From contig JABIXC010000017.1 of assembly GCA_018666775.1 (NCBI GenBank), positions 62,001-126,000 of the forward strand: DNA of 64,000 bases, given 5' to 3'. Positions 1 through 64,000 of the stretch are shown here, piece by piece. The stretch is from Rhodospirillales bacterium. Lineage in GTDB: Bacteria; Pseudomonadota; Alphaproteobacteria; SMXQ01. The notes under the pieces were generated by a model. The model was not told where the DNA came from. It searched no databases and saw only the letters and a list, made by a program, of their open reading frames with translations. Position numbers and translations under genes: made by a program. How positions within the stretch are numbered: position 1 is the stretch's first letter; each line of letters starts with the position of its first letter.

Positions 1-34
1 TGAATGGCTTGATGATCGCTTCAATTTTTTTCAT
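1..34 (-). CDS. glnB: PII nitrogen regulatory protein, N-terminal end only
   Basis: Reading leftward from an ATG at 34-32, the first eleven codons give MKKIEAIIKPF, the hallmark start of PII signal proteins (GlnB/GlnK). PII senses 2-oxoglutarate and ATP/ADP and controls nitrogen assimilation enzymes and transporters. The rest of the gene lies outside the window, so the uridylylation loop cannot be inspected. GlnK is the alternative paralogue; the N-terminus alone does not separate them. A sigma-54-like promoter about 65 bp upstream supports nitrogen control. Confidence 0.75.
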   Translation of the reverse strand, partial: MKKIEAIIKPF

Positions 35-99
35 GGCTTTGTATTCCCAGGTTCGTCGTCTTTGATGGGGCAGGGGATAAACCCCGTTCAGACTCCCAT

Positions 100-116
100 A
101 GCAGGAGCCATGCCAA
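100..116 (-). promoter_or_regulatory. sigma-54-like promoter for the PII gene
   Basis: On the minus strand this reads TTGGCATGGCTCCTGCT. The invariant GG (-24) and GC (-12) are separated by exactly 10 nt as RpoN requires, with most flanking consensus positions kept (TTGGCA-G, TGC-T). Transcription would start near position 90, leaving a leader of about 55 nt that contains a small GGGG/CCCC hairpin before the PII ATG. The remaining DNA between 117 and 293 shows no gene. NtrC control is known for many glnB/glnK genes but no convincing NtrC site was identified. Confidence 0.5.
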
Positions 117-293
117 CCTTATTATAGTCATATAATCAATGCGTTGGCACCTATTTGCAGTGTTGGGCATCGGTTCGGAGTGATAAAATAGCCTATTTAT
201 CGGGCAGGCTGTCTAAAATACGGGCAGTGATGCGTAAAGTCATAAAAAAGATCATCCAGAAAATGTTGTTTTAAACGCAACCCTATTGGCATC

Positions 294-322
294 TTGACGG
301 GGGTTTGCCAATTCACTACTAA
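294..322 (+). promoter_or_regulatory. probable sigma-70 promoter of tRNA-His
   Basis: TTGACG (294-299) and TACTAA (317-322) are spaced by 17 nt and lie directly upstream of the tRNA, so transcription would begin about 10 nt before the mature 5' end. The -35 is near consensus; the -10 matches only 3 of 6 positions, which is common for this phylum. Confidence 0.45.
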
Positions 323-338
323 GGGCGCCTTCCTTGTG

Positions 339-415
339 GCGGGTGTAGCTCAGCTGGTTAGAGCGCCGGATTGTGATTCCGGAGGTCGGGGGTTCGAGCC
401 CCCTCACTCGCCCCA
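339..415 (+). tRNA. tRNA-His (GTG anticodon)
   Basis: A full cloverleaf can be folded. The acceptor stem GCGGGTG pairs with CACTCGC, and a G at 338 can pair with discriminator C412 as the extra G-1 typical of tRNA-His. The anticodon stem CCGGA/TCCGG encloses GTG at 373-375, the T-loop is TTCGAGC, and CCA is encoded at 413-415. The DUF4126 gene converges from the other side, 10 bp away. Confidence 0.97.
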
Positions 416-425
416 TTTCCCTTTT

Positions 426-1091
426 TCAGGCTTCTGGCTTGTTCTCACTATCCCCTGTCGCTTCAGACGTTTCGGTCTGTGGCGCATCTGGTTGATCTTT
501 TGACCCCAGCATTCGGAACAACCAGCCAAAGACCTTGCGGATGCCTCGCCAGATTTTGGGCAAAATCCAGACCATCAAAAGAATAAAGACGATTAGTGCA
601 GCGCTAAACAGCCAGGGATGCTGCAAGGCGGCCCAAACGCCGCCAAAAACGGCCATGTCTTCGCCGATGGACAGGGTCCAGTTGGAAAAGGGTTCCGGGG
701 ATGCATTAACAACGGCACGGGTGCCAGCCTTTGTGGCGTGGGTCGTTGCAGCAAGGCTGCCACCGGCGATTAAGGCGGCGAGCTCTGCCCCGGCCCCTAA
801 TTCGCCGACCGCACCGGCGGCCAGCATGGCACCGGCTGGAATGCGCACAAAAGTGTGCAAGCCGTCCCAGATGGTATCAACGCCTGGAATTTTGTCTGCG
901 AAAAATTCAACCGCATACATCAGTCCGGCGGCACCAATGACCAAAGGATTGCTGAGCACCTGCAATTCGGCGGGCAGGGTGACGCTGCCGGTGATGCCCA
1001 TGACGCCAAGGGTTAATATGGCAGCATACAAATTGATGCCGCTCCCCCATGCCGCCCCCATAGCCAGCGAGATTGTTTCAATGGTGTCCAC
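426..1091 (-). CDS. DUF4126 family integral membrane protein
   Basis: The 221-residue product is rich in hydrophobic Ala/Gly/Leu segments (at least four likely membrane spans) and matches the DUF4126 family, with its conserved DTIWDGLHTFVRIPAGA and THATKAGTR stretches around residues 70-125. The function of this family is unknown. The C-terminal ~25 residues are polar and acidic and probably cytosolic. The start is GTG at 1091-1089, chosen because AGGAG lies 5 nt upstream on the minus strand. The gene is monocistronic between the tRNA-His and a divergent GST-like gene. Confidence 0.85.
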   Translation of the reverse strand: MDTIETISLAMGAAWGSGINLYAAILTLGVMGITGSVTLPAELQVLSNPLVIGAAGLMYAVEFFADKIPGVDTIWDGLHTFVRIPAGAMLAAGAVGELGAGAELAALIAGGSLAATTHATKAGTRAVVNASPEPFSNWTLSIGEDMAVFGGVWAALQHPWLFSAALIVFILLMVWILPKIWRGIRKVFGWLFRMLGSKDQPDAPQTETSEATGDSENKPEA

Positions 1092-1209
1092 GGGTGCTCC
1101 TTTGATTTAAGTGCTTAATCTGGCGCATTGTTTGTCGCCATCTGTGGCAATATGCTGACACAGGCTGCTTGGAAAGCCAAATTTTATAGAATTAGAAAGG
1201 CCCGGTTTT

Positions 1210-1974
1210 ATGATCACCCTGTATCACGGATTGGCTTCAACGTGCTCTAAGAAGGTGCGCTTGACGCTGTTTGAAAAGGGGCTGGAATTTGAAAGCCGAT
1301 TGGTCAATCTTCAAAAATTTGAACAACACAATCCGGACTATCTGGCGCTCAATCCATCCGGGGTGGTGCCGACCCTGGTCCATGACGGGCGTGCCATTGT
1401 CGAATCCACCCTGATCATTGGATACATTGACGATGTTTGGTCAAGCCCGGCCCTTAGCCCCGAAAACGCCTATGATCGTGCCCGTATGGGGCTTTGGACC
1501 AAATGGTCCGATGAACATGCCTACAAGGCCGTTTATGTGCCGACCTGGGATAAATTATCGCGCCCGGTTGCCAGCAAATTCACCGATGCGGAACTGGATC
1601 AATATCTGGCCAAAATTCCTACTGCTGAACGCCGTGAACGGTGGCGCGCGACCGCCAGAGAAGGCTTTACAGAATCCGAATTCAAAGCGGCGTATTCCGA
1701 AATGGAATTGACCTTTGATCGCATGGAAGCGGCCCTTGCAATTGCTGGCCCGTGGCTGATCGGGTCGTTCTACAGCCTTGCCGATATTGCCATGGTGCCT
1801 TTTGTTGAACGCATCAATGATTTGCGCCCGGATCTGCTATTGGGCGGTACATGGCCACGGGTGAGCGATTGGTGCGATGCGATAGCTGAACGCCCTGCGT
1901 ATGAAAAGGCCTTTTTCTTTGAAGGCCATGACGCCAGCATTTCTGCCATTCGAAAGGCGCTGGGGCTGGATTAG
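1210..1974 (+). CDS. Glutathione S-transferase family protein
   Basis: A 254-residue cytosolic protein. Residues 1-80 form the thioredoxin-like GST N-domain: the opening YHGLASTCSKKVRL contains the usual Ser/Cys catalytic position, NPSGVVPTL carries the cis-proline, and ESTLIIGYIDD supplies the gamma-glutamyl-binding Glu-Ser. The remainder is the all-helical C-domain, ending with an F/Y-rich tail. It is longer than a typical ~210-residue GST because of an insert around residues 110-150. Its substrate is unknown. The neighbouring aromatic-catabolism genes make a maleylpyruvate/glutathione-dependent step possible, but this is inference. ATG at 1210 follows GAAAGG. Confidence 0.88.
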   Translation: MITLYHGLASTCSKKVRLTLFEKGLEFESRLVNLQKFEQHNPDYLALNPSGVVPTLVHDGRAIVESTLIIGYIDDVWSSPALSPENAYDRARMGLWTKWSDEHAYKAVYVPTWDKLSRPVASKFTDAELDQYLAKIPTAERRERWRATAREGFTESEFKAAYSEMELTFDRMEAALAIAGPWLIGSFYSLADIAMVPFVERINDLRPDLLLGGTWPRVSDWCDAIAERPAYEKAFFFEGHDASISAIRKALGLD

Positions 1975-1976
1975 CC

Positions 1977-2849
1977 TTAAAAGGTAGAGCCCGATTTTAG
2001 ATAATGTTCGGCAATTTCTGATCCCGTTGCCTTCCACACATGGTCAAACCCGTTGATGTATTCCAGTGCCCGTTCCACTGCCTTGATGCGATATGGGGGG
2101 CCGGCAACAAACGGGTGCAAGCCGATGGGCAACACCATGCCTGTTTCCGCGCCTTCTTCATAAAGGGTGTCGAAGGCATCCTTGATCATTTGCTCAAATT
2201 CGGCCGGTGAATAATGCATGCGGTTGATGGCCCCGTTGTCATGGGGATGTTCGCCATACGGCATGGAAACGATTTCGTGGCCAGGTGTGCGCATCATGTA
2301 GGGCTGGTCGTCATTGATCCAATCGGCACAATAGAGCAGCTTTTCTTCGGCCAGATAATCAAGGGTGTTCCAGGTCTCATGCATGCCCGGACCCATCCAG
2401 CCTTTGGGTCGTTTGCCCGTGGCAGATTCCAGTTTATCCAGCGTATTTTTAATGACGCTGTGTTCTTGATCGGGATCAATTTTGTGCATGGGGCGGGAAT
2501 TGGATTCGCCATGGGCCATAAATTCCCATCCCGCATCAATGCCGGCTTGAATGATTTCAGGGTGGGCATCGCAGATGTCCACATTGGTATTGGCGGTGAC
2601 GGGAAAGCCATATTTTTGAAACAGTTTCAAAAGCCGCCAGAACCCGACGCGGTTGCCGTAATCGCGTTTAGACCAGCCGACAACGTCGGGCGTATGCCCG
2701 GTGCCTTTTGGAATGGGTTGATCCAGCGGGAAATATTCAACATTTAAGATGATCCACACCGCGACCCGGGCACCATTGGGCCATTTAATTTTGGGCCGTT
2801 TGGGCAGGGGAACATAATCGAAGGGGCCGGTAAGGGTCGGTTTCATCAC
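1977..2849 (-). CDS. Polysaccharide deacetylase-like hydrolase (PuuE-like), copy 1
   Basis: A 290-residue NodB-fold protein resembling the polysaccharide deacetylase/PuuE allantoinase group. Visible blocks are the N-terminal WPNGARVAVW, VDICDAHPE with the candidate metal Asp/His, FMAHGES, the GWMGPGMHET segment and HPFVAGPPYR near the end. There is no signal peptide, so it likely works in the cytosol on a small amide or cyclic imide rather than on cell-wall polysaccharide. A clear paralogue lies at 20693-21571; the two bracket the catabolic block. It converges with the GST gene (2 bp gap) and is divergent from the amidohydrolase. Confidence 0.85.
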   Translation of the reverse strand: MMKPTLTGPFDYVPLPKRPKIKWPNGARVAVWIILNVEYFPLDQPIPKGTGHTPDVVGWSKRDYGNRVGFWRLLKLFQKYGFPVTANTNVDICDAHPEIIQAGIDAGWEFMAHGESNSRPMHKIDPDQEHSVIKNTLDKLESATGKRPKGWMGPGMHETWNTLDYLAEEKLLYCADWINDDQPYMMRTPGHEIVSMPYGEHPHDNGAINRMHYSPAEFEQMIKDAFDTLYEEGAETGMVLPIGLHPFVAGPPYRIKAVERALEYINGFDHVWKATGSEIAEHYLKSGSTF

Positions 2850-2894
2850 AATTTCCTAAATCATCGTTGTTTGTTGTTGCTTTATTTATGGGGG

Positions 2895-2904
2895 CTTGGC
2901 CAAG
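2895..2904. promoter_or_regulatory. small perfect palindrome in divergent promoter region
   Basis: CTTGGCCAAG is a perfect 10-bp palindrome in the 184-bp gap between the divergent deacetylase and amidohydrolase genes. Its location suits an operator, but it is short and may be chance. Confidence 0.25.
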
Positions 2905-3033
2905 GAGATGTCAATAATGGACGAAAGCCTTTTGATCCAATGCAATGGCGTGATATTTTCATCTCAATACCCCGTTCCTGACTTCTTAGAGGACAGGGTC
3001 TGTTAAAAAAAAGAACCATTCAGGGAGAAAACA

Positions 3034-4023
3034 ATGGTCAGTGTTATTGATATTCATGCCCATCTTGTCGTCGAAGAATCCCGCGACATGATGAAAGCGG
3101 CCGCTGAAAAGGGTGCGGTTGGCGAAGCAGCAAAAAATCAGGGGGGCATTGGCATTTCCCAAGCCCAGGCAGAACGCGAAGCCGTTCTGGCAGACCCCAT
3201 AAAACGCATTGAAGACATGGATAAAATCGGGGTGGATATTTCTGCCCTCAGCCCGGCACCGCCACGGGGCTTTTATGAGGCAGATACTGACCTTTCTCAG
3301 GCCGTTGCGGCGTGCATCAATGATCGCACCGCAGACATTGTCAAAACCTATCCGGACCGGTTTGTTTCCATGGGGGTGGCACCATTGCATCATGTTGATC
3401 TGGCCATCACTGAAATGCAGCGTGCGGTTAATGATCTTGATCTGCGCGGCATTCGGTTTCCCACAGAAATCAACGGCATGGAACTCTCTGATACCTCGCT
3501 AGAGCCCTTCTGGGACGCAGCAGAAGAGCTTGGCACCATGATCTATGTCCACCCACAGGGCTTCAGTCATCCCCAGCGCCTTGGCGATTATTACATGTCC
3601 AATGTGGTGGGGAACCCGCTGGAAACGACGCTGGCTATTTCGCATCTGATCCATTCAGGTGTCATTGCCCGCCATCCAAAGCTTAAGTTCTATTTTGCCC
3701 ATGGCGGCGGGTTCTTCCCGTTCTATGTCGGGCGGTTTGATCATGCCTGGCGGGAACGCACGGAATGCCGGGAACACACCGATGCACCGCCGTCATCCTT
3801 CCTGCCCAATATGTGGTTTGACACCGTCGTGTTCCGGGCCGAGCAAATCCGCTATCTGGTGGATATGGTGGGTGCGGATCACGTGATGCTTGGCACGGAT
3901 CGACCCTATGACATGGGCGAGCCAGACCCGGTGGCATTGGTCAACGAAGTTGAGGGTTTAAGTGGCGCGGAACGGGACGCCATCATGGGCGGTACGGCAC
4001 GTGATTTATTGAAGATGAATTAA
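3034..4023 (+). CDS. Amidohydrolase-2 family (ACMSD-like) hydrolase/decarboxylase
   Basis: A 329-residue TIM-barrel metal enzyme of the ACMSD/gamma-resorcylate decarboxylase-like amidohydrolase group. Metal ligands are visible: HAH at residues 8-10, the histidine in IYVHPQG, the histidine in FAHGGG and the aspartate in LGTDRPYDMG near the C-terminus. Family members decarboxylate or hydrolyse aromatic or ring-cleavage acids in the cytosol. The start follows the SD AGGGAGA. Ten bp downstream lies the isochorismatase-like gene, and the two probably form one operon ending at the terminator at 4743-4769. Confidence 0.88.
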   Translation: MVSVIDIHAHLVVEESRDMMKAAAEKGAVGEAAKNQGGIGISQAQAEREAVLADPIKRIEDMDKIGVDISALSPAPPRGFYEADTDLSQAVAACINDRTADIVKTYPDRFVSMGVAPLHHVDLAITEMQRAVNDLDLRGIRFPTEINGMELSDTSLEPFWDAAEELGTMIYVHPQGFSHPQRLGDYYMSNVVGNPLETTLAISHLIHSGVIARHPKLKFYFAHGGGFFPFYVGRFDHAWRERTECREHTDAPPSSFLPNMWFDTVVFRAEQIRYLVDMVGADHVMLGTDRPYDMGEPDPVALVNEVEGLSGAERDAIMGGTARDLLKMN

Positions 4024-4036
4024 GCCGGAGTTTGTG

Positions 4037-4714
4037 ATGCCAGATTTACCGATTGATCCAGAGTTTCTGGAACGCGCCAGATCAAAACGAAATGGCCAAG
4101 TCAATGCCTATACCACGTTGGTGCCTGTGAAAACGGCGCTGGTGGTCATTGATATGCAGGATTATTTCGTAAAGGAAGGCATGCCGTCCTTTACCCCCTC
4201 TGCCCAGGACATTGTGCCAAACATCAATCGTTTGGCGCAAACCATCCGTGATACCGGTGGGTTTGTGGTGTGGGTTCAGACCGAAGCCCCACCGGACCCC
4301 GATGACTGGGCCAATCGCCGCGAAGCCACCAGTGCGGAAGGCTGGGCAAGACGGCAAAAACTGCTGGCCCGAGATGGCGAGGGCTTTGGTATCTATGCCC
4401 CCTGCGATGTTCAAGACAGTGACGCCATTGCGACCAAGTTGCGCTATTCTGCCTTTATCCCGTATCCATCGGAACTCGATGACATGTTAAAGGCGCGCGG
4501 TATCGACACCTTGTTGATTGCTGGTGTTTCCACCAGTTCTTGTTGTGAATCAACGGCGCGCGATGCCAGTATGTGGGGGTACCGGACCATCATGGTGGCC
4601 GATGGCAATGCCGATCATACGGAAATGATGCACACCCATACATTGGGGAAATTTCTGCTGGCCTTCGGTGATGTTCAAACCACCGATCAATTGGTGGAAA
4701 AGCTTAACGCCTAA
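4037..4714 (+). CDS. Isochorismatase-like cysteine hydrolase
   Basis: A 225-residue protein of the isochorismatase/nicotinamidase superfamily. The triad is visible: Asp in LVVIDMQDYF, Lys in ATKLRYSAF and the nucleophilic Cys in the STSSCCES segment. Related enzymes hydrolyse amides such as N-carbamoylsarcosine, maleamate or nicotinamide. An ATG at 4037 is preferred over the GTG at 4034 because GGAG at 4027-4030 gives a 6-nt spacer. Its pairing with the amidohydrolase and PuuE-like proteins suggests an amide intermediate, which is inferred from context. Confidence 0.85.
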   Translation: MPDLPIDPEFLERARSKRNGQVNAYTTLVPVKTALVVIDMQDYFVKEGMPSFTPSAQDIVPNINRLAQTIRDTGGFVVWVQTEAPPDPDDWANRREATSAEGWARRQKLLARDGEGFGIYAPCDVQDSDAIATKLRYSAFIPYPSELDDMLKARGIDTLLIAGVSTSSCCESTARDASMWGYRTIMVADGNADHTEMMHTHTLGKFLLAFGDVQTTDQLVEKLNA

Positions 4715-4742
4715 TTTTTTGTAGAAAATTCAGACAAAAAAA

Positions 4743-4769
4743 CCCCCGGAGTTTCCTCCGGGGGTTTTT
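4743..4769. terminator. strong bidirectional Rho-independent terminator
   Basis: A perfect 9-bp GC-rich stem (CCCCCGGAG / CTCCGGGGG) with loop TTTC is flanked by seven A on the left and five T on the right. It can therefore stop both the isochorismatase transcript and the opposing six-gene operon that ends at 4785. Confidence 0.95.
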
Positions 4770-4784
4770 CTTTAAGCCTGTAAT

Positions 4785-6083
4785 TTATTTACAAGCGATA
4801 GATTTTGCAGATGAGCCCTTATGGGTAAAGGTGCAGCTCATGCCGACTTTCAGCTTCGAACGCTTGACCTTCTTGCCACCGATGGTGACTTTGGTCCGGC
4901 GGCCGGAAACCTTAAGCTTCTTCTTGGCTTTTTTGCCTTTTACTTTTCCCTTGTAGGAAACCCGGCGACCACCTTTTTTGATCTTGGTGATCTTGCCCGT
5001 GGCGACGATGGTCGGCACTTTGGCAATTTGGACCTTTTCGAGGGGCAGGGCTGCTTTGCGCAGACCTGCGACGACGTCCGGTGGGGAGGCATACATTTGG
5101 GTCAGTAAGTCCGTGACTTCCTGGCCGGTGGCCGGGTTGATGGTCATGCGTGATTTTTTGGCATTGGCAAGAAGGTCTTTGTCCTTCATGGCCATGTCAA
5201 AGGCTGTACGCAGGGCTGCAACGCGGGCTTTGGGAACCTTGGGTCCGACCACATAGGGACGGCCAAAATCGCCAACGGCAAATTTCAGGAACAGGATTTG
5301 GCGGGTCTTTTTATCTTTGGCAAAATCAAGGGCCAAAGGCACGTCTTTCAACAACGGATCATTGTTCCGCTTTGAACCCATCTGGAACAAGATATTGACC
5401 TTCTTTTCCTTGAGCCATTTCAGGCGGCGGACTTTAAAGCTGGACCAGGAAAATGTGGCCCGGCCAAAGACTTCACCGCGCTGCATGGCAAGATCAACTT
5501 CAGACCCACCGGGATAGCCAGCGATGGGCCGGAACTTCATCCCCAAAAGGTTGCGGAAAACATTGGCCGTCACGATGGAATCGGTGACCACACCGGTGCC
5601 GCCAACAATCAGTTCTTTGGTGTACAGGTCTTTATAGGTTTTGATCCCAGACGTGTGCCAGGCAATGGCAATGGAGGTTTCCCGGTTGGACGATCCAATC
5701 CAGTTGAATTTAAGCGGATCAAACTGGGCTTTGGAATCCTTGCCATTGACCAGAGGTTCGACCGGTACACCGCGCTGAACGGCACCGATAAACGTGCCAT
5801 CCTGGGGGGCGGCATTGTACAGGTAGTTGGTGGCAACGATACTGCCACCACCGGTCTTGTTCTTTGAAATGAGCGTGGGTTTGCCCGGAATGTATTTCTG
5901 CATGTAACGCGCAGTCAAACGCGCGTAACGGTCATAGCCACCACCAGATGACAGGCCGATGAGCATGGTCATCCGCTTGCCTTTATAGAAATCAGAAATG
6001 GCATCGGCACTGGCCGTACTTGGCTGGAAGGAAAAGGCCATGCCAAGTGCGGCAATGGCTGTTCCCAATTGTGATAGTTTCAT
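4785..6083 (-). CDS. TctC/Bug-like periplasmic binding protein with extra Lys-rich C-terminal module, copy 1
   Basis: A 432-residue exported protein. Residues 1-26 are a signal peptide (cleavage near ASA-DA). Residues ~30-345 follow the TctC/Bug solute-binding family: YKGKRMTMLIG, SSGGGYDRYARL, NKTGGGS, GRPYVVGP and the DAM-like helix. Residues ~360-432 are a basic beta-rich appendix ending KVGMSCTFTHKGSSAKSIACK-like (one Cys pair), shared with the paralogue at 14182-15459 and not part of the usual family. No TctA/TctB membrane genes occur in the window, so it may serve a transporter elsewhere or a sensor. It is the last gene of the Mo-enzyme operon, behind an AGGGAGA Shine-Dalgarno. Confidence 0.85.
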   Translation of the reverse strand: MKLSQLGTAIAALGMAFSFQPSTASADAISDFYKGKRMTMLIGLSSGGGYDRYARLTARYMQKYIPGKPTLISKNKTGGGSIVATNYLYNAAPQDGTFIGAVQRGVPVEPLVNGKDSKAQFDPLKFNWIGSSNRETSIAIAWHTSGIKTYKDLYTKELIVGGTGVVTDSIVTANVFRNLLGMKFRPIAGYPGGSEVDLAMQRGEVFGRATFSWSSFKVRRLKWLKEKKVNILFQMGSKRNNDPLLKDVPLALDFAKDKKTRQILFLKFAVGDFGRPYVVGPKVPKARVAALRTAFDMAMKDKDLLANAKKSRMTINPATGQEVTDLLTQMYASPPDVVAGLRKAALPLEKVQIAKVPTIVATGKITKIKKGGRRVSYKGKVKGKKAKKKLKVSGRRTKVTIGGKKVKRSKLKVGMSCTFTHKGSSAKSIACK

Positions 6084-6126
6084 AACATTCTCCCTGTTAT
6101 CGTTTAAAAGTCTGTTTTTGGACTAC

Positions 6127-8094
6127 TTAAGCGCCGCCGCGACCGGCACCTTTATTGCTGCCTTTTTCGCCACGGCCACCATCGGCACGTCTGCGGGCCA
6201 AAGCATCATCGGGCTCAACCCAGCAATCGATCATGAAGCGGCCACCCTTGGCGACAATTTTCAGACCGCGTTCCATTTCGGCGATCAATTCTTCGGCATT
6301 ATGAACCGGGCCAGAGGTATCAAAGCCCTGCGCTGCGGCAAAGCCCGTAAGGTCGGGTGCCGGATCATCAATGCGAAGGCCGATCCAGCGGTTATCGGCA
6401 TTACGCCCCCGAACATCGGCAACGTGATGCTGATGGGCTTCATCATTGAAGTAGGAGCGGTTGTTCATGACCACCACCATCATCGGGATGCGCATGCGCG
6501 ATGCGGTCCAGAGCGCGTTAACGCCCATGAGATAATCGCCATCACCCAGGGTGAACACCGGCAAACGGCCAAGGTCACGAAGCCCCAGCGCCATGCCAAC
6601 AGCCTGACCTGGGCCAGAACCAACCCCGCCGCCGCCATCATTGCCCATAAAGGCAAGGGGATCGCGGAACCGTGCAACAAAGCCATTATAGCCGGTCGAG
6701 GCACGGCCAAGGGCGGCCTTTGGATGATCATCCATGAATTTGCCGGTAATCTGGTGGAAGTCCACCGCCGTCATCAGGCCAGTCTTGATTGGCTTGATTT
6801 TGGCCTGGCGGGTTTTAGTCCAATGGCGAATGCGTGCCACGGCGGGTTTCACTTTGGCTTTGGCACCCGGTTTGACACGCAGTTCATCCAACATCTGGTT
6901 GATGAAGGTATCGGGATCTGCCCCGATGTTCAGATCAACCGCAGGCATGGCCTGATAATCCATGTTCCAGCCATTGTGCATGGTCTGGTCCACGGTGACC
7001 TGAATGACCGTTGCATTGGTTGGGTCCTGGGTTTGGTTGTTGCCGGTGCAAAGCCGCAAGAATCCAGCAAAATCCAGCCAGTCAAGATTGAGGATCACAT
7101 CGGCCTTTTGGACCAGTGATTTGGTTTCCTCTGACGGGCGGAAACAGCTGGGGGCGACATGCTGGGGATGTTCGGTTGGGAACACTGCTCCGGAACGCAG
7201 ATGGGTTTGCACCGCACAGCCAAGCGCTTCGGCCAAACGAATGCGGTTGTTCCAGGCTTTTTTGTCATGACCAACTGGGCCGATCATCATCAAGGGCAGT
7301 TTTGCACCCTTGATCAATTTGATGGCTTCGCGGACCTGGGATCTGGATGCCGAAGGCGGATCGAACGGTTCATAACGATCCACGGACGGGATTTTGATGT
7401 TTTTCACCGGTTCTTCCTGCAAGCCCGCATCCAGACAGACATAGGTCGGTCCTGTGGGCACGGTCCGGGCGATCTGGTTGGCCCGATAGATCGATTCAAC
7501 AATCGCTTCATGGCCCTGGGGCTCATCATCCCATTTGATGTAATTGCGGATCAGTGCTGCATGGTCCTTGGTGGTGTGAATCCAGTCGATCCAGGGGCGA
7601 CGCTTGTTGGCATCGATGGGACCGTTGGCACCAAAGATCACCATCGGCACTCGATCGGTATAGGCGCTGAAGATGGCCATGGAGGCATGCATCAGGCCGA
7701 CATTGGTGTGAATGGCAACGGCCATGGGTTCGCCGGTTACTTTGGCATAGCCATCGGCAATGGCGACGGAATGTTCTTCGTGCAGACAGATCAGCATCTG
7801 CGGGTCTTTGTTGCCAAGATAGTTGACGAGGGAATCATGGAAGCCGCGATAACTGGCACCGGGGACCAGGGCCATGTATTTGAAATCGATCTTGCGAACG
7901 GTTTCGGCCATGATGTCACTGGCCCAACCCAAACGGGGATTGCCCAATTTGGCGGGGCGATCCAGCTGATTGGTTTTTTTGACTTGGGCTGATTTCTTAG
8001 CTGCAGCCTTTAACGTGGCGGCATTTCTGAGCGATGTTTTCTTTGCGGGCGCCTTTTTCTTAGGTGCGGCGCGCTTTTTTGTGGCTTTGGCCAT
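6127..8094 (-). CDS. Thiamine-diphosphate-dependent enzyme (acetolactate synthase/benzoylformate decarboxylase-like) with Lys-rich N-tail
   Basis: A 655-residue ThDP enzyme. The Pyr domain has the catalytic Glu in LHEEHSVAIADGYAKVTGEP (about residue 106). A central domain follows. The PP domain carries GDGD (about residues 516-519) and the NN of VVVMNNRSY, the standard GDG-x-NN cofactor motif. Residues 1-45 are a histone-H1-like Lys/Ala/Pro tail absent from ordinary family members. Family reactions are decarboxylation or carboligation of 2-keto acids. Lying between the Mo transhydroxylase pair and a binding protein, it likely handles a keto acid or ring-derived product of that pathway, which is inference. 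SD is AGGGAGA. The last ~25 residues are also rich in Gly/Arg. Confidence 0.85.
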   Translation of the reverse strand: MAKATKKRAAPKKKAPAKKTSLRNAATLKAAAKKSAQVKKTNQLDRPAKLGNPRLGWASDIMAETVRKIDFKYMALVPGASYRGFHDSLVNYLGNKDPQMLICLHEEHSVAIADGYAKVTGEPMAVAIHTNVGLMHASMAIFSAYTDRVPMVIFGANGPIDANKRRPWIDWIHTTKDHAALIRNYIKWDDEPQGHEAIVESIYRANQIARTVPTGPTYVCLDAGLQEEPVKNIKIPSVDRYEPFDPPSASRSQVREAIKLIKGAKLPLMMIGPVGHDKKAWNNRIRLAEALGCAVQTHLRSGAVFPTEHPQHVAPSCFRPSEETKSLVQKADVILNLDWLDFAGFLRLCTGNNQTQDPTNATVIQVTVDQTMHNGWNMDYQAMPAVDLNIGADPDTFINQMLDELRVKPGAKAKVKPAVARIRHWTKTRQAKIKPIKTGLMTAVDFHQITGKFMDDHPKAALGRASTGYNGFVARFRDPLAFMGNDGGGGVGSGPGQAVGMALGLRDLGRLPVFTLGDGDYLMGVNALWTASRMRIPMMVVVMNNRSYFNDEAHQHHVADVRGRNADNRWIGLRIDDPAPDLTGFAAAQGFDTSGPVHNAEELIAEMERGLKIVAKGGRFMIDCWVEPDDALARRRADGGRGEKGSNKGAGRGGA

Positions 8095-8177
8095 ATGTAT
8101 TCTCCCTGATCAGTTTTTTGTGGTGCACCGGAATTAAAGTGCAGATGTTGGATTGATCCTAGCAGTGTTTGTTTTCC

Positions 8178-9059
8178 TTATGCCCCTTTTTTAGCTTCCA
8201 GACGGAAAACGTCAAGGGTCAGACTATCTTTAAGGTCAAAATCGACCGACTGGGGCTGAAAGCCCTCTTTGGTGATGGTGATGTGATAGCCATCCCCCGT
8301 TGCATCGGATGCGGCGTCCAGGCGATCAATTTTAAAATCGCCAAAGGCATCCGTTGTGGTTTCAGCAATGGTTCTGGCTGTGGCTTTATCGCCCTTTGAC
8401 AGGCTGATGGTGGCGTCTTTGATACATTCATCGCGGCCGTTAATAATGCCGGCAACGGTGCCTGCGGCAAAGAATTTCCGGAACAGGTAAAGGTTCTTGT
8501 AATGGACCCTCGGTTTTGTAGCGGCAGCCGGATCAAGGTCTTTCAGGCTTTCGGCTTCTCTCAACCGGGCCATTTCTGAATCTTCAACCTTCAGGCTTTT
8601 GAAGGCCCCGGTAGGACAAGCGGTCACGGCCCTTGGTTCTTCCCAGCCACCATCTAAAAGATGGGCATCAAAAGGCCACGCCTGGGGAATGTTCAGTTTA
8701 TCGTTCCAGAAAACCGCATCATAAGGACAGGCTTCCATGATGGCCTTTTGGCCTTTGGACTTTTCCGGATCAATAATAACAATGCCATCGTCGCGTTTTG
8801 TGACGGCACCATTTTCTGCCGCCTTGATGCAGGGGGCATCATCGCAATGCTGGCACATGACCGGCATATAGGCGACTTCAACCAGTGGGGGCTGGCCCCG
8901 TTCCTTGCGTTTGATGTCAATCCAGCGGTGACCGTGTTTGGGCATTTCTGCGGCCACACCGGGCCATTCATTGCCAACATATTCATCCTGGGCTGAAAGG
9001 GTGCACAGATTGCAATTGGTGCATTCAGCGACGTCAATGACGATGTTCCATTTTTTCAT
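8178..9059 (-). CDS. Iron-sulfur small subunit, pyrogallol transhydroxylase/resorcinol hydroxylase family
   Basis: A 293-residue electron-transfer subunit. Residues 1-190 match the ferredoxin part of transhydroxylase small subunits, with cysteines at 13, 16, 19, 69, 72, 77, 111 and 148, enough for two [4Fe-4S] clusters. Residues ~205-290 form a transthyretin/carboxypeptidase-regulatory-like beta domain, also seen in the Pelobacter enzyme. The position of a further CxxC in the Pelobacter protein reads AWPFD here (127-131), so the third cluster seems lost. There is no signal peptide, so it is cytosolic. The gene starts 12 bp after its large-subunit partner with AGGAG in front. Confidence 0.9.
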   Translation of the reverse strand: MKKWNIVIDVAECTNCNLCTLSAQDEYVGNEWPGVAAEMPKHGHRWIDIKRKERGQPPLVEVAYMPVMCQHCDDAPCIKAAENGAVTKRDDGIVIIDPEKSKGQKAIMEACPYDAVFWNDKLNIPQAWPFDAHLLDGGWEEPRAVTACPTGAFKSLKVEDSEMARLREAESLKDLDPAAATKPRVHYKNLYLFRKFFAAGTVAGIINGRDECIKDATISLSKGDKATARTIAETTTDAFGDFKIDRLDAASDATGDGYHITITKEGFQPQSVDFDLKDSLTLDVFRLEAKKGA

Positions 9060-9071
9060 ATCAATCGCTCC

Positions 9072-12000
9072 TTACGCATCACTTGCCAGAGGGACTTCGC
9101 CTTCGCGGGCCGTCTCATAGCTTTCAGAAATATATTCGGTTTTACCATCCCAAAGTTCGATCTCTACCAGCGCGCTAGAGGCCGCCATGGAATGGGCCTG
9201 TTTTATCTGAGACCGTTTGGGCGATAACAGATTGAGACAGCCCCCCCGATCCACAGAACGACCGGGCTCACCCATGGGTTCGTAATTGGCTGATGATTCA
9301 TAACCGTGCGCGATGCCAGATGGCAGGCGATTGGTGATCGATGCGGCACAAATGACGGCACCGCGTTCATTGAACACCTTGACCAGATCGCCATGTTTGA
9401 CATCACGCTTGGCGGCTTCTTCTGCCCCCAACCGGATAACCCAATAATAATGTCCATCCACCAAAAGCCGATGGTCGGGGATATCGTTCAGGAAGCTGTC
9501 TTTGCCGTCCCCTTGGGTGTGGAAACTGAATCTTGGGTGCGGGGTTAACAGCTGGAGTGGGTATTTGGCAAAGCGCGCCGCATCGATGGGGCCTTCAAAG
9601 GCCGGGTTGTATTTAACAATCGGTGGGCGTTCAGGATCATCTGCGTCAAACCGCTTCAGGCTTTCGCATTCAAATTCCAGTTTGCCCGATTGGGTTTGCA
9701 GCCCTTCCAGGAATTGTTCGGAATAATCTGATGGCAGGGGGTGGGGCTCCGGCGTGTCTTTTTTGCGGCCATCGGCAAACCAGTTCAGCGCCACAGGTGC
9801 GCGCAGTTTTTCTTTTTCTGCTGGCACGACGTAATAGCCTTTTTTCAGGAATTTCTTCCACGAAATATGTTTCGGAAGATCGGTGGCATCAAACTGGCGT
9901 TTGACCCAATCGAGTTCCGTCATGCCTTCGGAAAAATAAGCAGAGAGCCCCAGACGTTTCGAAATGTCGTTGAAGATTTCAAAATCAGATCGGGATTCGC
10001 CCATGGGTTCAATGCATTTGTGTTGGAACACAATGACGCGGTGGTTCAACTGCATCTGTCCGTGATGGGCATAGCCGCCAAGGCCAGCCCATTCGGAAAT
10101 ATCGGGGCGTTCAAAATTGGTGCACGCGGGCAAGATGACATCGGCAAAGTTTGCTTCGCCTTCCATCCAGATGCTCTGGTTGACGACGAATTCCAGATTT
10201 TTGGAACGATACGCCGCAACCCAGCGGTTTGAATCGGGCATGGTGGCAATGGCCGACCCGCCATATTTATAAAGCATGCGAACCGCAGCCTGGCCCGGTT
10301 TCGGATAGCTGATTTTGTTGAACTGGGACTCGATGGCTTTGCCATCCCACATGTACCCTTCAGCCTTGCCTTTTAAAATGGCTTCGGGGAATTCAAGCCG
10401 TGGAATTTTTTGGCTGGCCGTATTCATGGTGGGCAATTGCGGCATGCGTTGAAACAGTTCAACCGCCATGGCCGTGTGTTCCATATCACCTGACATGCCG
10501 CCTTCGGCATAGCCCGGGAAATAGAAGTTGAAATCAACCGGTGTGCCCCATTGTAAATTGCCAAAATTGATGCCGGGTTTGCCAAGGCCCTGCATGGCCA
10601 TCAGGCAGACGCAGACCCGTGCCCATTGGATGCCGGTGGCATTGCGACACGCACCGCCATGGCCATTGCCCCAACCGCCTGCACCCAGATAGGTGCGCTT
10701 GGTGCCCCATTCGCGGGCAAGTGCGGTGATGGTTCGGGCGGGAACGCCGGTTTCGGCTTCTGCCCATTCAGGGGTTTTGGGAATGCCGTCTTCTTCGCCC
10801 AACAGATAGGATTTCCATTTATCAAATCCCGTGGTGCGTTTTGCGACGTAATCTTTGTCATACAGGTCTTCAGTGATCCACATATAGGCCAATGCCATGC
10901 CCAGTGCGGGTGACGTGGTGGGCTTTGGCGCGATCCATTTGCCACCAATAAATTGTGCGGTGTCATTGTAGTAGGGATCAATGTGAACAATTTTGATGTC
11001 GCTGTCTTTTAGCCATTGGCGCCGGACCGTGCCTTCGCATGCGCCGTAAGCACCGGATGTGGCATCGGGGTTGGCTGACCAGAACACGATCATTTCGCAG
11101 TTCTTCAGGCAATCTTCGACGGTGCCATAGGATTCGCACTGCCCAACCCGCAGGCTGTGGCCCCAATGGTGGGTGGCACCCCAGTACCAGCCTTCCCAGC
11201 TGTCGGGGTTGTGGTGAACTTCGGTGTGGCCGATGGCATTCATGAACCGGAAATTGGCCGAAAGGTAATAGCCAATATTGCCCCAGGTGTGATGGGACCC
11301 ATGGGAAGACGCAATGGCGCCCGGGCCGTGGTCTTTTTTCATGCGCTTGATTTCATCACCAACAATATCCAGCGCTTCATCCCAGCTGATGCGTTCATAG
11401 CCAGAGACGCCCCGGTTCTGAGGGTTGCGCTCACCTTTGGGATCGAAATCGACCCGCTTCATCGGGTGCAGGCAGCGATCAGGGGAATAGATGATGGATT
11501 TAAAATTCTGGCCATGGGGGGCAAGGGTGGTTTTACGCGGTGGGGTATAGGATTTGCCCTTGGCCTTGATGGTCCAGGGTTGGGGATCATCATCATCAAA
11601 GACGATGGGGGTGATGCGCAATATCTTGCCGTCTTTCACATATGAAAAGACCGGGCCGCCATTGGTCATGGAGGTGTAACGCATGGAACCATCGGCTTGT
11701 TTGGTGCCGTATTTCCAGCCTTGGGTCTGGGTCAAAAGGATCGTGCGGGTGAACCAGCTGGTTAGTTCGTCCGGGCCAGTCATGGATAGCTTAAAATCTT
11801 TCAGGGCATCGATTTGTTCTTGCTGATCGATGGGGGGCATCAAAAGCCCTGCGGCTATTTTTGCATTCTTGAAGCTGAGGACAACTTCGGCATCCCCATC
11901 AATGCCACCACTTGATGTCATCCGGCCATCTTTGAAACGGAACCAACGGCCTTCTGAATCATCGGCCGTTTTAAACTGGGCCGTGAAATTCTTTTCAGAT

Positions 12001-12092
12001 AACCGTTTCGCAAAAGCCGGATAGCGCCACGCCGAATAGCGCATCACCAGTTTAAGGCCAAAGAGAATCAGCGAAAATAGGGAAAGCTTCAT
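9072..12092 (-). CDS. Molybdopterin large subunit, pyrogallol transhydroxylase/resorcinol hydroxylase family, with N-terminal SCP2-like extension
   Basis: A 1006-residue bis-MGD protein of the DMSO reductase family. From residue ~141 it follows the Pelobacter acidigallici transhydroxylase closely: [38 protein letters not shown] with Ser346 as likely Mo ligand, [10 protein letters not shown], and [16 protein letters not shown]. As in that enzyme there is no N-terminal [4Fe-4S] cysteine motif and no Tat signal. Known relatives move or add hydroxyl groups on pyrogallol, phloroglucinol or resorcinol. Residues 1-140 are extra: a hydrophobic start, then an SCP2/sterol-carrier-like domain. The operon context (extradiol VOC, FAH hydrolase) suggests polyphenol catabolism; the exact substrate is unknown. 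Confidence 0.9.
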
Positions 12093-12142
12093 AATTGGGT
12101 CCCGCGTTGTCTTGTCTGCTGCTTGAGTGATTTAGTTAGTTT

Positions 12143-12178
12143 CTTATTTCTCTTATTTTTCTTATTTTTCTTATTTTT
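12143..12178. repeat. 9-bp tandem repeat overlapping a stop codon
   Basis: Four copies of CTTATTTTT (the first with one change) run through the stop codon of the upstream FAH gene. Read on the minus strand in the FAH frame they give GAA-AAA-TAA repeatedly, so three in-frame TAA stops follow one another. Confidence 0.8.
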
Positions 12179-13025
12179 CTGCGGCGATCTGATTGACCAA
12201 TGTGCCAATTTTGCTGATTTCAATTTCGACCGTGTCGCCGTCCTTCATATAGACCTGTGGGTCGCGTTTATGGCCAACCCCGCCGGGGGTTCCGGTTGAA
12301 ATAATATCGCCTGGGCGCAGTTCCGTGAACGTCGTGATGTATTCGATCAAGGTGGGGATGTCGAAAATCATCAGGTCCGTGGTGGTGTTTTGCATCACGT
12401 TGCCATTCAGCCGCGTGGTTAGCTCCAGTTGGGTGGGATCACCCAGTTCATCGGCCGTCATCATCCATGGGCCGAAACCGCCGGTGTGGGGAAAGTTTTT
12501 GCCAGCCGTCCACTGAATGGTGTGGTTCTGGAAATCACGCACGCTGCCATCGTTGTAAATGGAATAGCCGGCAATGATTGAGGCATAATCTTTTGCTTTT
12601 ACGTGACGCCCGGCCTTGCCAATGATGATGGCCAGTTCGCCTTCGTAATCAAACCTGTCCGATGCTGAGGGCTTGATCATGGGGTGGTCGTGGCCGATCT
12701 GGGTATCGGCAAAGCGCAGAAAAAGTGCGGGGTGATCGGTGGGCGCGCGGCCGGTTTCTTCGCGGTGCGCTTTGTAATTGAGGCCCACACAAATAATCTT
12801 GTCCGGGTTGGTGATCACAGGAAGCAGGTCAATATCATCAACAGACAGGTCTGCAGATTGCCCATCGATTGCGGCTGTGGCGGCGGCAAAGCCATCCCCT
12901 GCAATCAGGGATTTAAGATCGGGATAGGTGTCGCCGATCCGTGATGTCAAATCAATGATGCCACCATCATCGGTAACCACGCCGTAATGTTCTGTGCCGT
13001 CTTTTGTATAGCTGGAGAGTTTCAT
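12171..13025 (-). CDS. Fumarylacetoacetate hydrolase family protein, copy 1
   Basis: A 284-residue cytosolic FAH-fold enzyme. The catalytic domain (from ~residue 75) shows KIICVGLNYKAH, the metal-binding FDYEGELAIIIG, the NDGSVRDFQ segment and the STGTPGGVGH loop. Family members hydrolyse or decarboxylate acylpyruvates and 2-hydroxymuconate-type products of meta cleavage. It lies between the extradiol-type VOC gene (66 bp upstream) and the Mo subunit, fitting hydrolysis of a ring-cleavage product. It has a paralogue at 18448-19380. Its stop lies inside a 9-bp tandem repeat. Confidence 0.9.
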   Translation of the reverse strand: MKLSSYTKDGTEHYGVVTDDGGIIDLTSRIGDTYPDLKSLIAGDGFAAATAAIDGQSADLSVDDIDLLPVITNPDKIICVGLNYKAHREETGRAPTDHPALFLRFADTQIGHDHPMIKPSASDRFDYEGELAIIIGKAGRHVKAKDYASIIAGYSIYNDGSVRDFQNHTIQWTAGKNFPHTGGFGPWMMTADELGDPTQLELTTRLNGNVMQNTTTDLMIFDIPTLIEYITTFTELRPGDIISTGTPGGVGHKRDPQVYMKDGDTVEIEISKIGTLVNQIAAEK

Positions 13026-13090
13026 CGGTGTTTCTTCCTGTGTTTGATTATTTTTGGTTTTAAATATTTATGTGCGCATCCATGCCTTTT

Positions 13091-13930
13091 TTATTTGCGC
13101 ATCCATGCGACACCCCAAAGATTAAGCGTATGGGGTTCATGGGGCCAAAGACGTGCGGGCATGTCTTTATCCATCAGTTCTATTTCAGCAGATAATTCCA
13201 CCATGTTGCCATCGGCATCGGGGATCATGAAAAACAGGTTGTTGCCCGGTCCATGGCGGCCCGGGCCCCAGCTAAGCTCCATCCGCATATCCCCCAGATG
13301 ATCCGCCCAGTCGCGGATGTCATTCCACGATGTTGTCTCCATGGAATAGTGATCAAATTTTGGCTCACGGGTATTGAACATGGCCTGGGAATGATGCTCG
13401 GGGTCTGCACGCAGGAACACGGCGGTCAGGGCGCCGTCTTCGTCTTTTACCTCATCGGAAATGACAAAGCCTAGCTTGAGCCGAAAATCAATCAATGCAT
13501 CCAGTTGCGGCGTGCCAACCACAGAGTGTTGAAGCCTGCCCGGCAATCGATCTGTGCCGGTGCTTTGGGCCTCAGGGGTGCCAAAGACCAAGGTGTTGCC
13601 ATCGGGGTCTTTGACGGCAAACGCTTCTTTACCAAACAAGGGGGTGGGGGATGGCAATGTTTCAATCCCCTGATCGGCAACATATGTTTTCAAGGCATGG
13701 ACGCGATCGACCTCGTCTATGGCAAAGGCAGAAAAGCCAAGCCCGTTGCGGGGGCCACGACCAATCAGGAAATTGCGCTCTGCCCCTTCAAGGTGCCACA
13801 GGCCATCGGTGACCTCTGAAATTTTTGGTTCCATCACACGCTGGTAAAAATCCAACAGGATGGCGGGCTGATCCGATGTGATCTTGATGTGATGCAACCG
13901 CGCTGGCCACAGCGGGGATTGGACTGTCAT
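13091..13930 (-). CDS. VOC superfamily protein, probable type I extradiol dioxygenase
   Basis: A 279-residue protein with four beta-alpha-beta-beta-beta modules. The C-terminal half keeps the Fe(II) facial triad of extradiol dioxygenases: His in LQHSVVGT, His in KFDHYSMET and Glu in NMVELSAEIE. The N-terminal half has lost the equivalent second His, as in classical two-domain enzymes. It probably opens a catecholic or trihydroxybenzene ring next to the hydroxyls. It is the first gene of the operon that continues with FAH, Mo large subunit, Fe-S subunit, ThDP enzyme and binding protein. Confidence 0.82.
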   Translation of the reverse strand: MTVQSPLWPARLHHIKITSDQPAILLDFYQRVMEPKISEVTDGLWHLEGAERNFLIGRGPRNGLGFSAFAIDEVDRVHALKTYVADQGIETLPSPTPLFGKEAFAVKDPDGNTLVFGTPEAQSTGTDRLPGRLQHSVVGTPQLDALIDFRLKLGFVISDEVKDEDGALTAVFLRADPEHHSQAMFNTREPKFDHYSMETTSWNDIRDWADHLGDMRMELSWGPGRHGPGNNLFFMIPDADGNMVELSAEIELMDKDMPARLWPHEPHTLNLWGVAWMRK

Positions 13931-14181
13931 GAGACGCTTCCTTGTGACGTGTTCTGCCTGAATTTTTATACGACCCTTATTATGGCACGGTCTTATGCGT
14001 CATTTAACATCTTTGGGGCCGGGGGAAAATGCCTCATTCAAAAATAAAAATGGGTTGTCTTATGTGCGGTTGGGCGGCAACCTGAAAACATTATCGTTTT
14101 TGTGTTTAGGGATCGGGGAAAACCCCGGCGTTGTAAAAAACCATAAATGAACCGGAAAATTCGGTCATCAGGGAGAATTCT

Positions 14182-15459
14182 ATGAAAACATTTAGATTTT
14201 TGAGTGGCTTAGCGGTTGCCTTATGCGCATTTGCCTTTGGCAGTGCTTCACAGGCTGCTGATTTTTACAAAGGCAAGCGCATAACGCTCTATGTGGCGGC
14301 AAGCCCCGGTGGCGGGTATGCATCTTATGCCCGGGCCATTGCGCGGCATTGGAACCGGCATCTTCCCGGTGATCCCCGGTTTGTGGTCAAACACAAACAA
14401 GGGGCACAGGGCCTGGTCGCAGCCAGTTATCTTGCCAACAAGTCGCGGCGTGATGGCACAGAAATTCTGGCATCCTATCGTGAAGCGGTGACGACATCGG
14501 CGCTTACCGCGAAAAGCGGTGTCAGGTTTGATGCCACCAAGTTTGGCTATATCGGTTCTGCCGATCAAGGTTACGGCGTTTGTGTCGCAGCGAAGCGAAT
14601 CAACGTTAAAAGCCTTGAGGATGCCAAGAAAAAGCCGGTGAGACTGGGCGCGACCCATCATCGTTCCCTTGGTTATTCATCGGCCTATTTCCTGAACAAC
14701 ATGTTTGGCACCCAATTCCAAGTTTATCACGGCTATCCAGCTGGTTCGGCCATTGTTCTGGCATTGGAACGGGGCGAAGTGGATGCCCGTTGTGGCTGGT
14801 CGGTATCGTCCATCAAGACGATGAAGCCGACCTGGATGGAAGGCAAAATGGTCAACATCTTGCTGCAACTGTCTTTGACGTCTCATCCGCAGTTGAAGGG
14901 CGTGCCGTTGGTCAAGTCTTTCGCTAAAACCGATGAACAGCGCCAATTGCTGAACTTCATCCTGACACCACAATCGGTGGGGCGTCCCTATATCGCACCC
15001 CCGGGCCTGCCGAAAGCACGGTTGGAGCTGTTGCGCACCAGCTTTATGGGGGTTTTGAAGGACAAAGAGTTCCTGAAAGACGCCAAAAAGCAGCGCATCG
15101 ACATCAACCCTGTCACCGGTGCGGAACTGGATGTCTTGATTGCCAATTTGTTCAAGACGGATAAGAAACTGATCGAACGGGCTTTGGAAGTCACAACCAA
15201 GTCCACCAAGGTCAAACTGGTCAAGGTCAAGATTCCCTGGCTGACCAGCAAGGTCAAGGTGTCCAAGGTGAAACGCAAAGGACGCAGGGTTTCCTTCAAG
15301 GCCGGTGGCCACAAGGTGACGGTGAAGGTCTCCAAGTCCAAAACGAAGATCACAATCGCTGGCAAAAAAGCGAAGCGGTCTGCGGTTAAAGCGGGCATGA
15401 CCTGCACAATCACCCATAAGGGATCAAAATCCCGGGCGAAGTCCATAAAGTGTGACTAA
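14182..15459 (+). CDS. TctC/Bug-like periplasmic binding protein with extra Lys-rich C-terminal module, copy 2
   Basis: A 425-residue paralogue of the protein at 4785-6083. Residues 1-25 form a signal peptide (SQA-AD). The binding domain shows FYKGKRITLYVA, SPGGGYASYARA, VKHKQGAQG and GRPYIAPPGLPKAR. Residues ~350-425 repeat the same basic beta-rich appendix: ITIAGKKAKRSAVKAGMTC and a final Cys. It stands alone, divergent from the Mo operon, with the SD AGGGAGA and a terminator right after it. Two such proteins on both sides of one promoter region suggest related ligands, perhaps the pathway substrate and a congener. Confidence 0.85.
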   Translation: MKTFRFLSGLAVALCAFAFGSASQAADFYKGKRITLYVAASPGGGYASYARAIARHWNRHLPGDPRFVVKHKQGAQGLVAASYLANKSRRDGTEILASYREAVTTSALTAKSGVRFDATKFGYIGSADQGYGVCVAAKRINVKSLEDAKKKPVRLGATHHRSLGYSSAYFLNNMFGTQFQVYHGYPAGSAIVLALERGEVDARCGWSVSSIKTMKPTWMEGKMVNILLQLSLTSHPQLKGVPLVKSFAKTDEQRQLLNFILTPQSVGRPYIAPPGLPKARLELLRTSFMGVLKDKEFLKDAKKQRIDINPVTGAELDVLIANLFKTDKKLIERALEVTTKSTKVKLVKVKIPWLTSKVKVSKVKRKGRRVSFKAGGHKVTVKVSKSKTKITIAGKKAKRSAVKAGMTCTITHKGSKSRAKSIKCD

Positions 15460-15474
15460 GTAACCTGTTGGGGG

Positions 15475-15506
15475 GGGCGTCACCTGATTCCAGGAGACGC
15501 CCTTTT
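15475..15506 (+). terminator. Rho-independent terminator after the second binding protein
   Basis: GGGCGTC pairs with GACGCCC (7 bp), followed by an A/A mismatch and an inner CCTG/CAGG stem closing loop ATTC, then TTTT. It lies 16 bp after the stop codon. Confidence 0.85.
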
Positions 15507-15566
15507 CATCATTGGGGCCAACGCGGCATGCCGTCAACATCAGAAATCTCAGGAGCAGCATAAAAA

Positions 15567-16031
15567 ATGGTAAAACCTGCCAAAAAAAAACCAGCCAAAA
15601 AAGTAGCTAAAAAAGCCGTGCCTTTAAATCGGGCCAGTTTCGGGATCCAACTGGCCCGGGAACAATGTTATGTGTGCTGGATGTCGGCGCCGGAAAATCC
15701 GCCCAAACTGCGCAAATCACCCAAGCGCATCCGCAGCGAACATCACGATTATCTGGTGGATCTGGAACGCAAGGGGATTTTGTTTGGTGCAGGCCCGTTC
15801 ATGAATGAATTAGGTGAACGTGTGGGCGTTGGCATGATCATCATCCGGGCTAAATCCACGGCTGCGGCCAAACGCATCGCCAATGCAGAACCTTATACGA
15901 AGGCCGGTCAGCGGATCATGACGGTGACACCGTGGCAGCGCAATGAAGGCACCATGCGCATGAACATCAATTTTGCCGATGGTGAATTGAACGTTGATGA
16001 CCGCAGCTGGACAATCACGCCAAAATCCTGA
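15567..16031 (+). CDS. YciI-like protein with Lys-rich N-terminal tail
   Basis: A 154-residue protein. Residues ~25-125 follow the YciI/YCII-related ferredoxin-like fold: HHDYLVDLERKGILFGAGPF holds the characteristic His and the L-x3-G-x5-GP pattern. Relatives act as small dehalogenase, muconolactone-isomerase-like or unidentified enzymes. Residues 1-20 are mostly Lys/Ala/Pro, echoing the tail on the ThDP enzyme. It sits upstream of the aldolase and VOC genes in the same direction, so an isomerase or lactone-processing role in the pathway is plausible but unproven. Confidence 0.75.
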   Translation: MVKPAKKKPAKKVAKKAVPLNRASFGIQLAREQCYVCWMSAPENPPKLRKSPKRIRSEHHDYLVDLERKGILFGAGPFMNELGERVGVGMIIIRAKSTAAAKRIANAEPYTKAGQRIMTVTPWQRNEGTMRMNINFADGELNVDDRSWTITPKS

Positions 16032-16136
16032 TTTTCAGGGGGTGCCCCCCTATGAGATTTGCCCCCCTCTGTGATTTTGGTGTAAACTGGGGCCAATACG
16101 AAATTATTCAACAAGCATCGCTGCTTTCAGGCGAGC

Positions 16137-16156
16137 ATTGCCAGTTTGCTGGCAAT
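16137..16156 (+). promoter_or_regulatory. 8-bp inverted repeat just before the aldolase ribosome-binding site
   Basis: ATTGCCAG and CTGGCAAT are perfect 8-bp arms around a 4-nt centre TTTG. The element ends 4 nt before the Shine-Dalgarno AGGGAGA (16161-16167) of the hydratase-aldolase gene. It could be an operator or an RNA hairpin that influences translation. There is no T-run, so it is not a standard terminator. Confidence 0.45.
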
Positions 16157-16173
16157 TTATAGGGAGAAAACCA

Positions 16174-17133
16174 ATGGTAAGTTGTTCTGATCTTTCAGGC
16201 GTTATGGCGATGATGCCAGCCTTTGCCACCGACGATGCCGCATCGATTGATGCCAAGGATACCGTCGATGTGAACCGCCTCGAAGCAGGCCTTAACCAGA
16301 TGATTTCTGATGGCGCCGGGGTGGTTTCCACCTGTGGCAGCTTTGGCGAATTTCACACCCTGCTGTGGGATGAATTCAAGACCCTTAACCGGGCTGTGGT
16401 TGAAATCGCTGACAAGCGGGTGCCCATCTTTGTTGGCTGTACGGCCCTGAATTCAAGGGAAGCCTTACAGCGCATGGAATATGCCAATGAAATTGGGGCT
16501 TATGGGGTTTTGATCGGCGTGCCCTTCTATTTCCCATCCACCGTGGATAACGCGTTGCGCTTCTACAAGGACATCGCAGAACGGTTCCCCAAGCTTGGCA
16601 TCATGATCTATCACAATCCGGCATTGCATAACGTGACCCTGCCGGTGCCGTGTTTTGAAGAACTGATCAAAATTCCAAATGTCGTCGCCATGAAAGACAG
16701 CCACCGCGATACCATGCAGTTCATGAAATTGCAGGAAATCGTCAAGGGCCATATGTCGATTTTCTGTAGCCAGTTCCAGTTCCATCCCTTCTATGAACTG
16801 GGTGCGGCAGGTTTTTGGTCCATTGATGCCTGGCAGGGCCCGGAACCCTTATTGGCCCTGCATCAGGCCGTGGTTAGTGGCAACAAGGATTTGGCCAAAG
16901 AAATCATGTGGGACCTTTCCCCGGTGGCGACAGACCGCAAGGCGAATTTGTCCTGGCGTGAAACCGCATCGAAAATCTCCATTGCTTATGCTGGCTATTG
17001 TAATCCGGGGCCATTGCGTCCGCCTTTCGTAGAAATTCCCCCAGAAGTGGACAAGGCCATGAAGGCACGCGCAGAAAAATGGAAAGAACTGCGTGAAAAA
17101 TATCGGCCCCAGGTCACGGCCGCCGCACAATAA
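16174..17133 (+). CDS. DHDPS-family hydratase-aldolase (NahE/PhdJ-like)
   Basis: A 319-residue class I aldolase. It shows the pattern of trans-o-hydroxybenzylidenepyruvate hydratase-aldolases: CGSFGEFHTLLWDEF, GCTALNSREAL, the Schiff-base Lys in VVAMKDS, and a C-terminal GPLRPPFVEIPPE. Relatives cleave aryl- or acyl-substituted 2-hydroxybutenoates to an aldehyde and pyruvate after meta cleavage. The ATG at 16174 is chosen because AGGGAGA precedes it; an upstream ATG at 16138 has no ribosome-binding site. It is followed 33 bp later by a VOC gene. Confidence 0.85.
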   Translation: MVSCSDLSGVMAMMPAFATDDAASIDAKDTVDVNRLEAGLNQMISDGAGVVSTCGSFGEFHTLLWDEFKTLNRAVVEIADKRVPIFVGCTALNSREALQRMEYANEIGAYGVLIGVPFYFPSTVDNALRFYKDIAERFPKLGIMIYHNPALHNVTLPVPCFEELIKIPNVVAMKDSHRDTMQFMKLQEIVKGHMSIFCSQFQFHPFYELGAAGFWSIDAWQGPEPLLALHQAVVSGNKDLAKEIMWDLSPVATDRKANLSWRETASKISIAYAGYCNPGPLRPPFVEIPPEVDKAMKARAEKWKELREKYRPQVTAAAQ

Positions 17134-17166
17134 AAGACAACACTAACCATCTTGGGGGATCGCATA

Positions 17167-18417
17167 ATGGCAGCGCAGGGCGCGGCGGCGAATAAGGACG
17201 GCAAGTTTGATGTAGGCGGGATCTTGATGGATCAGCCCTTCAAAATCAGGCGTCTTGGGCATTTCGGCATCAATACACAGGATCAGACCGAAATGGTCCG
17301 TTTCTATACGGATTTGCTGGGCTTCAAGATCACCGATTTTGCCGACCCCTTTAAGGGAGAAGCCAATCCACCTGAATTTGCCGATCTTGGCGACTGTAAG
17401 CGTTATTTTGCACGCTATGCATCAGACCATCATGCTTTGGCGCTTTATAACCATCGCCACCGCATTGCAGGTGATCCAGAAGGCCGGCGTTTCTGGCCGG
17501 GCAACACCATTAACCAGTTGACCTGGCAGGTGGGCTCTTTGGAAGAAGTGGTCAACGGCCACCGTTGGCTGGAATCTGAGGGCTGCCGTATGGTGCGCAC
17601 GGGCCGCGATATGCCGGGGTCCAATTGGCACACCTATTTGTGGGACCCGGACGGGCACATCAACGAAATTTATTACGGCATTGAACAGGTGGGCTGGACC
17701 GGTAAATCAAAGCCCTGGGACATGTTCTATCGGGAATTCCATGATGTCCCCGATCTGCCCCAAATTGGCGAGGCCCAAGAGGTCGATGACGCCATGGAAA
17801 AGGGCATCGATATCATGAGCGGCTATCGCTATGACGAAAGCCATTTGCCGTTTGAGTTCGATGTCCAAGGCATTTTGATGCCACGGCCCTTTAAAATTGT
17901 GAAAATTGGCCCGGTTGGCCTGTTTGTGAAGGATCTTGCCGCCTCCCTTGATTTTTATGTGGGAAAAATGGGCTTTATCGTCACCGAAGAAACCCAATGC
18001 GAAGGTGAGCGGGTGGTTTTCCTGCGTAGCAACACCGAGCATCATTCTTTAGTGCTTTCCCCCATTGAACTGCGTGCAAAGCTGGGCTTGTCTGACCACA
18101 CCACGACCCAGACCTTTGGGGTGCAATTGGCCAATTACCAACAATTGCTCGATGCGGTTGCCTTCTTTGAAGCAAAGGGCTTCACCTTGCGTGAATTGCC
18201 CCCGGAAATGACGCCGGGCATGGATTATAACATCTTTGTCATTGATCCAGATGGCCACGCCATCCAGCTGTTCTATTATATGGAACAAGTTGGGTGGGAC
18301 GGAAAGCCCCGTGCCCAGACCGAACGCCGCCCCGTTAAACAGGGTGATTGGCCCGAAACAGTAGAGCCGCTTTCAGATGTTTATATGGGTGAGCCCTTGT
18401 TGGGGCCATGGAATTAG
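17167..18417 (+). CDS. Large two-domain VOC protein (catechol 2,3-dioxygenase-like) with degenerate metal triad
   Basis: A 416-residue protein, longer than ordinary ~300-residue extradiol enzymes. Domain 1 (about 20-190) shows LGHFGIN (His), TINQLTWQV (Gln where His is expected) and INEIYYGIE (Glu). Domain 2 (about 235-390) has IGPVGLFV (Pro instead of His) and IQLFYYMEQVGW. The YY-x-EQVGW motif is duplicated in both. Thus neither half carries a textbook His-His-Glu set. It may be a dioxygenase with altered ligands, another VOC reaction or a non-catalytic partner. ATG 17167 lies 9 nt after GGGGG. Confidence 0.75.
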   Translation: MAAQGAAANKDGKFDVGGILMDQPFKIRRLGHFGINTQDQTEMVRFYTDLLGFKITDFADPFKGEANPPEFADLGDCKRYFARYASDHHALALYNHRHRIAGDPEGRRFWPGNTINQLTWQVGSLEEVVNGHRWLESEGCRMVRTGRDMPGSNWHTYLWDPDGHINEIYYGIEQVGWTGKSKPWDMFYREFHDVPDLPQIGEAQEVDDAMEKGIDIMSGYRYDESHLPFEFDVQGILMPRPFKIVKIGPVGLFVKDLAASLDFYVGKMGFIVTEETQCEGERVVFLRSNTEHHSLVLSPIELRAKLGLSDHTTTQTFGVQLANYQQLLDAVAFFEAKGFTLRELPPEMTPGMDYNIFVIDPDGHAIQLFYYMEQVGWDGKPRAQTERRPVKQGDWPETVEPLSDVYMGEPLLGPWN

Positions 18418-18447
18418 AATTCCATAATATACTGTAAAATCATAATA

Positions 18448-19380
18448 TTAAAATTTAGACTTAACGTTATTTGTTAAGGTTCCAATGCCATCCACGCTGA
18501 TTTCAATGCGATCACCGGGGGCAAGGAAGATCTTTGGATCACGCCCATGGCCGGTGCCGCCTGGCGTGCCGGTGGTGATGATGTCGCCAGCGCGAAATTG
18601 ATAAAACCGTGAATACCACGACAGAATTTCTTCCATCGGAAACAATAAATCATCGGCTCTGCCGGTTTGCATCAGTTCCCCATTTAAATGCGTGGTCAAC
18701 ACCACGGATGCGGGATTGGGGATTTCATCTTTGGTGGCCAGCACAGGACCCAACGGGCAAAAGGTCGGGAATTGTTTCCCCAGCAAGGTTTGGTCCCGCG
18801 TGCCCTTGCCCCCGGCCCAATCGCGGGCGGAAACATCATTGATCAGGGTATAGCCTGCGACATAGTCCATGGCATCCACCCCCGCAATGTCATGGCAGTC
18901 TTTGCCAATGACAAAGGCAAATTCGCCTTCAAAATCGACATGATTAGGATGGGATGCGGGCAAAACAATATCATCACCCGGGCCAATCACGGCATTGGGG
19001 TTTTTCAGGAATCCCCGGGGGGTTTCGGGCATTTCCGGGTTTTTAATCCCCCGGCGCTTCGACATTTCAAGGACATGGCTGCGGTACGTTTGCCCGGCGC
19101 AGATGATGATGCCGGGATCGGGCAGGGGACATGCCAGGGGCGTGCTTTTTACAGGGCTGAAGACATCGCTGAAGACATCGCTTTCCCCTGTTGCGGCATC
19201 GATCAGGGCCTTGGCGGTATCAAGCCCGGCTTGGCCAAGAGACAAAATGTGCTTCAGGCTTTTGCCCACAGGGCCACATTTGGGAAAAAGGGCTGCTGCC
19301 TTGGTGAAATCAAGGACATTTTCCCCAATAAGAGCACCGGGTTTAAGGCCATTTTCTGATCGGATGCTCACCAGTTTCAT
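18448..19380 (-). CDS. Fumarylacetoacetate hydrolase family protein, copy 2
   Basis: A 310-residue FAH-fold hydrolase with GIIICAGQTYRSH, the metal-binding DFEGEFAFVIG, NDVSARDW and TTGTPGGTGH. It starts within the stop codon of the upstream VOC gene (ATGA overlap), so translation is coupled in the SDR-VOC-FAH operon. It likely hydrolyses or decarboxylates a 2-oxo-acid from ring cleavage. It is less like the copy at 12171-13025 in its N-terminal third, suggesting a different substrate. It converges with the large VOC gene (30 bp gap, AT-rich). Confidence 0.88.
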   Translation of the reverse strand: MKLVSIRSENGLKPGALIGENVLDFTKAAALFPKCGPVGKSLKHILSLGQAGLDTAKALIDAATGESDVFSDVFSPVKSTPLACPLPDPGIIICAGQTYRSHVLEMSKRRGIKNPEMPETPRGFLKNPNAVIGPGDDIVLPASHPNHVDFEGEFAFVIGKDCHDIAGVDAMDYVAGYTLINDVSARDWAGGKGTRDQTLLGKQFPTFCPLGPVLATKDEIPNPASVVLTTHLNGELMQTGRADDLLFPMEEILSWYSRFYQFRAGDIITTGTPGGTGHGRDPKIFLAPGDRIEISVDGIGTLTNNVKSKF

Positions 19381-19844
19381 GAATTGCTTTCCGCTTTGGG
19401 CGTGCCATCGGCATTGAAGGTGTCGCCTTGTTCAAAGAACTGATCGTAGCGGTCTTTTTCCACGAATTGAAATTCCCACCAATTGCCATCTTGATCGCGG
19501 AAATGGAATTGATAGGTGCCATGGCGCATGCCGGGCTGTGTGATTTTGTCGATGCCGTAGGTTTCACTGAATTCATGCGCGCGCCCATGGGCATCATCGA
19601 CCGCTTCCTTGCTTTCAAGGTCCAGTCCCCAGTGGTTCCATAACCCTTGGGGGCGGATTTTATCACCGGCTTCGACGCAGACGATGGCCCAATAGCCCCC
19701 TTTGCGCAAAAGCATGGACCGCCTGCCATGGCGGACACAGTCAAAGCCCAGGAATTCCTCATAAAAAGGCCGGGTTGCTACCAGTGATCGGCATTCCAAA
19801 GTGCCGTGGGAAAGCCGGTAAGGCGCATTTAGGGGATCCGTCAT
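19377..19844 (-). CDS. Single-domain VOC family protein (glyoxalase/dioxygenase-like)
   Basis: A 155-residue VOC protein with one pair of modules. Candidate metal ligands are His in RLSHGTLE, His in LWNHWGLDLE and Glu in NWWEFQFVE. The start at 19844 is preferred because it lies 1 nt after the SDR stop codon; a longer frame to 20108 overlaps the SDR gene and has a low-complexity Pro/Arg N-terminus. It could be an isomerase, a dioxygenase or a glyoxalase; the sequence does not decide. Confidence 0.8.
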   Translation of the reverse strand: MTDPLNAPYRLSHGTLECRSLVATRPFYEEFLGFDCVRHGRRSMLLRKGGYWAIVCVEAGDKIRPQGLWNHWGLDLESKEAVDDAHGRAHEFSETYGIDKITQPGMRHGTYQFHFRDQDGNWWEFQFVEKDRYDQFFEQGDTFNADGTPKAESNS

Positions 19845-19845
19845 A

Positions 19846-20622
19846 TTAGCGTTTCCGTCCCCCAAGACTGGCCCCGGCATCACAAACCATGATCTGGCCG
19901 GTGACAATGTCGGCACCTTCGATAAAGCTGATGACAATATCGGCAACCTCTTCGGGGGTGGCGGCTTTTTCCAAAGGCGCGGTATCTTCCCAGCGGGCAA
20001 TATGGGCCGCATATTTTTCTTCGCCCAGATGGTTGCGCATCCACCTGGTCTGGACAAAGCCCGGGCAGACGGCATTGACCCGAATTTCCGGGGCAAGGGC
20101 GCGGGCAAGGGATTTGGTCATGGTGTTCAGCGCGCCTTTTGATGCACCATAGGCAATGGAACTGCCCGATCCAAAGACACCGGCCGTGGACGATACATTG
20201 ACAATGGCACCATTGCCGCTGGCCTTTAAATGGGGCGCACAGGCCTTTGCCATCTGAAAGGGGCCGATGACATTGACGCCATAGATGCGTTGGAAATCGT
20301 CGGCATTCAGGCCATCAAGGTCGTGGAGGGGCACAAATTTGGTGGTGCCAGCGGAATTGACCAGAATATCAAGCCTTCCGAAGTGTTCCATGGCAGCGGC
20401 TGCCATGGCCTGACAATCATCATCTTTGGATACATCTGCGCAAAAGGCGATGGCCTGTCCGCCCAATTCACGGCAAACCTCCACCGTGGCTTCGGCTTCT
20501 TCTTTGCTTTTTGTGTAATTGATAACGACAGAACAGCCCCGCGCGGCAAGCCCTTGGGCAGTCGCTGCTCCGATCCCTGTGGCCGATCCGGTTATGATGG
20601 CCGCTGTATTTTTTATATCCAT
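19846..20622 (-). CDS. Short-chain dehydrogenase/reductase
   Basis: A 258-residue classical SDR. TGSATGIG near the N-terminus binds NAD(P), the middle has the VNSAGTT motif, and the active site Tyr-Lys is in AYGASKGAL with the Ser in VNVSSTAG. The C-terminal VTGQIMVCDAG fits the usual end. The start at 20622 follows AGGGAA; an upstream ATG at 20649 lacks one. It is the first gene of a tight operon with VOC and FAH genes, so it probably oxidises a diol or reduces a keto intermediate of the same pathway. Confidence 0.92.
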   Translation of the reverse strand: MDIKNTAAIITGSATGIGAATAQGLAARGCSVVINYTKSKEEAEATVEVCRELGGQAIAFCADVSKDDDCQAMAAAAMEHFGRLDILVNSAGTTKFVPLHDLDGLNADDFQRIYGVNVIGPFQMAKACAPHLKASGNGAIVNVSSTAGVFGSGSSIAYGASKGALNTMTKSLARALAPEIRVNAVCPGFVQTRWMRNHLGEEKYAAHIARWEDTAPLEKAATPEEVADIVISFIEGADIVTGQIMVCDAGASLGGRKR

Positions 20623-20692
20623 GGTGTTCCCTGCGCATTTTTGCGTCATTATTGTCTGAAGATGACACTAGCTTGTTTCAGGGGAGAATAAC

Positions 20693-21571
20693 ATGCAACC
20701 AACACCTTATGGTCCTTTTCCATATGTCCCGACCATTGATCGACCGCCAATCCATTGGCCCAATGGTGCCCGGGTTGCGGTATGGGTTGCGGTTAATCTG
20801 GAATTTTTCCCTCTGGATGAACCAGTGCCCCAAGCAGGTGGCGCTGTTCCCAATGTACCCGGTTGGTCGCGCACGGATTATGGCAATCGGGTCGGGGTGT
20901 TTCGGGTGATGGAGGTGATGAAGCGCCTGAGCGTGCCGGGGACGGCGGCGCTCAATGCTGAAATTTGTGATCACCATCCCCGCATCGTCGAAGAATTGAT
21001 GAAACTCGATTGGGGGGTGATTGGCCATTGCCAAAGCAATACCCGCCCCCTTGATAAAGTGCCCGCCGATCAAGAAAGAAAGGTGATCGCTGAAACCTTA
21101 AACGTGATCGAAAAAGCCACGGGCCAACGCCCCACTGGCTGGCTTGGGGCGTCCATGGCAGAAACCTGGGACACGCTTGAACATCTATCAAGCGAAGGCA
21201 TCACCTATACGGCAGATTGGCTGAATGACGATCAGCCCTTCTTGCTGGATGTTGCCACTAAAGACGGTTCCCCCATGGCGGCACTGCCCTTTGGTGGGGA
21301 AACCCATGACAAGGGGGCCTTTACCCGGCGCGGGTTTACCCCTGATGATTATGCCGACATGTTGATCCGGACCTTTGATACCCTGTACCGCGAGGGCAAG
21401 GAATCGGGCCGGGTGATGCCCATGGCCATACACCCCTTTGTGATCGGGGTGCCCCACAGGATCGGTGCGTTCGAAGCCGTTTTGACCCATATCACCAGCC
21501 ATGACGATGTTTGGTGCGCCACATCAGATGATATTATCGCTCAATATTTAGATGGAAAACCAACCGTTTAA
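20693..21571 (+). CDS. Polysaccharide deacetylase-like hydrolase (PuuE-like), copy 2
   Basis: A 292-residue paralogue of the protein at 1977-2849. It shares WPNGARVAVWV, GWSRTDYGNRVG, NAEICDHHPRIVEE, GWLGASMAETWDTLEHL and HPFVIGVPHR. A candidate metal His in copy 1 (HGESNSRP) is HCQSNTRP here. There is no signal peptide. It is divergent from the SDR operon (70 bp gap) and has the SD AGGGGAGA. It converges with the DadA-type gene. Confidence 0.85.
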   Translation: MQPTPYGPFPYVPTIDRPPIHWPNGARVAVWVAVNLEFFPLDEPVPQAGGAVPNVPGWSRTDYGNRVGVFRVMEVMKRLSVPGTAALNAEICDHHPRIVEELMKLDWGVIGHCQSNTRPLDKVPADQERKVIAETLNVIEKATGQRPTGWLGASMAETWDTLEHLSSEGITYTADWLNDDQPFLLDVATKDGSPMAALPFGGETHDKGAFTRRGFTPDDYADMLIRTFDTLYREGKESGRVMPMAIHPFVIGVPHRIGAFEAVLTHITSHDDVWCATSDDIIAQYLDGKPTV

Positions 21572-21578
21572 AGGTTTT

Positions 21579-22829
21579 TTAGAAGCGATTTTCCCGAAAT
21601 GCGGAAATATCAATATCGGTTTCGCGGTTTGTTGCGATATCCGCAATAATTTTTGCGGAAGCGCAAGCCAGCGTCCAGCCAAGCGTCCCGTGACCGGTGT
21701 TCAGAAACAGATTGGTAAAGCGGGTTTTGCCAATGACGGGGATGCCGTCCGGGGTCAGGGGGCGAAGGCCCGCCCAGAATTCAGCATCTTTCTTTTTGAA
21801 GGCGCGGGGAAATAATTTCATGCCGGCATCGAGCACGGCTTCGGCGCGGGGCATGTTGATGTCGGTATTGTAGCGGTTGAATTCTGCCGTGCCGGCAATA
21901 CGCAATTGGTCCTGGAATCGGCTGATGACAATTTTGTTGTCGTCATCGGTGATGGAAACCCGTGGCGCGCAGTCTGGTTTTGAAAGGGGGATTGTCGCGG
22001 AATATCCCTTGGTGGGGTAAACCGGAATTTTGATGCCCAATGGTTTCAGCAACAAGGGTGAATAACTGCCCAGCGCCAGAACATATCGGTTGCCGGTAAT
22101 CATGCCCCGGTCCGTCATGACACCGGTAATGGCGTCGCCGATAGCAGATAGGCGGATGATGTTGGTGTTCATCTGAAATTCAACGCCATTGTCAGCGGCA
22201 ATTTGGGCAAGCCCTGTCGTGAAGGCGTGGGCATCACCAGACAGGTCATCGGGGCTGTAAATGCCACCGGCCAGTTTTTTGCTTTGATGCGCGAGTGCGG
22301 GTTCTATTTTTGCACAAGCCTGACCATCGATTGCCTCAATGTTCAGGCCCATATCCCGGAACACAAGGGCAGTTTTGGACGCCCGATCAAGGTCTTTGGC
22401 ATTGCGATATAGGTGCAAAACGCCTTTGTCTTCAGCATCGAAGCTGATGTTTGTTTCTTCTCTTAAGTCAGCCAAAAGCTGGCGATTATAAAGGGCAAGG
22501 CTTAATGCAGCAGCGGCATTGGCGGCTGAACGTTTTGATCTGCAATTGGCGAGAAACTGGATCAGGAAGGACCAAAAGGCAGGGTCCAGATTGGGTGTGA
22601 AGGCAAGGGGGGCATCTTTGCGCCCAACCCATGACAAAAGATCCCAAAGGGTTTTCGGGTTTGACCACGGCCAGGCATGGGACGCCGACACCTGCCCGCC
22701 ATTGGCAAAGCTGGTTTCCATGGCAGGTTCGGCCTGGCGATCGACAACCACCACCTCATGTCCGGCACGAGACAGGTAATAGGCGGCGCTTACGCCGATG
22801 ACTCCGGCGCCCAGCACAATAGTTTTCAC
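21579..22829 (-). CDS. dadA: D-amino acid dehydrogenase / FAD-dependent DadA-type oxidoreductase
   Basis: A 416-residue flavoprotein of the DAO family. The FAD-binding start VLGAGVIGVSAAYYLSRAGHEVVVVDR is followed by the DadA-type ETSFANGGQVSASHAWPWSNP, and near the end RPLTPDGIPVIGKT and LNTGHGTLGWTLA close the FAD site. DadA oxidises D-amino acids to 2-oxo acids and passes electrons to the respiratory chain at the inner membrane face. Its upstream region is shared with the HTH-NnrDE fusion. Glycine/sarcosine-type oxidases are the alternative. Confidence 0.85.
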   Translation of the reverse strand: MKTIVLGAGVIGVSAAYYLSRAGHEVVVVDRQAEPAMETSFANGGQVSASHAWPWSNPKTLWDLLSWVGRKDAPLAFTPNLDPAFWSFLIQFLANCRSKRSAANAAAALSLALYNRQLLADLREETNISFDAEDKGVLHLYRNAKDLDRASKTALVFRDMGLNIEAIDGQACAKIEPALAHQSKKLAGGIYSPDDLSGDAHAFTTGLAQIAADNGVEFQMNTNIIRLSAIGDAITGVMTDRGMITGNRYVLALGSYSPLLLKPLGIKIPVYPTKGYSATIPLSKPDCAPRVSITDDDNKIVISRFQDQLRIAGTAEFNRYNTDINMPRAEAVLDAGMKLFPRAFKKKDAEFWAGLRPLTPDGIPVIGKTRFTNLFLNTGHGTLGWTLACASAKIIADIATNRETDIDISAFRENRF

Positions 22830-22937
22830 GAATGACTTCCTTTGGGCAGCTTGGTTGGAACGTGAAAATAGCCATGCGTGCGGGTTGGCTCAAGCATCCT
22901 TATGCCCCGTTTGGCATTTAATTGATGTGCTTGCTAT

Positions 22938-22958
22938 TTGTACGTATTTTACGTACAA
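22938..22958. promoter_or_regulatory. Perfect 9-bp inverted repeat, probable operator
   Basis: Arms TTGTACGTA and TACGTACAA are perfect inverse copies around TTT, and a further GTAC half-site lies at 22961-22964. The element ends 10 nt before the ATG of a protein whose first ~70 residues look like a small helix-turn-helix domain, which makes autoregulation a natural hypothesis. The divergent dadA start is ~110 bp away. Confidence 0.65.
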
Positions 22959-22968
22959 GCGTACGGTC

Positions 22969-24729
22969 ATGAACCCGGCCCAAAAAATTATTGCCCTGTT
23001 TGGTGGTGTGCGTCCGACCGCACGGCTGCTTTCGCGTCATGGCGATAAACGGGTGCCGCCCACGACCGTGCAGGGTTGGGTTGATCGCGGGGTTATTCCG
23101 GCGGCCCGTCAAAACGATGTTTTGAAGGCGGCGAAGGCCGAAGGCATCGATCTTGAGCCCGGCGATTTCTTTGCCATCCAGGAAAAAATGGATTTCCAGA
23201 TTATTGGCACTGATGGCGGTGTCGCTTCACCGGAACCGGACCTTCTCACCGTCGCTGAAATGGCCGAGGCCGACCGCATAACCATTGAAGGCGGCATTTC
23301 TGGCGATGTTTTGATGGAAGTGGCTGGCCGGGGTGTTTTTGAGGTCATCGCCAGCCGCTATACGCCGCGCCCCGTTGTCGTGCTTTGTGGCCCCGGTAAT
23401 AACGGTGGCGATGGGTTTGTGGTTGCCCGCTATCTTAATCGGGCAGGCTGGCCTGTACGGGTGGCCTTGCTTGGGGTGGTGCATGATTTGGCGGGGGATG
23501 CGGCGCTTAACGCCAGGCGCTGGCAAGAAATAGAGGGTGTCGGCAAGATAGAGGCGATGGAACCTGAAACCCTTGATGGTGCCGCGCTGGTAGTCGATGC
23601 GCTGTTTGGTGCTGGGCTCAGCCGCCCTCTGGACGGTGAGGCCAAAGCTGTGATTGAGGCCATTGCCCATGGAAATCTGGAAACCATCGCCATTGATGTG
23701 CCCAGTGGCATCCATGGCAATACCGGGCAGGTTTTGGGTATTGCGGCCCAAGCCGCCCTGAGCGTGACATTTTTCCTTAAAAAACCGGGCCATTTGCTGT
23801 TCCCGGGGCGTGGGGTATGTGGCGAGGTCGTGGTGCTGGATATTGGCATCATGGGGGACGTGCTTGAGACCATTAAGCCAAAAGCATCCGAAAATGGCCC
23901 TGCTTTATGGGGAAAGCGTTTCCCATGGGCCGACTATAGCGATCATAAATACAGTCGCGGTCATGGGGTGGTCGGTGGTGGCACGGTTATGACCGGGGCG
24001 GCAAGGCTTGCGGCACGCGCGGCCCAACGCATCGGTGCGGGGCTTGTCAGTGTGGTCTGCGACGAAGGCGTTGTGCCGATTTATGCCAATGCCCTGTCTG
24101 CTGTTTTGGTTGAACCCGTGAATAAAGTTGGCGATTTCGCCAAATGTCTGGCGGACCCCCGCAAGCGCGCGGTTCTTTTGGGGCCGGGCTACGGTGTTGA
24201 TCGCAGGACCCATGCCCATGTTTTGGGGGCTTTGGGGCTTGGCAAACAGGTGTGTCTGGATGCCGATGCCCTCACCGTTTTTGAGGGCAGGTCGAGCGAA
24301 TTATTTACGGCTATTACTGATTGTAATGCGGGTGGCGGTGCCGTGGTTATAACCCCCCATGAAGGTGAATTTCGCCGTTTGTTTTCAGATATAAATCAGG
24401 AAAACAAGCTCGATCGGGCCCGTGAAGCAGCCCTTCGAAGCGGGGCTGTTGTCTTGCTGAAAGGGCCAGATTCAGTGATCGCATCCCCCGATGGCCGGGT
24501 CTGCATCAATGCCAATGCGCCGCCAACCCTTGCCACGGGCGGGAGCGGGGATGTTCTGGCTGGCTTGATTGTCGGGCTGCTGGCCCAGGGGGTAGGGGCC
24601 TATGATGCAGCCGCCATGGCAGCGTGGGTTCATGGCGCTTCAGCATCTGCTTTCGGCCCAGGATTGATTGCTGAAGATTTACCGGATCTGGTTCCGGGCG
24701 CGCTTCGTGATCTGAAAGGGGCCGCCTGA
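22969..24729 (+). CDS. nnrDE (fusion): HTH domain fused to bifunctional NAD(P)HX epimerase/dehydratase
   Basis: A 586-residue protein in three parts. Residues 1-72 resemble a small Cro/YdaS-like HTH domain (FGGVRPTARLLSRHG then TTVQGWVDRGVIPAARQ). Residues ~90-300 are the NnrE epimerase (LLTVAEMAEAD, CGPGNNGGDGFVVARYL, DVPSGIHG). The rest is the NnrD ADP-dependent dehydratase (GRGHGVVGGG, ITPHEGEF, VLLKGPDSVIA, ATGGSGDVLAG). Together they repair hydrated NAD(P)H in the cytosol. The HTH part is normally absent from NnrDE or found as a separate small protein. ATG 22969 is chosen over an upstream in-frame start at 22798 because the longer N-terminus has no family match and overlaps dadA. No strong SD is present and a perfect inverted repeat lies immediately upstream. 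Confidence 0.85.
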   Translation: MNPAQKIIALFGGVRPTARLLSRHGDKRVPPTTVQGWVDRGVIPAARQNDVLKAAKAEGIDLEPGDFFAIQEKMDFQIIGTDGGVASPEPDLLTVAEMAEADRITIEGGISGDVLMEVAGRGVFEVIASRYTPRPVVVLCGPGNNGGDGFVVARYLNRAGWPVRVALLGVVHDLAGDAALNARRWQEIEGVGKIEAMEPETLDGAALVVDALFGAGLSRPLDGEAKAVIEAIAHGNLETIAIDVPSGIHGNTGQVLGIAAQAALSVTFFLKKPGHLLFPGRGVCGEVVVLDIGIMGDVLETIKPKASENGPALWGKRFPWADYSDHKYSRGHGVVGGGTVMTGAARLAARAAQRIGAGLVSVVCDEGVVPIYANALSAVLVEPVNKVGDFAKCLADPRKRAVLLGPGYGVDRRTHAHVLGALGLGKQVCLDADALTVFEGRSSELFTAITDCNAGGGAVVITPHEGEFRRLFSDINQENKLDRAREAALRSGAVVLLKGPDSVIASPDGRVCINANAPPTLATGGSGDVLAGLIVGLLAQGVGAYDAAAMAAWVHGASASAFGPGLIAEDLPDLVPGALRDLKGAA

Positions 24730-24737
24730 GCCCCTTT
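24715..24737 (+). terminator. possible terminator hairpin over the nnrDE stop
   Basis: AAAGGGGC (24715-24722) pairs with GCCCCTTT (24730-24737) over a 7-nt loop that includes the stop codon. Only a short T-rich stretch follows, so it may be weak. The AT-rich DNA from here to 24954 shows no gene. Confidence 0.5.
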
Positions 24738-24954
24738 GTTCATCTCATTTACCTATTTTGTCGTGTATTTTCAGGGGCCTTTTTCAAGGTGCCCAACCAA
24801 GTTCTTTTTTAAGTTATAAAATTACCTAGAACTTATTGAAATTTTTATATTTTTTGGATGTTTTGCTTAACCTCTTCTTAAAGGATAGGGGGCTAATTTG
24901 GCAGGGTCGAACCAAAGAATTTTATAGTGAATTTGTTTAGGGGCTTTGACGACA

Positions 24955-25221
24955 ATGTGGATGAACATGAATTTGTTCAAACGGGAAACAGGTATGGAAG
25001 CGATTTGCGCAGGTAGCGTGTACCGTCGCGTTCACCGTGACAGAACGGTTGAAACAGCAACAGTACTCTCGATCGGAGACGATTCCTTTGGCATTCCTCA
25101 CGTACGCTATCAGCTGAGCATCGGGCGCAGCGATAAGCATGTGATGGAAGAAGGCCCAAGGATGCTCTCTCTCAGCTGCTTTGCAGAACAATATCGTGAA
25201 CCGCAGCTGGTACAGGCATAA
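24955..25221 (+). CDS. Small conserved protein of unknown function
   Basis: An 88-residue cytosolic protein whose core (GSVYRRVHRDRTVETATVLSI, DSFGIPHVRYQ, EEGPRMLSL) is of a type I associate with alphaproteobacterial hypothetical proteins. No catalytic motif is seen. It is predicted to be a compact beta-rich domain because of alternating hydrophobic/charged residues. The N-terminus has several possible ATGs (24955, 24961, 24967); 24955 is chosen as the furthest upstream with AGGGG about 12 nt before it. It stands alone between nnrDE and tRNA-Leu. Confidence 0.7.
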   Translation: MWMNMNLFKRETGMEAICAGSVYRRVHRDRTVETATVLSIGDDSFGIPHVRYQLSIGRSDKHVMEEGPRMLSLSCFAEQYREPQLVQA

Positions 25222-25252
25222 GCGGTTTTCCAAAATGTTAGTCCCTGCTTGA

Positions 25253-25271
25253 TGATGCCGGTTTGGCATCA
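25253..25271 (+). terminator. hairpin after the small conserved gene
   Basis: TGATGCC and GGCATCA form a perfect 7-bp stem around GGTTT, 32 nt after the stop. There is no clear T-run, so terminator function is uncertain. Confidence 0.35.
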
Positions 25272-25417
25272 CGCCCTTTGACGTGTCTGAATTTTTTCAA
25301 CACGGGTTCTTCTTTTTTCTGATCTTTCCTGCCATAAGCTTGTGATAGTGTCCCGATGAGATCATGGCCGGGCTTTTTTTACGATTCAGGTCTAGTTTCC
25401 AGTCAAAGTGGCTTCGT

Positions 25418-25502
25418 GCGGGCGTGGCGGAATTGGTAGACGCGCAGGCTTTAGGTGCCTGTTTCTACGGAAGTGGGAGTTCGAGTCTCCCCGCCCGCAC
25501 CA
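25418..25502 (+). tRNA. tRNA-Leu (TAG anticodon)
   Basis: Acceptor GCGGGCG pairs with CGCCCGC, the anticodon stem CAGGC/GCCTG encloses TAG at 25452-25454, and a long variable arm marks a class II tRNA. T-loop is TTCGAGT and CCA is encoded at 25500-25502. Confidence 0.97.
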
Positions 25503-25759
25503 TTTTTGGACCAGAATTAGATGACCATCGGCACGATAATAGCACTGTGTGGGTGTTGGGGACTGGTCAGGGGCTCGGATTTCTGATAACACCGGCCCGA
25601 TTTTCGAATTTCCGAAGAACAACATTTTCTGATGTTCCCGAAGGTTCTGTTTTTTCTGGTACTTTATGCCGGTTTTGGAAACAAGATTGAGCAAGCAAAG
25701 AAGTGCTAGGTGATTGAACACTGAAACACGTTAGACAATAGCAAGAGAGCGAGATCCTG

Positions 25760-27349
25760 ATGCAGGTCGAAGAAATAAAAATTGAAACCCCTTTAACGCG
25801 GCAATTCACCATTACGGTTCCAGCTGATGATATTGAGGGCAAAGTGTCCGAACGTCTCGCGGAATTGGGCAAGACTGTCAAAATGCCGGGCTTCCGCCCA
25901 GGTCATGTGCCCGCGAATATCCTGCGCAAGCAGTATGGACCGCGCATCATGGGTGAAGTTCTTGAACGCGCCCTTTCGGACAGCTCGGCTGAGGTCATGA
26001 AAGAAAAGGACCTGCGTCCTGCCATGCAGCCCCAGGTCAAGATCGAAAATTTTGATGAAGGCAAGGATCTGGTTTATTCGATCACCATTGAAATCATGCC
26101 AGACATCGAACCTGTTGATTTTGCCAAGATCAAGCTTGAAAACCCTGTGGTCGCACTTGAAGATTCCATGGTTGATGAAGCGCTTGAGCGGATTGCAGCA
26201 GAACAAAAAGTTTTCGAAAAAACCGATGAAGACCGCGCATCCGTCACAGAAGACGCGCTTTTGGTTGATTTCACAGGCCGCGTGGACGGTGTCGAATTTC
26301 CTGGCGGTGCCGCCAAGGATTTCCAGCTTGAACTGGATTCCCAAAACTTCATTCCCGGCTTCATTGAACAAGTCGTGGGTGCAAAGCCCGGGGAAAATCG
26401 CAAGATCAAGGTGACGTTCCCAACCGATTATGGTGCCGAAGATATGGCCGGCAAGGACGCTGAATTTGAAATCGATGTTAAGGAATTGCGGGTTCGCAAA
26501 GGGATCGAGATCAATGATGAATTGGCCAAGGCTGCAGGGCTGGAATCCCTTGATGCCATGAAAGACGCCATTCGCGAACGGATGGGATCTGAATATGGGT
26601 CAATTTCCCGTAACCGTCTGAAGCGCAGCCTTCTTGATCAGCTTGCCGATTTGGCCAATTTTGAAATTCCGGCCCGCATGGCCGACCATGAATTTGCCCA
26701 AATCTGGCAAAATATTTCAGGTGAGCCGCTGGAAAGCCCGGAACAAGATCACGAAGGCCATGACCATGGCGATCATGAAGGCCATGATCACGGAGATCAG
26801 GGGGCGGCTGACCAAAAAGTCGATCCTGCTGCTCAGGCACGCTTTCAGGAGTTCCTGAAAGAATCAGGCAAAACAGTCGATGAATTGAAAGAAGAATACC
26901 GCGGTATTGCCGCACGCCGGGTGCGTCTCGGCTTATTGCTGACAGAAACCGGCCGGGAAAATAACATCACGGTTGCTGATGAAGAATTAAACCGTGCGGT
27001 CGTTACCGAAGCCCAGCGTTTCCCGGGCCAGGAACAGCAGGTGGTTGAATTCTATCAAAAGGACCCCGCAGCCAGAGAACAACTGCGCGCACCTTTGTTT
27101 GAAGACAAAGTGATCGATTTTGTTCTTGAATTGGCATCGGTCAGCGACAAGTCCGTCACCGCCGACGAGCTGATGGCAGAACCCGGCGAAAGTGCGGGTG
27201 AAGATGAGGGCAAACCCAAGGCCAAGGCGAAGAAAAAAGCCGCCCCTAAAAAAGCCGCCCCTAAAAAAGCCGCCCCTAAAAAAGCCGCTCCTAAAAAAGC
27301 AGATGCCAAAAAGAAAGCACCTGCAAAGAAAAAAGAAGCTAAAAAGTAA
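25760..27349 (+). CDS. tig: Trigger factor with His-rich insert and Lys-rich repetitive C-terminal tail
   Basis: A 529-residue ribosome-bound chaperone and peptidyl-prolyl isomerase, about 90 residues longer than usual. The ribosome-binding loop is present as GFRPGHVP, the FKBP-type PPIase domain occupies ~150-245 ([12 protein letters not shown]), and the helical C-domain follows. A His/Asp/Gly-rich segment at ~330-347 ([13 protein letters not shown]) interrupts the C-domain and could bind metal. Residues ~490-529 are (KKAAP)n plus further Lys/Ala, encoded by a 15-bp tandem repeat. It is the first gene of the tig-clpP-clpX-lon group. Confidence 0.95.
27233..27292 (+). repeat. 15-bp tandem repeat encoding (KKAAP)n in trigger factor
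   Basis: Four consecutive 15-bp units AAAAAAGCCGCCCCT (27233, 27248, 27263, 27278; the last has one C-to-T change) and a fifth partial copy. Because the unit is a multiple of 3, copy-number change would lengthen or shorten the tail without breaking the frame. Confidence 0.95.
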
Positions 27350-27408
27350 CGTTTTGCAGCGTAACTTTGTACCTTCAATCAGTTGACACAAATAAGGGCC
27401 CAAAACCG

Positions 27409-28068
27409 ATGAGCGAACCGTCAGATTTTATTATGCAGAATCTTGTTCCCATGGTGGTCGAACAGACCAACCGGGGTGAGCGTGCCTATGACATCTATTC
27501 GCGGCTTCTGAAGGAACGCATCATTTTCCTTGTCGGTCCCATTGAAGACTCGGTGGCCAGTGTGGTGTGCGCACAGTTGCTATTTCTGGAAGCAGAAAGC
27601 CCCAACAAGGACATCTCGATCTACATCAATTCCCCCGGTGGGGTGGTGACGTCAGGGTTGGCCATTTATGACACCATGCAATACATCCGGCCTGATGTTT
27701 CTACCGTGTGCACCGGCCAGGCCGCATCAATGGGGTCGCTTTTGTTAGCCGCGGGCGCAAAAGGCAAGCGGTTTTGCCTGCCCAATTCGCGCATCATGAT
27801 TCACCAGCCCTCAGGCGGTGCGCAGGGTCAGGCAACAGATATTGAAATTCAGGCCCGTGAAATTCTGGCATTGCGTTCCCGGTTGAATGAAATTTATGCC
27901 GACCACACAGGCCAATCCGTGGATGTGATTTCTGATGCCGTGGAACGGGATAAATTTATGACCCCGGAAGCCGCAAAAGAATTTGGTCTTATTGACGAAG
28001 TGGTCGTATCAAGGCCGGTCAAAGAGGACGATTCTGACAGCAGTTCTGATGGCGGCGATAAAGATTAA
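27409..28068 (+). CDS. clpP: ATP-dependent Clp protease proteolytic subunit
   Basis: A 219-residue serine protease subunit. The triad is Ser107 (GQAASMG), His132 (MIHQPSGG) and Asp181 (ERDKFM), with the usual spacing of the family. It forms the tetradecameric chamber that works with ClpX and ClpA. ATG 27409 is used because AAGGG lies upstream and [20 protein letters not shown] fits the family N-terminus; an upstream TTG at 27367 is unlikely. The C-terminal ~12 residues are an Asp/Ser-rich tail. Confidence 0.97.
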
Positions 28069-28376
28069 AGACGCCCTTTAACGAAATCTTGAAGCCTTAT
28101 CGATAGCCTAATTGTGTGTTCTGTTAAGAATTGGACACAGAGAACATCATTTATTATGATGCGTTTTTGTGTTGTTTTCTTGGTTTGTTCCTTTTTTGTT
28201 TCTGAATTGTTGTAATTGCCTGTGGATAAAATCTTGTTTTTATTTGAAGTGTGCCCTCAGGCTGTGGCAAAGATGGTTGAAGCGAAGGGGGTTAAGTCCC
28301 CAGACAAGCGCAAAACGTTTTTATTAGGCTGTGATGTGCCTTTCATTGATGGCCTCACGAGGATGACGGAGAATCC
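28069..28376. other. clpP-clpX intergenic region
   Basis: 308 bp without a gene. It is AT-rich in the middle. A CTTGAA (28088-28093) followed 13 nt later by CCTAATT (28107-28113) is a weak RpoH-like candidate promoter. No terminator with a T-run and no RNA gene was recognised. Confidence 0.5.
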
Positions 28377-29633
28377 ATGAACAAGTCCACCGGCAGTGAT
28401 TCCAGGAACACCTTATATTGTTCGTTCTGCGGCAAAAGCCAGCACGAAGTGCGCAAGCTTATTGCAGGCCCAACGGTATTCATCTGTGATGAATGCGTTG
28501 AATTATGCATGGACATCATTCGTGAAGAGCACAAGACAACCCTTGTTCGCTCTCAGGATGGGGTGCCCTCGCCCCAAGACATCTGCACGGTGTTGGATGA
28601 TTATGTGATCGGCCAGCCGCACGCCAAGCGCGTGCTTTCGGTTGCTGTTCACAACCATTACAAACGCCTGGCCCATGGCTCCAAGTCCAATGATGTTGAA
28701 TTGGCCAAATCAAATATCTTACTGGTTGGCCCCACCGGTTGTGGCAAGACCCTGCTGGCCCAGACGCTGGCCCGAATCCTTGATGTGCCCTTTACGATGG
28801 CCGATGCGACCACGCTGACCGAAGCGGGTTACGTGGGCGAAGATGTTGAAAACATCATCCTTAAATTGTTGCAGGCCGCAGATTATAATGTTGAACGCGC
28901 CCAGCGTGGCATCGTCTATATCGACGAAGTGGACAAAATCAGCCGCAAATCAGACAACCCCTCCATCACCCGTGATGTATCGGGTGAAGGTGTCCAGCAG
29001 GCCCTTTTGAAGATCATGGAAGGGACCGTTGCATCCGTGCCGCCCCAGGGTGGGCGCAAGCATCCCCAGCAGGAATTCCTGCAAGTGGATACAACCAACA
29101 TCCTGTTTATCTGTGGTGGGGCATTTGCCGGCCTTGAAAAAATTATTTCAGCGCGTGGAATAAGCACGTCCATCGGTTTTGGCGCCGAGGTCAGTGCACC
29201 GGAAGATAAATTGACCGGTGAGGTCCTGCGTGATGTCGAACCAGAAGACCTTTTGGGGTTTGGCCTTATTCCGGAATTTGTCGGTCGTTTGCCGGTGGTT
29301 GCGACCCTGATGGATCTTGATGAAGATGCGCTGATCCAGATTCTGACAGAACCGAAGAATGCATTGGTTAAACAGTACCAGCTTTTATTTGAAATGGAAG
29401 AAGTGGCCCTCGATTTTACGGAAGATGCGCTGAAGACCATTGCGCAGAAAGCCGTTGCGCGCAAAACGGGCGCCCGTGGATTGCGATCAATCATGGAAGG
29501 GATTCTTCTGGAGCCGATGTTTGATCTGCCGGGCCTTGAAGGCGTCGAAGAAATCGTCATCAATGGCGAAGTGGTGGATGAGCGTTCAAAACCGCTTTAC
29601 ATCTATTCCGATCGCCGCGAAGACAGCGCCTGA
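28377..29633 (+). CDS. clpX: ATP-dependent Clp protease ATP-binding subunit ClpX
   Basis: A 418-residue AAA+ unfoldase. The N-terminal C4 zinc-binding domain is [14 protein letters not shown] and ICDECVELC (residues ~16-43). The Walker A motif is GPTGCGKT, Walker B is [10 protein letters not shown], and the ClpP-contacting IGF-like loop is [10 protein letters not shown]. It recognises tagged substrates and feeds them to ClpP. Its length and motifs are normal. Confidence 0.98.
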
Positions 29634-29710
29634 TTAAACGCCCCTTATCACGCGCAATTGGCAGCTTTAACAGGCACTTTCGCCCATGCCATTTTTGTAC
29701 ATAATTGCCC

Positions 29711-29740
29711 CTTGATTTATTCTGCACCACCACCACATAT
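29711..29740 (+). promoter_or_regulatory. RpoH (heat shock)-like promoter for lon
   Basis: CTTGATT (29711-29717) and CCACATAT (29733-29740) are separated by 15 nt and match the sigma-32 pattern CTTGAAA / CCCCATNT at most positions. The predicted leader before the lon ATG is about 95 nt. Heat-shock control of lon is well known in proteobacteria. Confidence 0.5.
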
Positions 29741-29841
29741 GGTGTGACGCGGATTTTTGTGTCTGACAGGTTGATTAACCATTCTGTTGGATTATTCGTG
29801 TATGATTTTATGTTTTTAACGGTTGAGGTCTAAAACTGGCT

Positions 29842-32238
29842 ATGCTCGAACCCTCTGAAGGCGTTCTTTACCCCGTTCTTCCACTGCGTGATATCGTGGT
29901 TTTCCCCCATATGATTGTGCCGCTGTTTGTCGGCCGGGAAAAATCGGTTCATGCCCTTGAAAGTGTCATGAAGGAAGACAAGCAAATTCTGCTTGTGGCC
30001 CAGAAAGACGCTGGCATGGATGATCCGAAGCCCGATGATATCCATGCGGTTGGTACTGTTGGCACTATTTTGCAGTTGCTGAAATTACCCGATGGCACCG
30101 TTAAGGTCCTGATGGAAGGTGGATCACGCGCGCGCATCCAATCCTATGAAGAAAAAGGCGATTTCTATCAGGCCTACGCCCAATCTATCCCAGAGCAGGA
30201 TTCTGATCCCAAAGAACTCGAAGCGTTGTCCCGTTCGGTCATTACCCAGTTTGAACAATACATCAAGCTCAACAAAAAGATTCCCCCCGAAGTGGTTGTG
30301 TCTCTCAACCAGATCGATGAACCGCCAAGGCTTGCCGATACGGTGGCATCCCACCTGGCACTCAAGGTTTCGGAAAAGCAGGAAATTCTGGAAATTGACA
30401 GTGTTGCCCTGCGCCTGGAAAAAGTTCTGTCCTTCATGGAATCAGAAATTGGCGTGCTTCAGGTGGAAAAGCGCATTCGCAACCGGGTCAAGCGCCAGAT
30501 GGAAAAGACCCAGCGCGAATATTATTTGAACGAACAGCTCAAAGCGATCCAGAAAGAACTGGGTGAAGGCGAAGACGGCAAGGATGAGCTGGGCGAGTTG
30601 GAAGAAAAAATCAAGAAAACGAGGCTTACCAAGGAAGCCGAGGAAAAGGCCGTAGGGGAGCTGAAAAAACTGCGCTCCATGGGCCCAATGTCGGCGGAAG
30701 CCACGGTGGTGCGCAACTACCTCGACTGGATTCTGGGCATTCCCTGGAAAAAGCGCACGCGCGTCAAAAATGACATCAACGCTGCCGAGAAAATTCTCAA
30801 CGAAGATCATTATGGTCTGGAAAAAGTCAAAGAACGCATTCTTGAGTATTTGGCCGTGCAGCAGCGGGTGAAGAAACTCAACGGCCCAATCCTGTGCCTT
30901 GTTGGACCTCCGGGTGTTGGTAAAACGTCGCTTGGCAAATCTGTCGCCCGCGCAACTGGGCGGAATTTCGTTCGCATGTCTCTGGGCGGTGTGCGGGATG
31001 AAGCCGAAATACGGGGCCACAGGCGGACCTATATTGGGTCAATGCCGGGCAAAGTGGTTCAGGGCATGCGTAAGGCAAAATCGTCAAACCCCCTGTTTCT
31101 GCTTGATGAAATTGACAAGCTGGGCGCCGATTTTCGCGGGGATCCTTCATCGGCACTTCTGGAAGTGCTGGACCCGGAACAAAATTCGACCTTTAACGAT
31201 CATTATCTAGAGGTTGATTACGATCTTTCCGATGTCATGTTCCTGACGACGGCAAATACGCTACGGATGCCCCAGCCCCTGATGGATCGCATGGAGATCA
31301 TCCGTATTCCCGGGTACACCGAAGATGAAAAGCGAGAGATCGCAAAACGGCATCTGATCCCGAAAATCATGAAATCCCATGGCCTGAAGAAGGATGAATG
31401 GGCAATTTCTGATGACGCATTGCTTGATCTGATCCGTTATTACACGCGCGAAGCCGGTGTTCGTAACCTTGAACGCGAGCTGGCAACCCTGCAGCGCAAG
31501 GCGGTGAAGGAAATTGTGTCGACAAAGACGACAAAGGTTAAAATCACCCGCCGCAACCTCAAAACCTATTCCGGGGTGCGCCGTTATCGCTTTGGTGAGG
31601 TTGAGGCCGAAGATATGGTCGGCCTGACCACGGGGCTTGCCTGGACAGAAGTGGGTGGCGAATTGCTGTCCATTGAAGCGGTTATTGTGCCGGGCAAGGG
31701 CCCCATCAAACACACCGGCAAGCTTGGTGATGTGATGCAGGAATCGGTTCAGGCAGCAGATTCATATGTGCGCTCACGCCTGCTCAAGTTTGGCGTCAAG
31801 CCAACGGTGTTTGATAGCAAGTCAATCCACGTTCACGTTCCCGAAGGTGCCACACCAAAGGATGGCCCATCAGCGGGTGTTGCCATGGCAACATCCATTG
31901 TCTCTGTTCTGACATCCAACCCGGTGCGCAGAGACGTGGCCATGACGGGTGAAATTACCCTGCGTGGCAGTGTGTTTCCGATTGGCGGATTGAAGGAAAA
32001 ATTACTCGCAGCCCTTCGCGGCGGAATCAAAACCGTCCTCATTCCAAAGGATAATGAAAAAGATCTCGACGATATTCCCGATAATGTGAAACGGGGTATG
32101 GAAATTATTCCGGTTTCGTCATTGGATGAAGTTCTGGAAAAAGCGCTGGTGAATCCCCTGGTTCCCATTGAATGGATTGACCCTGCCGACATCGCTGCCG
32201 GTGAAAAGGGCTCAGACCATGGTGTGGTCACGCATTGA
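29842..32238 (+). CDS. lon: ATP-dependent protease Lon (LonA)
   Basis: A 798-residue soluble AAA+ protease. The N-terminal LAN substrate-binding domain (1-~200) begins [16 protein letters not shown], the ATPase has GPPGVGKTS and [10 protein letters not shown], and the protease domain has the catalytic Ser in [10 protein letters not shown] and Lys in [10 protein letters not shown]. It degrades damaged and regulatory proteins. Gene order clpX-lon-hup is the common alphaproteobacterial one. A terminator follows at 32285. Confidence 0.98.
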
Positions 32239-32284
32239 GATAACGTTGTTACGCATTGAATTAATGGCATAATCAATTATAGAG

Positions 32285-32316
32285 CCGCGGCATCAGTTTA
32301 TGGTGTCGCGGTTTTT
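32285..32316 (+). terminator. Rho-independent terminator of lon
   Basis: CCGCG pairs with CGCGG and an inner GCATCA/TGGTGT helix adds six pairs (two wobble), closing loop GTTTA; five T follow. Confidence 0.85.
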
Positions 32317-32335
32317 CTGTTTTGTGAAATCGAAA

Positions 32336-32376
32336 AAAACAGCGTGCTGTTTTGATTCACTTTCCATTTATGGAAA
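32336..32376. promoter_or_regulatory. two perfect palindromes upstream of hup
   Basis: AAAACAGC/GCTGTTTT around GT (32336-32353) and TTTCCAT/ATGGAAA around TT (32361-32376) are perfect inverted repeats in a strongly AT-rich stretch. They lie ~65-100 bp upstream of the predicted hup promoter -35 and may be protein-binding sites. Confidence 0.4.
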
Positions 32377-32439
32377 AATTTATAAAACAAATTCAAGCAA
32401 AAAAAATGAAAAAACCTGTTGATAACCGGTCTTCTTCGA

Positions 32440-32469
32440 TTGACGTCTACCCGTTGAGTTGCTTAGACT
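32440..32469 (+). promoter_or_regulatory. sigma-70-like promoter of hup
   Basis: TTGACG at 32440-32445 and TAGACT at 32464-32469 with an 18-nt spacer. Transcription would start about 55-60 nt before the hup start codon. Confidence 0.4.
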
Positions 32470-32532
32470 TCACGCGTGCATAGGTGCCACGCATTTATGT
32501 TTTGACGAATAATCTTACAGAGGGGGTTGCCA

Positions 32533-32811
32533 GTGAACAAAAATGATCTCGTAGCGGCAGTTGCATCGTCGTCCGGACTTTCCAAGGCTGATTCAACTAA
32601 GGCCGTTGATTGCGTTTTCGAGACAATCACCGGAACATTAAAAGGCGGTGATGATGTGCGGCTCGTAGGCTTTGGCACATTTAATGTCGTCGCCAGAAAA
32701 GCTTCTGTTGGTCGTAATCCACGTACCGGCGAAAGCATTCAGATTCCTGCTTCAAACCAGCCCAAGTTTAAGGCTGGTAAAGGGCTCAAAGACGCGGTCA
32801 ACAACCGCTAG
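32533..32811 (+). CDS. hup: DNA-binding protein HU
   Basis: A 92-residue nucleoid protein of standard HU length. It starts at GTG 32533 behind AGGGGG (32521-32526), giving MNKNDLVAAVA. The beta-arm signature VGRNPRTGE and the C-terminal KFKAGKGLKDAVN are present. It bends and compacts DNA as a homodimer or heterodimer. A terminator follows directly. Confidence 0.97.
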   Translation: MNKNDLVAAVASSSGLSKADSTKAVDCVFETITGTLKGGDDVRLVGFGTFNVVARKASVGRNPRTGESIQIPASNQPKFKAGKGLKDAVNNR

Positions 32812-32832
32812 TCTTTATGAACCAATTGAAAA

Positions 32833-32864
32833 GGCCGATTGCTGGTTTAGCAGTCGGCCTTTTT
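32833..32864 (+). terminator. Rho-independent terminator of hup
   Basis: GGCCGATTGCT pairs with AGCAGTCGGCC over an 11-bp stem (one G-T pair), loop GGTTT, followed by TTTTT. Confidence 0.93.
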
Positions 32865-32915
32865 GATTCTTAGTGCCGGTTTTTGATCTTTACATTTGGC
32901 CCTGTTATTTTTTGT

Positions 32916-32943
32916 TTGAAGGCCTTATATGTTGCCCTATCAG
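32916..32943 (+). promoter_or_regulatory. possible promoter of tRNA-Val
   Basis: TTGAAG (32916-32921) and TATCAG (32938-32943) with a 16-nt spacer place the start about 12 nt before the tRNA. Match quality is moderate. Confidence 0.35.
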
Positions 32944-32961
32944 GCGACATCACACCCTATA

Positions 32962-33037
32962 GGGCGGTTAGCTCAGTTGGAAGAGCGTCTCGTTTACACC
33001 GAGAGGGTCGGCGGTTCGAGCCCGTCACCGCCCACCA
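32962..33037 (+). tRNA. tRNA-Val (TAC anticodon)
   Basis: Acceptor GGGCGGT pairs with ACCGCCC, the anticodon stem TCTCG/CGAGA encloses TAC at 32995-32997, T-loop is TTCGAGC, and CCA is encoded at 33035-33037. A degenerate second copy lies 2.2 kb downstream at 35263-35333. Confidence 0.97.
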
Positions 33038-33326
33038 TCGCATGGCCCATTTCCTGACTATTGTAGAATTACCAAGCTGCATTTCAGGATGCGCAGTTTC
33101 TTCAAAATTAAAAAAATCTCGTGCAGCGCATTGGAAACCATGTGTTTTAACCAAAAAACAATATTTAATGGCTATTATACAATGGCTTAGCAATTTGTAT
33201 GTTCCGGGGGGCGGGACGATTACGACATCTTTTCAAAGGGGCCGCCATTCGGCGTGTGTTCGCAAGTAAGGCGAATGCCCAATTTAATATAAACGGCAGA
33301 GATCAACAGTGAGCAAAGAGGGGCTT
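33038..33326. other. gene-free left end of the tRNA-Val insert
   Basis: This AT-rich stretch has no convincing gene. Open frames that cross it are extensions of the tRNA region and match nothing. A GGGG Shine-Dalgarno appears at its right end for the signal-peptide ORF. Confidence 0.5.
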
Positions 33327-33431
33327 ATGCCTGAGAATTCGTGGAAAGGGTACTGGCATCGTGATGGTATCGCTATTGCAATTTGTTTGGCGATGGCCAC
33401 TGTGCCAGCCATTGCTGGTGACAAAAAATGA
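33327..33431 (+). other. Signal-peptide ORF cut off from the inverse-autotransporter barrel by TGA
   Basis: From ATG 33327 (GAGGGG just upstream) the frame encodes 34 residues: a polar start, a hydrophobic core (GIAIAICLAMATVPAIA) and a cleavage-like end, then TGA at 33429-33431. The same frame reopens at once and runs on into the beta-barrel. The two pieces therefore look like one ancestral gene with a nonsense mutation. A sequencing error, stop-codon readthrough or reinitiation at GTG 33438 are alternatives. Confidence 0.75.
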
Positions 33432-33437
33432 GAAACG

Positions 33438-34328
33438 GTGGGGCAAATACGGTCCCTCGTCCAAGACGGCATATCGATCGCCAAATCCGACGATGCCGGA
33501 GGCGCTTTAAAAAGCAAACTGGCAGACCACGGCGCAAAAATTGCGGAAGGGCTGTCAAAGACGGTTGTTTCGCCGTTCGTCGATTATGTCGAGACATCAG
33601 CCAGAGCCGGGGATTCCCTTGCCGGATCGTCCTATGAAATATTGGCGGTGAAAGCTTATGATAATGCCGGACAGCGCGATGGCTACTTTTTCAATCAGTT
33701 GGGCTTCAGTTATTTTGATCACAGAAAAACTGTGAACTTAGGGATTGGCTACCGCCAATTTATGCTCAATAAAAAGTTGCTGTTTGGCGTAAACAGTTTT
33801 TATGATCACGAATTTCCGAACGATCATAAGCGCTGGGGATTTGGCTTCGAAGCAAAATCATCCATTTTTGGTTTCGGCTTTAACAGATACCTTGGGCTTT
33901 CGGATTATCGTGAGGACCGGAGTGGTACTGATTCCAAAGCCCTAGATGGGATGGATATTCGTGCCGAACTTGCGTTGCCATATTTCCCCGGAGCAAAAAT
34001 TAATTACAATTATTTTGCCTGGGAAGGCGATGGCACGGCCGCGGATTTGAGCGGCGAGAAGCTTTCGTTGAGGGGGCAGTTATTCAAAAACCTTACAATT
34101 GATGCAGGGCGCACCTTTTATAAAAATGACGCGCGCGATGATGATAACTGGGTAAAGATCTCGTTTACTTGGGCCCTCAACCAGAAAGACACCGGACCGT
34201 CAATGTTCCAGGTGGCGGACACGGCATACAGCTTTAAGGAAATTGATTACGAACGTTACAGGCCGGTGCGTCGGGAAAACAAAATCATCAAACAAAAAGA
34301 ATTCTCAGCGCAAGTTACGGGGAACTAG
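33438..34328 (+). CDS. Inverse autotransporter (intimin-type) beta-barrel domain protein, no passenger
   Basis: At most 296 residues from GTG 33438. The outer-membrane barrel domain of intimin/invasin proteins is recognised by FFNQLGFSYFDHRKTVNLGIGYRQ, GVNSFYDHEFPNDHKRWGFGFE and the repeated aromatic beta-strands that follow. The periplasmic linker precedes it. Unlike intimins there is no C-terminal passenger: the protein ends shortly after the barrel. The export signal is in frame upstream but separated by TGA, so a product started at this GTG would lack it. Five bp downstream begins a separate secreted protein. Base composition is AT-richer than the flanking core genes. Confidence 0.75.
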   Translation: MGQIRSLVQDGISIAKSDDAGGALKSKLADHGAKIAEGLSKTVVSPFVDYVETSARAGDSLAGSSYEILAVKAYDNAGQRDGYFFNQLGFSYFDHRKTVNLGIGYRQFMLNKKLLFGVNSFYDHEFPNDHKRWGFGFEAKSSIFGFGFNRYLGLSDYREDRSGTDSKALDGMDIRAELALPYFPGAKINYNYFAWEGDGTAADLSGEKLSLRGQLFKNLTIDAGRTFYKNDARDDDNWVKISFTWALNQKDTGPSMFQVADTAYSFKEIDYERYRPVRRENKIIKQKEFSAQVTGN

Positions 34329-34333
34329 AGAAT

Positions 34334-35158
34334 ATGAAACAGTTTAAATTTCTACTCGTTATTTTTTGCCTTGGCGCGGTTGTTTTTACAACACCATCTC
34401 ACGCTGCAGAGCTGACATGTACCAGCGGTGATGTGACTGGATTAGGATCAGGGGATTATTGCTACACCGAGCCAACCTATTATGGAATTACGGTGTATGA
34501 AATGGGGGTTTGTACCGCGGCACCGACTGCCCCGACGACAACGGCGGTTGTCGATGCGCCAAACTGTCATACTGTGTTTACAAGTTCTGCAGGGTCGTTG
34601 GTTGAAGTTCAAAACGGTGGAACAAGCACGCCGTCTGGAACGTTTACGCGTCCCCCTAACGGCACCTATACGCACGGATATATGCGTATGAACAATACAT
34701 TTTTGATTAAAGGAAGCCTTGATTTTGGGGCCTCCCATACCGATATCACGGATCAGTATTGTGTGACCAAGACGGCGACAACGGATAATGAAGGTTCAAA
34801 TTCCGCAAATACTTATACCTGCTCTGCTTCGCCAGGAACGCCCGGGACCGTGACAACAGAATTGACGGATTTTTCTGGCGGTGATCATTCAAATACAACG
34901 TCTGCGACGGTAGGCCAACTGACAGTTTATCTACTGGATTCAAATCAACATCTTGCAACTGCGGCGGAATGTACTCAGGCCGGTGCAGATGGAATTTTGG
35001 GGGTCCAAGCTTTTACCTCTGCCATTACCATGACAGACCAATCCACCGTCATGGACGCGACGATTACTGTTTCTCAAGGCATGACCGTGTCTGTCACGGG
35101 CACCAATGCGGCCGAGTTCGATAGTGGCCCATTTCAGTTGGTTCTTTCTGTCCAATGA
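34334..35158 (+). CDS. Secreted Cys- and Thr-rich protein of unknown function
   Basis: A 274-residue exported protein: a Lys-start hydrophobic signal peptide (cleavage near SHA-AE) and then a Ser/Thr/Gly-rich mature part with seven cysteines, mostly early and middle, suited to disulfide-bonded beta structure. I recognise no family. It begins 5 bp after the barrel gene and is likely co-transcribed. It may be the displaced passenger or partner of the barrel; this is inference only. Confidence 0.7.
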   Translation: MKQFKFLLVIFCLGAVVFTTPSHAAELTCTSGDVTGLGSGDYCYTEPTYYGITVYEMGVCTAAPTAPTTTAVVDAPNCHTVFTSSAGSLVEVQNGGTSTPSGTFTRPPNGTYTHGYMRMNNTFLIKGSLDFGASHTDITDQYCVTKTATTDNEGSNSANTYTCSASPGTPGTVTTELTDFSGGDHSNTTSATVGQLTVYLLDSNQHLATAAECTQAGADGILGVQAFTSAITMTDQSTVMDATITVSQGMTVSVTGTNAAEFDSGPFQLVLSVQ

Positions 35159-35262
35159 TTTGTTCGCGTTATCGCATCCTATAACAACCGCATGCCCCCT
35201 TCCAAAAAGCACAGTGGCCATGATTCAAAATTGAGGGGATATTGGCCCATCATCCTCTATCA

Positions 35263-35333
35263 GGGCGCCAGCTAGGGGGAGCGTCTTGGTTACACCGAGA
35301 GGGTCGGCGGTTCGAGTCCGTCATCGCCCGCCA
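35263..35333 (+). pseudogene. Degenerate tRNA-Val copy
   Basis: A 27-bp stretch at 35290-35316 is identical to 32994-33020 of tRNA-Val, and the rest is recognisable with mismatches. The anticodon TAC (35291-35293), the T-arm and the CCA (35331-35333) persist. The D-arm has lost about five nucleotides and two acceptor pairs are broken. It could be a decayed tandem tRNA or the far end of an integration at tRNA-Val. Confidence 0.88.
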
Positions 35334-35573
35334 TATAGGCTGGGGCTTGCATTATTGCAAAAATGCCGCTTAAAACCTTGAATCAGATGAACCAAGTTAT
35401 CAATCGGTCTTCAATTGGCCATCTATTGGGCCTCAATTAGGCCTCAATTAGGTGGCACCTTGATTGGGCCAATTTATATGACGATGGACTGCCCCCCCTA
35501 GATTTTTTTTGATTTGGATAAATAGCAATATCGCGGTGCTCGTCGAGTACCCGTCTAACCCCTGGGAATAGAA
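35334..35573. other. gene-free stretch with short direct repeats
   Basis: AT-rich DNA with the motif CCTCAATTAGG twice in tandem (about 35430-35453) and further CAATTGG/ATTGGGCC variants nearby. No gene was seen. Confidence 0.5.
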
Positions 35574-36953
35574 ATGAAACTTACCAGACGACAATTTATA
35601 GCTGGAACCTCTGCATTTGTAATTTCCACCCCCGCTATAGGAGCCATGACTCCTGAAAATCAAAAATTGGTGGCGAAAGCGGGATCGGTTCAGTTGCTTC
35701 CAGGTCAGTATCCTAAAACAGAAATTTGGGGATATGGAGGCCACACACCTGGACCTGAGCTGAGACTTCGCCAAGGCGCGCGCATTCGCCGTGATTTTGT
35801 AAATCTTTTGCCTCAGGCATCGACGGTTCATTGGCATGGTATCAGGATCGACAATAAAATGGATGGGGTGCCAGAATTAACGCAAACCGTTGTGCGGCCC
35901 AACAATTCTTTTACCTATGACTTTGTTGTTCCTGATGCCGGAACCTATTGGTACCACCCCCATAACAAAACGTCGGAGCAAATGGCCCGCGGCCTTTATG
36001 GCGCACTTATTGTCGAAGAAAATAACCCGCCTGAAGTCGATACAGATGAAACACTCATCATTGATGATTGGCGGCTCGACAAAACAGGTCAAATCAATGA
36101 CAGTTTCGAAGCTGTGATGGATATGTCCCATGGGGGACGGCTGGGAAACTGGCTAACCGTTAATGGAGAGGCCTCTTATTCTCGCACTGTAAAAAAGAAT
36201 GAGCGCCTACGATTGCGCCTTATAAATTCGTCGAATTCACGAATTTTCTCACTAAACCTGAAAGGACTGACCGGGTGGGTTATCGCCCTTGATGGACAAC
36301 CCCTGGATACCCCAACTTCGATCAAACAATTGGTCCTCGCCCCTGCGCAACGCATCGACTTGATTGTTGATGTTTCGGCGCTCGAAGGTGAAACGGCGCA
36401 TGTCTATTCAATTGGCCGAGAAGGCCAACATCAAATTGTTGGCTTTACAGTAGATGGCATTAAGCGACATTCCATGCTTCCGACGCCAAGAGCATTGCCA
36501 GCAAACCCGGTTTTACCAATCGATCCAAAAACCAACCCACAAAAAGTAAGCTTGCGGATGGAAGGTGGGGCCATGGGACGCATGCGGGGCGCACGGATGG
36601 GCGGTGAAATGATGGGGATGAGACAGCTTGTGAATGCAGGAAAGGTTTGGGCCTTTAATGGACGGGTCGATATGCCAGACACCCCTTTAATCGACGCACA
36701 ACGGGGAAAAACGGTTCAGATTGAAATGATAAATGAAACTGGATGGCCCCATGCCATGCACCTTCATGGGTTTCATTTCCGCCAAGTTTACCTCAACGGC
36801 AAGATGGGCCCTCTCAGAGACACGTTACTGATGGATGGGAATACAACGGCAACCATTGCCTTCATAGCGGACAATCCTGGCAAGTGGCTCCTGCATTGCC
36901 ATATGCTTGAACATGCATCAAGCGGCATGACGACGTGGATCCATGTAAATTGA
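35574..36953 (+). CDS. Tat-exported multicopper oxidase
   Basis: A 459-residue laccase/CueO-like enzyme. The Tat motif TRRQFIAG is at residues 4-11 and is followed by a hydrophobic stretch. Copper ligands are HWHG and WYHPH in domain 1, and HAMHLHG and LLHCHMLEHASSGM in domain 3, which supplies the T1 and trinuclear sites. A Met-rich segment (MEGGAMGRMRGARMGGEMMGM) near residue 325 resembles the cuprous-ion-binding insert of CueO-type oxidases. It probably oxidises Cu(I) or phenols in the periplasm. The next gene encodes a His-rich DUF2231 protein, consistent with metal handling. Confidence 0.92.
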   Translation: MKLTRRQFIAGTSAFVISTPAIGAMTPENQKLVAKAGSVQLLPGQYPKTEIWGYGGHTPGPELRLRQGARIRRDFVNLLPQASTVHWHGIRIDNKMDGVPELTQTVVRPNNSFTYDFVVPDAGTYWYHPHNKTSEQMARGLYGALIVEENNPPEVDTDETLIIDDWRLDKTGQINDSFEAVMDMSHGGRLGNWLTVNGEASYSRTVKKNERLRLRLINSSNSRIFSLNLKGLTGWVIALDGQPLDTPTSIKQLVLAPAQRIDLIVDVSALEGETAHVYSIGREGQHQIVGFTVDGIKRHSMLPTPRALPANPVLPIDPKTNPQKVSLRMEGGAMGRMRGARMGGEMMGMRQLVNAGKVWAFNGRVDMPDTPLIDAQRGKTVQIEMINETGWPHAMHLHGFHFRQVYLNGKMGPLRDTLLMDGNTTATIAFIADNPGKWLLHCHMLEHASSGMTTWIHVN

Positions 36954-37068
36954 TTTTTCGATTAGGAAAATACAGAGAATTGAACCGGCACTTGCAATGC
37001 CACAAAAACGCCGCTTAATATCTTGAACTAAATTTTTTGATTGTTTTAATTTTCGGGAATGCATTCAA

Positions 37069-37710
37069 ATGTTCGAATCCATGCATGTTTTACATCCTGT
37101 TTTTGTTCATTTCACCGTTGCGCTCCTGATAACGGCCGCACTGCTGCTTTTTGTTGCAAGGGTGCACCCGTGGGCGGAAAAGTGCCGTGTGGTGGGTAAC
37201 TGGAACCTGATTATCGGGGCCATATCGTTACTGCCAACGGTTGGCGCCGGATTTTATGCCTTTAACACCGTCGCCCATGATGCACCGTCTCATTTAGCAA
37301 TGATTGATCACCGTAATTTTGCCGTCGTGACGGCTCTGGTTTGGTGTGTTTTGGCGATCTGGAGGATCTGGGTCCTTAGGCAAAAACGCAGGTCAGGCTG
37401 GCCTTTCTTCTGGTCTGTTTTTCTTGCCGTTTTTCTTCTCGGGATTACGGGATTCAAAGGCGGGGAACTGGTTTTCCAACATGGCCTTGGGGTATCTTCG
37501 CTGCCTTCAAGTTCCAGCGACGGGAAAAGCGACGGGCATGGGCACGGGCATGAAGCGGTGGAGGAACACCCGGCGAAACCCATGGCAAAAGCCCCCCCTA
37601 AGCATGACAATTCCGATGGGCACCCACATGAAGCGGTGGAGGAACACCCCCCTAAACCCACCGCAAAAGCCCCCCCTAAGCATGACAATTCCGATGGGCA
37701 CCCACATTAA
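37069..37710 (+). CDS. DUF2231 membrane protein with duplicated His-rich tail
   Basis: A 213-residue protein. Residues ~5-140 have four hydrophobic segments and the DUF2231 start HPVFVHFTVALL. The C-terminal ~55 residues hold two 26-residue repeats starting HEAVEEHP and ending DNSDGHP, and a GHGHGH stretch, all His/Pro/Lys-rich and likely metal-binding. DUF2231 function is not established. It follows the multicopper oxidase by 115 bp. Confidence 0.85.
   Translation: MFESMHVLHPVFVHFTVALLITAALLLFVARVHPWAEKCRVVGNWNLIIGAISLLPTVGAGFYAFNTVAHDAPSHLAMIDHRNFAVVTALVWCVLAIWRIWVLRQKRRSGWPFFWSVFLAVFLLGITGFKGGELVFQHGLGVSSLPSSSSDGKSDGHGHGHEAVEEHPAKPMAKAPPKHDNSDGHPHEAVEEHPPKPTAKAPPKHDNSDGHPH
37549..37704 (+). 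repeat. 78-bp tandem duplication in the DUF2231 gene
   Basis: Two copies of a 78-bp unit (37549-37626 and 37627-37704) with a few differences, in frame, encoding the two His-rich 26-residue repeats. Confidence 0.92.
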
Positions 37711-37796
37711 TAGAAATCCGTGGTTATGGGGCTGTAACAAAAGCGACTGGCAATTTTTTATAAACGGATAAACCCTGTGTTCTACGGAATCGTGAC

Positions 37797-38954
37797 ATGG
37801 CCAAAAATGGTGCAATAAGCGTTGAAAATATAAAGAAATTGCGTGTCGATCATGTCGGTGCGCTACGAGCACCTGCCCCGCTTCGGGACCTGTTTGAAAA
37901 GCGGGAAAGAGGGGATGTCTCTGAAGAAGATTTCATCGCCGCCCGTGAAGCAGCGATTGCCAATATTATCCGTAAACAAGAAGAAATCGGTTTGTCGGTG
38001 GTCACCGATGGTGAATTGCGCCGGCGCAACTTTCAAGACAGCTTCAACGCCGCCGTGGGTGGATTTTCGCGGCCCTTGGCAAAGGGGCCTGGCGAGAACG
38101 TGAGCGGGCAGCCATACAGCCGGACCGTATCGTCTGGTCACAACCGTTGGTCCGTGACGGAAAAATTGTATCTCAAACAAAATGTGCCGCTTGAGGAGTT
38201 CCGCCTGAGCGCGGTGACCGCTACGTGCCCGATCAAGGTCACCTTGCTGAGTGCAGACCGAATTGCCGATCAGTTTGACCAAAGTGACACGGTCTATGAA
38301 GATGTTGATGCGTTCATTGCCGATGTCGTTGCGATCGAACGCACCATGATTGGCGAACTCATTGCGGCGGGGTGCCGCTATATTCAAATCGATGCGCCCG
38401 GTTACACGTCTTATGTTGACGACGTATCCATCGCAGAAATGCGGTCGAGGGGAGAAGACCCGGAAAAGCGCATGGCGCGCTCCATCGCTGCTGATAACGC
38501 CGTTATTGCCGGATTTGAGGGCGTGGTCTTTGGGCTTCACGTTTGTCGTGGCGGTGCCCGTACGCTGGACCCTGAAACTGGAAAAGTAGCCCCCCAATGG
38601 CACCGCGAAGGCCATTATGACGCCATCGCAGAACAATTGTTCTCAGAGCTTAAGCACGATCGGTTGCTGCTTGAATACGATAGCGAGCGCGCCGGAGACT
38701 TTGCGCCGTTGCGCTTCGTGCCTAAAGACAAGGTCGCGGTGCTGGGGCTGGTCACCACCAAGAGCCCGGACATAGAGCGATCCGATGACTTGCAGCAGCG
38801 TATCCATGAGGCCGCAGCCTACTTGCCGCTCGACAATCTGGCGTTAAGTCCACAATGCGGTTTTGGGGGATACCGTAAGGTCGCAATCGAAGAAGACCAG
38901 CAATGGCAGAAATTCGAGGTCATCACAGAGACAGCACGTGCAATATGGGGGTAA
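37797..38954 (+). CDS. Cobalamin-independent methionine synthase-like (MetE C-terminal family) protein
   Basis: A 385-residue TIM-barrel protein with only the catalytic half of MetE. It opens VDHVGALRAP, has TDGELRRRNF, and keeps zinc-site elements: GLHVCRGG (His and Cys), LLLEYDSERAGDF (Glu) and LSPQCGFGG (Cys). Stand-alone MetE-C proteins often use corrinoid or other thiol methyl acceptors rather than homocysteine. It sits in the insert between the tRNA genes with no related neighbours. ATG 37797 is used. Confidence 0.85.
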   Translation: MAKNGAISVENIKKLRVDHVGALRAPAPLRDLFEKRERGDVSEEDFIAAREAAIANIIRKQEEIGLSVVTDGELRRRNFQDSFNAAVGGFSRPLAKGPGENVSGQPYSRTVSSGHNRWSVTEKLYLKQNVPLEEFRLSAVTATCPIKVTLLSADRIADQFDQSDTVYEDVDAFIADVVAIERTMIGELIAAGCRYIQIDAPGYTSYVDDVSIAEMRSRGEDPEKRMARSIAADNAVIAGFEGVVFGLHVCRGGARTLDPETGKVAPQWHREGHYDAIAEQLFSELKHDRLLLEYDSERAGDFAPLRFVPKDKVAVLGLVTTKSPDIERSDDLQQRIHEAAAYLPLDNLALSPQCGFGGYRKVAIEEDQQWQKFEVITETARAIWG

Positions 38955-38978
38955 TAACCCCTTTAAAAGAGAAAAACC

Positions 38979-39222
38979 ATGGACTTCATCACACTGGGGC
39001 GGACAGTCTTTTAGATGCCGCGTATCGGTTTGCCCATCATGAAACTGGCGCCGATGTGGTCCTGTTTGGGACAGGCAACCTGGATCATCTGGAAGCCAAT
39101 ATCGCCTCTCTTCTGAAACCGGCCCTGCCTTCGAGCGATATTGACCAGTTATTAGCACAATTTGGTCACCTCATGGGGCTTGGGCTTGATCAAAGCCGGC
39201 GGGATAGACCCCGGGTTCCCTG
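38979..39222 (+). pseudogene. Aldo/keto reductase remnant with internal deletion
   Basis: ATG 38979 opens MDFITLGRTV, an aldo/keto-reductase-like N-terminus, and hits TAG almost at once. In another frame from ~39010 the C-terminal end appears: SLLDAAYRFAHHETGADVVLFGTGN and ANIASLLKPALPSSDIDQLLAQFG. The middle (over 200 codons) is missing, so a large internal deletion joined the two ends and shifted the frame. Confidence 0.7.
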
Positions 39223-39375
39223 ACCCATATTTTTCTTCGATAAAGCATTAGAATATTTCTGTATCCTATTAATTTTAATACATTTTTAATCATATTATCT
39301 CACGCTATCGTCCGGACATCTTATTAGGTGGGGGCTGGCTTGCATAAGCCGGTTATTCCCATAGGAGGGATTATT

Positions 39376-40122
39376 ATGGTTGGTATTGAAAAAACATCGT
39401 TGCTTAAATTGGCTGGCATTGGGCCGGTCTGTGTGATGGCCGCATTGCTTGTTGGTTGTGCGCCCCAAACGGTTATTTCCAATAAGCACCAAGTGGTGGT
39501 TGAGGCCAACACCCACGAAGAAGCCATCAATATTGCCACCAAAGCATGCGCCGGTTATGACCGTGAAATCTTGCTGTCGGCACAGCAAAGAGGCGGGTAT
39601 TGGTTCAAATGTCTTGAATCCAAGGAAGATCAGCAGGCGCGCAAAGCGGCAGCGCAGGCCAAGGCCCTGAAACGGTCAGCGCTGTTGAAGCAATTGATGA
39701 AGAAAAATCCCCCCAAAGCCGAGGCAAAGCCTTTACCCAAGCCTCTTCCCACGGAAAAATTTGAACAAAAGGCCGCAAAGCCAGCACCCGTAAAGGCACC
39801 TCCTATAACTGTTGCGAAAGCTGTGGCAAAGCCGGACCCCGTCGTTGCAAGGACATCTACCGCCACAAATTCCGGGTCATGGGTCACGTTTGGCTCTTTC
39901 AGAACAGAAATCCGGGCCGAAAATTTTGTTCGGCAATTTAATAGCAATCATCCAAAGTTGGCCCGTGAACATTCGGTTATGGTCAATGAAATCAAGCTCG
40001 GCCCCCGTGGAATTTTTTATCGTTCTCAGCTTGGCCCCTTTGTCGATGATAGTAAGGCCAAAAGTCTTTGCGTTGATCTGAAAAACAATGGATCGAAGTG
40101 TTTTGTTGTCTCTCGCCGCTAG
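39376..40122 (+). CDS. SPOR-domain lipoprotein
   Basis: A 248-residue predicted lipoprotein: the signal ends in a lipobox (LLVGC near residue 28). Residues ~95-165 are a Lys/Ala/Pro-rich linker, and the last ~75 residues form a SPOR domain (GSWVTFGSFRTEIRAENFVRQF, FYRSQLGPFVDDSKAKSLC) that normally binds denuded septal peptidoglycan. AGGAGGGA at 39363 fixes the ATG at 39376. It is probably outer-membrane anchored and linked to division or envelope maintenance. Confidence 0.85.
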   Translation: MVGIEKTSLLKLAGIGPVCVMAALLVGCAPQTVISNKHQVVVEANTHEEAINIATKACAGYDREILLSAQQRGGYWFKCLESKEDQQARKAAAQAKALKRSALLKQLMKKNPPKAEAKPLPKPLPTEKFEQKAAKPAPVKAPPITVAKAVAKPDPVVARTSTATNSGSWVTFGSFRTEIRAENFVRQFNSNHPKLAREHSVMVNEIKLGPRGIFYRSQLGPFVDDSKAKSLCVDLKNNGSKCFVVSRR

Positions 40123-40168
40123 GGCTGAAAAATTCTTGAAAATAGAGCCATTTAGCCCCGTTCACTTG

Positions 40169-40197
40169 TTGACAGCCCCTTGTCGTCCGGCTACACC
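40169..40197 (+). promoter_or_regulatory. possible promoter of tRNA-Asp
   Basis: A perfect TTGACA (40169-40174) is followed after 17 nt by TACACC (40192-40197, poor -10). The predicted start is ~40 nt before the tRNA. Confidence 0.4.
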
Positions 40198-40245
40198 ACG
40201 GTTCTCAAATTCGGTCATGGTTTCAGTTGGTGATCGGATCATATT

Positions 40246-40322
40246 GGGGGTGTAGCTCAGCTGGTTAGAGCGCTGGCCTGTCACGCCAGAGGTCGCGGGT
40301 TCGAGTCCCGTCACTCCCGCCA
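40246..40322 (+). tRNA. tRNA-Asp (GTC anticodon)
   Basis: Acceptor GGGGGTG pairs with CACTCCC, anticodon stem CTGGC/GCCAG encloses GTC at 40280-40282, discriminator G and encoded CCA at 40320-40322. Confidence 0.97.
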
Positions 40323-40334
40323 CTTTTTCAATAT

Positions 40335-40364
40335 CCTGCCTGTACCTTTTCTGGGTCCGGCAGG
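40335..40364 (+). terminator. hairpin after tRNA-Asp
   Basis: CCTGCC pairs with GGCAGG, with further interior pairs. No T-run follows, so it may be only a processing or weak termination structure. The rest of the gap to nuoA shows no gene. Confidence 0.35.
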
Positions 40365-40497
40365 GCCGAATACAGGCAATCTTTGCTTTTATTCTTAAGG
40401 CCTGAGTTTATAGTCTAGCGCTATCACGGCCTCTTGTTATGGGGGCAATCGTGGCAGTGGTTTTTAAAAAGAAAATAAACGCTAAACGGACGGTGTG

Positions 40498-40863
40498 ATG
40501 CAGGAACTTCTGGTGCAATATCTGCCCATTTTGATTTTTCTGGGCATTGCCGTTGGTCTTGCTGTCACCATGGTTGTCGCGTCTTTTATCGTCGCCCAGC
40601 AACGCCCCGATCAAGACAAACTCAGCGCATATGAATGCGGCTTTGATCCCTTTGATGATGCCCGTGGCCGGTTTGATGTCCGGTTCTATCTGGTTGCCAT
40701 CCTGTTTATCATTTTTGACCTTGAAGTTGCCTTCCTGTTTCCATGGGCCGTGGCCCTTGGGGATATTGGGCTGTTTGGTTTTTGGTCCATGATGATTTTC
40801 CTTGGGGTGTTGACCATCGGTTTTGTCTATGAATGGAAGAAGGGCGCGCTTGAGTGGGAGTAA
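40498..40863 (+). CDS. nuoA: NADH-quinone oxidoreductase subunit A
   Basis: A 121-residue membrane subunit with three spans and the family signature [39 protein letters not shown]. It links the membrane arm to the quinone module of complex I. ATG 40498 is preferred over GTG 40495. It is the first of fourteen nuo genes in the order A to N. Confidence 0.96.
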
Positions 40864-40888
40864 TCCCGCATCGTTTGCGAAAAGGTTG

Positions 40889-41434
40889 ATGACCGTGACC
40901 AATGAAACCCAATCAGGCGGCTTGCCCCCAGGTCCTGCACAGGACCAGATTATGAAGGGTGTTGCCCAGCAAATGCAGGACAAGGGCTTTGTCGTTGCCA
41001 GTCTTGATTCTTTGGTGAATTGGGCGCGGACCGGATCGCTGTGGCCCATGACCTTTGGTCTGGCGTGTTGCGCCGTAGAAATGATGCAAACCGCAGCCAG
41101 CCGTTATGATGTCGATCGGTTTGGCATTGTCTTTCGCCCCAGCCCCCGCCAATCCGATGTCATGATTGTCGCTGGCACCCTGACCAACAAAATGGCTCCG
41201 GCCCTTCGCCGCGTTTACGACCAAATGGCGGAACCGCGCTGGGTTATTTCCATGGGGTCTTGTGCCAATGGGGGTGGTTATTATCACTATTCTTATTCCG
41301 TGGTGCGCGGGTGTGATCGGATTGTGCCGGTTGATATCTATGTGCCGGGGTGTCCGCCCACAGCCGAAGCGCTGCTTTACGGCATTTTGCAATTACAGAA
41401 AAAAATCCGTCGAACCGGAACCATCATGCGTTAA
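40889..41434 (+). CDS. nuoB: NADH-quinone oxidoreductase subunit B
   Basis: A 181-residue subunit carrying the terminal [4Fe-4S] cluster N2. Ligands are the twin Cys in LACCAVEM, Cys in SMGSCANGG and Cys in [12 protein letters not shown] 40889 is chosen over an upstream in-frame start at 40823, which overlaps nuoA and has no family match. Confidence 0.97.
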
Positions 41435-41476
41435 GGCAAAAGCCTTGATGCCAATCAGGATTATCAGAAAAGTTTA

Positions 41477-42130
41477 ATGAACCAAGACGCGCAACAATTA
41501 GAAGCCTTGAAGGAACTCGGTGAATACATCGAGGATATTCTGGCGGGCGACATAGAAAGTGTCGCTGTGGCCTATGGTGAACTGACCGTGACCATTCGGG
41601 ATTCTGCTGCCATCGTCAAGGTTCTGACAACGCTGCGCGATGATACCAATTGCCAGCTGCATCAATTGATGGATGTTTGCGGGGTTGATTATCCAGAACG
41701 CGAAAAGCGGTTTGATGTGGTCTATCACCTGCTTAGCCTGCGCCAAAACCACCGCGTCCGGGTCCGTGCCCGGGTCGATGAAAACACCCCCATTCCTTCG
41801 GTGACGGGCGTGTTTTCCGCTGCTGGTTGGTGGGAACGCGAAGCATGGGACATGTATGGCATTCTGTTTTCCGGCCATCCCGATCTGCGCCGATTGCTGA
41901 CAGATTATGGTTTCGAAGGCCATCCCTTACGCAAAGATTTCCCCCTGTCGGGCTATGTCGAGGTGCGTTACGACGATGATCAAAAGCGGGTGGTTTATGA
42001 ACCGGTCAAGTTGACCCAGGAATTTCGCAATTTTGATTTCCTGAGCCCATGGGAAGGGGCACAGTCCGTGCGCGACGCAGAAGAAAAAGAACAAAAAGAA
42101 GAAGAAAAGGGGGAAGGCACCGATGGCTGA
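41477..42130 (+). CDS. nuoC: NADH-quinone oxidoreductase subunit C
   Basis: A 217-residue 30-kDa subunit of the peripheral arm. The signature is [20 protein letters not shown] followed by [16 protein letters not shown] highly charged Glu/Lys-rich tail ends the protein. It overlaps nuoD by 8 bp, indicating coupled translation. Confidence 0.97.
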
Positions 42131-43301
42131 AACCCAGATCCAGAATTATTCCATCAATTTTGGTCCTCAGCATCCAGCGGCCCATGGCGTTTTGCGTCTG
42201 GTGCTTGAAATGGATGGTGAAGTGGTGGAGCGGGCCGATCCGCATATCGGGCTTTTGCATCGCGGCACAGAAAAGCTGATTGAATACAAAAACTACCTTC
42301 AGGCGGTGCCGTATTTTGATCGTCTGGATTATGTGGCCCCGATGTCTCAGGAACATGCCTATGCGTTGGCGGTCGAAAAACTTTTGGGCATCACGCCGCC
42401 ACTGCGCGCGCAATATATTCGGGTCATGTTTGCGGAAATCAGCCGCATCTTGAATCACATTTTGAACATCACCACCATGGCACTGGATGTTGGTGCCATG
42501 ACGCCGCTGCTCTGGGGTTTTGAAGAGCGCGAAAAGCTGATGGAATTTTATGAACGCACATCTGGCGCGCGGCTGCATTCTGCCTATTTCCGCCCGGGCG
42601 GTGTGCATGTTGATCTGCCCGAAGGTTTGGTCGAAGACATCCTGACATTCTGTGATGGTTTCCCTGCCCATTTGGATGATGTCGAAGGGTTGTTGACCGA
42701 TAACCGCATCTTCAAACAGCGAACAGTGGATATCGGCGTGGTGTCAGCCCGCGATGCCATTGATTGGGGCTTTACCGGTCCAATGCTGCGCGGTTCAGAC
42801 ACGCCATGGGATTTGCGTAAATCCCAGCCCTATGATGTCTATGACCGGGTTGATTTTGCGGTGCCTGTGGGCAAGACCGGGGATTGTTACGCCCGTTATC
42901 TGGTGCGCATGGATGAAATGCGCGAAAGCATCAAAATTATTCGCCAATGTATTGCCGATATGCCCGGTGGCCCGGTGATGGTCGATGATCAAAAAATCAC
43001 GCCTCCCTCGCGTGCGGAAATGAAACATTCCATGGAAGCCTTGATCCATCATTTCAAGCTGTTTACCGAAGGCTATCATGTGCCTGAAGGTGAGGCTTAT
43101 TCTGCGGTCGAAGCGCCCAAGGGTGAGTTTGGCGTCTATCTGGTATCCGATGGGTCCAACCGGCCGTATCGCTGCAAAATTCGGGCACCAGGGTTTGCCC
43201 ATCTTCAGGGTTTGGAATTCCTATCAAAGGGCCACATGCTGGCTGACGTGGTGTCGATTATTGGTTCCCTAGATATTGTGTTCGGAGAAATAGATCGATG
43301 A
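42123..43301 (+). CDS. nuoD: NADH-quinone oxidoreductase subunit D
   Basis: A 392-residue 49-kDa subunit forming the quinone site. [17 protein letters not shown] near the start and [10 protein letters not shown] are the classic blocks. C and D are separate genes, unlike the fused nuoCD of enterobacteria. It overlaps nuoE by 4 bp. Confidence 0.98.
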
Positions 43302-43882
43302 ACACCCAGCCCGAAACATTTTCTTTTGATGCAGAACATGCAGAAAAAGCAAAAGCCTTCATTGCCAAATATCCCGAAGGCCGCCAGGCCAGTGCCGTTT
43401 TGCCATTGCTTGATCTGGCCCAACGACAAAACGGTGGATGGTTGCCCGGTGCTGCGGTGGAATATGTTGCCGAAATGCTGGACATGGCTGAAATCCGGGT
43501 GTGGGAAGTGGCAAGCTTTTACACCATGTATAATTTGGAACCGGTGGGTAAAACCTGCGTCAATGTTTGCACCACGACCCCGTGCTGGTTGCGGGGTTCT
43601 GCCGATATTGTCACGGCATGCGAAGAAGAATTGAATATCGGCCTTGGTGAAACCACGGGTGATGGCGAATTCACCTTGCGCGAAGTCGAATGTCTGGGGG
43701 CCTGTGTCAATGCACCCATGCTCCAGATTGGCGATGATTATTACGAAGATTTAACCCCTGACAGTGCCAAGGCATTGCTGCGGGCCATCAAGGCCGGGGA
43801 CACATCAAAACCCGGGCCGCAATCGGGCCGTGAAGGGTCTGAGCCAATTTCAGGCCTTACATCCTTGAAGGGAGACGCGTGA
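43298..43882 (+). CDS. nuoE: NADH-quinone oxidoreductase subunit E
   Basis: A 194-residue subunit with the [2Fe-2S] cluster N1a: [11 protein letters not shown] and CLGACVNAP supply four cysteines. The last ~30 residues are an extra Gly/Ser/Pro-rich tail. It ends in the TGATG junction with nuoF. Confidence 0.97.
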
Positions 43883-45162
43883 TGCTGGCTGACCAGGATC
43901 GTATCTTCACCAATCTTTACGGGCACAAGGATTTTCGCCTTGCCGGTGCACAGTCCCGTGGCGATTGGGATGGCACCAAGGAAATTTTGGCCAAGGGCTC
44001 TGATTGGATCATCAACGAGATGAAAGAATCCGGCCTGCGCGGTCGCGGCGGGGCAGGGTTCCCGGCCGGGGTCAAATGGTCGTTCATGCCAAAAGAATCA
44101 AAAGATGGTCGTCCCAATTATCTGGTGATCAATGCCGATGAAGGTGAGCCCGGAACCTGCAAAGACCGGGACATGATGCGCAATGATCCCCATAAATTGG
44201 TTGAAGGCGCATTGTTGGCGTCCTTTGCCATGAATGCCCATGCGGCTTACATCTATATCCGGGGTGAATTTTACCGGGAGGCCGAAAATCTTCAAACGGC
44301 CGTCGATGAAGCATATGAGGCCGGGTTGATAGGCAAGAATGCCTGTGGGTCAGGCTATGATTTTGATTTTTACATCCATCGCGGTGCCGGTGCCTATATC
44401 TGTGGCGAAGAAACGGCCCTGTTGGAAAGCCTTGAAGGGCGCAAGGGCCAACCCCGTCTTAAACCACCGTTCCCTGCAGGGGCTGGGCTTTATGGCTGTC
44501 CTACGACCGTGAATAATGTTGAAACGATTGCTGTGGCACCGACTATTTTACGCCGGGGCGCATCATGGTTTGCGGGCTTTGGCAGGCCGAATAATACGGG
44601 CACCAAAGTGTTCTGTATTTCCGGCCATGTGAACGAACCCTGCAACGTTGAAGAAGAAATGGGCATTCCCCTAAAGGAATTGATCGAAAAACACGCAGGC
44701 GGTGTGCGCGGCGGTTGGGATAATTTATTGGCCGTGATCCCCGGTGGGTCTTCGGTGCCGGTGCTGCCCAAATCAATCTGTGAAACGGTTAAAATGGATT
44801 TTGATGCCCTGAAAGAAGCCCAATCGGGATTGGGCACGGCGGGGGTCATTGTCATGGATCAATCCACCGATATTGTCCGGGCCATTGCAAGATTGTCGAA
44901 ATTCTACAAACACGAAAGCTGTGGCCAATGCACACCGTGCCGTGAAGGTACGGGTTGGATGTGGCGGGTGATGGAACGCTTGGTAACCGGTGAAGCGCGG
45001 GTCGAAGAAATTGACCTGTTGCTAGAGGTTACCAAAGAGATTGAGGGCCACACCATTTGTGCCCTTGGCGATGCGGCGGCTTGGCCCATTCAGGGATTGG
45101 TTCGTCATTTTCGGCCAGAGATTGAACGTCGTATCAATGCGCGCGCTGGCGCGGCAGCTTAA
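43882..45162 (+). CDS. nuoF: NADH-quinone oxidoreductase subunit F
   Basis: A 426-residue subunit that binds NADH, FMN and cluster N3. [10 protein letters not shown] and [15 protein letters not shown] are nucleotide/flavin blocks; [12 protein letters not shown] plus the later Cys bind the [4Fe-4S] centre. GGGAGA precedes the ATG. The usual length is kept. Confidence 0.98.
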
Positions 45163-45180
45163 AGGGATGCGGGATTAAAG

Positions 45181-47259
45181 ATGCCTAAACTGACCATCGA
45201 CGGTAAAGAATACGAGGTCGAGCCCGGCACAACGGTGCTGCAGGCCTGTGAAGATGCTGGAATCGAAATTCCGCGCTTCTGCTATCACGACCGTCTTTCC
45301 ATTGCGGGCAATTGCCGCATGTGTCTGGTTGAAATTTCTCCTGGCCCACCAAAGCCGGCGGCGTCTTGTGCCATGCCGGTTGGTGAAGGCATGGCGGTCA
45401 AGACCGACAGCGAAATGGTGAAAAAGGCCCGACGCGGTGTGATGGAAATGTTGTTGATCAACCATCCCCTTGATTGCCCGATTTGTGATCAGGGCGGCGA
45501 ATGTGATTTGCAGGACCAGGCGATGTTCTACGGATCTGATCACTCACGGTTTTCTGAAAACAAACGCGCGGTATCCAACAAGGATTTTGGTCCCCTGATC
45601 AAGACCCAGATGACGCGGTGCATTCATTGCACCCGGTGTGTGCGGTTTGCCTCCGAGGTTGCCGGTGTCGAAGAACTGGGTGCGTTGGGTCGTGGCGAAG
45701 ATACCGAAATCAGCGCCACCGTTGGCAAGGCCGTTAGCTCTGAAATGTCTGGCAATATGATTGATCTTTGCCCGGTTGGGGCATTGACGTCAAAGCCGTT
45801 TGCTTTCAAGGCGCGGTCATGGGAATTGCGCAAATGCGAAACCATCGATGTCATGGATGCGGTGGGGTCCAACATTCGGGTTGATTGCCGGGGCACAGAA
45901 GTCTTGCGTGTTTTGCCGCGCTTGAACGAAGACATCAACGAAGAATGGATTTCCGATAAAACTCGGTTTGCCTATGACGGATTGCGTCGCCAGCGTCTGG
46001 ATACGCCTTATGTCAGGCGCGACGGAAAATTGGTGCCAGCCTCTTGGGATGACGCTTTCGCTGCTATTGCCGGGGCCATGAAGGGTCTTGATGGATCAAA
46101 GATTGCGGCCATTGCCGGTGATCTTGCCGATTGCGAATCCATGTTGGGCCTGAAAGACCTGATGGCAGCACTGGGTTCTCCCAATGTTGATTGCCGCCAA
46201 GACGGCTCAAAGCTGGGGTATGACGGCCGTGCATCATGGCTGTTCAATTCGACCATTTCCGGCATCGATGATGCCGATGCCTGTTTGATCATTGGTGCCA
46301 ATCCCCGCACCGAAGCCGCCATCATCAATGCGCGATTGCGCAGGCGTTGGTTGGCAGGTGGCTTTGATATCGGAATTATCAGGAAGCCCACAAAGGATGC
46401 GACCTATGGTGCCGAACATCTAGGGGCAGGGCCCGAAGCCTTGTCATCGATCCTTGATGGCAAGCATGATTTTTCAAAGGTTCTGGAAAGTGCTGAAAAG
46501 CCCATGATCATTCTGGGTGCCGGTATGGTGGCCCGCGATGATGGTGCGGCGGTTTTGGCGACAGCCCATAAATTGGCTGAAAAATTCGGGTGCATCAAAG
46601 ACGGTTGGAACGGGTTCAATCTGTTGCAAAATGCCGCCAGTCGCGTTGGCGGGTTGGATATTGGTCTGGTGCCGGGAGAAAATGGCCGTGATGTTGCCGG
46701 AATTGTTGACGGAGCTGGTGCGGGCGACATCAAACTGGTTTGGCTTTTGGGTGCCGATGAAATTGATATGAATGGTTTGGGCAAGGCCTTCGTCGTGTAT
46801 CAGGGCCATCATGGCGATAACGGCGCGCACCGCGCTGACGTTGTTTTGCCGGGTGCGGCTTATACCGAAAAAGATGCCACCTATGTGAATACCGAAGGCC
46901 GCGTGCAGCGTGCCCGCATGGCCCACGCCCCATTGGGGGATGCCAAAGAAGACTGGAAAATTCTTCGGGCCTTTTCAGAAACCATCGGGAAAACCTTGCC
47001 GTATAATTCCATCGATGACGTGCGGGCTAATATGGCTTTGGTCAATCCGGTGTTTGAAACCATTGATGAGATTGTTGCAGCACCTTGGGACGCGTTTGGC
47101 ACAGCCGGTTCCCCAGAGAGCTCTATGAACAATGATGATTTTGCAATCCCGGTTGATAATTTCTATATGACGGACCCCATCAGCCGTTCTTCCATCACCA
47201 TGGCGCAATGCACCGAATTGCTTTCGGCTAAAAAGACAAAGACGGGGACCGATGGCTGA
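45181..47259 (+). CDS. nuoG: NADH-quinone oxidoreductase subunit G
   Basis: A 692-residue subunit. The N-terminal ferredoxin domain binds clusters N1b ([15 protein letters not shown]), N5 ([14 protein letters not shown]) and N4 ([11 protein letters not shown]). The rest is a molybdopterin-oxidoreductase-like domain without catalytic function. It overlaps nuoH by 8 bp. Confidence 0.97.
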
Positions 47260-48262
47260 GCTCTGGACCCTGTATATGCTGCCGGGCATTATTATTGTCG
47301 CCAAGATTTTGGCGATTTTGGTGCCGTTGTTGGTGGCGGTTGCGTATCTGACTTATTTTGAGCGCAAGGTGATTGCCGCCATGCAATTGCGCAAGGGCCC
47401 CAATGTGGTTGGGCCTTTGGGGTTGTTGCAGCCTTTGGCCGATGGCCTGAAATTATTCGTCAAGGAAACGGTGATCCCATCATCGGCCAACAAGGTTGTC
47501 TTTATATTGGCACCGGTGGTGACGTTCAGCCTGTCCATGGTTGCCTGGGCGGTGATCCCGTTTGATGCGGGCATGGTTCTGGCCGATATCAATGTGGGTA
47601 TTTTGTACCTGTTCGCCATTTCGTCTCTTGGGGTTTACGGCATCTTGATGGCGGGTTGGGCCTCCAATTCCAAATATGCCTTTTTGGGCGCGCTGCGGTC
47701 TGCGGCACAAATGGTGTCTTACGAAATTTCCATGGGGCTGGTGATCGTCACCGTCTTGTTGTGTGTTGGGTCGCTGAACCTTTCAAAGATTGTGATGGCC
47801 CAACAAGGCATGTGGTTTGCCATTCCGCTGTTCCCGATGTTTGTGGTGTTCTTTATCTCCACGCTGGCTGAAACCAATCGTTCGCCGTTTGATTTGCCCG
47901 AAGCCGAAGCGGAACTGGTATCAGGGTACAACGTCGAATATTCATCCATGACCTTTGCCATGTTCTTCCTCGGTGAATACGCGAACATGATTTTGATGAG
48001 CGCGATGACGGTTATTTTGTTCCTGGGCGGCTGGTTGCCGCCGGTGGACATCGCACCCTTTAATCTGGTGCCGGGGCCACTTTGGTTCGTGGGCAAAATC
48101 TGTTTCGTCTTGTTCCTGTTTTTATGGGTGCGCGCAACCTTCCCCCGGTATCGCTATGACCAATTGATGCGGTTGGGCTGGAAAATATTTTTGCCCTTGT
48201 CGTTGATTTGGGTGGTGATCACCGCAGGTGTGCTGGTCGCGTTCGGATGGGTACCAAAATGA
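47252..48262 (+). CDS. nuoH: NADH-quinone oxidoreductase subunit H
   Basis: A 336-residue membrane subunit with about eight spans at the interface of the two arms. [19 protein letters not shown] and [20 protein letters not shown] are the conserved quinone-tunnel loops. Confidence 0.98.
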
Positions 48263-48308
48263 GGGGTTTGATGATCAAACACGCAGTTCGTTTGGACAGG
48301 AGAGCGCC

Positions 48309-48797
48309 ATGTCGGTAATTGTCCGCGCAATCAAGGCGTTTGGTCTGCGGGAAATTATTTCCGGGATGTGGCTGACATTGCGTTATTTTTTCAAGCGCAA
48401 GGTGACGATCAACTACCCTTATGAAAAGGGCGTGCTGTCGACGCGCTTTCGGGGCGAACATGCCCTTAGGCGCTATCCCAATGGCGAAGAACGCTGCATT
48501 GCGTGCAAGCTGTGCGAAGCCATCTGTCCGGCCCAGGCCATCACCATTGAGGCCGAGCCGCGCGATGATGGGTCCAGACGCACCACGCGCTATGACATCG
48601 ACATGACAAAATGCATTTATTGCGGATTATGTGAAGAAGCCTGCCCGGTGGACGCCATCGTGGAAGGGCCGAATTTTGAATTCGCAACAGAAACCCACGA
48701 AGAACTACTTTACGACAAGAATAAACTTTTGGATAACGGCGACCGTTGGGAAAATGAAATTGCCCATCGTTTAGACGCCGAATCCAGGTACCGGTAG
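48309..48797 (+). CDS. nuoI: NADH-quinone oxidoreductase subunit I
   Basis: A 162-residue subunit with two [4Fe-4S] clusters (N6a, N6b): [16 protein letters not shown] and [19 protein letters not shown] 48309 follows AGGAGAG; an upstream frame to 48228 overlaps nuoH and has no family support. Confidence 0.98.
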
Positions 48798-48805
48798 GCC
48801 GCTAG

Positions 48806-49420
48806 ATGATTTTGACCGCACTCGCTTTTTATATGTTTGCTGCAACGGCCATTGCATCCGGTGTGATGGTGATTGCTGCGCGCAACCCGGTTCATTCCGT
48901 GTTGTTCCTGATCCTGACATTCTTTAATGCTGCAGGGTTGTTTATCCTGTTGGGGGCAGAATTTCTGGCCTTCATTTTGGTGATTGTTTATGTCGGCGCG
49001 GTGGCGGTTCTGTTTATGTTTGTCGTGATGATGTTGGACATTAACTTTGCGGCATTGCGCGAAGGCTTTTTGCAATACCTGCCCATTGGTGGATTGATCG
49101 GCCTGATTTTGATGGCGGAATTGGTCTTTGTCATTGCCGCCTGGCACAGCGCCCCGGAAGCGGGCGGGTTGATTGCGGCGAAGACCCCGGCCTTGACCGA
49201 CACCACCAACACCGAAGCTTTGGGCCAGTTGCTTTACACCAAATATTTTTACCTGTTTCAGGCATCTGGCTTGATTTTGCTGGTGGCCATGATTGGCGCC
49301 ATTGTGTTGACGCTCCGCGCACGCCCCGGGGTGCGCCGCCAGGTGATTTCCGATCAGGTGGCAAGATCACGCGATGATGCGGTGGAACTGCGCGACGTCG
49401 AAAAAGGGAAGGGGATTTAA
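48806..49420 (+). CDS. nuoJ: NADH-quinone oxidoreductase subunit J
   Basis: A 204-residue hydrophobic subunit with five likely spans and the typical [20 protein letters not shown] early block. The C-terminal 30 residues are charged. It begins 8 bp after nuoI. Confidence 0.96.
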
Positions 49421-49421
49421 C

Positions 49422-49733
49422 ATGTTTACCATCACCCTTGCCCATTATCTGGTTGTTGCCGCTGTGCTGTTCACCCTTGGGGTGTTTGGCATTTTCCTCA
49501 ATCGAAAGAACGTCATCATCATTTTGATGTCTGTGGAATTGATGCTTTTGGCGGTCAATATTAATCTGGTGGCATTTTCTGCCAATCTTGGTGATTTGGT
49601 GGGACAGGTCTTTGCCATGTTCATCTTGACGGTGGCGGCTGCAGAAGCAGCCATCGGTCTTGCCATCATTGTCGTTTACTTCCGCAACCGTGGTTCCATC
49701 GCGGTTGAGGACATCAACAGGCTTAAGGGGTAA
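49422..49733 (+). CDS. nuoK: NADH-quinone oxidoreductase subunit K
   Basis: A 103-residue three-span subunit. Conserved membrane Glu residues occur in [14 protein letters not shown] and [14 protein letters not shown] 49422 follows AAGGGGA and lies 1 nt after the nuoJ stop; a longer frame to 49374 is rejected. Confidence 0.97.
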
Positions 49734-49741
49734 GCGCGCGC

Positions 49742-51676
49742 ATGTATTCGGCCATTGTCTTTTTGCCACTTGTTGGCGCGTTAATCGCTGGCCTGTTTGG
49801 CCGCCTGATTGGTGACGGGCCAGCGCGCCTGATCACCACCGGCGCATTGCTGCTGTCGGGCGTGTTTGCTGTGATTGCATTTGTCCAGGTGGGCATCGGC
49901 GGCCAACCCCGTGATATCGAAGTGCTGCGTTGGATCACTTCCGGCACGTTTGAAGTTAGCTGGGCGTTGCGGTTTGATACGCTGTCATCGTTGATGTGTG
50001 TGGTGGTCACTGTGGTTTCGGGCATGGTCCACGTTTATTCCTTTGGCTACATGGCCCACGACAAATCCATCGCGCGGTTCTTCAGCTATTTGTCGCTGTT
50101 TACCTTCTTTATGTTGATGCTGGTGACGTCCAATAACTTCGTCCAGATGTTCTTTGGTTGGGAAGGCGTTGGCCTTGCATCCTATCTGTTGATCGGGTTC
50201 TGGTATGACAAGCCCAGTGCCAATGCCGCCGCGATTAAGGCCTTTTTGGTCAACCGCGTTGGTGATTTTGGCTTTGCCCTTGGCATATTCGGGGTGTTTA
50301 TGGTGTTCAATGCGGTGTCATTCGATACCGTGTTCCAATCCGTTCCGGCCATGGCCAGCAAGACCTTTGTATTTTTGGGCATGGAAGCGAACATCATCAC
50401 GACCCTTTGTTTGTTGTTGTTTATCGGTGCCATGGGTAAATCGGCCCAGTTGGGGCTGCACACGTGGCTGCCCGATGCCATGGAAGGCCCAACGCCAGTG
50501 TCGGCCCTGATCCATGCGGCAACCATGGTTACCGCCGGGGTGTTCATGGTGTGCCGGTTGTCGCCGATGTTTGAATATTCTGAAACAGCGTTGGCGGTGG
50601 TTACCATTGTTGGTGCAACAACGGCGATCTTTGCGGCATCTGTTGGTCTGGTGCAAAACGATATCAAACGCGTGATTGCCTATTCCACCTGTTCACAGTT
50701 GGGCTACATGTTCTTCGCAGCCGGTGTTTCAGCGTATTCGGCAGCCATGTTCCACCTCACAACCCATGCCTTTTTCAAGGCCTTGTTGTTCTTGGGCGCG
50801 GGCTCTGTGATCCACGCCATGTCTGATGAACAGGACATGCGTAAGATGGGCGGCATCTGGCGGCAAATTCCGCTGACTTATGGGTTGATGTGGATTGGGT
50901 CGCTGGCATTGGCCGGGGTGCCCTTCTTTGCGGGCTATTATTCCAAAGACCTGATTATCGAATCAGCCTTTGCCGCGGGCACCATGGCAGGACAATATGC
51001 GTTCTGGATGGGGGTCCTTGCAGCGGCATTGACGGCATTTTATTCATGGCGTTTGCTGTTCATGACCTTCCACGGAACATCACGGGCCGATGAAAAGGTT
51101 TTGGCCCATGTTCATGAATCACCTTATTCCATGACTGGTCCGATGATTGTGTTGGCCATCGGTGCGGTGTTTTCGGGCGCGGTCCTTTCGGGCTTGCTGA
51201 CCGGAGAAGGACAAGCCGCATTCTGGGGTGCATCCCTGTTTGTGGCGAAATCCCACACTGCACTGGCCGATGCCCATCACGTGGCGCTTTGGGTCAAGGT
51301 GTTGCCCATAGCCGTTGCCTTTACGGGCATTCTGGTGGCCTGGGTCTTTTATATTCGCAATCCTGAATTGCCCAAACGTCTAGCGGCAACCTTTCAGGGA
51401 ACGTATTTATTCTTGCTCAATAAATGGTATTTCGACGAATTGTACGATCGCATCTTCGTCAATCCGGCAAAACGCATTGGCCGCAGCCTGTGGCTGGGTG
51501 GTGACGGATCGTTGATTGATGGGGTGGGGCCAGATGGTCTTGCCCGGGCAACGCTTTCATTGGCCAAACGGGCATCCAGGTTGCAATCTGGCTATGTTTA
51601 TCACTATGCCTTTGCCATGTTGATTGGCATTGCGGCTCTTGTGACACTCTTCCTGTTTAAGGGAGGCGCATCATGA
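49742..51676 (+). CDS. nuoL: NADH-quinone oxidoreductase subunit L
   Basis: A 644-residue antiporter-like proton-pumping subunit with about 16 spans. The core signature is [21 protein letters not shown]. The long C-terminal lateral-helix region is present. It overlaps nuoM by 4 bp. Confidence 0.98.
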
Positions 51677-53202
51677 GCAATTGGCCGCTTCTTTCTCTGA
51701 CCACGTTTGTACCGTTGATCGGTGCTGCATTTATTTTCCTGATCCGGGGCGATGAAGCCGTTGTTGCGCGCAATGCCCGCAACGTTGCGCTCTGGACATC
51801 GCTGATCACCATGGTGTTGGCGGTGATGGTTTGGGCACAGTTCGATCCAAAATCAGCAGCCTTCCAGTTGGAAGAGCATGCGGACTGGCTGCCGGCATTC
51901 AACATTTCCTATCATTTGGGGGTTGATGGCATATCTGTGTTCTTTGTCGTGTTGTCGGCATTCCTGACACCGATTTGTGTGTTGGCCAGCTGGAAAGCAA
52001 TCACGGTCCGGGTGAAAGAATACATGATGGCATTTTTGGTGCTGGAAACCCTGATGATCGGGATGTTTTCGGCGCTGGATCTGGTGCTGTTCTATATCTT
52101 CTTCGAAGGTGTTTTGATCCCGATGTTCTTGATCATCGGCATCTGGGGTGGGGAACGCCGGGTGTATTCGGCCTTTAAATTCTTCCTCTATACCCTGACG
52201 GGTTCTGTGCTGATGTTGGTGGCGATCATGGCGATTTACTTTACCGCCGGTACCATGGATATCCCGACCCTGATGAAAACAGTTTTCCCCCGTGATATGC
52301 AGCTTTGGCTGTGGCTGGCGTTCTTTGCATCCTTTGCCGTGAAAGTACCCATGTGGCCAGTTCATACCTGGCTGCCGGACGCCCATGTGGAGGCACCAAC
52401 GGCGGGCTCGGTTATTCTGGCGGGCGTGTTGTTGAAAATGGGGGGCTATGGCTTCTTGCGCTTTTCGCTGCCCATGATGCCGTTGGCATCTGAATACTTT
52501 ACCCCGCTGATTTTCACCTTGTCGGTGATTGCAATTATTTACACATCTCTGGTGGCATTGGCCCAGGAAGACATGAAGAAGCTGATCGCTTATTCATCGG
52601 TGGCCCATATGGGCTTTGTGACCCTTGGCATTTTCACCTTCAACGTCCAGGGCGTCGAAGGCGCGATCTTCCAGATGCTCAGCCACGGCATTGTCTCCGC
52701 TGCGCTGTTCCTGTGTGTGGGTGTGGTTTATGACCGCATGCATTCAAGGCGCATTGATACCTATGGCGGGTTGGTGCATCGCATGCCGCTTTATGCGGTT
52801 GTGTTCATGGTGTTCATGCTGGCCAGTGTTGGCCTGCCGGGGACATCGGGGTTTGTTGGTGAAATTCTTGTGCTGGTTGGCGTTTTTCAGGTCAGTTCCT
52901 GGGTGGCGGCATTGGCGTCCACCGGGGTTATCTTGGGCGCGGCCTACATGCTGTGGCTGTATCGCCGGGTGATCTTTGGCGAACTGACCAAAGACAACCT
53001 GAAAAATATTCTTGATCTTGATCGCAGGGAATTGGCGATCTTTATACCGCTGGTTCTGGTGGTTCTGTGGATGGGTATTTATCCATCTTCCTTCCTTGAT
53101 GTGATCCATGTCTCGGCACAGAATTTGACAGATAATTATGCCGCCGCCCTGAAGGCAGCGGCTACTGGCGGCAAAGCGATGCTAACGGGGGTAACGCCAT
53201 GA
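51673..53202 (+). CDS. nuoM: NADH-quinone oxidoreductase subunit M
   Basis: A 509-residue antiporter-like subunit with [20 protein letters not shown] and [17 protein letters not shown]. Length and span pattern are normal. It overlaps nuoN by 4 bp. Confidence 0.98.
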
Positions 53203-54644
53203 CCACTTGGTCTTTCACGGAAATGGTTGCCGCGTTGCCAGAAATTTTTGTGGCGATCTCAGCCATTTCTTTATTGATGATCGGTGTGTTCCGGGGCAAT
53301 GGTTCCACGCGCTTGATCGGCTGGTTTGCTGTGGTGGTCTCTGTTGTGGCCATTGCCGTCGTGGCGGGCACCGCATCGGGGCCTGAAAGTGCCTTTAATG
53401 GTTTGTTTGTCGCTGATTCATTCGCGCGCTTTACCAAGGTTCTTATTCTTGTTGGCACGGGCCTGACGTTGATGTTATCGCTGGCCTATGTCGAAAAAGA
53501 AGACATGAACCGGTTTGAATATCCGGTGCTGATCCTGTTTGCGACCCTTGGCATGATGATGATGGTCTCAGCCAATGATTTGATCGCGCTGTATATCGGG
53601 TTGGAATTACAATCTTTGGCGCTGTATGTGATGGCGGCCTTTCGCCGTGATTCATTGCGTTCCACCGAAGCGGGTCTGAAATATTTTGTATTGGGCGCAT
53701 TGTCTTCGGGCATGTTGCTCTATGGCGCGTCACTGGTTTACGGGTTTGCCGGGACCACGGCATTTGACGGTATTGCAAAAGCAGTGACCACACACCCGGG
53801 CACAGGCGTTCTGGTTGGGCTGATCTTTATCCTGTGTGGGCTGGCTTTCAAAATTTCCGCGGTGCCCTTTCATATGTGGACACCGGATGTTTACGAAGGC
53901 GCGCCTACATCGGTTACCGCATTCTTTGCTGTCGGGCCAAAAATTGCCGCAATGGCCCTGTTTATTCGCGTGTTAATGGATGCGTTTGGTCCCATGGTTG
54001 TCTATTGGCAACAGGTGATCATTCTGATCGCCATCCTGTCTATGGTGTTGGGTGCCTTTGCGGCCATCAACCAGCGCAACATAAAGCGCCTGATGGCCTA
54101 TTCATCGATTTCCAATGTTGGTTACATGCTGGTTGGGGTTGCTTCGGGAACAGAAACCGGAATCCGTGGTGTGTTGATTTATCTGGCAATTTATCTGGCC
54201 ATGACCGTTGGCACCTTTGCCTGCATTCTTTCTATGCGCGTTCGTGGGGCCATGGTTGAAAGCATTGATGATCTGGCCGGGTTATCGCGGTCGCGCCCGC
54301 TGATGGCGCTGGCATTGGCGGCATTCATGTTTTCAATGGCGGGCATTCCACCGCTGGCCGGGTTCTTTGGAAAACTCTATGTCTTCTTTGCAGCCGTTGA
54401 GGTTGGCCTGTACGGGTTGGCCGTTGTTGGCATCCTGACCTCGGTTGTTGCGGCCTTTTATTATCTGCGCATTGTCAAAATCATGTATTTCGATGAACCG
54501 GCCGAAGCCCTTGATCGCAGCCCTGGGCGCGAAGTTGGTCTGGTTCTAGCGGGCACGGGCATCTTTACAGGGTTTTTCTTCCTGCTTCCGGCACCGTTTC
54601 TGGAAGCCGCAGGGTACGCTGCCAAGTCATTGTTCCCGGGCTGA
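53199..54644 (+). CDS. nuoN: NADH-quinone oxidoreductase subunit N
   Basis: A 481-residue antiporter-like subunit with [20 protein letters not shown] and [18 protein letters not shown]. It is the last nuo gene; birA follows after 23 bp and may be in the same transcript. Confidence 0.97.
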
Positions 54645-54667
54645 CCCGCAGTTTCGGCGGCACCGCC

Positions 54668-55420
54668 ATGAAGAACCTTTCGCACCTTCCCAATTTTTTT
54701 AAGCCCATTCATCACCCAGAGCTTGCCAGCACCAATGATGAGGCTAAAGCCATGGCAAATGCCGGGGCCGAAGCCGGCATTCTGGTTGTGGCCGATCGCC
54801 AAACCGCAGGGCGCGGACGGCGCGGGCGTCAATGGGACAGCCCTGTGGGCAATCTTTATATCTCCATCATCTTGAAGCCAACGGGCGGCGTGAAGGCAGC
54901 CGCAGCCATTGGCTGTGCTGCTTCTTTGGCGGTTTCTGATGCCCTTGGGGCCTATCTTGGTCCAGACAAGGTTGCGCATGTGAAATGGCCCAACGATGTT
55001 CTGGTATCAAAGGCAAAGATTTCGGGCCTGTTGATCGAAGCAACGGATGACCCAGCAACACTGGTTTTGGGGGTTGGTATCAATCTGATCTGTCATCCAG
55101 ACGATACACCGTACCCGGCAACGTCGCTTTTGGCAGAGACAGGCCAAACCGTTTCACCAGAATCCTTTTTGGGAGGGTTTGCAGATGCATTTCTTGCGCG
55201 CTACAAAAGCTGGCAGGATTGTGGGTTTGCACCTTTGCGGGTTGATTGGTTGGCCCGGGCCACCGGGATTGGCGAACCAATCACCGTTCGATTGGAAAAC
55301 CAGCAATTTGATGGTTTATGCAAGGATTTAGACAAAGAAGGCGCACTTATCCTTGACCTGGGTGGCGGGGTAGTCAAAAAGTTCACGGCGGGGGATGTTT
55401 TCTTCCCCCCCAATGTTTGA
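54668..55420 (+). CDS. birA: Biotin-[acetyl-CoA-carboxylase] ligase, class I
   Basis: A 250-residue enzyme that activates biotin and attaches it to BCCP. The biotinyl-AMP loop is GRGRRGRQWDSP, with VKWPNDVLV and SGLLIE following. There is no N-terminal HTH domain, so it cannot repress the biotin operon. Its place after nuoN and before coaX is the standard alphaproteobacterial order. Confidence 0.94.
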   Translation: MKNLSHLPNFFKPIHHPELASTNDEAKAMANAGAEAGILVVADRQTAGRGRRGRQWDSPVGNLYISIILKPTGGVKAAAAIGCAASLAVSDALGAYLGPDKVAHVKWPNDVLVSKAKISGLLIEATDDPATLVLGVGINLICHPDDTPYPATSLLAETGQTVSPESFLGGFADAFLARYKSWQDCGFAPLRVDWLARATGIGEPITVRLENQQFDGLCKDLDKEGALILDLGGGVVKKFTAGDVFFPPNV

Positions 55421-55434
55421 AAGGCCTTTGGGCA

Positions 55435-56241
55435 ATGTTGTTGGCAATTGATTGCGGAAACACGAACACGGTGATGGGCCTGTATGATGGCGCGGCACCG
55501 ACGGGCAAGTTTTGCCATATTTTTCGCATGGAAACCGATGCTGGCCTGATACTGGATGATTATCAAACGCGGCTCACCCATGAGATGCGGGATGCCGGAT
55601 TGGATGCCGGGTCAATCACAGGCGTGGTCATGGCATCCGTGGTTCCCGGTGCAGAACCGGGTCTCAAATCGTTTGCCCGGGCCGTATCAGGCGTTGAACC
55701 GGTGGTGATCGGCAGTGCAGGGGTTGAACTTGGCATCAAGGTTGAAATTGATAACCCATCAGAAGTGGGTGCAGACCGATTGGTGAATGCGGTTGCGGCC
55801 CATGTCATCTATGGTGCCGGTCATTCGGGGCCATTGATTGTGTTGGATTTTGGCACAGCAACGACTTTTGATGTGGTGACGAGTGATGGCAATTATGCAG
55901 GCGGCATTATTGCCCCGGGCATCAACCTTGCGGTTAAGGCCTTGGGTGACGGTGCTGCATTGTTGCCGAAAATTGAAGTGGTAAAGCCGGACCGGGTGAT
56001 TGGGACGGGGACAGTTTCTGCCATGCAGTCTGGAATTTATTGGGGGTATATGGGTTTGATTGAAGGAATCGTTACACGCATCAGGGCATCTTATGGGCAA
56101 GGCGTGCCCTTCAAGGTGATCGCCACCGGGGGCCTTGCGCCGTTGTTTGCAGATGGCACCGATGTCATCGATGTGACAGACCCTGATCTGACGCTCCATG
56201 GCCTTGTTCTGCTTCATCAGATGAACGGGGCTGCTTCATGA
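55435..56241 (+). CDS. coaX: Type III pantothenate kinase
   Basis: A 268-residue ASKHA-fold kinase for the first step of CoA synthesis. LLAIDCGNTNTVMGLYD is the phosphate loop, and DFGTATTFDVV and the central GVGADRLVNAVAA-like EVGADRLVNAVAA are diagnostic. ATG 55435 is preferred over an upstream TTG that overlaps the birA stop. It overlaps the next gene by 4 bp. Confidence 0.95.
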   Translation: MLLAIDCGNTNTVMGLYDGAAPTGKFCHIFRMETDAGLILDDYQTRLTHEMRDAGLDAGSITGVVMASVVPGAEPGLKSFARAVSGVEPVVIGSAGVELGIKVEIDNPSEVGADRLVNAVAAHVIYGAGHSGPLIVLDFGTATTFDVVTSDGNYAGGIIAPGINLAVKALGDGAALLPKIEVVKPDRVIGTGTVSAMQSGIYWGYMGLIEGIVTRIRASYGQGVPFKVIATGGLAPLFADGTDVIDVTDPDLTLHGLVLLHQMNGAAS

Positions 56242-57944
56242 ACAGTGAAAACCTTGTTATAGAGGCCGCCCGCGACGGATTGGTCTATCTTCCCATTGGC
56301 GGTGCCGGTGAAATTGGCATGAATTTCTATCTCTATGGCTGTCAGGGAAAATGGATCGCTGTTGAATGCGGCATTACGTTTGGCAATGAAACGACGCCGG
56401 GCATTGATGTCATGATGGCGGACCCGGCCTTTCTTGAAACGGTGAAAGACGATCTGTTGGGCATTGTTTTGACCCATGCCCATGAAGATCACCAAGGTGC
56501 CACGGCCCATCTTTGGCCCCGGCTTGAATGTCCCGTTTACGCGACGGCCTTTACGTGTGGTTTGGTGCGCACAAAAATTGCCGAAGCTGGCCTTGAAAGC
56601 CAAGTGCCGCTCAAAGAAATGGCCTTAAAATCATCCATTGAACTGGGGCCGTTTAAAATCAGCCTGATTACGGTGACCCATTCGATTTTGGAACCCAATG
56701 CCCTGTCGATCGAGACCCCGTTTGGGACCTTGATCCATACCGGTGACTGGAAACTGGACCCCGATCCATTGATTGGCGACGTGGCCGATGAAACAACCTT
56801 TCGCAAATTGGGGGACAAGGGCGTTCTTGCCATGGTTTGCGATTCAACCAATGTTTTTGTCGAAGGCGATTCCGGCTCCGAAGGTCAGGTTAGAGAGGCT
56901 CTGGTCGATGTTATCGGGCAATATAAAGATAAAGGCCGGGTTGCGGTCGCGTGTTTTGCATCCAACATGGCGCGGGTTGAATCTATTTCTCATGCGGCGC
57001 GGGCCAATGGCCGTGATGTTGCCCTTGTGGGGCGCTCGCTTTGGAAATACACGGAAATTGCCCGCGATTGTGGCTACATCGCCGATGTGCCACCATTTTT
57101 GACAGAACATGATGCCGGATTTTTGCCGCCATCCAAGGTTCTGTTGATTTGCACTGGCTCTCAGGGGGAACGGGGGTCTGCGCTGGCTCGCATTTCTGAA
57201 GGCGATCATCCGGTCGTGCTCGAACCCGGCGACACCGTTCTTTTTTCTTCGCGCAATATCCCCGGCAATGAACGGGGCATTTATGCCATGCAGAACCGGC
57301 TGGCCCGGATGGGAGCAGAGATTGTGACGTCTCGGAATGCGCCGATCCATGTTTCTGGCCATCCCGCCCGAGACGAGCTGGCAAAATTATATGAATGGGT
57401 GCGCCCTGAAATAAGCGTTCCCATGCATGGGGAGTCGCGCCACCTGATGGAACATGCAGGCTTGGCGCGCGAACTGGGCGTTAAACAATCTTTCGTGGTG
57501 TCCAACGGCAATGCGCTGAAATTGGCGCCGGGGAATGCAGAAATTGTTGGCCAGGTCCCAACGGGGCGTCTGGGTATTGATGGCAATCGTTTGGTTGTGG
57601 TCGATGAGGACGTGTTCCGGGAACGCCGCCGCATGACCTTTGGGGGCATGGCATTTGTTACCGTGGCGTTGGACCACAAAGACCGGCTTGTCAGCGCGCC
57701 TTCGATCACGCTACGCGGTTTGGGCACCCAAAAAGAAGAATCCAATACCGCCGATGACATGGCTTTCGAAATTGAACAGGCACTGGAGAAGTTGGGCAAG
57801 AAACCGGGTAAAAAATCAAGTCGGAAACGGGTTGATCATAGGGACGATGCCATTGCCGAACAGGTTCGTCGTGCAGCCCGGCGCGCCATCAAACGCAATC
57901 TTGGTAAAAAGCCGGGCATTGAGGTTCACATTTTTCGCCTATAA
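56238..57944 (+). CDS. rnj: Ribonuclease J
   Basis: A 568-residue metallo-beta-lactamase/beta-CASP nuclease with 5'-3' exonuclease and endonuclease activity on mRNA and rRNA. The zinc motif is His80-Ala-His82-Glu-Asp84-His85 in LTHAHEDHQGA, followed by the beta-CASP DSTNVFVEG and the SGHPARDEL and PMHGESRHL blocks. The C-terminus has a basic KKPGKKSSRKR stretch. It overlaps coaX by 4 bp. Confidence 0.95.
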   Translation: MNSENLVIEAARDGLVYLPIGGAGEIGMNFYLYGCQGKWIAVECGITFGNETTPGIDVMMADPAFLETVKDDLLGIVLTHAHEDHQGATAHLWPRLECPVYATAFTCGLVRTKIAEAGLESQVPLKEMALKSSIELGPFKISLITVTHSILEPNALSIETPFGTLIHTGDWKLDPDPLIGDVADETTFRKLGDKGVLAMVCDSTNVFVEGDSGSEGQVREALVDVIGQYKDKGRVAVACFASNMARVESISHAARANGRDVALVGRSLWKYTEIARDCGYIADVPPFLTEHDAGFLPPSKVLLICTGSQGERGSALARISEGDHPVVLEPGDTVLFSSRNIPGNERGIYAMQNRLARMGAEIVTSRNAPIHVSGHPARDELAKLYEWVRPEISVPMHGESRHLMEHAGLARELGVKQSFVVSNGNALKLAPGNAEIVGQVPTGRLGIDGNRLVVVDEDVFRERRRMTFGGMAFVTVALDHKDRLVSAPSITLRGLGTQKEESNTADDMAFEIEQALEKLGKKPGKKSSRKRVDHRDDAIAEQVRRAARRAIKRNLGKKPGIEVHIFRL

Positions 57945-57976
57945 TAAGACAACGGATAACGGATGGGAGTGCCTCC

Positions 57977-58207
57977 ATGAACTGGTTTACGGGTATCATG
58001 GTTTACGTGATCGTGTGGTGGATGGTGTTGTTTACAACACTGCCCTTTGGCAATCGGGCGTCGGATAATCCGGAACTGGGCCATGCCGACAGTGCGCCTG
58101 AAAAACCCAGAATGTGGATTAAAGCAGCCGTTACCACGGGGATCGCCACAGTGGTCTGGGGGGTAATTTATTGGGTGATTGACTCAAACCTTATCTCGCT
58201 TCGCTAA
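57977..58207 (+). CDS. DUF1467 family small membrane protein
   Basis: A 76-residue protein with two membrane spans and the DUF1467 pattern (IVWWMVLFTTLPFG near the start). It is commonly found between rnj and proS in alphaproteobacteria. Its function is unknown. A GGGAG precedes the ATG. Confidence 0.88.
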   Translation: MNWFTGIMVYVIVWWMVLFTTLPFGNRASDNPELGHADSAPEKPRMWIKAAVTTGIATVVWGVIYWVIDSNLISLR

Positions 58208-58225
58208 GCGGGTTATGGGATTGTC

Positions 58226-58777
58226 ATGAGCTATTGTGAAACCTCTAATGGTCATCCCATTCACGGCCCCCATCATGACGATGAATATGGTCGCCCTGTT
58301 TCAAAAGATGCTGTTTTGTTCGAACGGATGGCATTGGAAATCAATCAAGCAGGCCTTTCATGGCTTTTGATTTTAAAAAAACGCGAAGCCCTTTTTGATG
58401 CCTTCGAAGGGTTTGATTTGGCCCGGGTTGCTGCGTATGGGAACCTGGATATTTCCAGGCTTATGGGGAATGCGGGCATTATTCGCAATCGTCGAAAGAT
58501 CGACGCGGTGATTGAAAATGCCCGTCGCCTGTGTGTGATTAAGGAAACCCATGGGGGATTCAAACCCTGGCTTGATGCCCATCACCCTTTGACATTGCCT
58601 GAATGGGTGAAATTGATGCGCAAGACATTTGTTTTTATGGGGCCAGAAGTGGTCAATGAATTCATGATGAGCACGGGCTATCTTCCCGGTGCCCATGATG
58701 CAGACTGCCCAATTGCAAAAACCATTGCGAAACTTTCCCCGCCATGGATGTGCGCGGCACCCGAAGGCGGCTGGTAA
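58226..58777 (+). CDS. tag: DNA-3-methyladenine glycosylase I
   Basis: A 183-residue base-excision glycosylase. The catalytic helix region has NQAGLSWLLILKKREALFDAF, and zinc ligands are Cys4, His17 and the His/Cys pair in GAHDADCP near the end. It removes 3-methyladenine from alkylated DNA. Its insertion between DUF1467 and proS is not the usual order. Confidence 0.92.
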   Translation: MSYCETSNGHPIHGPHHDDEYGRPVSKDAVLFERMALEINQAGLSWLLILKKREALFDAFEGFDLARVAAYGNLDISRLMGNAGIIRNRRKIDAVIENARRLCVIKETHGGFKPWLDAHHPLTLPEWVKLMRKTFVFMGPEVVNEFMMSTGYLPGAHDADCPIAKTIAKLSPPWMCAAPEGGW

Positions 58778-58781
58778 TCGG

Positions 58782-59951
58782 TTAGGGGGTCTTGGCGCTG
58801 ATGCCGGTTTTGTAGGTCACGACCCGGTTTCGGCCCTTGGCTTTTGCGACATACATGGCACGGTCGGCATGACGGAGAATATTTCCAACATTTTTTTGGC
58901 GCCGTGTCGGTGCATACAGACCAATGGAAACGGTCACTTTTTTACTGATTTTGGAATTTCGTTTTTGAAATTTGTGGTTCGCGATGTTTTCGCGGATGCG
59001 TTCGGCAATTTTTTGGCCTTCTTCCTTGCCGCATTCGACCAAGGTTACGACCAGTTCTTCGCCACCATAACGCCCGACAAAATCTGGCCCGCGAATGGAC
59101 CCCTGGATGACCTTGACGGCGGACATTAAAACAGTGTCCCCGAAAGCATGGCCCTGGGTGTCATTGATATTTTTAAAATGGTCAAAATCAATGAACAAAA
59201 CCGTGATGGGCCGATCGTAACGGTGGAACCGTTGCATCTCATTGTCCAACAAACTCAGGAAGGCCGCCCGGTTATAAACACCTGTCAGTGTATCGTGGCG
59301 GGAGGCTTCTTTTAATTTGGCTTCTGCTGCCTGCACTTGGTTCAAAAGGGTTCGTGAGGTGGAAAGGGATTCAAAATGATAAGTGTCAATGCCAAGCGAT
59401 GCATCAAACATCAAAACCTTGTCCATGGTGGCAACAAGGCGTGGGAGGTTCATTTTGGGATGTTCTGCCATTTCAATGGCGAGATGTTTGGTGATGATGG
59501 CAGACAAATTGCCATAGGCCCCAAGGTACCATTTTTGATCAAGGCCAATTTTTTCATGGATGATCCCGACTTTAAGACGACTGTCGATATAGGCGGTGCT
59601 GTGAATATCCCCGCCCAGGGTCAATAGATAGTCGGTCAGGGTTTTCAGTAAGCGCCGCGTCATGCCCTTGGGTGCTAGAAACCGATGGGCAATGGGAAAG
59701 CGCTTCAGGTGCTGATAAAAATCACCAACGATTTCATCAATGACCGGGTCAATGATCTGGTGCAGTTCATTGATGTCTTTCTGAAATTGGCGTCCATCCA
59801 AACCGAAATAATCAACGCGGCTCGCAATTTCTTTTTTGGTCAGGCCAAAATGCGCACAAAGCGTTTTTTCAGGCCGGGCTGATTTTGTGCCTGATTTTGC
59901 CCTGGATTTCACAGGTGCCCGTTTCTTTGGTGATTTTCTTTTTTCAACCAT
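58782..59951 (-). CDS. Globin-coupled diguanylate cyclase
   Basis: A 389-residue soluble sensor enzyme. Residues 1-30 are a Lys/Arg-rich tail. Residues ~35-190 resemble a protoglobin domain, with a proximal-His candidate in KVGIIHEKIGLDQKWYLGAY. Residues ~215-380 are a GGDEF domain (TGVYNRAAFL, LFIDFDHFKNIND, RYGGEELVV), with the active GGEEL signature. It would make c-di-GMP in response to oxygen through heme. The start at 59951 has GAGGA 8 nt before it; an upstream ATG at 60044 is less likely. It converges with tag (4 bp gap). Confidence 0.85.
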   Translation of the reverse strand: MVEKRKSPKKRAPVKSRAKSGTKSARPEKTLCAHFGLTKKEIASRVDYFGLDGRQFQKDINELHQIIDPVIDEIVGDFYQHLKRFPIAHRFLAPKGMTRRLLKTLTDYLLTLGGDIHSTAYIDSRLKVGIIHEKIGLDQKWYLGAYGNLSAIITKHLAIEMAEHPKMNLPRLVATMDKVLMFDASLGIDTYHFESLSTSRTLLNQVQAAEAKLKEASRHDTLTGVYNRAAFLSLLDNEMQRFHRYDRPITVLFIDFDHFKNINDTQGHAFGDTVLMSAVKVIQGSIRGPDFVGRYGGEELVVTLVECGKEEGQKIAERIRENIANHKFQKRNSKISKKVTVSIGLYAPTRRQKNVGNILRHADRAMYVAKAKGRNRVVTYKTGISAKTP

Positions 59952-60086
59952 TAACCATATCCTCGACGAAATTTGGCTTTCCGCCTGGTCGTCGTGGTTA
60001 CAAACAGACTTTATCTTTAACCATGAATTCCTAATAATTCCCAAAGAGTTATGATTCTTTTAACTGAGCCAAGACCAACATGGGGG

Positions 60087-60545
60087 ATGAACGCAAAACG
60101 CACCCAAACGACTTTTTACATGGGCTTGGTCATAACGGTTATGACGATTGTCGCATTTATGTTGCTCTCTATCGGGGCACCCATGTCCCGGGGAGCGACA
60201 ATCACCGTTACCGCATCTGATTGTTCCGGGTTGGTGGCTCACAAGCCTAATGTTGGTGTCAATTATGTCCCCGGCGTTGATGTTGATGGCAAAGCGGTGG
60301 TGTCCGCAGACCTTAACAGTGGACCACCCATAAATTTGCCAAAAATGGTCAAAATTCCCATTACGGTAGATCTGGCATCCCGTTTTGGGCTTCCGTCTGA
60401 ATATCTCTCTGACAATATGAATGTTGGCAACGCCAAGGTTCAGGTTAAGGATGGTCGAGCCATGTTTAATGGTCGCCCATTATCTTCCGATGCGACCCAT
60501 GCCCTGGCGCGGGCCTGTCAGCGGGTTATGGGAAAAAACCGCTAG
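60087..60545 (+). CDS. Hypothetical membrane-anchored or secreted protein
   Basis: A 152-residue protein with a single N-terminal hydrophobic segment (FYMGLVITVMTIVAFMLLSIG), which could be an uncleaved signal anchor, and a periplasmic-type part with two Cys and a conserved-looking VKIPITVDLASRFGLPSEYLSDNMNVG stretch. ATG 60087 follows TGGGGG. I do not recognise a family. Confidence 0.65.
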   Translation: MNAKRTQTTFYMGLVITVMTIVAFMLLSIGAPMSRGATITVTASDCSGLVAHKPNVGVNYVPGVDVDGKAVVSADLNSGPPINLPKMVKIPITVDLASRFGLPSEYLSDNMNVGNAKVQVKDGRAMFNGRPLSSDATHALARACQRVMGKNR

Positions 60546-60640
60546 TCTTTCATTTTATTGCAGTTTTGGGGGCCATTGCCTAAAGTCGGTGCGCCCGTAG
60601 CACAATGCGCGGGCAGTGTTGAGGAGCCCCGACAAAAATT

Positions 60641-61990
60641 ATGCGTCTTTCAAAATATTTTATGCCCACCCTAAAAGAAAACCCCAAGGAAGCAGAGATT
60701 GTTTCCCATCGTCTGATGTTGCGTGCCGGTATGGTGCGCCAGTCTTCAGCGGGGATATATTCATGGCTGCCCCTGGGGCAAAGGGTTCTGGAAAAGGTCA
60801 GCCAAATTGTTCGCGAAGAACAGGACCGTGCCGGTGCTCAGGAAATGCTGATGCCAACCATCCAGCCCGCAGAAATTTGGCAACGGTCCGGGCGATATGA
60901 TGATTACGGCCCGGAAATGTTGCGCATCACCGATCGTCACGATCGTGAATTGTTGTTTGGTCCAACCAACGAAGAAATGATCACCGAGATTTTTGCCGGC
61001 TCCTTGCGCAGTTACAAAGACCTGCCGAAGCTTTTGTATCATATCCAGTGGAAATTCCGCGATGAAGTGCGCCCGCGTTTCGGGGTCATGCGGGGCCGCG
61101 AATTTTTGATGAAGGATTGTTATTCGTTCGATCTGGATTATGACAGTGCGGTGCGTTCCTATCGCCAGATGTTCGTATCCTATCTTCGGACGTTTGCGCG
61201 TATGGGATTAAAGGCCATTCCCATGGAGGCCGATACCGGCCCGATCGGTGGTGATCTCAGCCATGAATTTATTGTTTTGGCCGATACAGGCGAAAGCGAG
61301 GTCTATTGCGATTCTGACGTTCTGGATGTGGATGTTTTGGAAACCGATATTGATTACGGCGATGATGATGCACTGGGTGCGGTGATTGATCGTTTCACGG
61401 CCCTTTATGCCCGAACAGAAGAAAAACATGATGGGGAAGTGTTTGAAAAAGACGTGCCAGAAAAACGTCGCTACCACGGCCGGGGCATTGAGGTCGGCCA
61501 GGTGTTTTATTTCGGGACCAAATATTCTATCCCAATGGGGGCCGAAGTCGTTGGCCCAGATGGCAAAAATATTCCCGTCGAAATGGGCTCCTATGGCATT
61601 GGTGTTTCGCGTCTGGTGGGTGCAATCATCGAGGCCAACCATGATGAAAATGGCATCTTATGGCCCGATGCGGTGGCACCCTTTCAGGTTCACTTGATCA
61701 ACCTTCGTGCGGGCGACGCCCAATGCGATACGGCGTGTGACGGGGTTTATGAAAGCCTTGGCAAAGCCGGGGTAGAGGTTTTGTACGATGATCGCGATGG
61801 CCGGCCCGGGGTGAAATTTGCCGATGCGGATTTAATCGGCCTGCCTTGGCGGCTGGTGATTGGGCCCAGAGGATTGAAAGAAGACCGGGTCGAAGTAAAG
61901 CGTCGCGATGGCACCGTGGATGAAGAAACATCCCTTGAAAATGCTGTGGCACGGTTGATTGACGCCATTTCCACGAAAAAGGGCGGCTGA
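60641..61990 (+). CDS. proS: Prolyl-tRNA synthetase
   Basis: A 449-residue class II synthetase, the short alphaproteobacterial form without the ~180-residue editing insert. Motif 2 is seen as [24 protein letters not shown], motif 3 as [14 protein letters not shown], and a HGTP-type anticodon-binding domain follows. GAGGAG lies upstream. It is followed after 8 bp by lolC. Confidence 0.97.
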
Positions 61991-61998
61991 GGATCATC

Positions 61999-63246
61999 AT
62001 GGCTTTCGCGCCCTTTGAACGATTGCTGGCCCTTCGATACCTTCGGGCCCGACGCCGAGAGGGATTTATTTCCGTGATCGTTGGGTTTTCCCTTGCCGGT
62101 ATTTCGCTGGGCGTTGCGACCTTGATTATCGTCATGGCGGTCATGAACGGGTTTCGTCAGGAATTGCTAACCAGAATTCTGGGCGTTGGCGGGCATTTGA
62201 CCGTCCATGCGTCATCGTCACTTCAAGGGGGCGATGATGCGGTGGTGGCCAGAATTAAAAAAATCCAGGGCGTCAAGGCAGCGGTGCCATTGTTATCGGG
62301 CCAAGCCATGGCAACGCACCGCCGGCGCGCAGCCGGTGTGGTTGTTCAGGGCATGCGTCCCTCTGATCTTGCATTACGGCCCATCATTGCGGGCAACCTG
62401 AAGGCCGGTAAAATGTCTGATTTCAAAGGCCGCGATACGGTCTTGGTGGGGTCCAGATTTGCATCACGATTTGGGTTGTTGGTCGGTGATAAAATCACCT
62501 TGGTTGCGCCCAGTGGCAACGTCACCGCATTTGGCACCATGCCACGGATGAAAGCATATCGTGTGGTCGGCATGTTTGAAGTGGGCATGTATGAATATGA
62601 TTCCAATTTTGTCTATATGCCGTTGGCGGCTGCACAAATATTTTTCAGACGTGTCGGCCGGGCATCAAACATCGAAGTGATGGTTGATAATCCAGATCAG
62701 GTTGGCGCGTTTCGGGCAAAGATCAAAAATGCCCTTGGTCCCAATATCCGCATCAGGGATTGGCAACAGAGCAATGCCAGTTTCTTCACTGCCATTCAGG
62801 TTGAACGCAATGTCATGTTTTTGATCCTGACCCTGATCATTCTGGTGGCGGCCTTTAATGTGATTTCCGGGATGATTATGTTGGTCAAGGACAAGGGCCG
62901 CGACATCGCAATCTTGCGCACCATGGGTGCCAGCCGGGGGGCGATTATGCGGGTCTTCTTTATGACCGGCGCATCGGTGGGCGTGGTTGGCACCGCCATC
63001 GGCTTTGGTCTTGGCCTTGCCTTTGCAAAGAACATCGAAACCATCCGGGGCTGGATCGAAGGGCTTAGCGGCACAGAATTATTTTCGGCAGAAATATACT
63101 TTCTATCGCGTCTGCCCGCCAAAATAGATTCGTCCGAAGTAATCGCCGTGGTCTTGATGTCCTTGGCGCTGTCCTTCCTTGCCACGTTGTATCCGGCATG
63201 GCGGGCGGCAAAGCTCGATCCGGTGGAGGCATTACGATATGAGTGA
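61999..63246 (+). CDS. lolC: Lipoprotein-releasing system permease (LolC/E family)
   Basis: A 415-residue inner-membrane protein with four spans and a large periplasmic domain between spans 1 and 2. It opens FERLLALRYLRARRREGFISVIVGFSLAGI, with VKDKGRDIAILRTMGASRG after the second span and a final YPAWRAAKLDPVEALRYE. It extracts outer-membrane lipoproteins with LolD and LolA. It overlaps lolD by 8 bp. Confidence 0.95.
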   Translation: MAFAPFERLLALRYLRARRREGFISVIVGFSLAGISLGVATLIIVMAVMNGFRQELLTRILGVGGHLTVHASSSLQGGDDAVVARIKKIQGVKAAVPLLSGQAMATHRRRAAGVVVQGMRPSDLALRPIIAGNLKAGKMSDFKGRDTVLVGSRFASRFGLLVGDKITLVAPSGNVTAFGTMPRMKAYRVVGMFEVGMYEYDSNFVYMPLAAAQIFFRRVGRASNIEVMVDNPDQVGAFRAKIKNALGPNIRIRDWQQSNASFFTAIQVERNVMFLILTLIILVAAFNVISGMIMLVKDKGRDIAILRTMGASRGAIMRVFFMTGASVGVVGTAIGFGLGLAFAKNIETIRGWIEGLSGTELFSAEIYFLSRLPAKIDSSEVIAVVLMSLALSFLATLYPAWRAAKLDPVEALRYE

Positions 63247-63919
63247 TGCAGCCCTGAAGCTTTCTGGCATCAAGCGTGGATTCCGTGAAGGGGATGCGCG
63301 TTTGGAAGTGTTGACCGGTGTTGATCTGGAAATTCAACCCGGCGAAATTATCGCGCTGACGGGGGTGTCAGGTTCCGGAAAATCAACCTTGCTGCACATT
63401 GCCGGTCTTTTGGAAAAAGCCGATTCCGGTGAGATCAGCTTGGCAGGTGTTGATGTCACAACACTTTCCGAGGCCGCGCGCACACAGTTGCGGGCGCGCC
63501 ACCTTGGGTTTGTTTATCAATTTCACCATTTGTTGCCGGAATTTTCCGCAGAAGAAAACATCATGTTGCCGGGCATGATTGCGGGGAAAGCCCGTGCAGA
63601 TGCTTTGGCCCGTGCGCGTGAATTGCTGGGCCTCGTTGGTCTTGAAGCGCGCGCACTGCACCGGCCCTCGGAACTTTCAGGCGGCGAACAACAGCGCGTG
63701 GCTATTGCCCGGGCACTGACCAATGCGCCTTCGTTGCTTTTGGCCGATGAACCGACCGGAAACCTTGATCCGGGCACGGCCCAACAAGTCTTTGATCTGT
63801 TGTTAACGGTGGTGAAGGGAACCGGGCGTGCAGCTTTGATTGCCACCCATAATACAGAGCTGGCCGCACGCATGGACCGCACCATTGCCATTGAAGACGG
63901 CAAACTGATCGAAACCTGA
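63239..63919 (+). CDS. lolD: Lipoprotein-releasing system ATP-binding protein
   Basis: A 226-residue ABC ATPase. Walker A is GVSGSGKST, the signature is LSGGEQQRVAIARAL, and Walker B is LLLADEPTGNLD. ATG 63239 overlaps the lolC end; an upstream frame start at 63179 is rejected because it lies inside lolC. Confidence 0.95.
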   Translation: MSDAALKLSGIKRGFREGDARLEVLTGVDLEIQPGEIIALTGVSGSGKSTLLHIAGLLEKADSGEISLAGVDVTTLSEAARTQLRARHLGFVYQFHHLLPEFSAEENIMLPGMIAGKARADALARARELLGLVGLEARALHRPSELSGGEQQRVAIARALTNAPSLLLADEPTGNLDPGTAQQVFDLLLTVVKGTGRAALIATHNTELAARMDRTIAIEDGKLIET

Positions 63920-63938
63920 TCAGCCCCGGATTGTTTGC

Positions 63939-63979
63939 TTATCCACAAGATTATGTGTCTTATCCCCAATTTATCCCCA
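63939..63979 (+). promoter_or_regulatory. Cluster of three DnaA-box-like motifs
   Basis: TTATCCACA at 63939 is a perfect DnaA-box 9-mer; TTATCCCCA follows at 63960 and again at 63971. All are in the same orientation and start 21 and 11 bp apart, about two and one helical turns. They lie just after lolD, where dnaE is commonly the next gene. Confidence 0.6.
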
Positions 63980-64000
63980 GATTTGGTTGCCAGTGGGGGT

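Follow-up and report, generated by a model that had tools for sequence, protein, structure and literature searches.

A predicted C-terminal OB-fold module on TctC/Bug-type and other solute-binding proteins of a Rhodospirillales lineage

Two genes of the window (the whole stretch of 64,000 nucleotides analyzed here, from a Rhodospirillales genome) encode TctC/Bug-type periplasmic solute-binding proteins that carry an extra C-terminal module without counterpart in ordinary members of this family (Table 1). The question raised by this locus is what this module is and what it does on proteins that, in the usual picture of Gram-negative binding proteins, diffuse freely in the periplasm. The gene of protein 1 is on the minus strand (6083..4785), the plus strand at these coordinates containing many stops. 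Judged by eye, the N-termini of both proteins resemble Sec signal peptides. A preliminary description of this DNA had presented the two proteins as orphan paralogs sharing a Lys-rich, beta-type appendix of ~75 residues with two Cys.

Table 1. Coordinates of the two binding proteins, their modules and neighboring genes in the window, and of tctA loci elsewhere in the same genome
Feature	Position	Strand	Basis
TctC/Bug-type periplasmic solute-binding protein 1, 432 aa, C-terminal module	4788..6083	-	ORF; stop at 4785-4787
Predicted OB-fold module of protein 1, residues 356-432, Cys417 and Cys431	4788..5018	-	Profile match 356-432
TPP-dependent enzyme, directly upstream of protein 1 in the same orientation	6127..8094	-	Pfam TPP_enzyme N/M/C
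4Fe-4S protein, small-subunit-like	8178..9059	-	Pfam Fer4_11
Molybdopterin enzyme, pyrogallol hydroxytransferase large-subunit-like	9072..12092	-	Pfam Molybdopterin, AhtL-like_1st
TctC/Bug-type periplasmic solute-binding protein 2, 425 aa, C-terminal module	14182..15459	+	ORF, translation; member of TctC tree
Predicted OB-fold module of protein 2, residues 351-425	15232..15456	+	Profile match 351-424; stand-alone AlphaFold model
tctA loci abutting module-bearing tctC	C17:463-467 kb, C17:545-552 kb, C17:607-614 kb, C11:109-113 kb, C10:260-264 kb		

The Pfam TctC profile (PF03401) gives protein 1 a score of 21.8 bits, under the gathering score of 27, and the Pfam scan yielded no PF03401 match to protein 2; the cut-off is passed at 12 places of the window's own genome. 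The family profile matches 11 solved TctC/Bug sequences, with 4x9t the best (E 1.1e-24). The AlphaFold model of protein 1, which starts at residue 21 and comprises 412 residues (alignment of 64 sequences; mean pLDDT 95, pTM 0.87), has 4x9t as the best match of its body (Z 26.3 over 284 residues, rmsd 3.0). Model residues 11-326 align with solved TctC/Bug structures at Z 21-26, the values for other binding proteins falling to 13.7, and the two-lobed fold is held in common with 4x9t, TphC (7ndr) and Bug27 (2qpq) at Z 26-24. However, the solved proteins align only up to model residue ~326, in agreement with the earlier claim that ordinary TctC/Bug proteins end before the appendix, whereas the window proteins carry a further domain, predicted to be an OB-fold, with beta strands at model residues 339-411 (block pLDDT 94-98).

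Modeled on its own (protein 2; 91 sequences), the module again appears as a confident structure (pLDDT 91) with six strands. In this structure prediction, a check proposed in the preliminary description, the module is a six-strand OB-fold barrel, its topology following from the structural matches. The closest of these is CusF, a copper/silver chaperone (PF11604; 2qcp) that is also a small periplasmic OB-fold barrel (Z 9.0-8.7 over 64-67 residues; best 67 residues, rmsd 2.1), but the two share 12% identity, and the module lacks the conserved His/Trp/Met set, possesses two invariant Cys and is attached to binding proteins. Other structural matches, over residues 1-78, include PilY2, PriB and further OB folds. 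In Foldseek, the E-values are weak (best 0.005), so that the assignment is credible as far as the fold class but not down to a particular family. Ranked by E-value, the first match is 9fs9, the self-assembly domain of an S-layer protein from Viridibacillus arvi, which likewise belongs to an envelope protein; however, this S-layer is Gram-positive, identity is 11-14%, and the likeness may reflect only the common barrel arrangement. YgiW of the BOF type (1nnx), a small secreted OB-fold, is among the matches as well (E 0.05), but it is a free-standing protein, with no sequence relationship to the module found.

At the sequence level, Cys61, Cys77 and Gly58 (protein 2 module numbering) are invariant in 91 of 91 modules, and all 122 complete carriers have two Cys within their last 40 residues; these probably form a disulfide between the last two strands. 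The confident barrel and the invariant Cys rule out low-complexity filler, one of the findings that the preliminary description had named as contrary to its view. That description was accurate on the shared Lys-rich stretch, its two Cys and its beta character but erred on the terminal motif: the spacing is GM-x-C-x2-THKG (GMSCTFTHKG, GMTCTITHKG), not x3, and the motif does not end the protein, being followed by 9-12 further residues that include the second Cys. Moreover, in the module alignment, THKG is peculiar to the two window proteins, the family being variable at that place. Among the matches listed in a Pfam/NCBIfam scan of 27 modules, none was over the cut-off (best E 0.0009; at most three members per family); a single member gave a weak match to Pfam CusF (E 0.011), and comparison of the module sequence with the sequences of solved structures gave nothing credible. 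Being absent from Pfam and NCBIfam, the module currently goes unannotated. We regard its identity as a domain as firm; its function we infer below.

The module forms a family of its own and occurs on two unrelated classes of binding protein. The window's own genome (2.41 Mb, 98% complete) yields 42 matches to the module of protein 1, so that the two paralogs do share it, as described, but are far from being a mere pair; per genome, the E-values descend to about 5e-32, far beyond chance. Among 46 TctC-like proteins, namely those read from the module-match loci and related loci of this genome, 35 carry the module, 10 carry a lysine-rich tail, one carries neither and none carries both. The five non-TctC carriers are ABC-type binding proteins of the SBP_bac_8 family, one of which was identified by a Pfam scan (48.3 bits, cut-off 27), with the other four grouping with it. 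Immediately downstream of at least two of these lies a gene for a hydrophobic permease-like protein of ~590 residues, in one case along with an ATPase-like gene (neighbors judged by eye).

Complete C-termini are available for 132 carriers of TctC or SBP type (119 TctC-like with a single module, three TctC-like with two, and 10 SBP_bac_8-like), and in all of them the module comes last. In the own genome, the tandem double module occurs in two neighboring TctC proteins; their genes (L043, L253; C17:609-614 kb) are closely similar and adjacent, and are located beside tctA. A gene of ~380 aa near this pair resembles genes found beside the ABC-type carriers at C17:588-595 kb. In addition, the module exists in a free form, as a secreted protein of 101 aa consisting of the module alone and encoded between tctB and tctC of a complete tctA-tctB-module-tctC operon, in which tctB was recognized by position and hydrophobicity. 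This protein (L104:2553-2858; own genome C17:465552-465854) contains two additional Cys (CIKGAC). A similar free module protein adjoins a module-bearing TctC in two genomes of another genus.

The profile search across genomes, another check proposed at the outset, showed module matches in each of the 11 order genomes covered, from 7 to 68 per genome. Of 385 genomes sampled from the class, 10 have matches, namely members of the order, four representatives of a second family and one further genome, and among 398 drawn from the phylum, the window's own genome is the one that matches. A scan of contigs with a tighter alignment returned 55 loci, all from uncultured alphaproteobacterial, Rhodospirillales/Rhodospirillaceae or proteobacterial MAGs. 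In two genomes of genus g2, 88 and 107 TctC homologs are accompanied by 7 and 10 modules, respectively; given that most of the TctC proteins of this genus are without any appendix, TctC function does not require the module. The TctC expansion in relatives of the same family is very dense (88, 107 and 94 homologs in the genomes G001, G002 and G010, of 2.7-3.0 Mb).

The absence of tctA and tctB noted in the preliminary description holds for the window, in which no tctA was found, but does not extend to the genome, which encodes 12 tctA genes, all outside the window, with at least five of these loci abutting a module-bearing tctC (Table 1). The module-bearing tctC genes in tct operons are an observation that the description itself had set against its reading; as a marker of orphan status, the module is ruled out by these loci. 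Conversely, two TctC proteins that adjoin tctA are without the module (C17:224 kb, C10:137 kb). With 46 TctC proteins and 12 TctA in the own genome, most of the TctC copies are still unpaired. The expansion of TctC/Bug, with the majority of the members not beside tctAB, has been reported in Bordetella (PMC5812351) and Rhodoplanes (PMC5994714), and the genome of the window is alike in both respects. The word "C-terminal" is absent from the main text of the Rhodoplanes study of TTT systems (PMC5994714), and the literature covered, most subscription journals and preprints aside, offered nothing relevant to solute-binding proteins with C-terminal extensions or poly-lysine tails.

The lysine-rich tails of the 10 TctC proteins of the own genome are mostly KKKKKKKKKS-like and often follow a pair of Cys, with one short KKKKK. 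Runs of at least eight Lys codons occur in six genes of the entire genome, five of them TctC C-termini and the sixth TolA/TonB-like. On the TctC tree, 7-8 changes between the module and poly-Lys states are needed, at least three of them forced by well-supported branches, indicating that the module and the tail replace each other; the systematic survey of this alternation covers the window's own genome. In other genera of the order, poly-Lys tails occur on TctC and on phosphonate-binding proteins (PF12974). No such tails were found in genus g2, where the TctC proteins are near neutral. In relatives, the PF12974 proteins (L284-L288, L293, L299) end in 7-11 lysines, the kind of tail that is seen on the TctC paralogs.

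The module is typically strongly basic, with a mean net charge of +16.7 per 75 residues (range 0 to +28), and the two window proteins have a net charge of +12 per 100 residues, most of the window proteins being negative. However, module charge correlates with body charge across 119 proteins (r=0.72), and in genus g2 the modules carry almost no net charge, so that bulk charge cannot be the general mode of action; the near-neutral g2 modules rule it out as a general conserved property, and the bulk basicity of the module is a lineage habit. What persists in g2 are the Cys and six cationic positions. In the seven least charged modules, positions 21, 40, 42, 48, 52 and 56 are kept in six or seven of the seven, whereas positions 18, 22, 33, 49, 51 and 53 are mostly uncharged. 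Because they are kept while other lysines are lost, these six positions appear, from the alignment, to be a better candidate for a binding site than bulk basicity.

The occurrence of the module on two unrelated families of binding proteins and in a free form, its C-terminal place and its replacement by poly-Lys fit a role independent of the transporter. We tentatively propose, as the most likely of the readings considered, that the module is a common localization clip that retains its carriers by way of an anionic component of the envelope or of a partner that they share. Each window protein would then consist of a binding body followed by an OB-fold domain of ~75 residues that folds separately, the conserved cationic set (module R21, R/K40, K42, K48, R52 and K56) binding either the anionic component or a periplasmic partner common to the carriers, and the many additional lysines of basic lineages reinforcing this binding. 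Such a clip would keep its carrier close to the envelope regardless of the transporter served. Anchoring or binding of a polyanion, suggested in the preliminary description, is accordingly plausible, in contrast to contact with a TctC-specific sensor kinase, which is disfavored by the presence of the module on SBP_bac_8 proteins and as a free secreted protein. A broader version of the proposal, which we consider possible but less probable, is general C-terminal tagging, whereby an OB-fold clip or a poly-lysine tail, interchangeable on TctC-like proteins, with the clip found also on SBP_bac_8 and the tail also on phosphonate-binding proteins, would keep the protein at the anionic envelope surface independently of the transporter.

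Alternatively, the disulfide-linked OB barrel could pack on the binding protein as a cap that stabilizes it or aids its export, the charge being incidental to a basic drift of the lineage. The tracking of body charge by module charge is consistent with this possibility, as are the position of Cys and Gly as the most conserved residues of the module, the pTM of the two-domain model, which is compatible with a fixed arrangement, and the correlation between body and module distances (Mantel r 0.48), which points to some co-inheritance or coupling with the body. Nevertheless, the cap is an unlikely explanation given that the module is tandemly duplicated in two proteins, is present on another binding-protein family and is also secreted on its own, and that the poly-Lys tails replacing it in paralogs cannot be a folded cap. 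Still less likely, in our view, is docking to one common partner protein of the periplasm or membrane, be it a receptor, a sensor or the free module protein, that would funnel many binding proteins to few transporters: the excess of TctC over TctA, the free module protein within a tct operon and the conserved cationic set argue for it, but TTT-type as well as ABC-type families include carriers, the two module-less TctC adjoin tctA, and no partner gene was found. A CusF-like domain binding a metal or small ligand, for which the closest fold match speaks, is highly improbable, since the one His, two Met and one Trp of the CusF metal site are not conserved across the 91 modules, in which a single Met is near-invariant and neither His nor Trp reaches conservation at any position (at best 31/91 and 15/91, respectively), and since two Cys in the periplasm are more likely to form a disulfide.

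If the localization clip is real, a shared and replaceable C-terminal domain on dozens of binding proteins would imply that this lineage controls the location of its binding proteins, and the module offers a handle on the question of what many "orphan" TctC/Bug proteins do. For the two window proteins, we envisage that they could capture substrates of the adjacent catabolic genes and hand them to TctAB units encoded elsewhere. The gene of protein 1 is separated by 43 bases from that of the TPP-dependent enzyme. The context suggests that it is part of a minus-strand catabolic cluster together with this enzyme, the Fe-S protein and the Mo enzyme, which would make an aromatic or hydroxy acid a possible ligand of protein 1. 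The co-oriented set at 4785-13930 (-), which looks like an uncharacterized catabolic operon, comprises six genes, for a VOC/glyoxalase-like protein, an FAH-like protein, the Mo enzyme, its Fe-S subunit, the TPP enzyme and TctC protein 1. The pyrogallol hydroxytransferase-like Mo enzyme has ~140 extra N-terminal residues, and the N-terminus of the TPP enzyme is rich in Lys and Ala.
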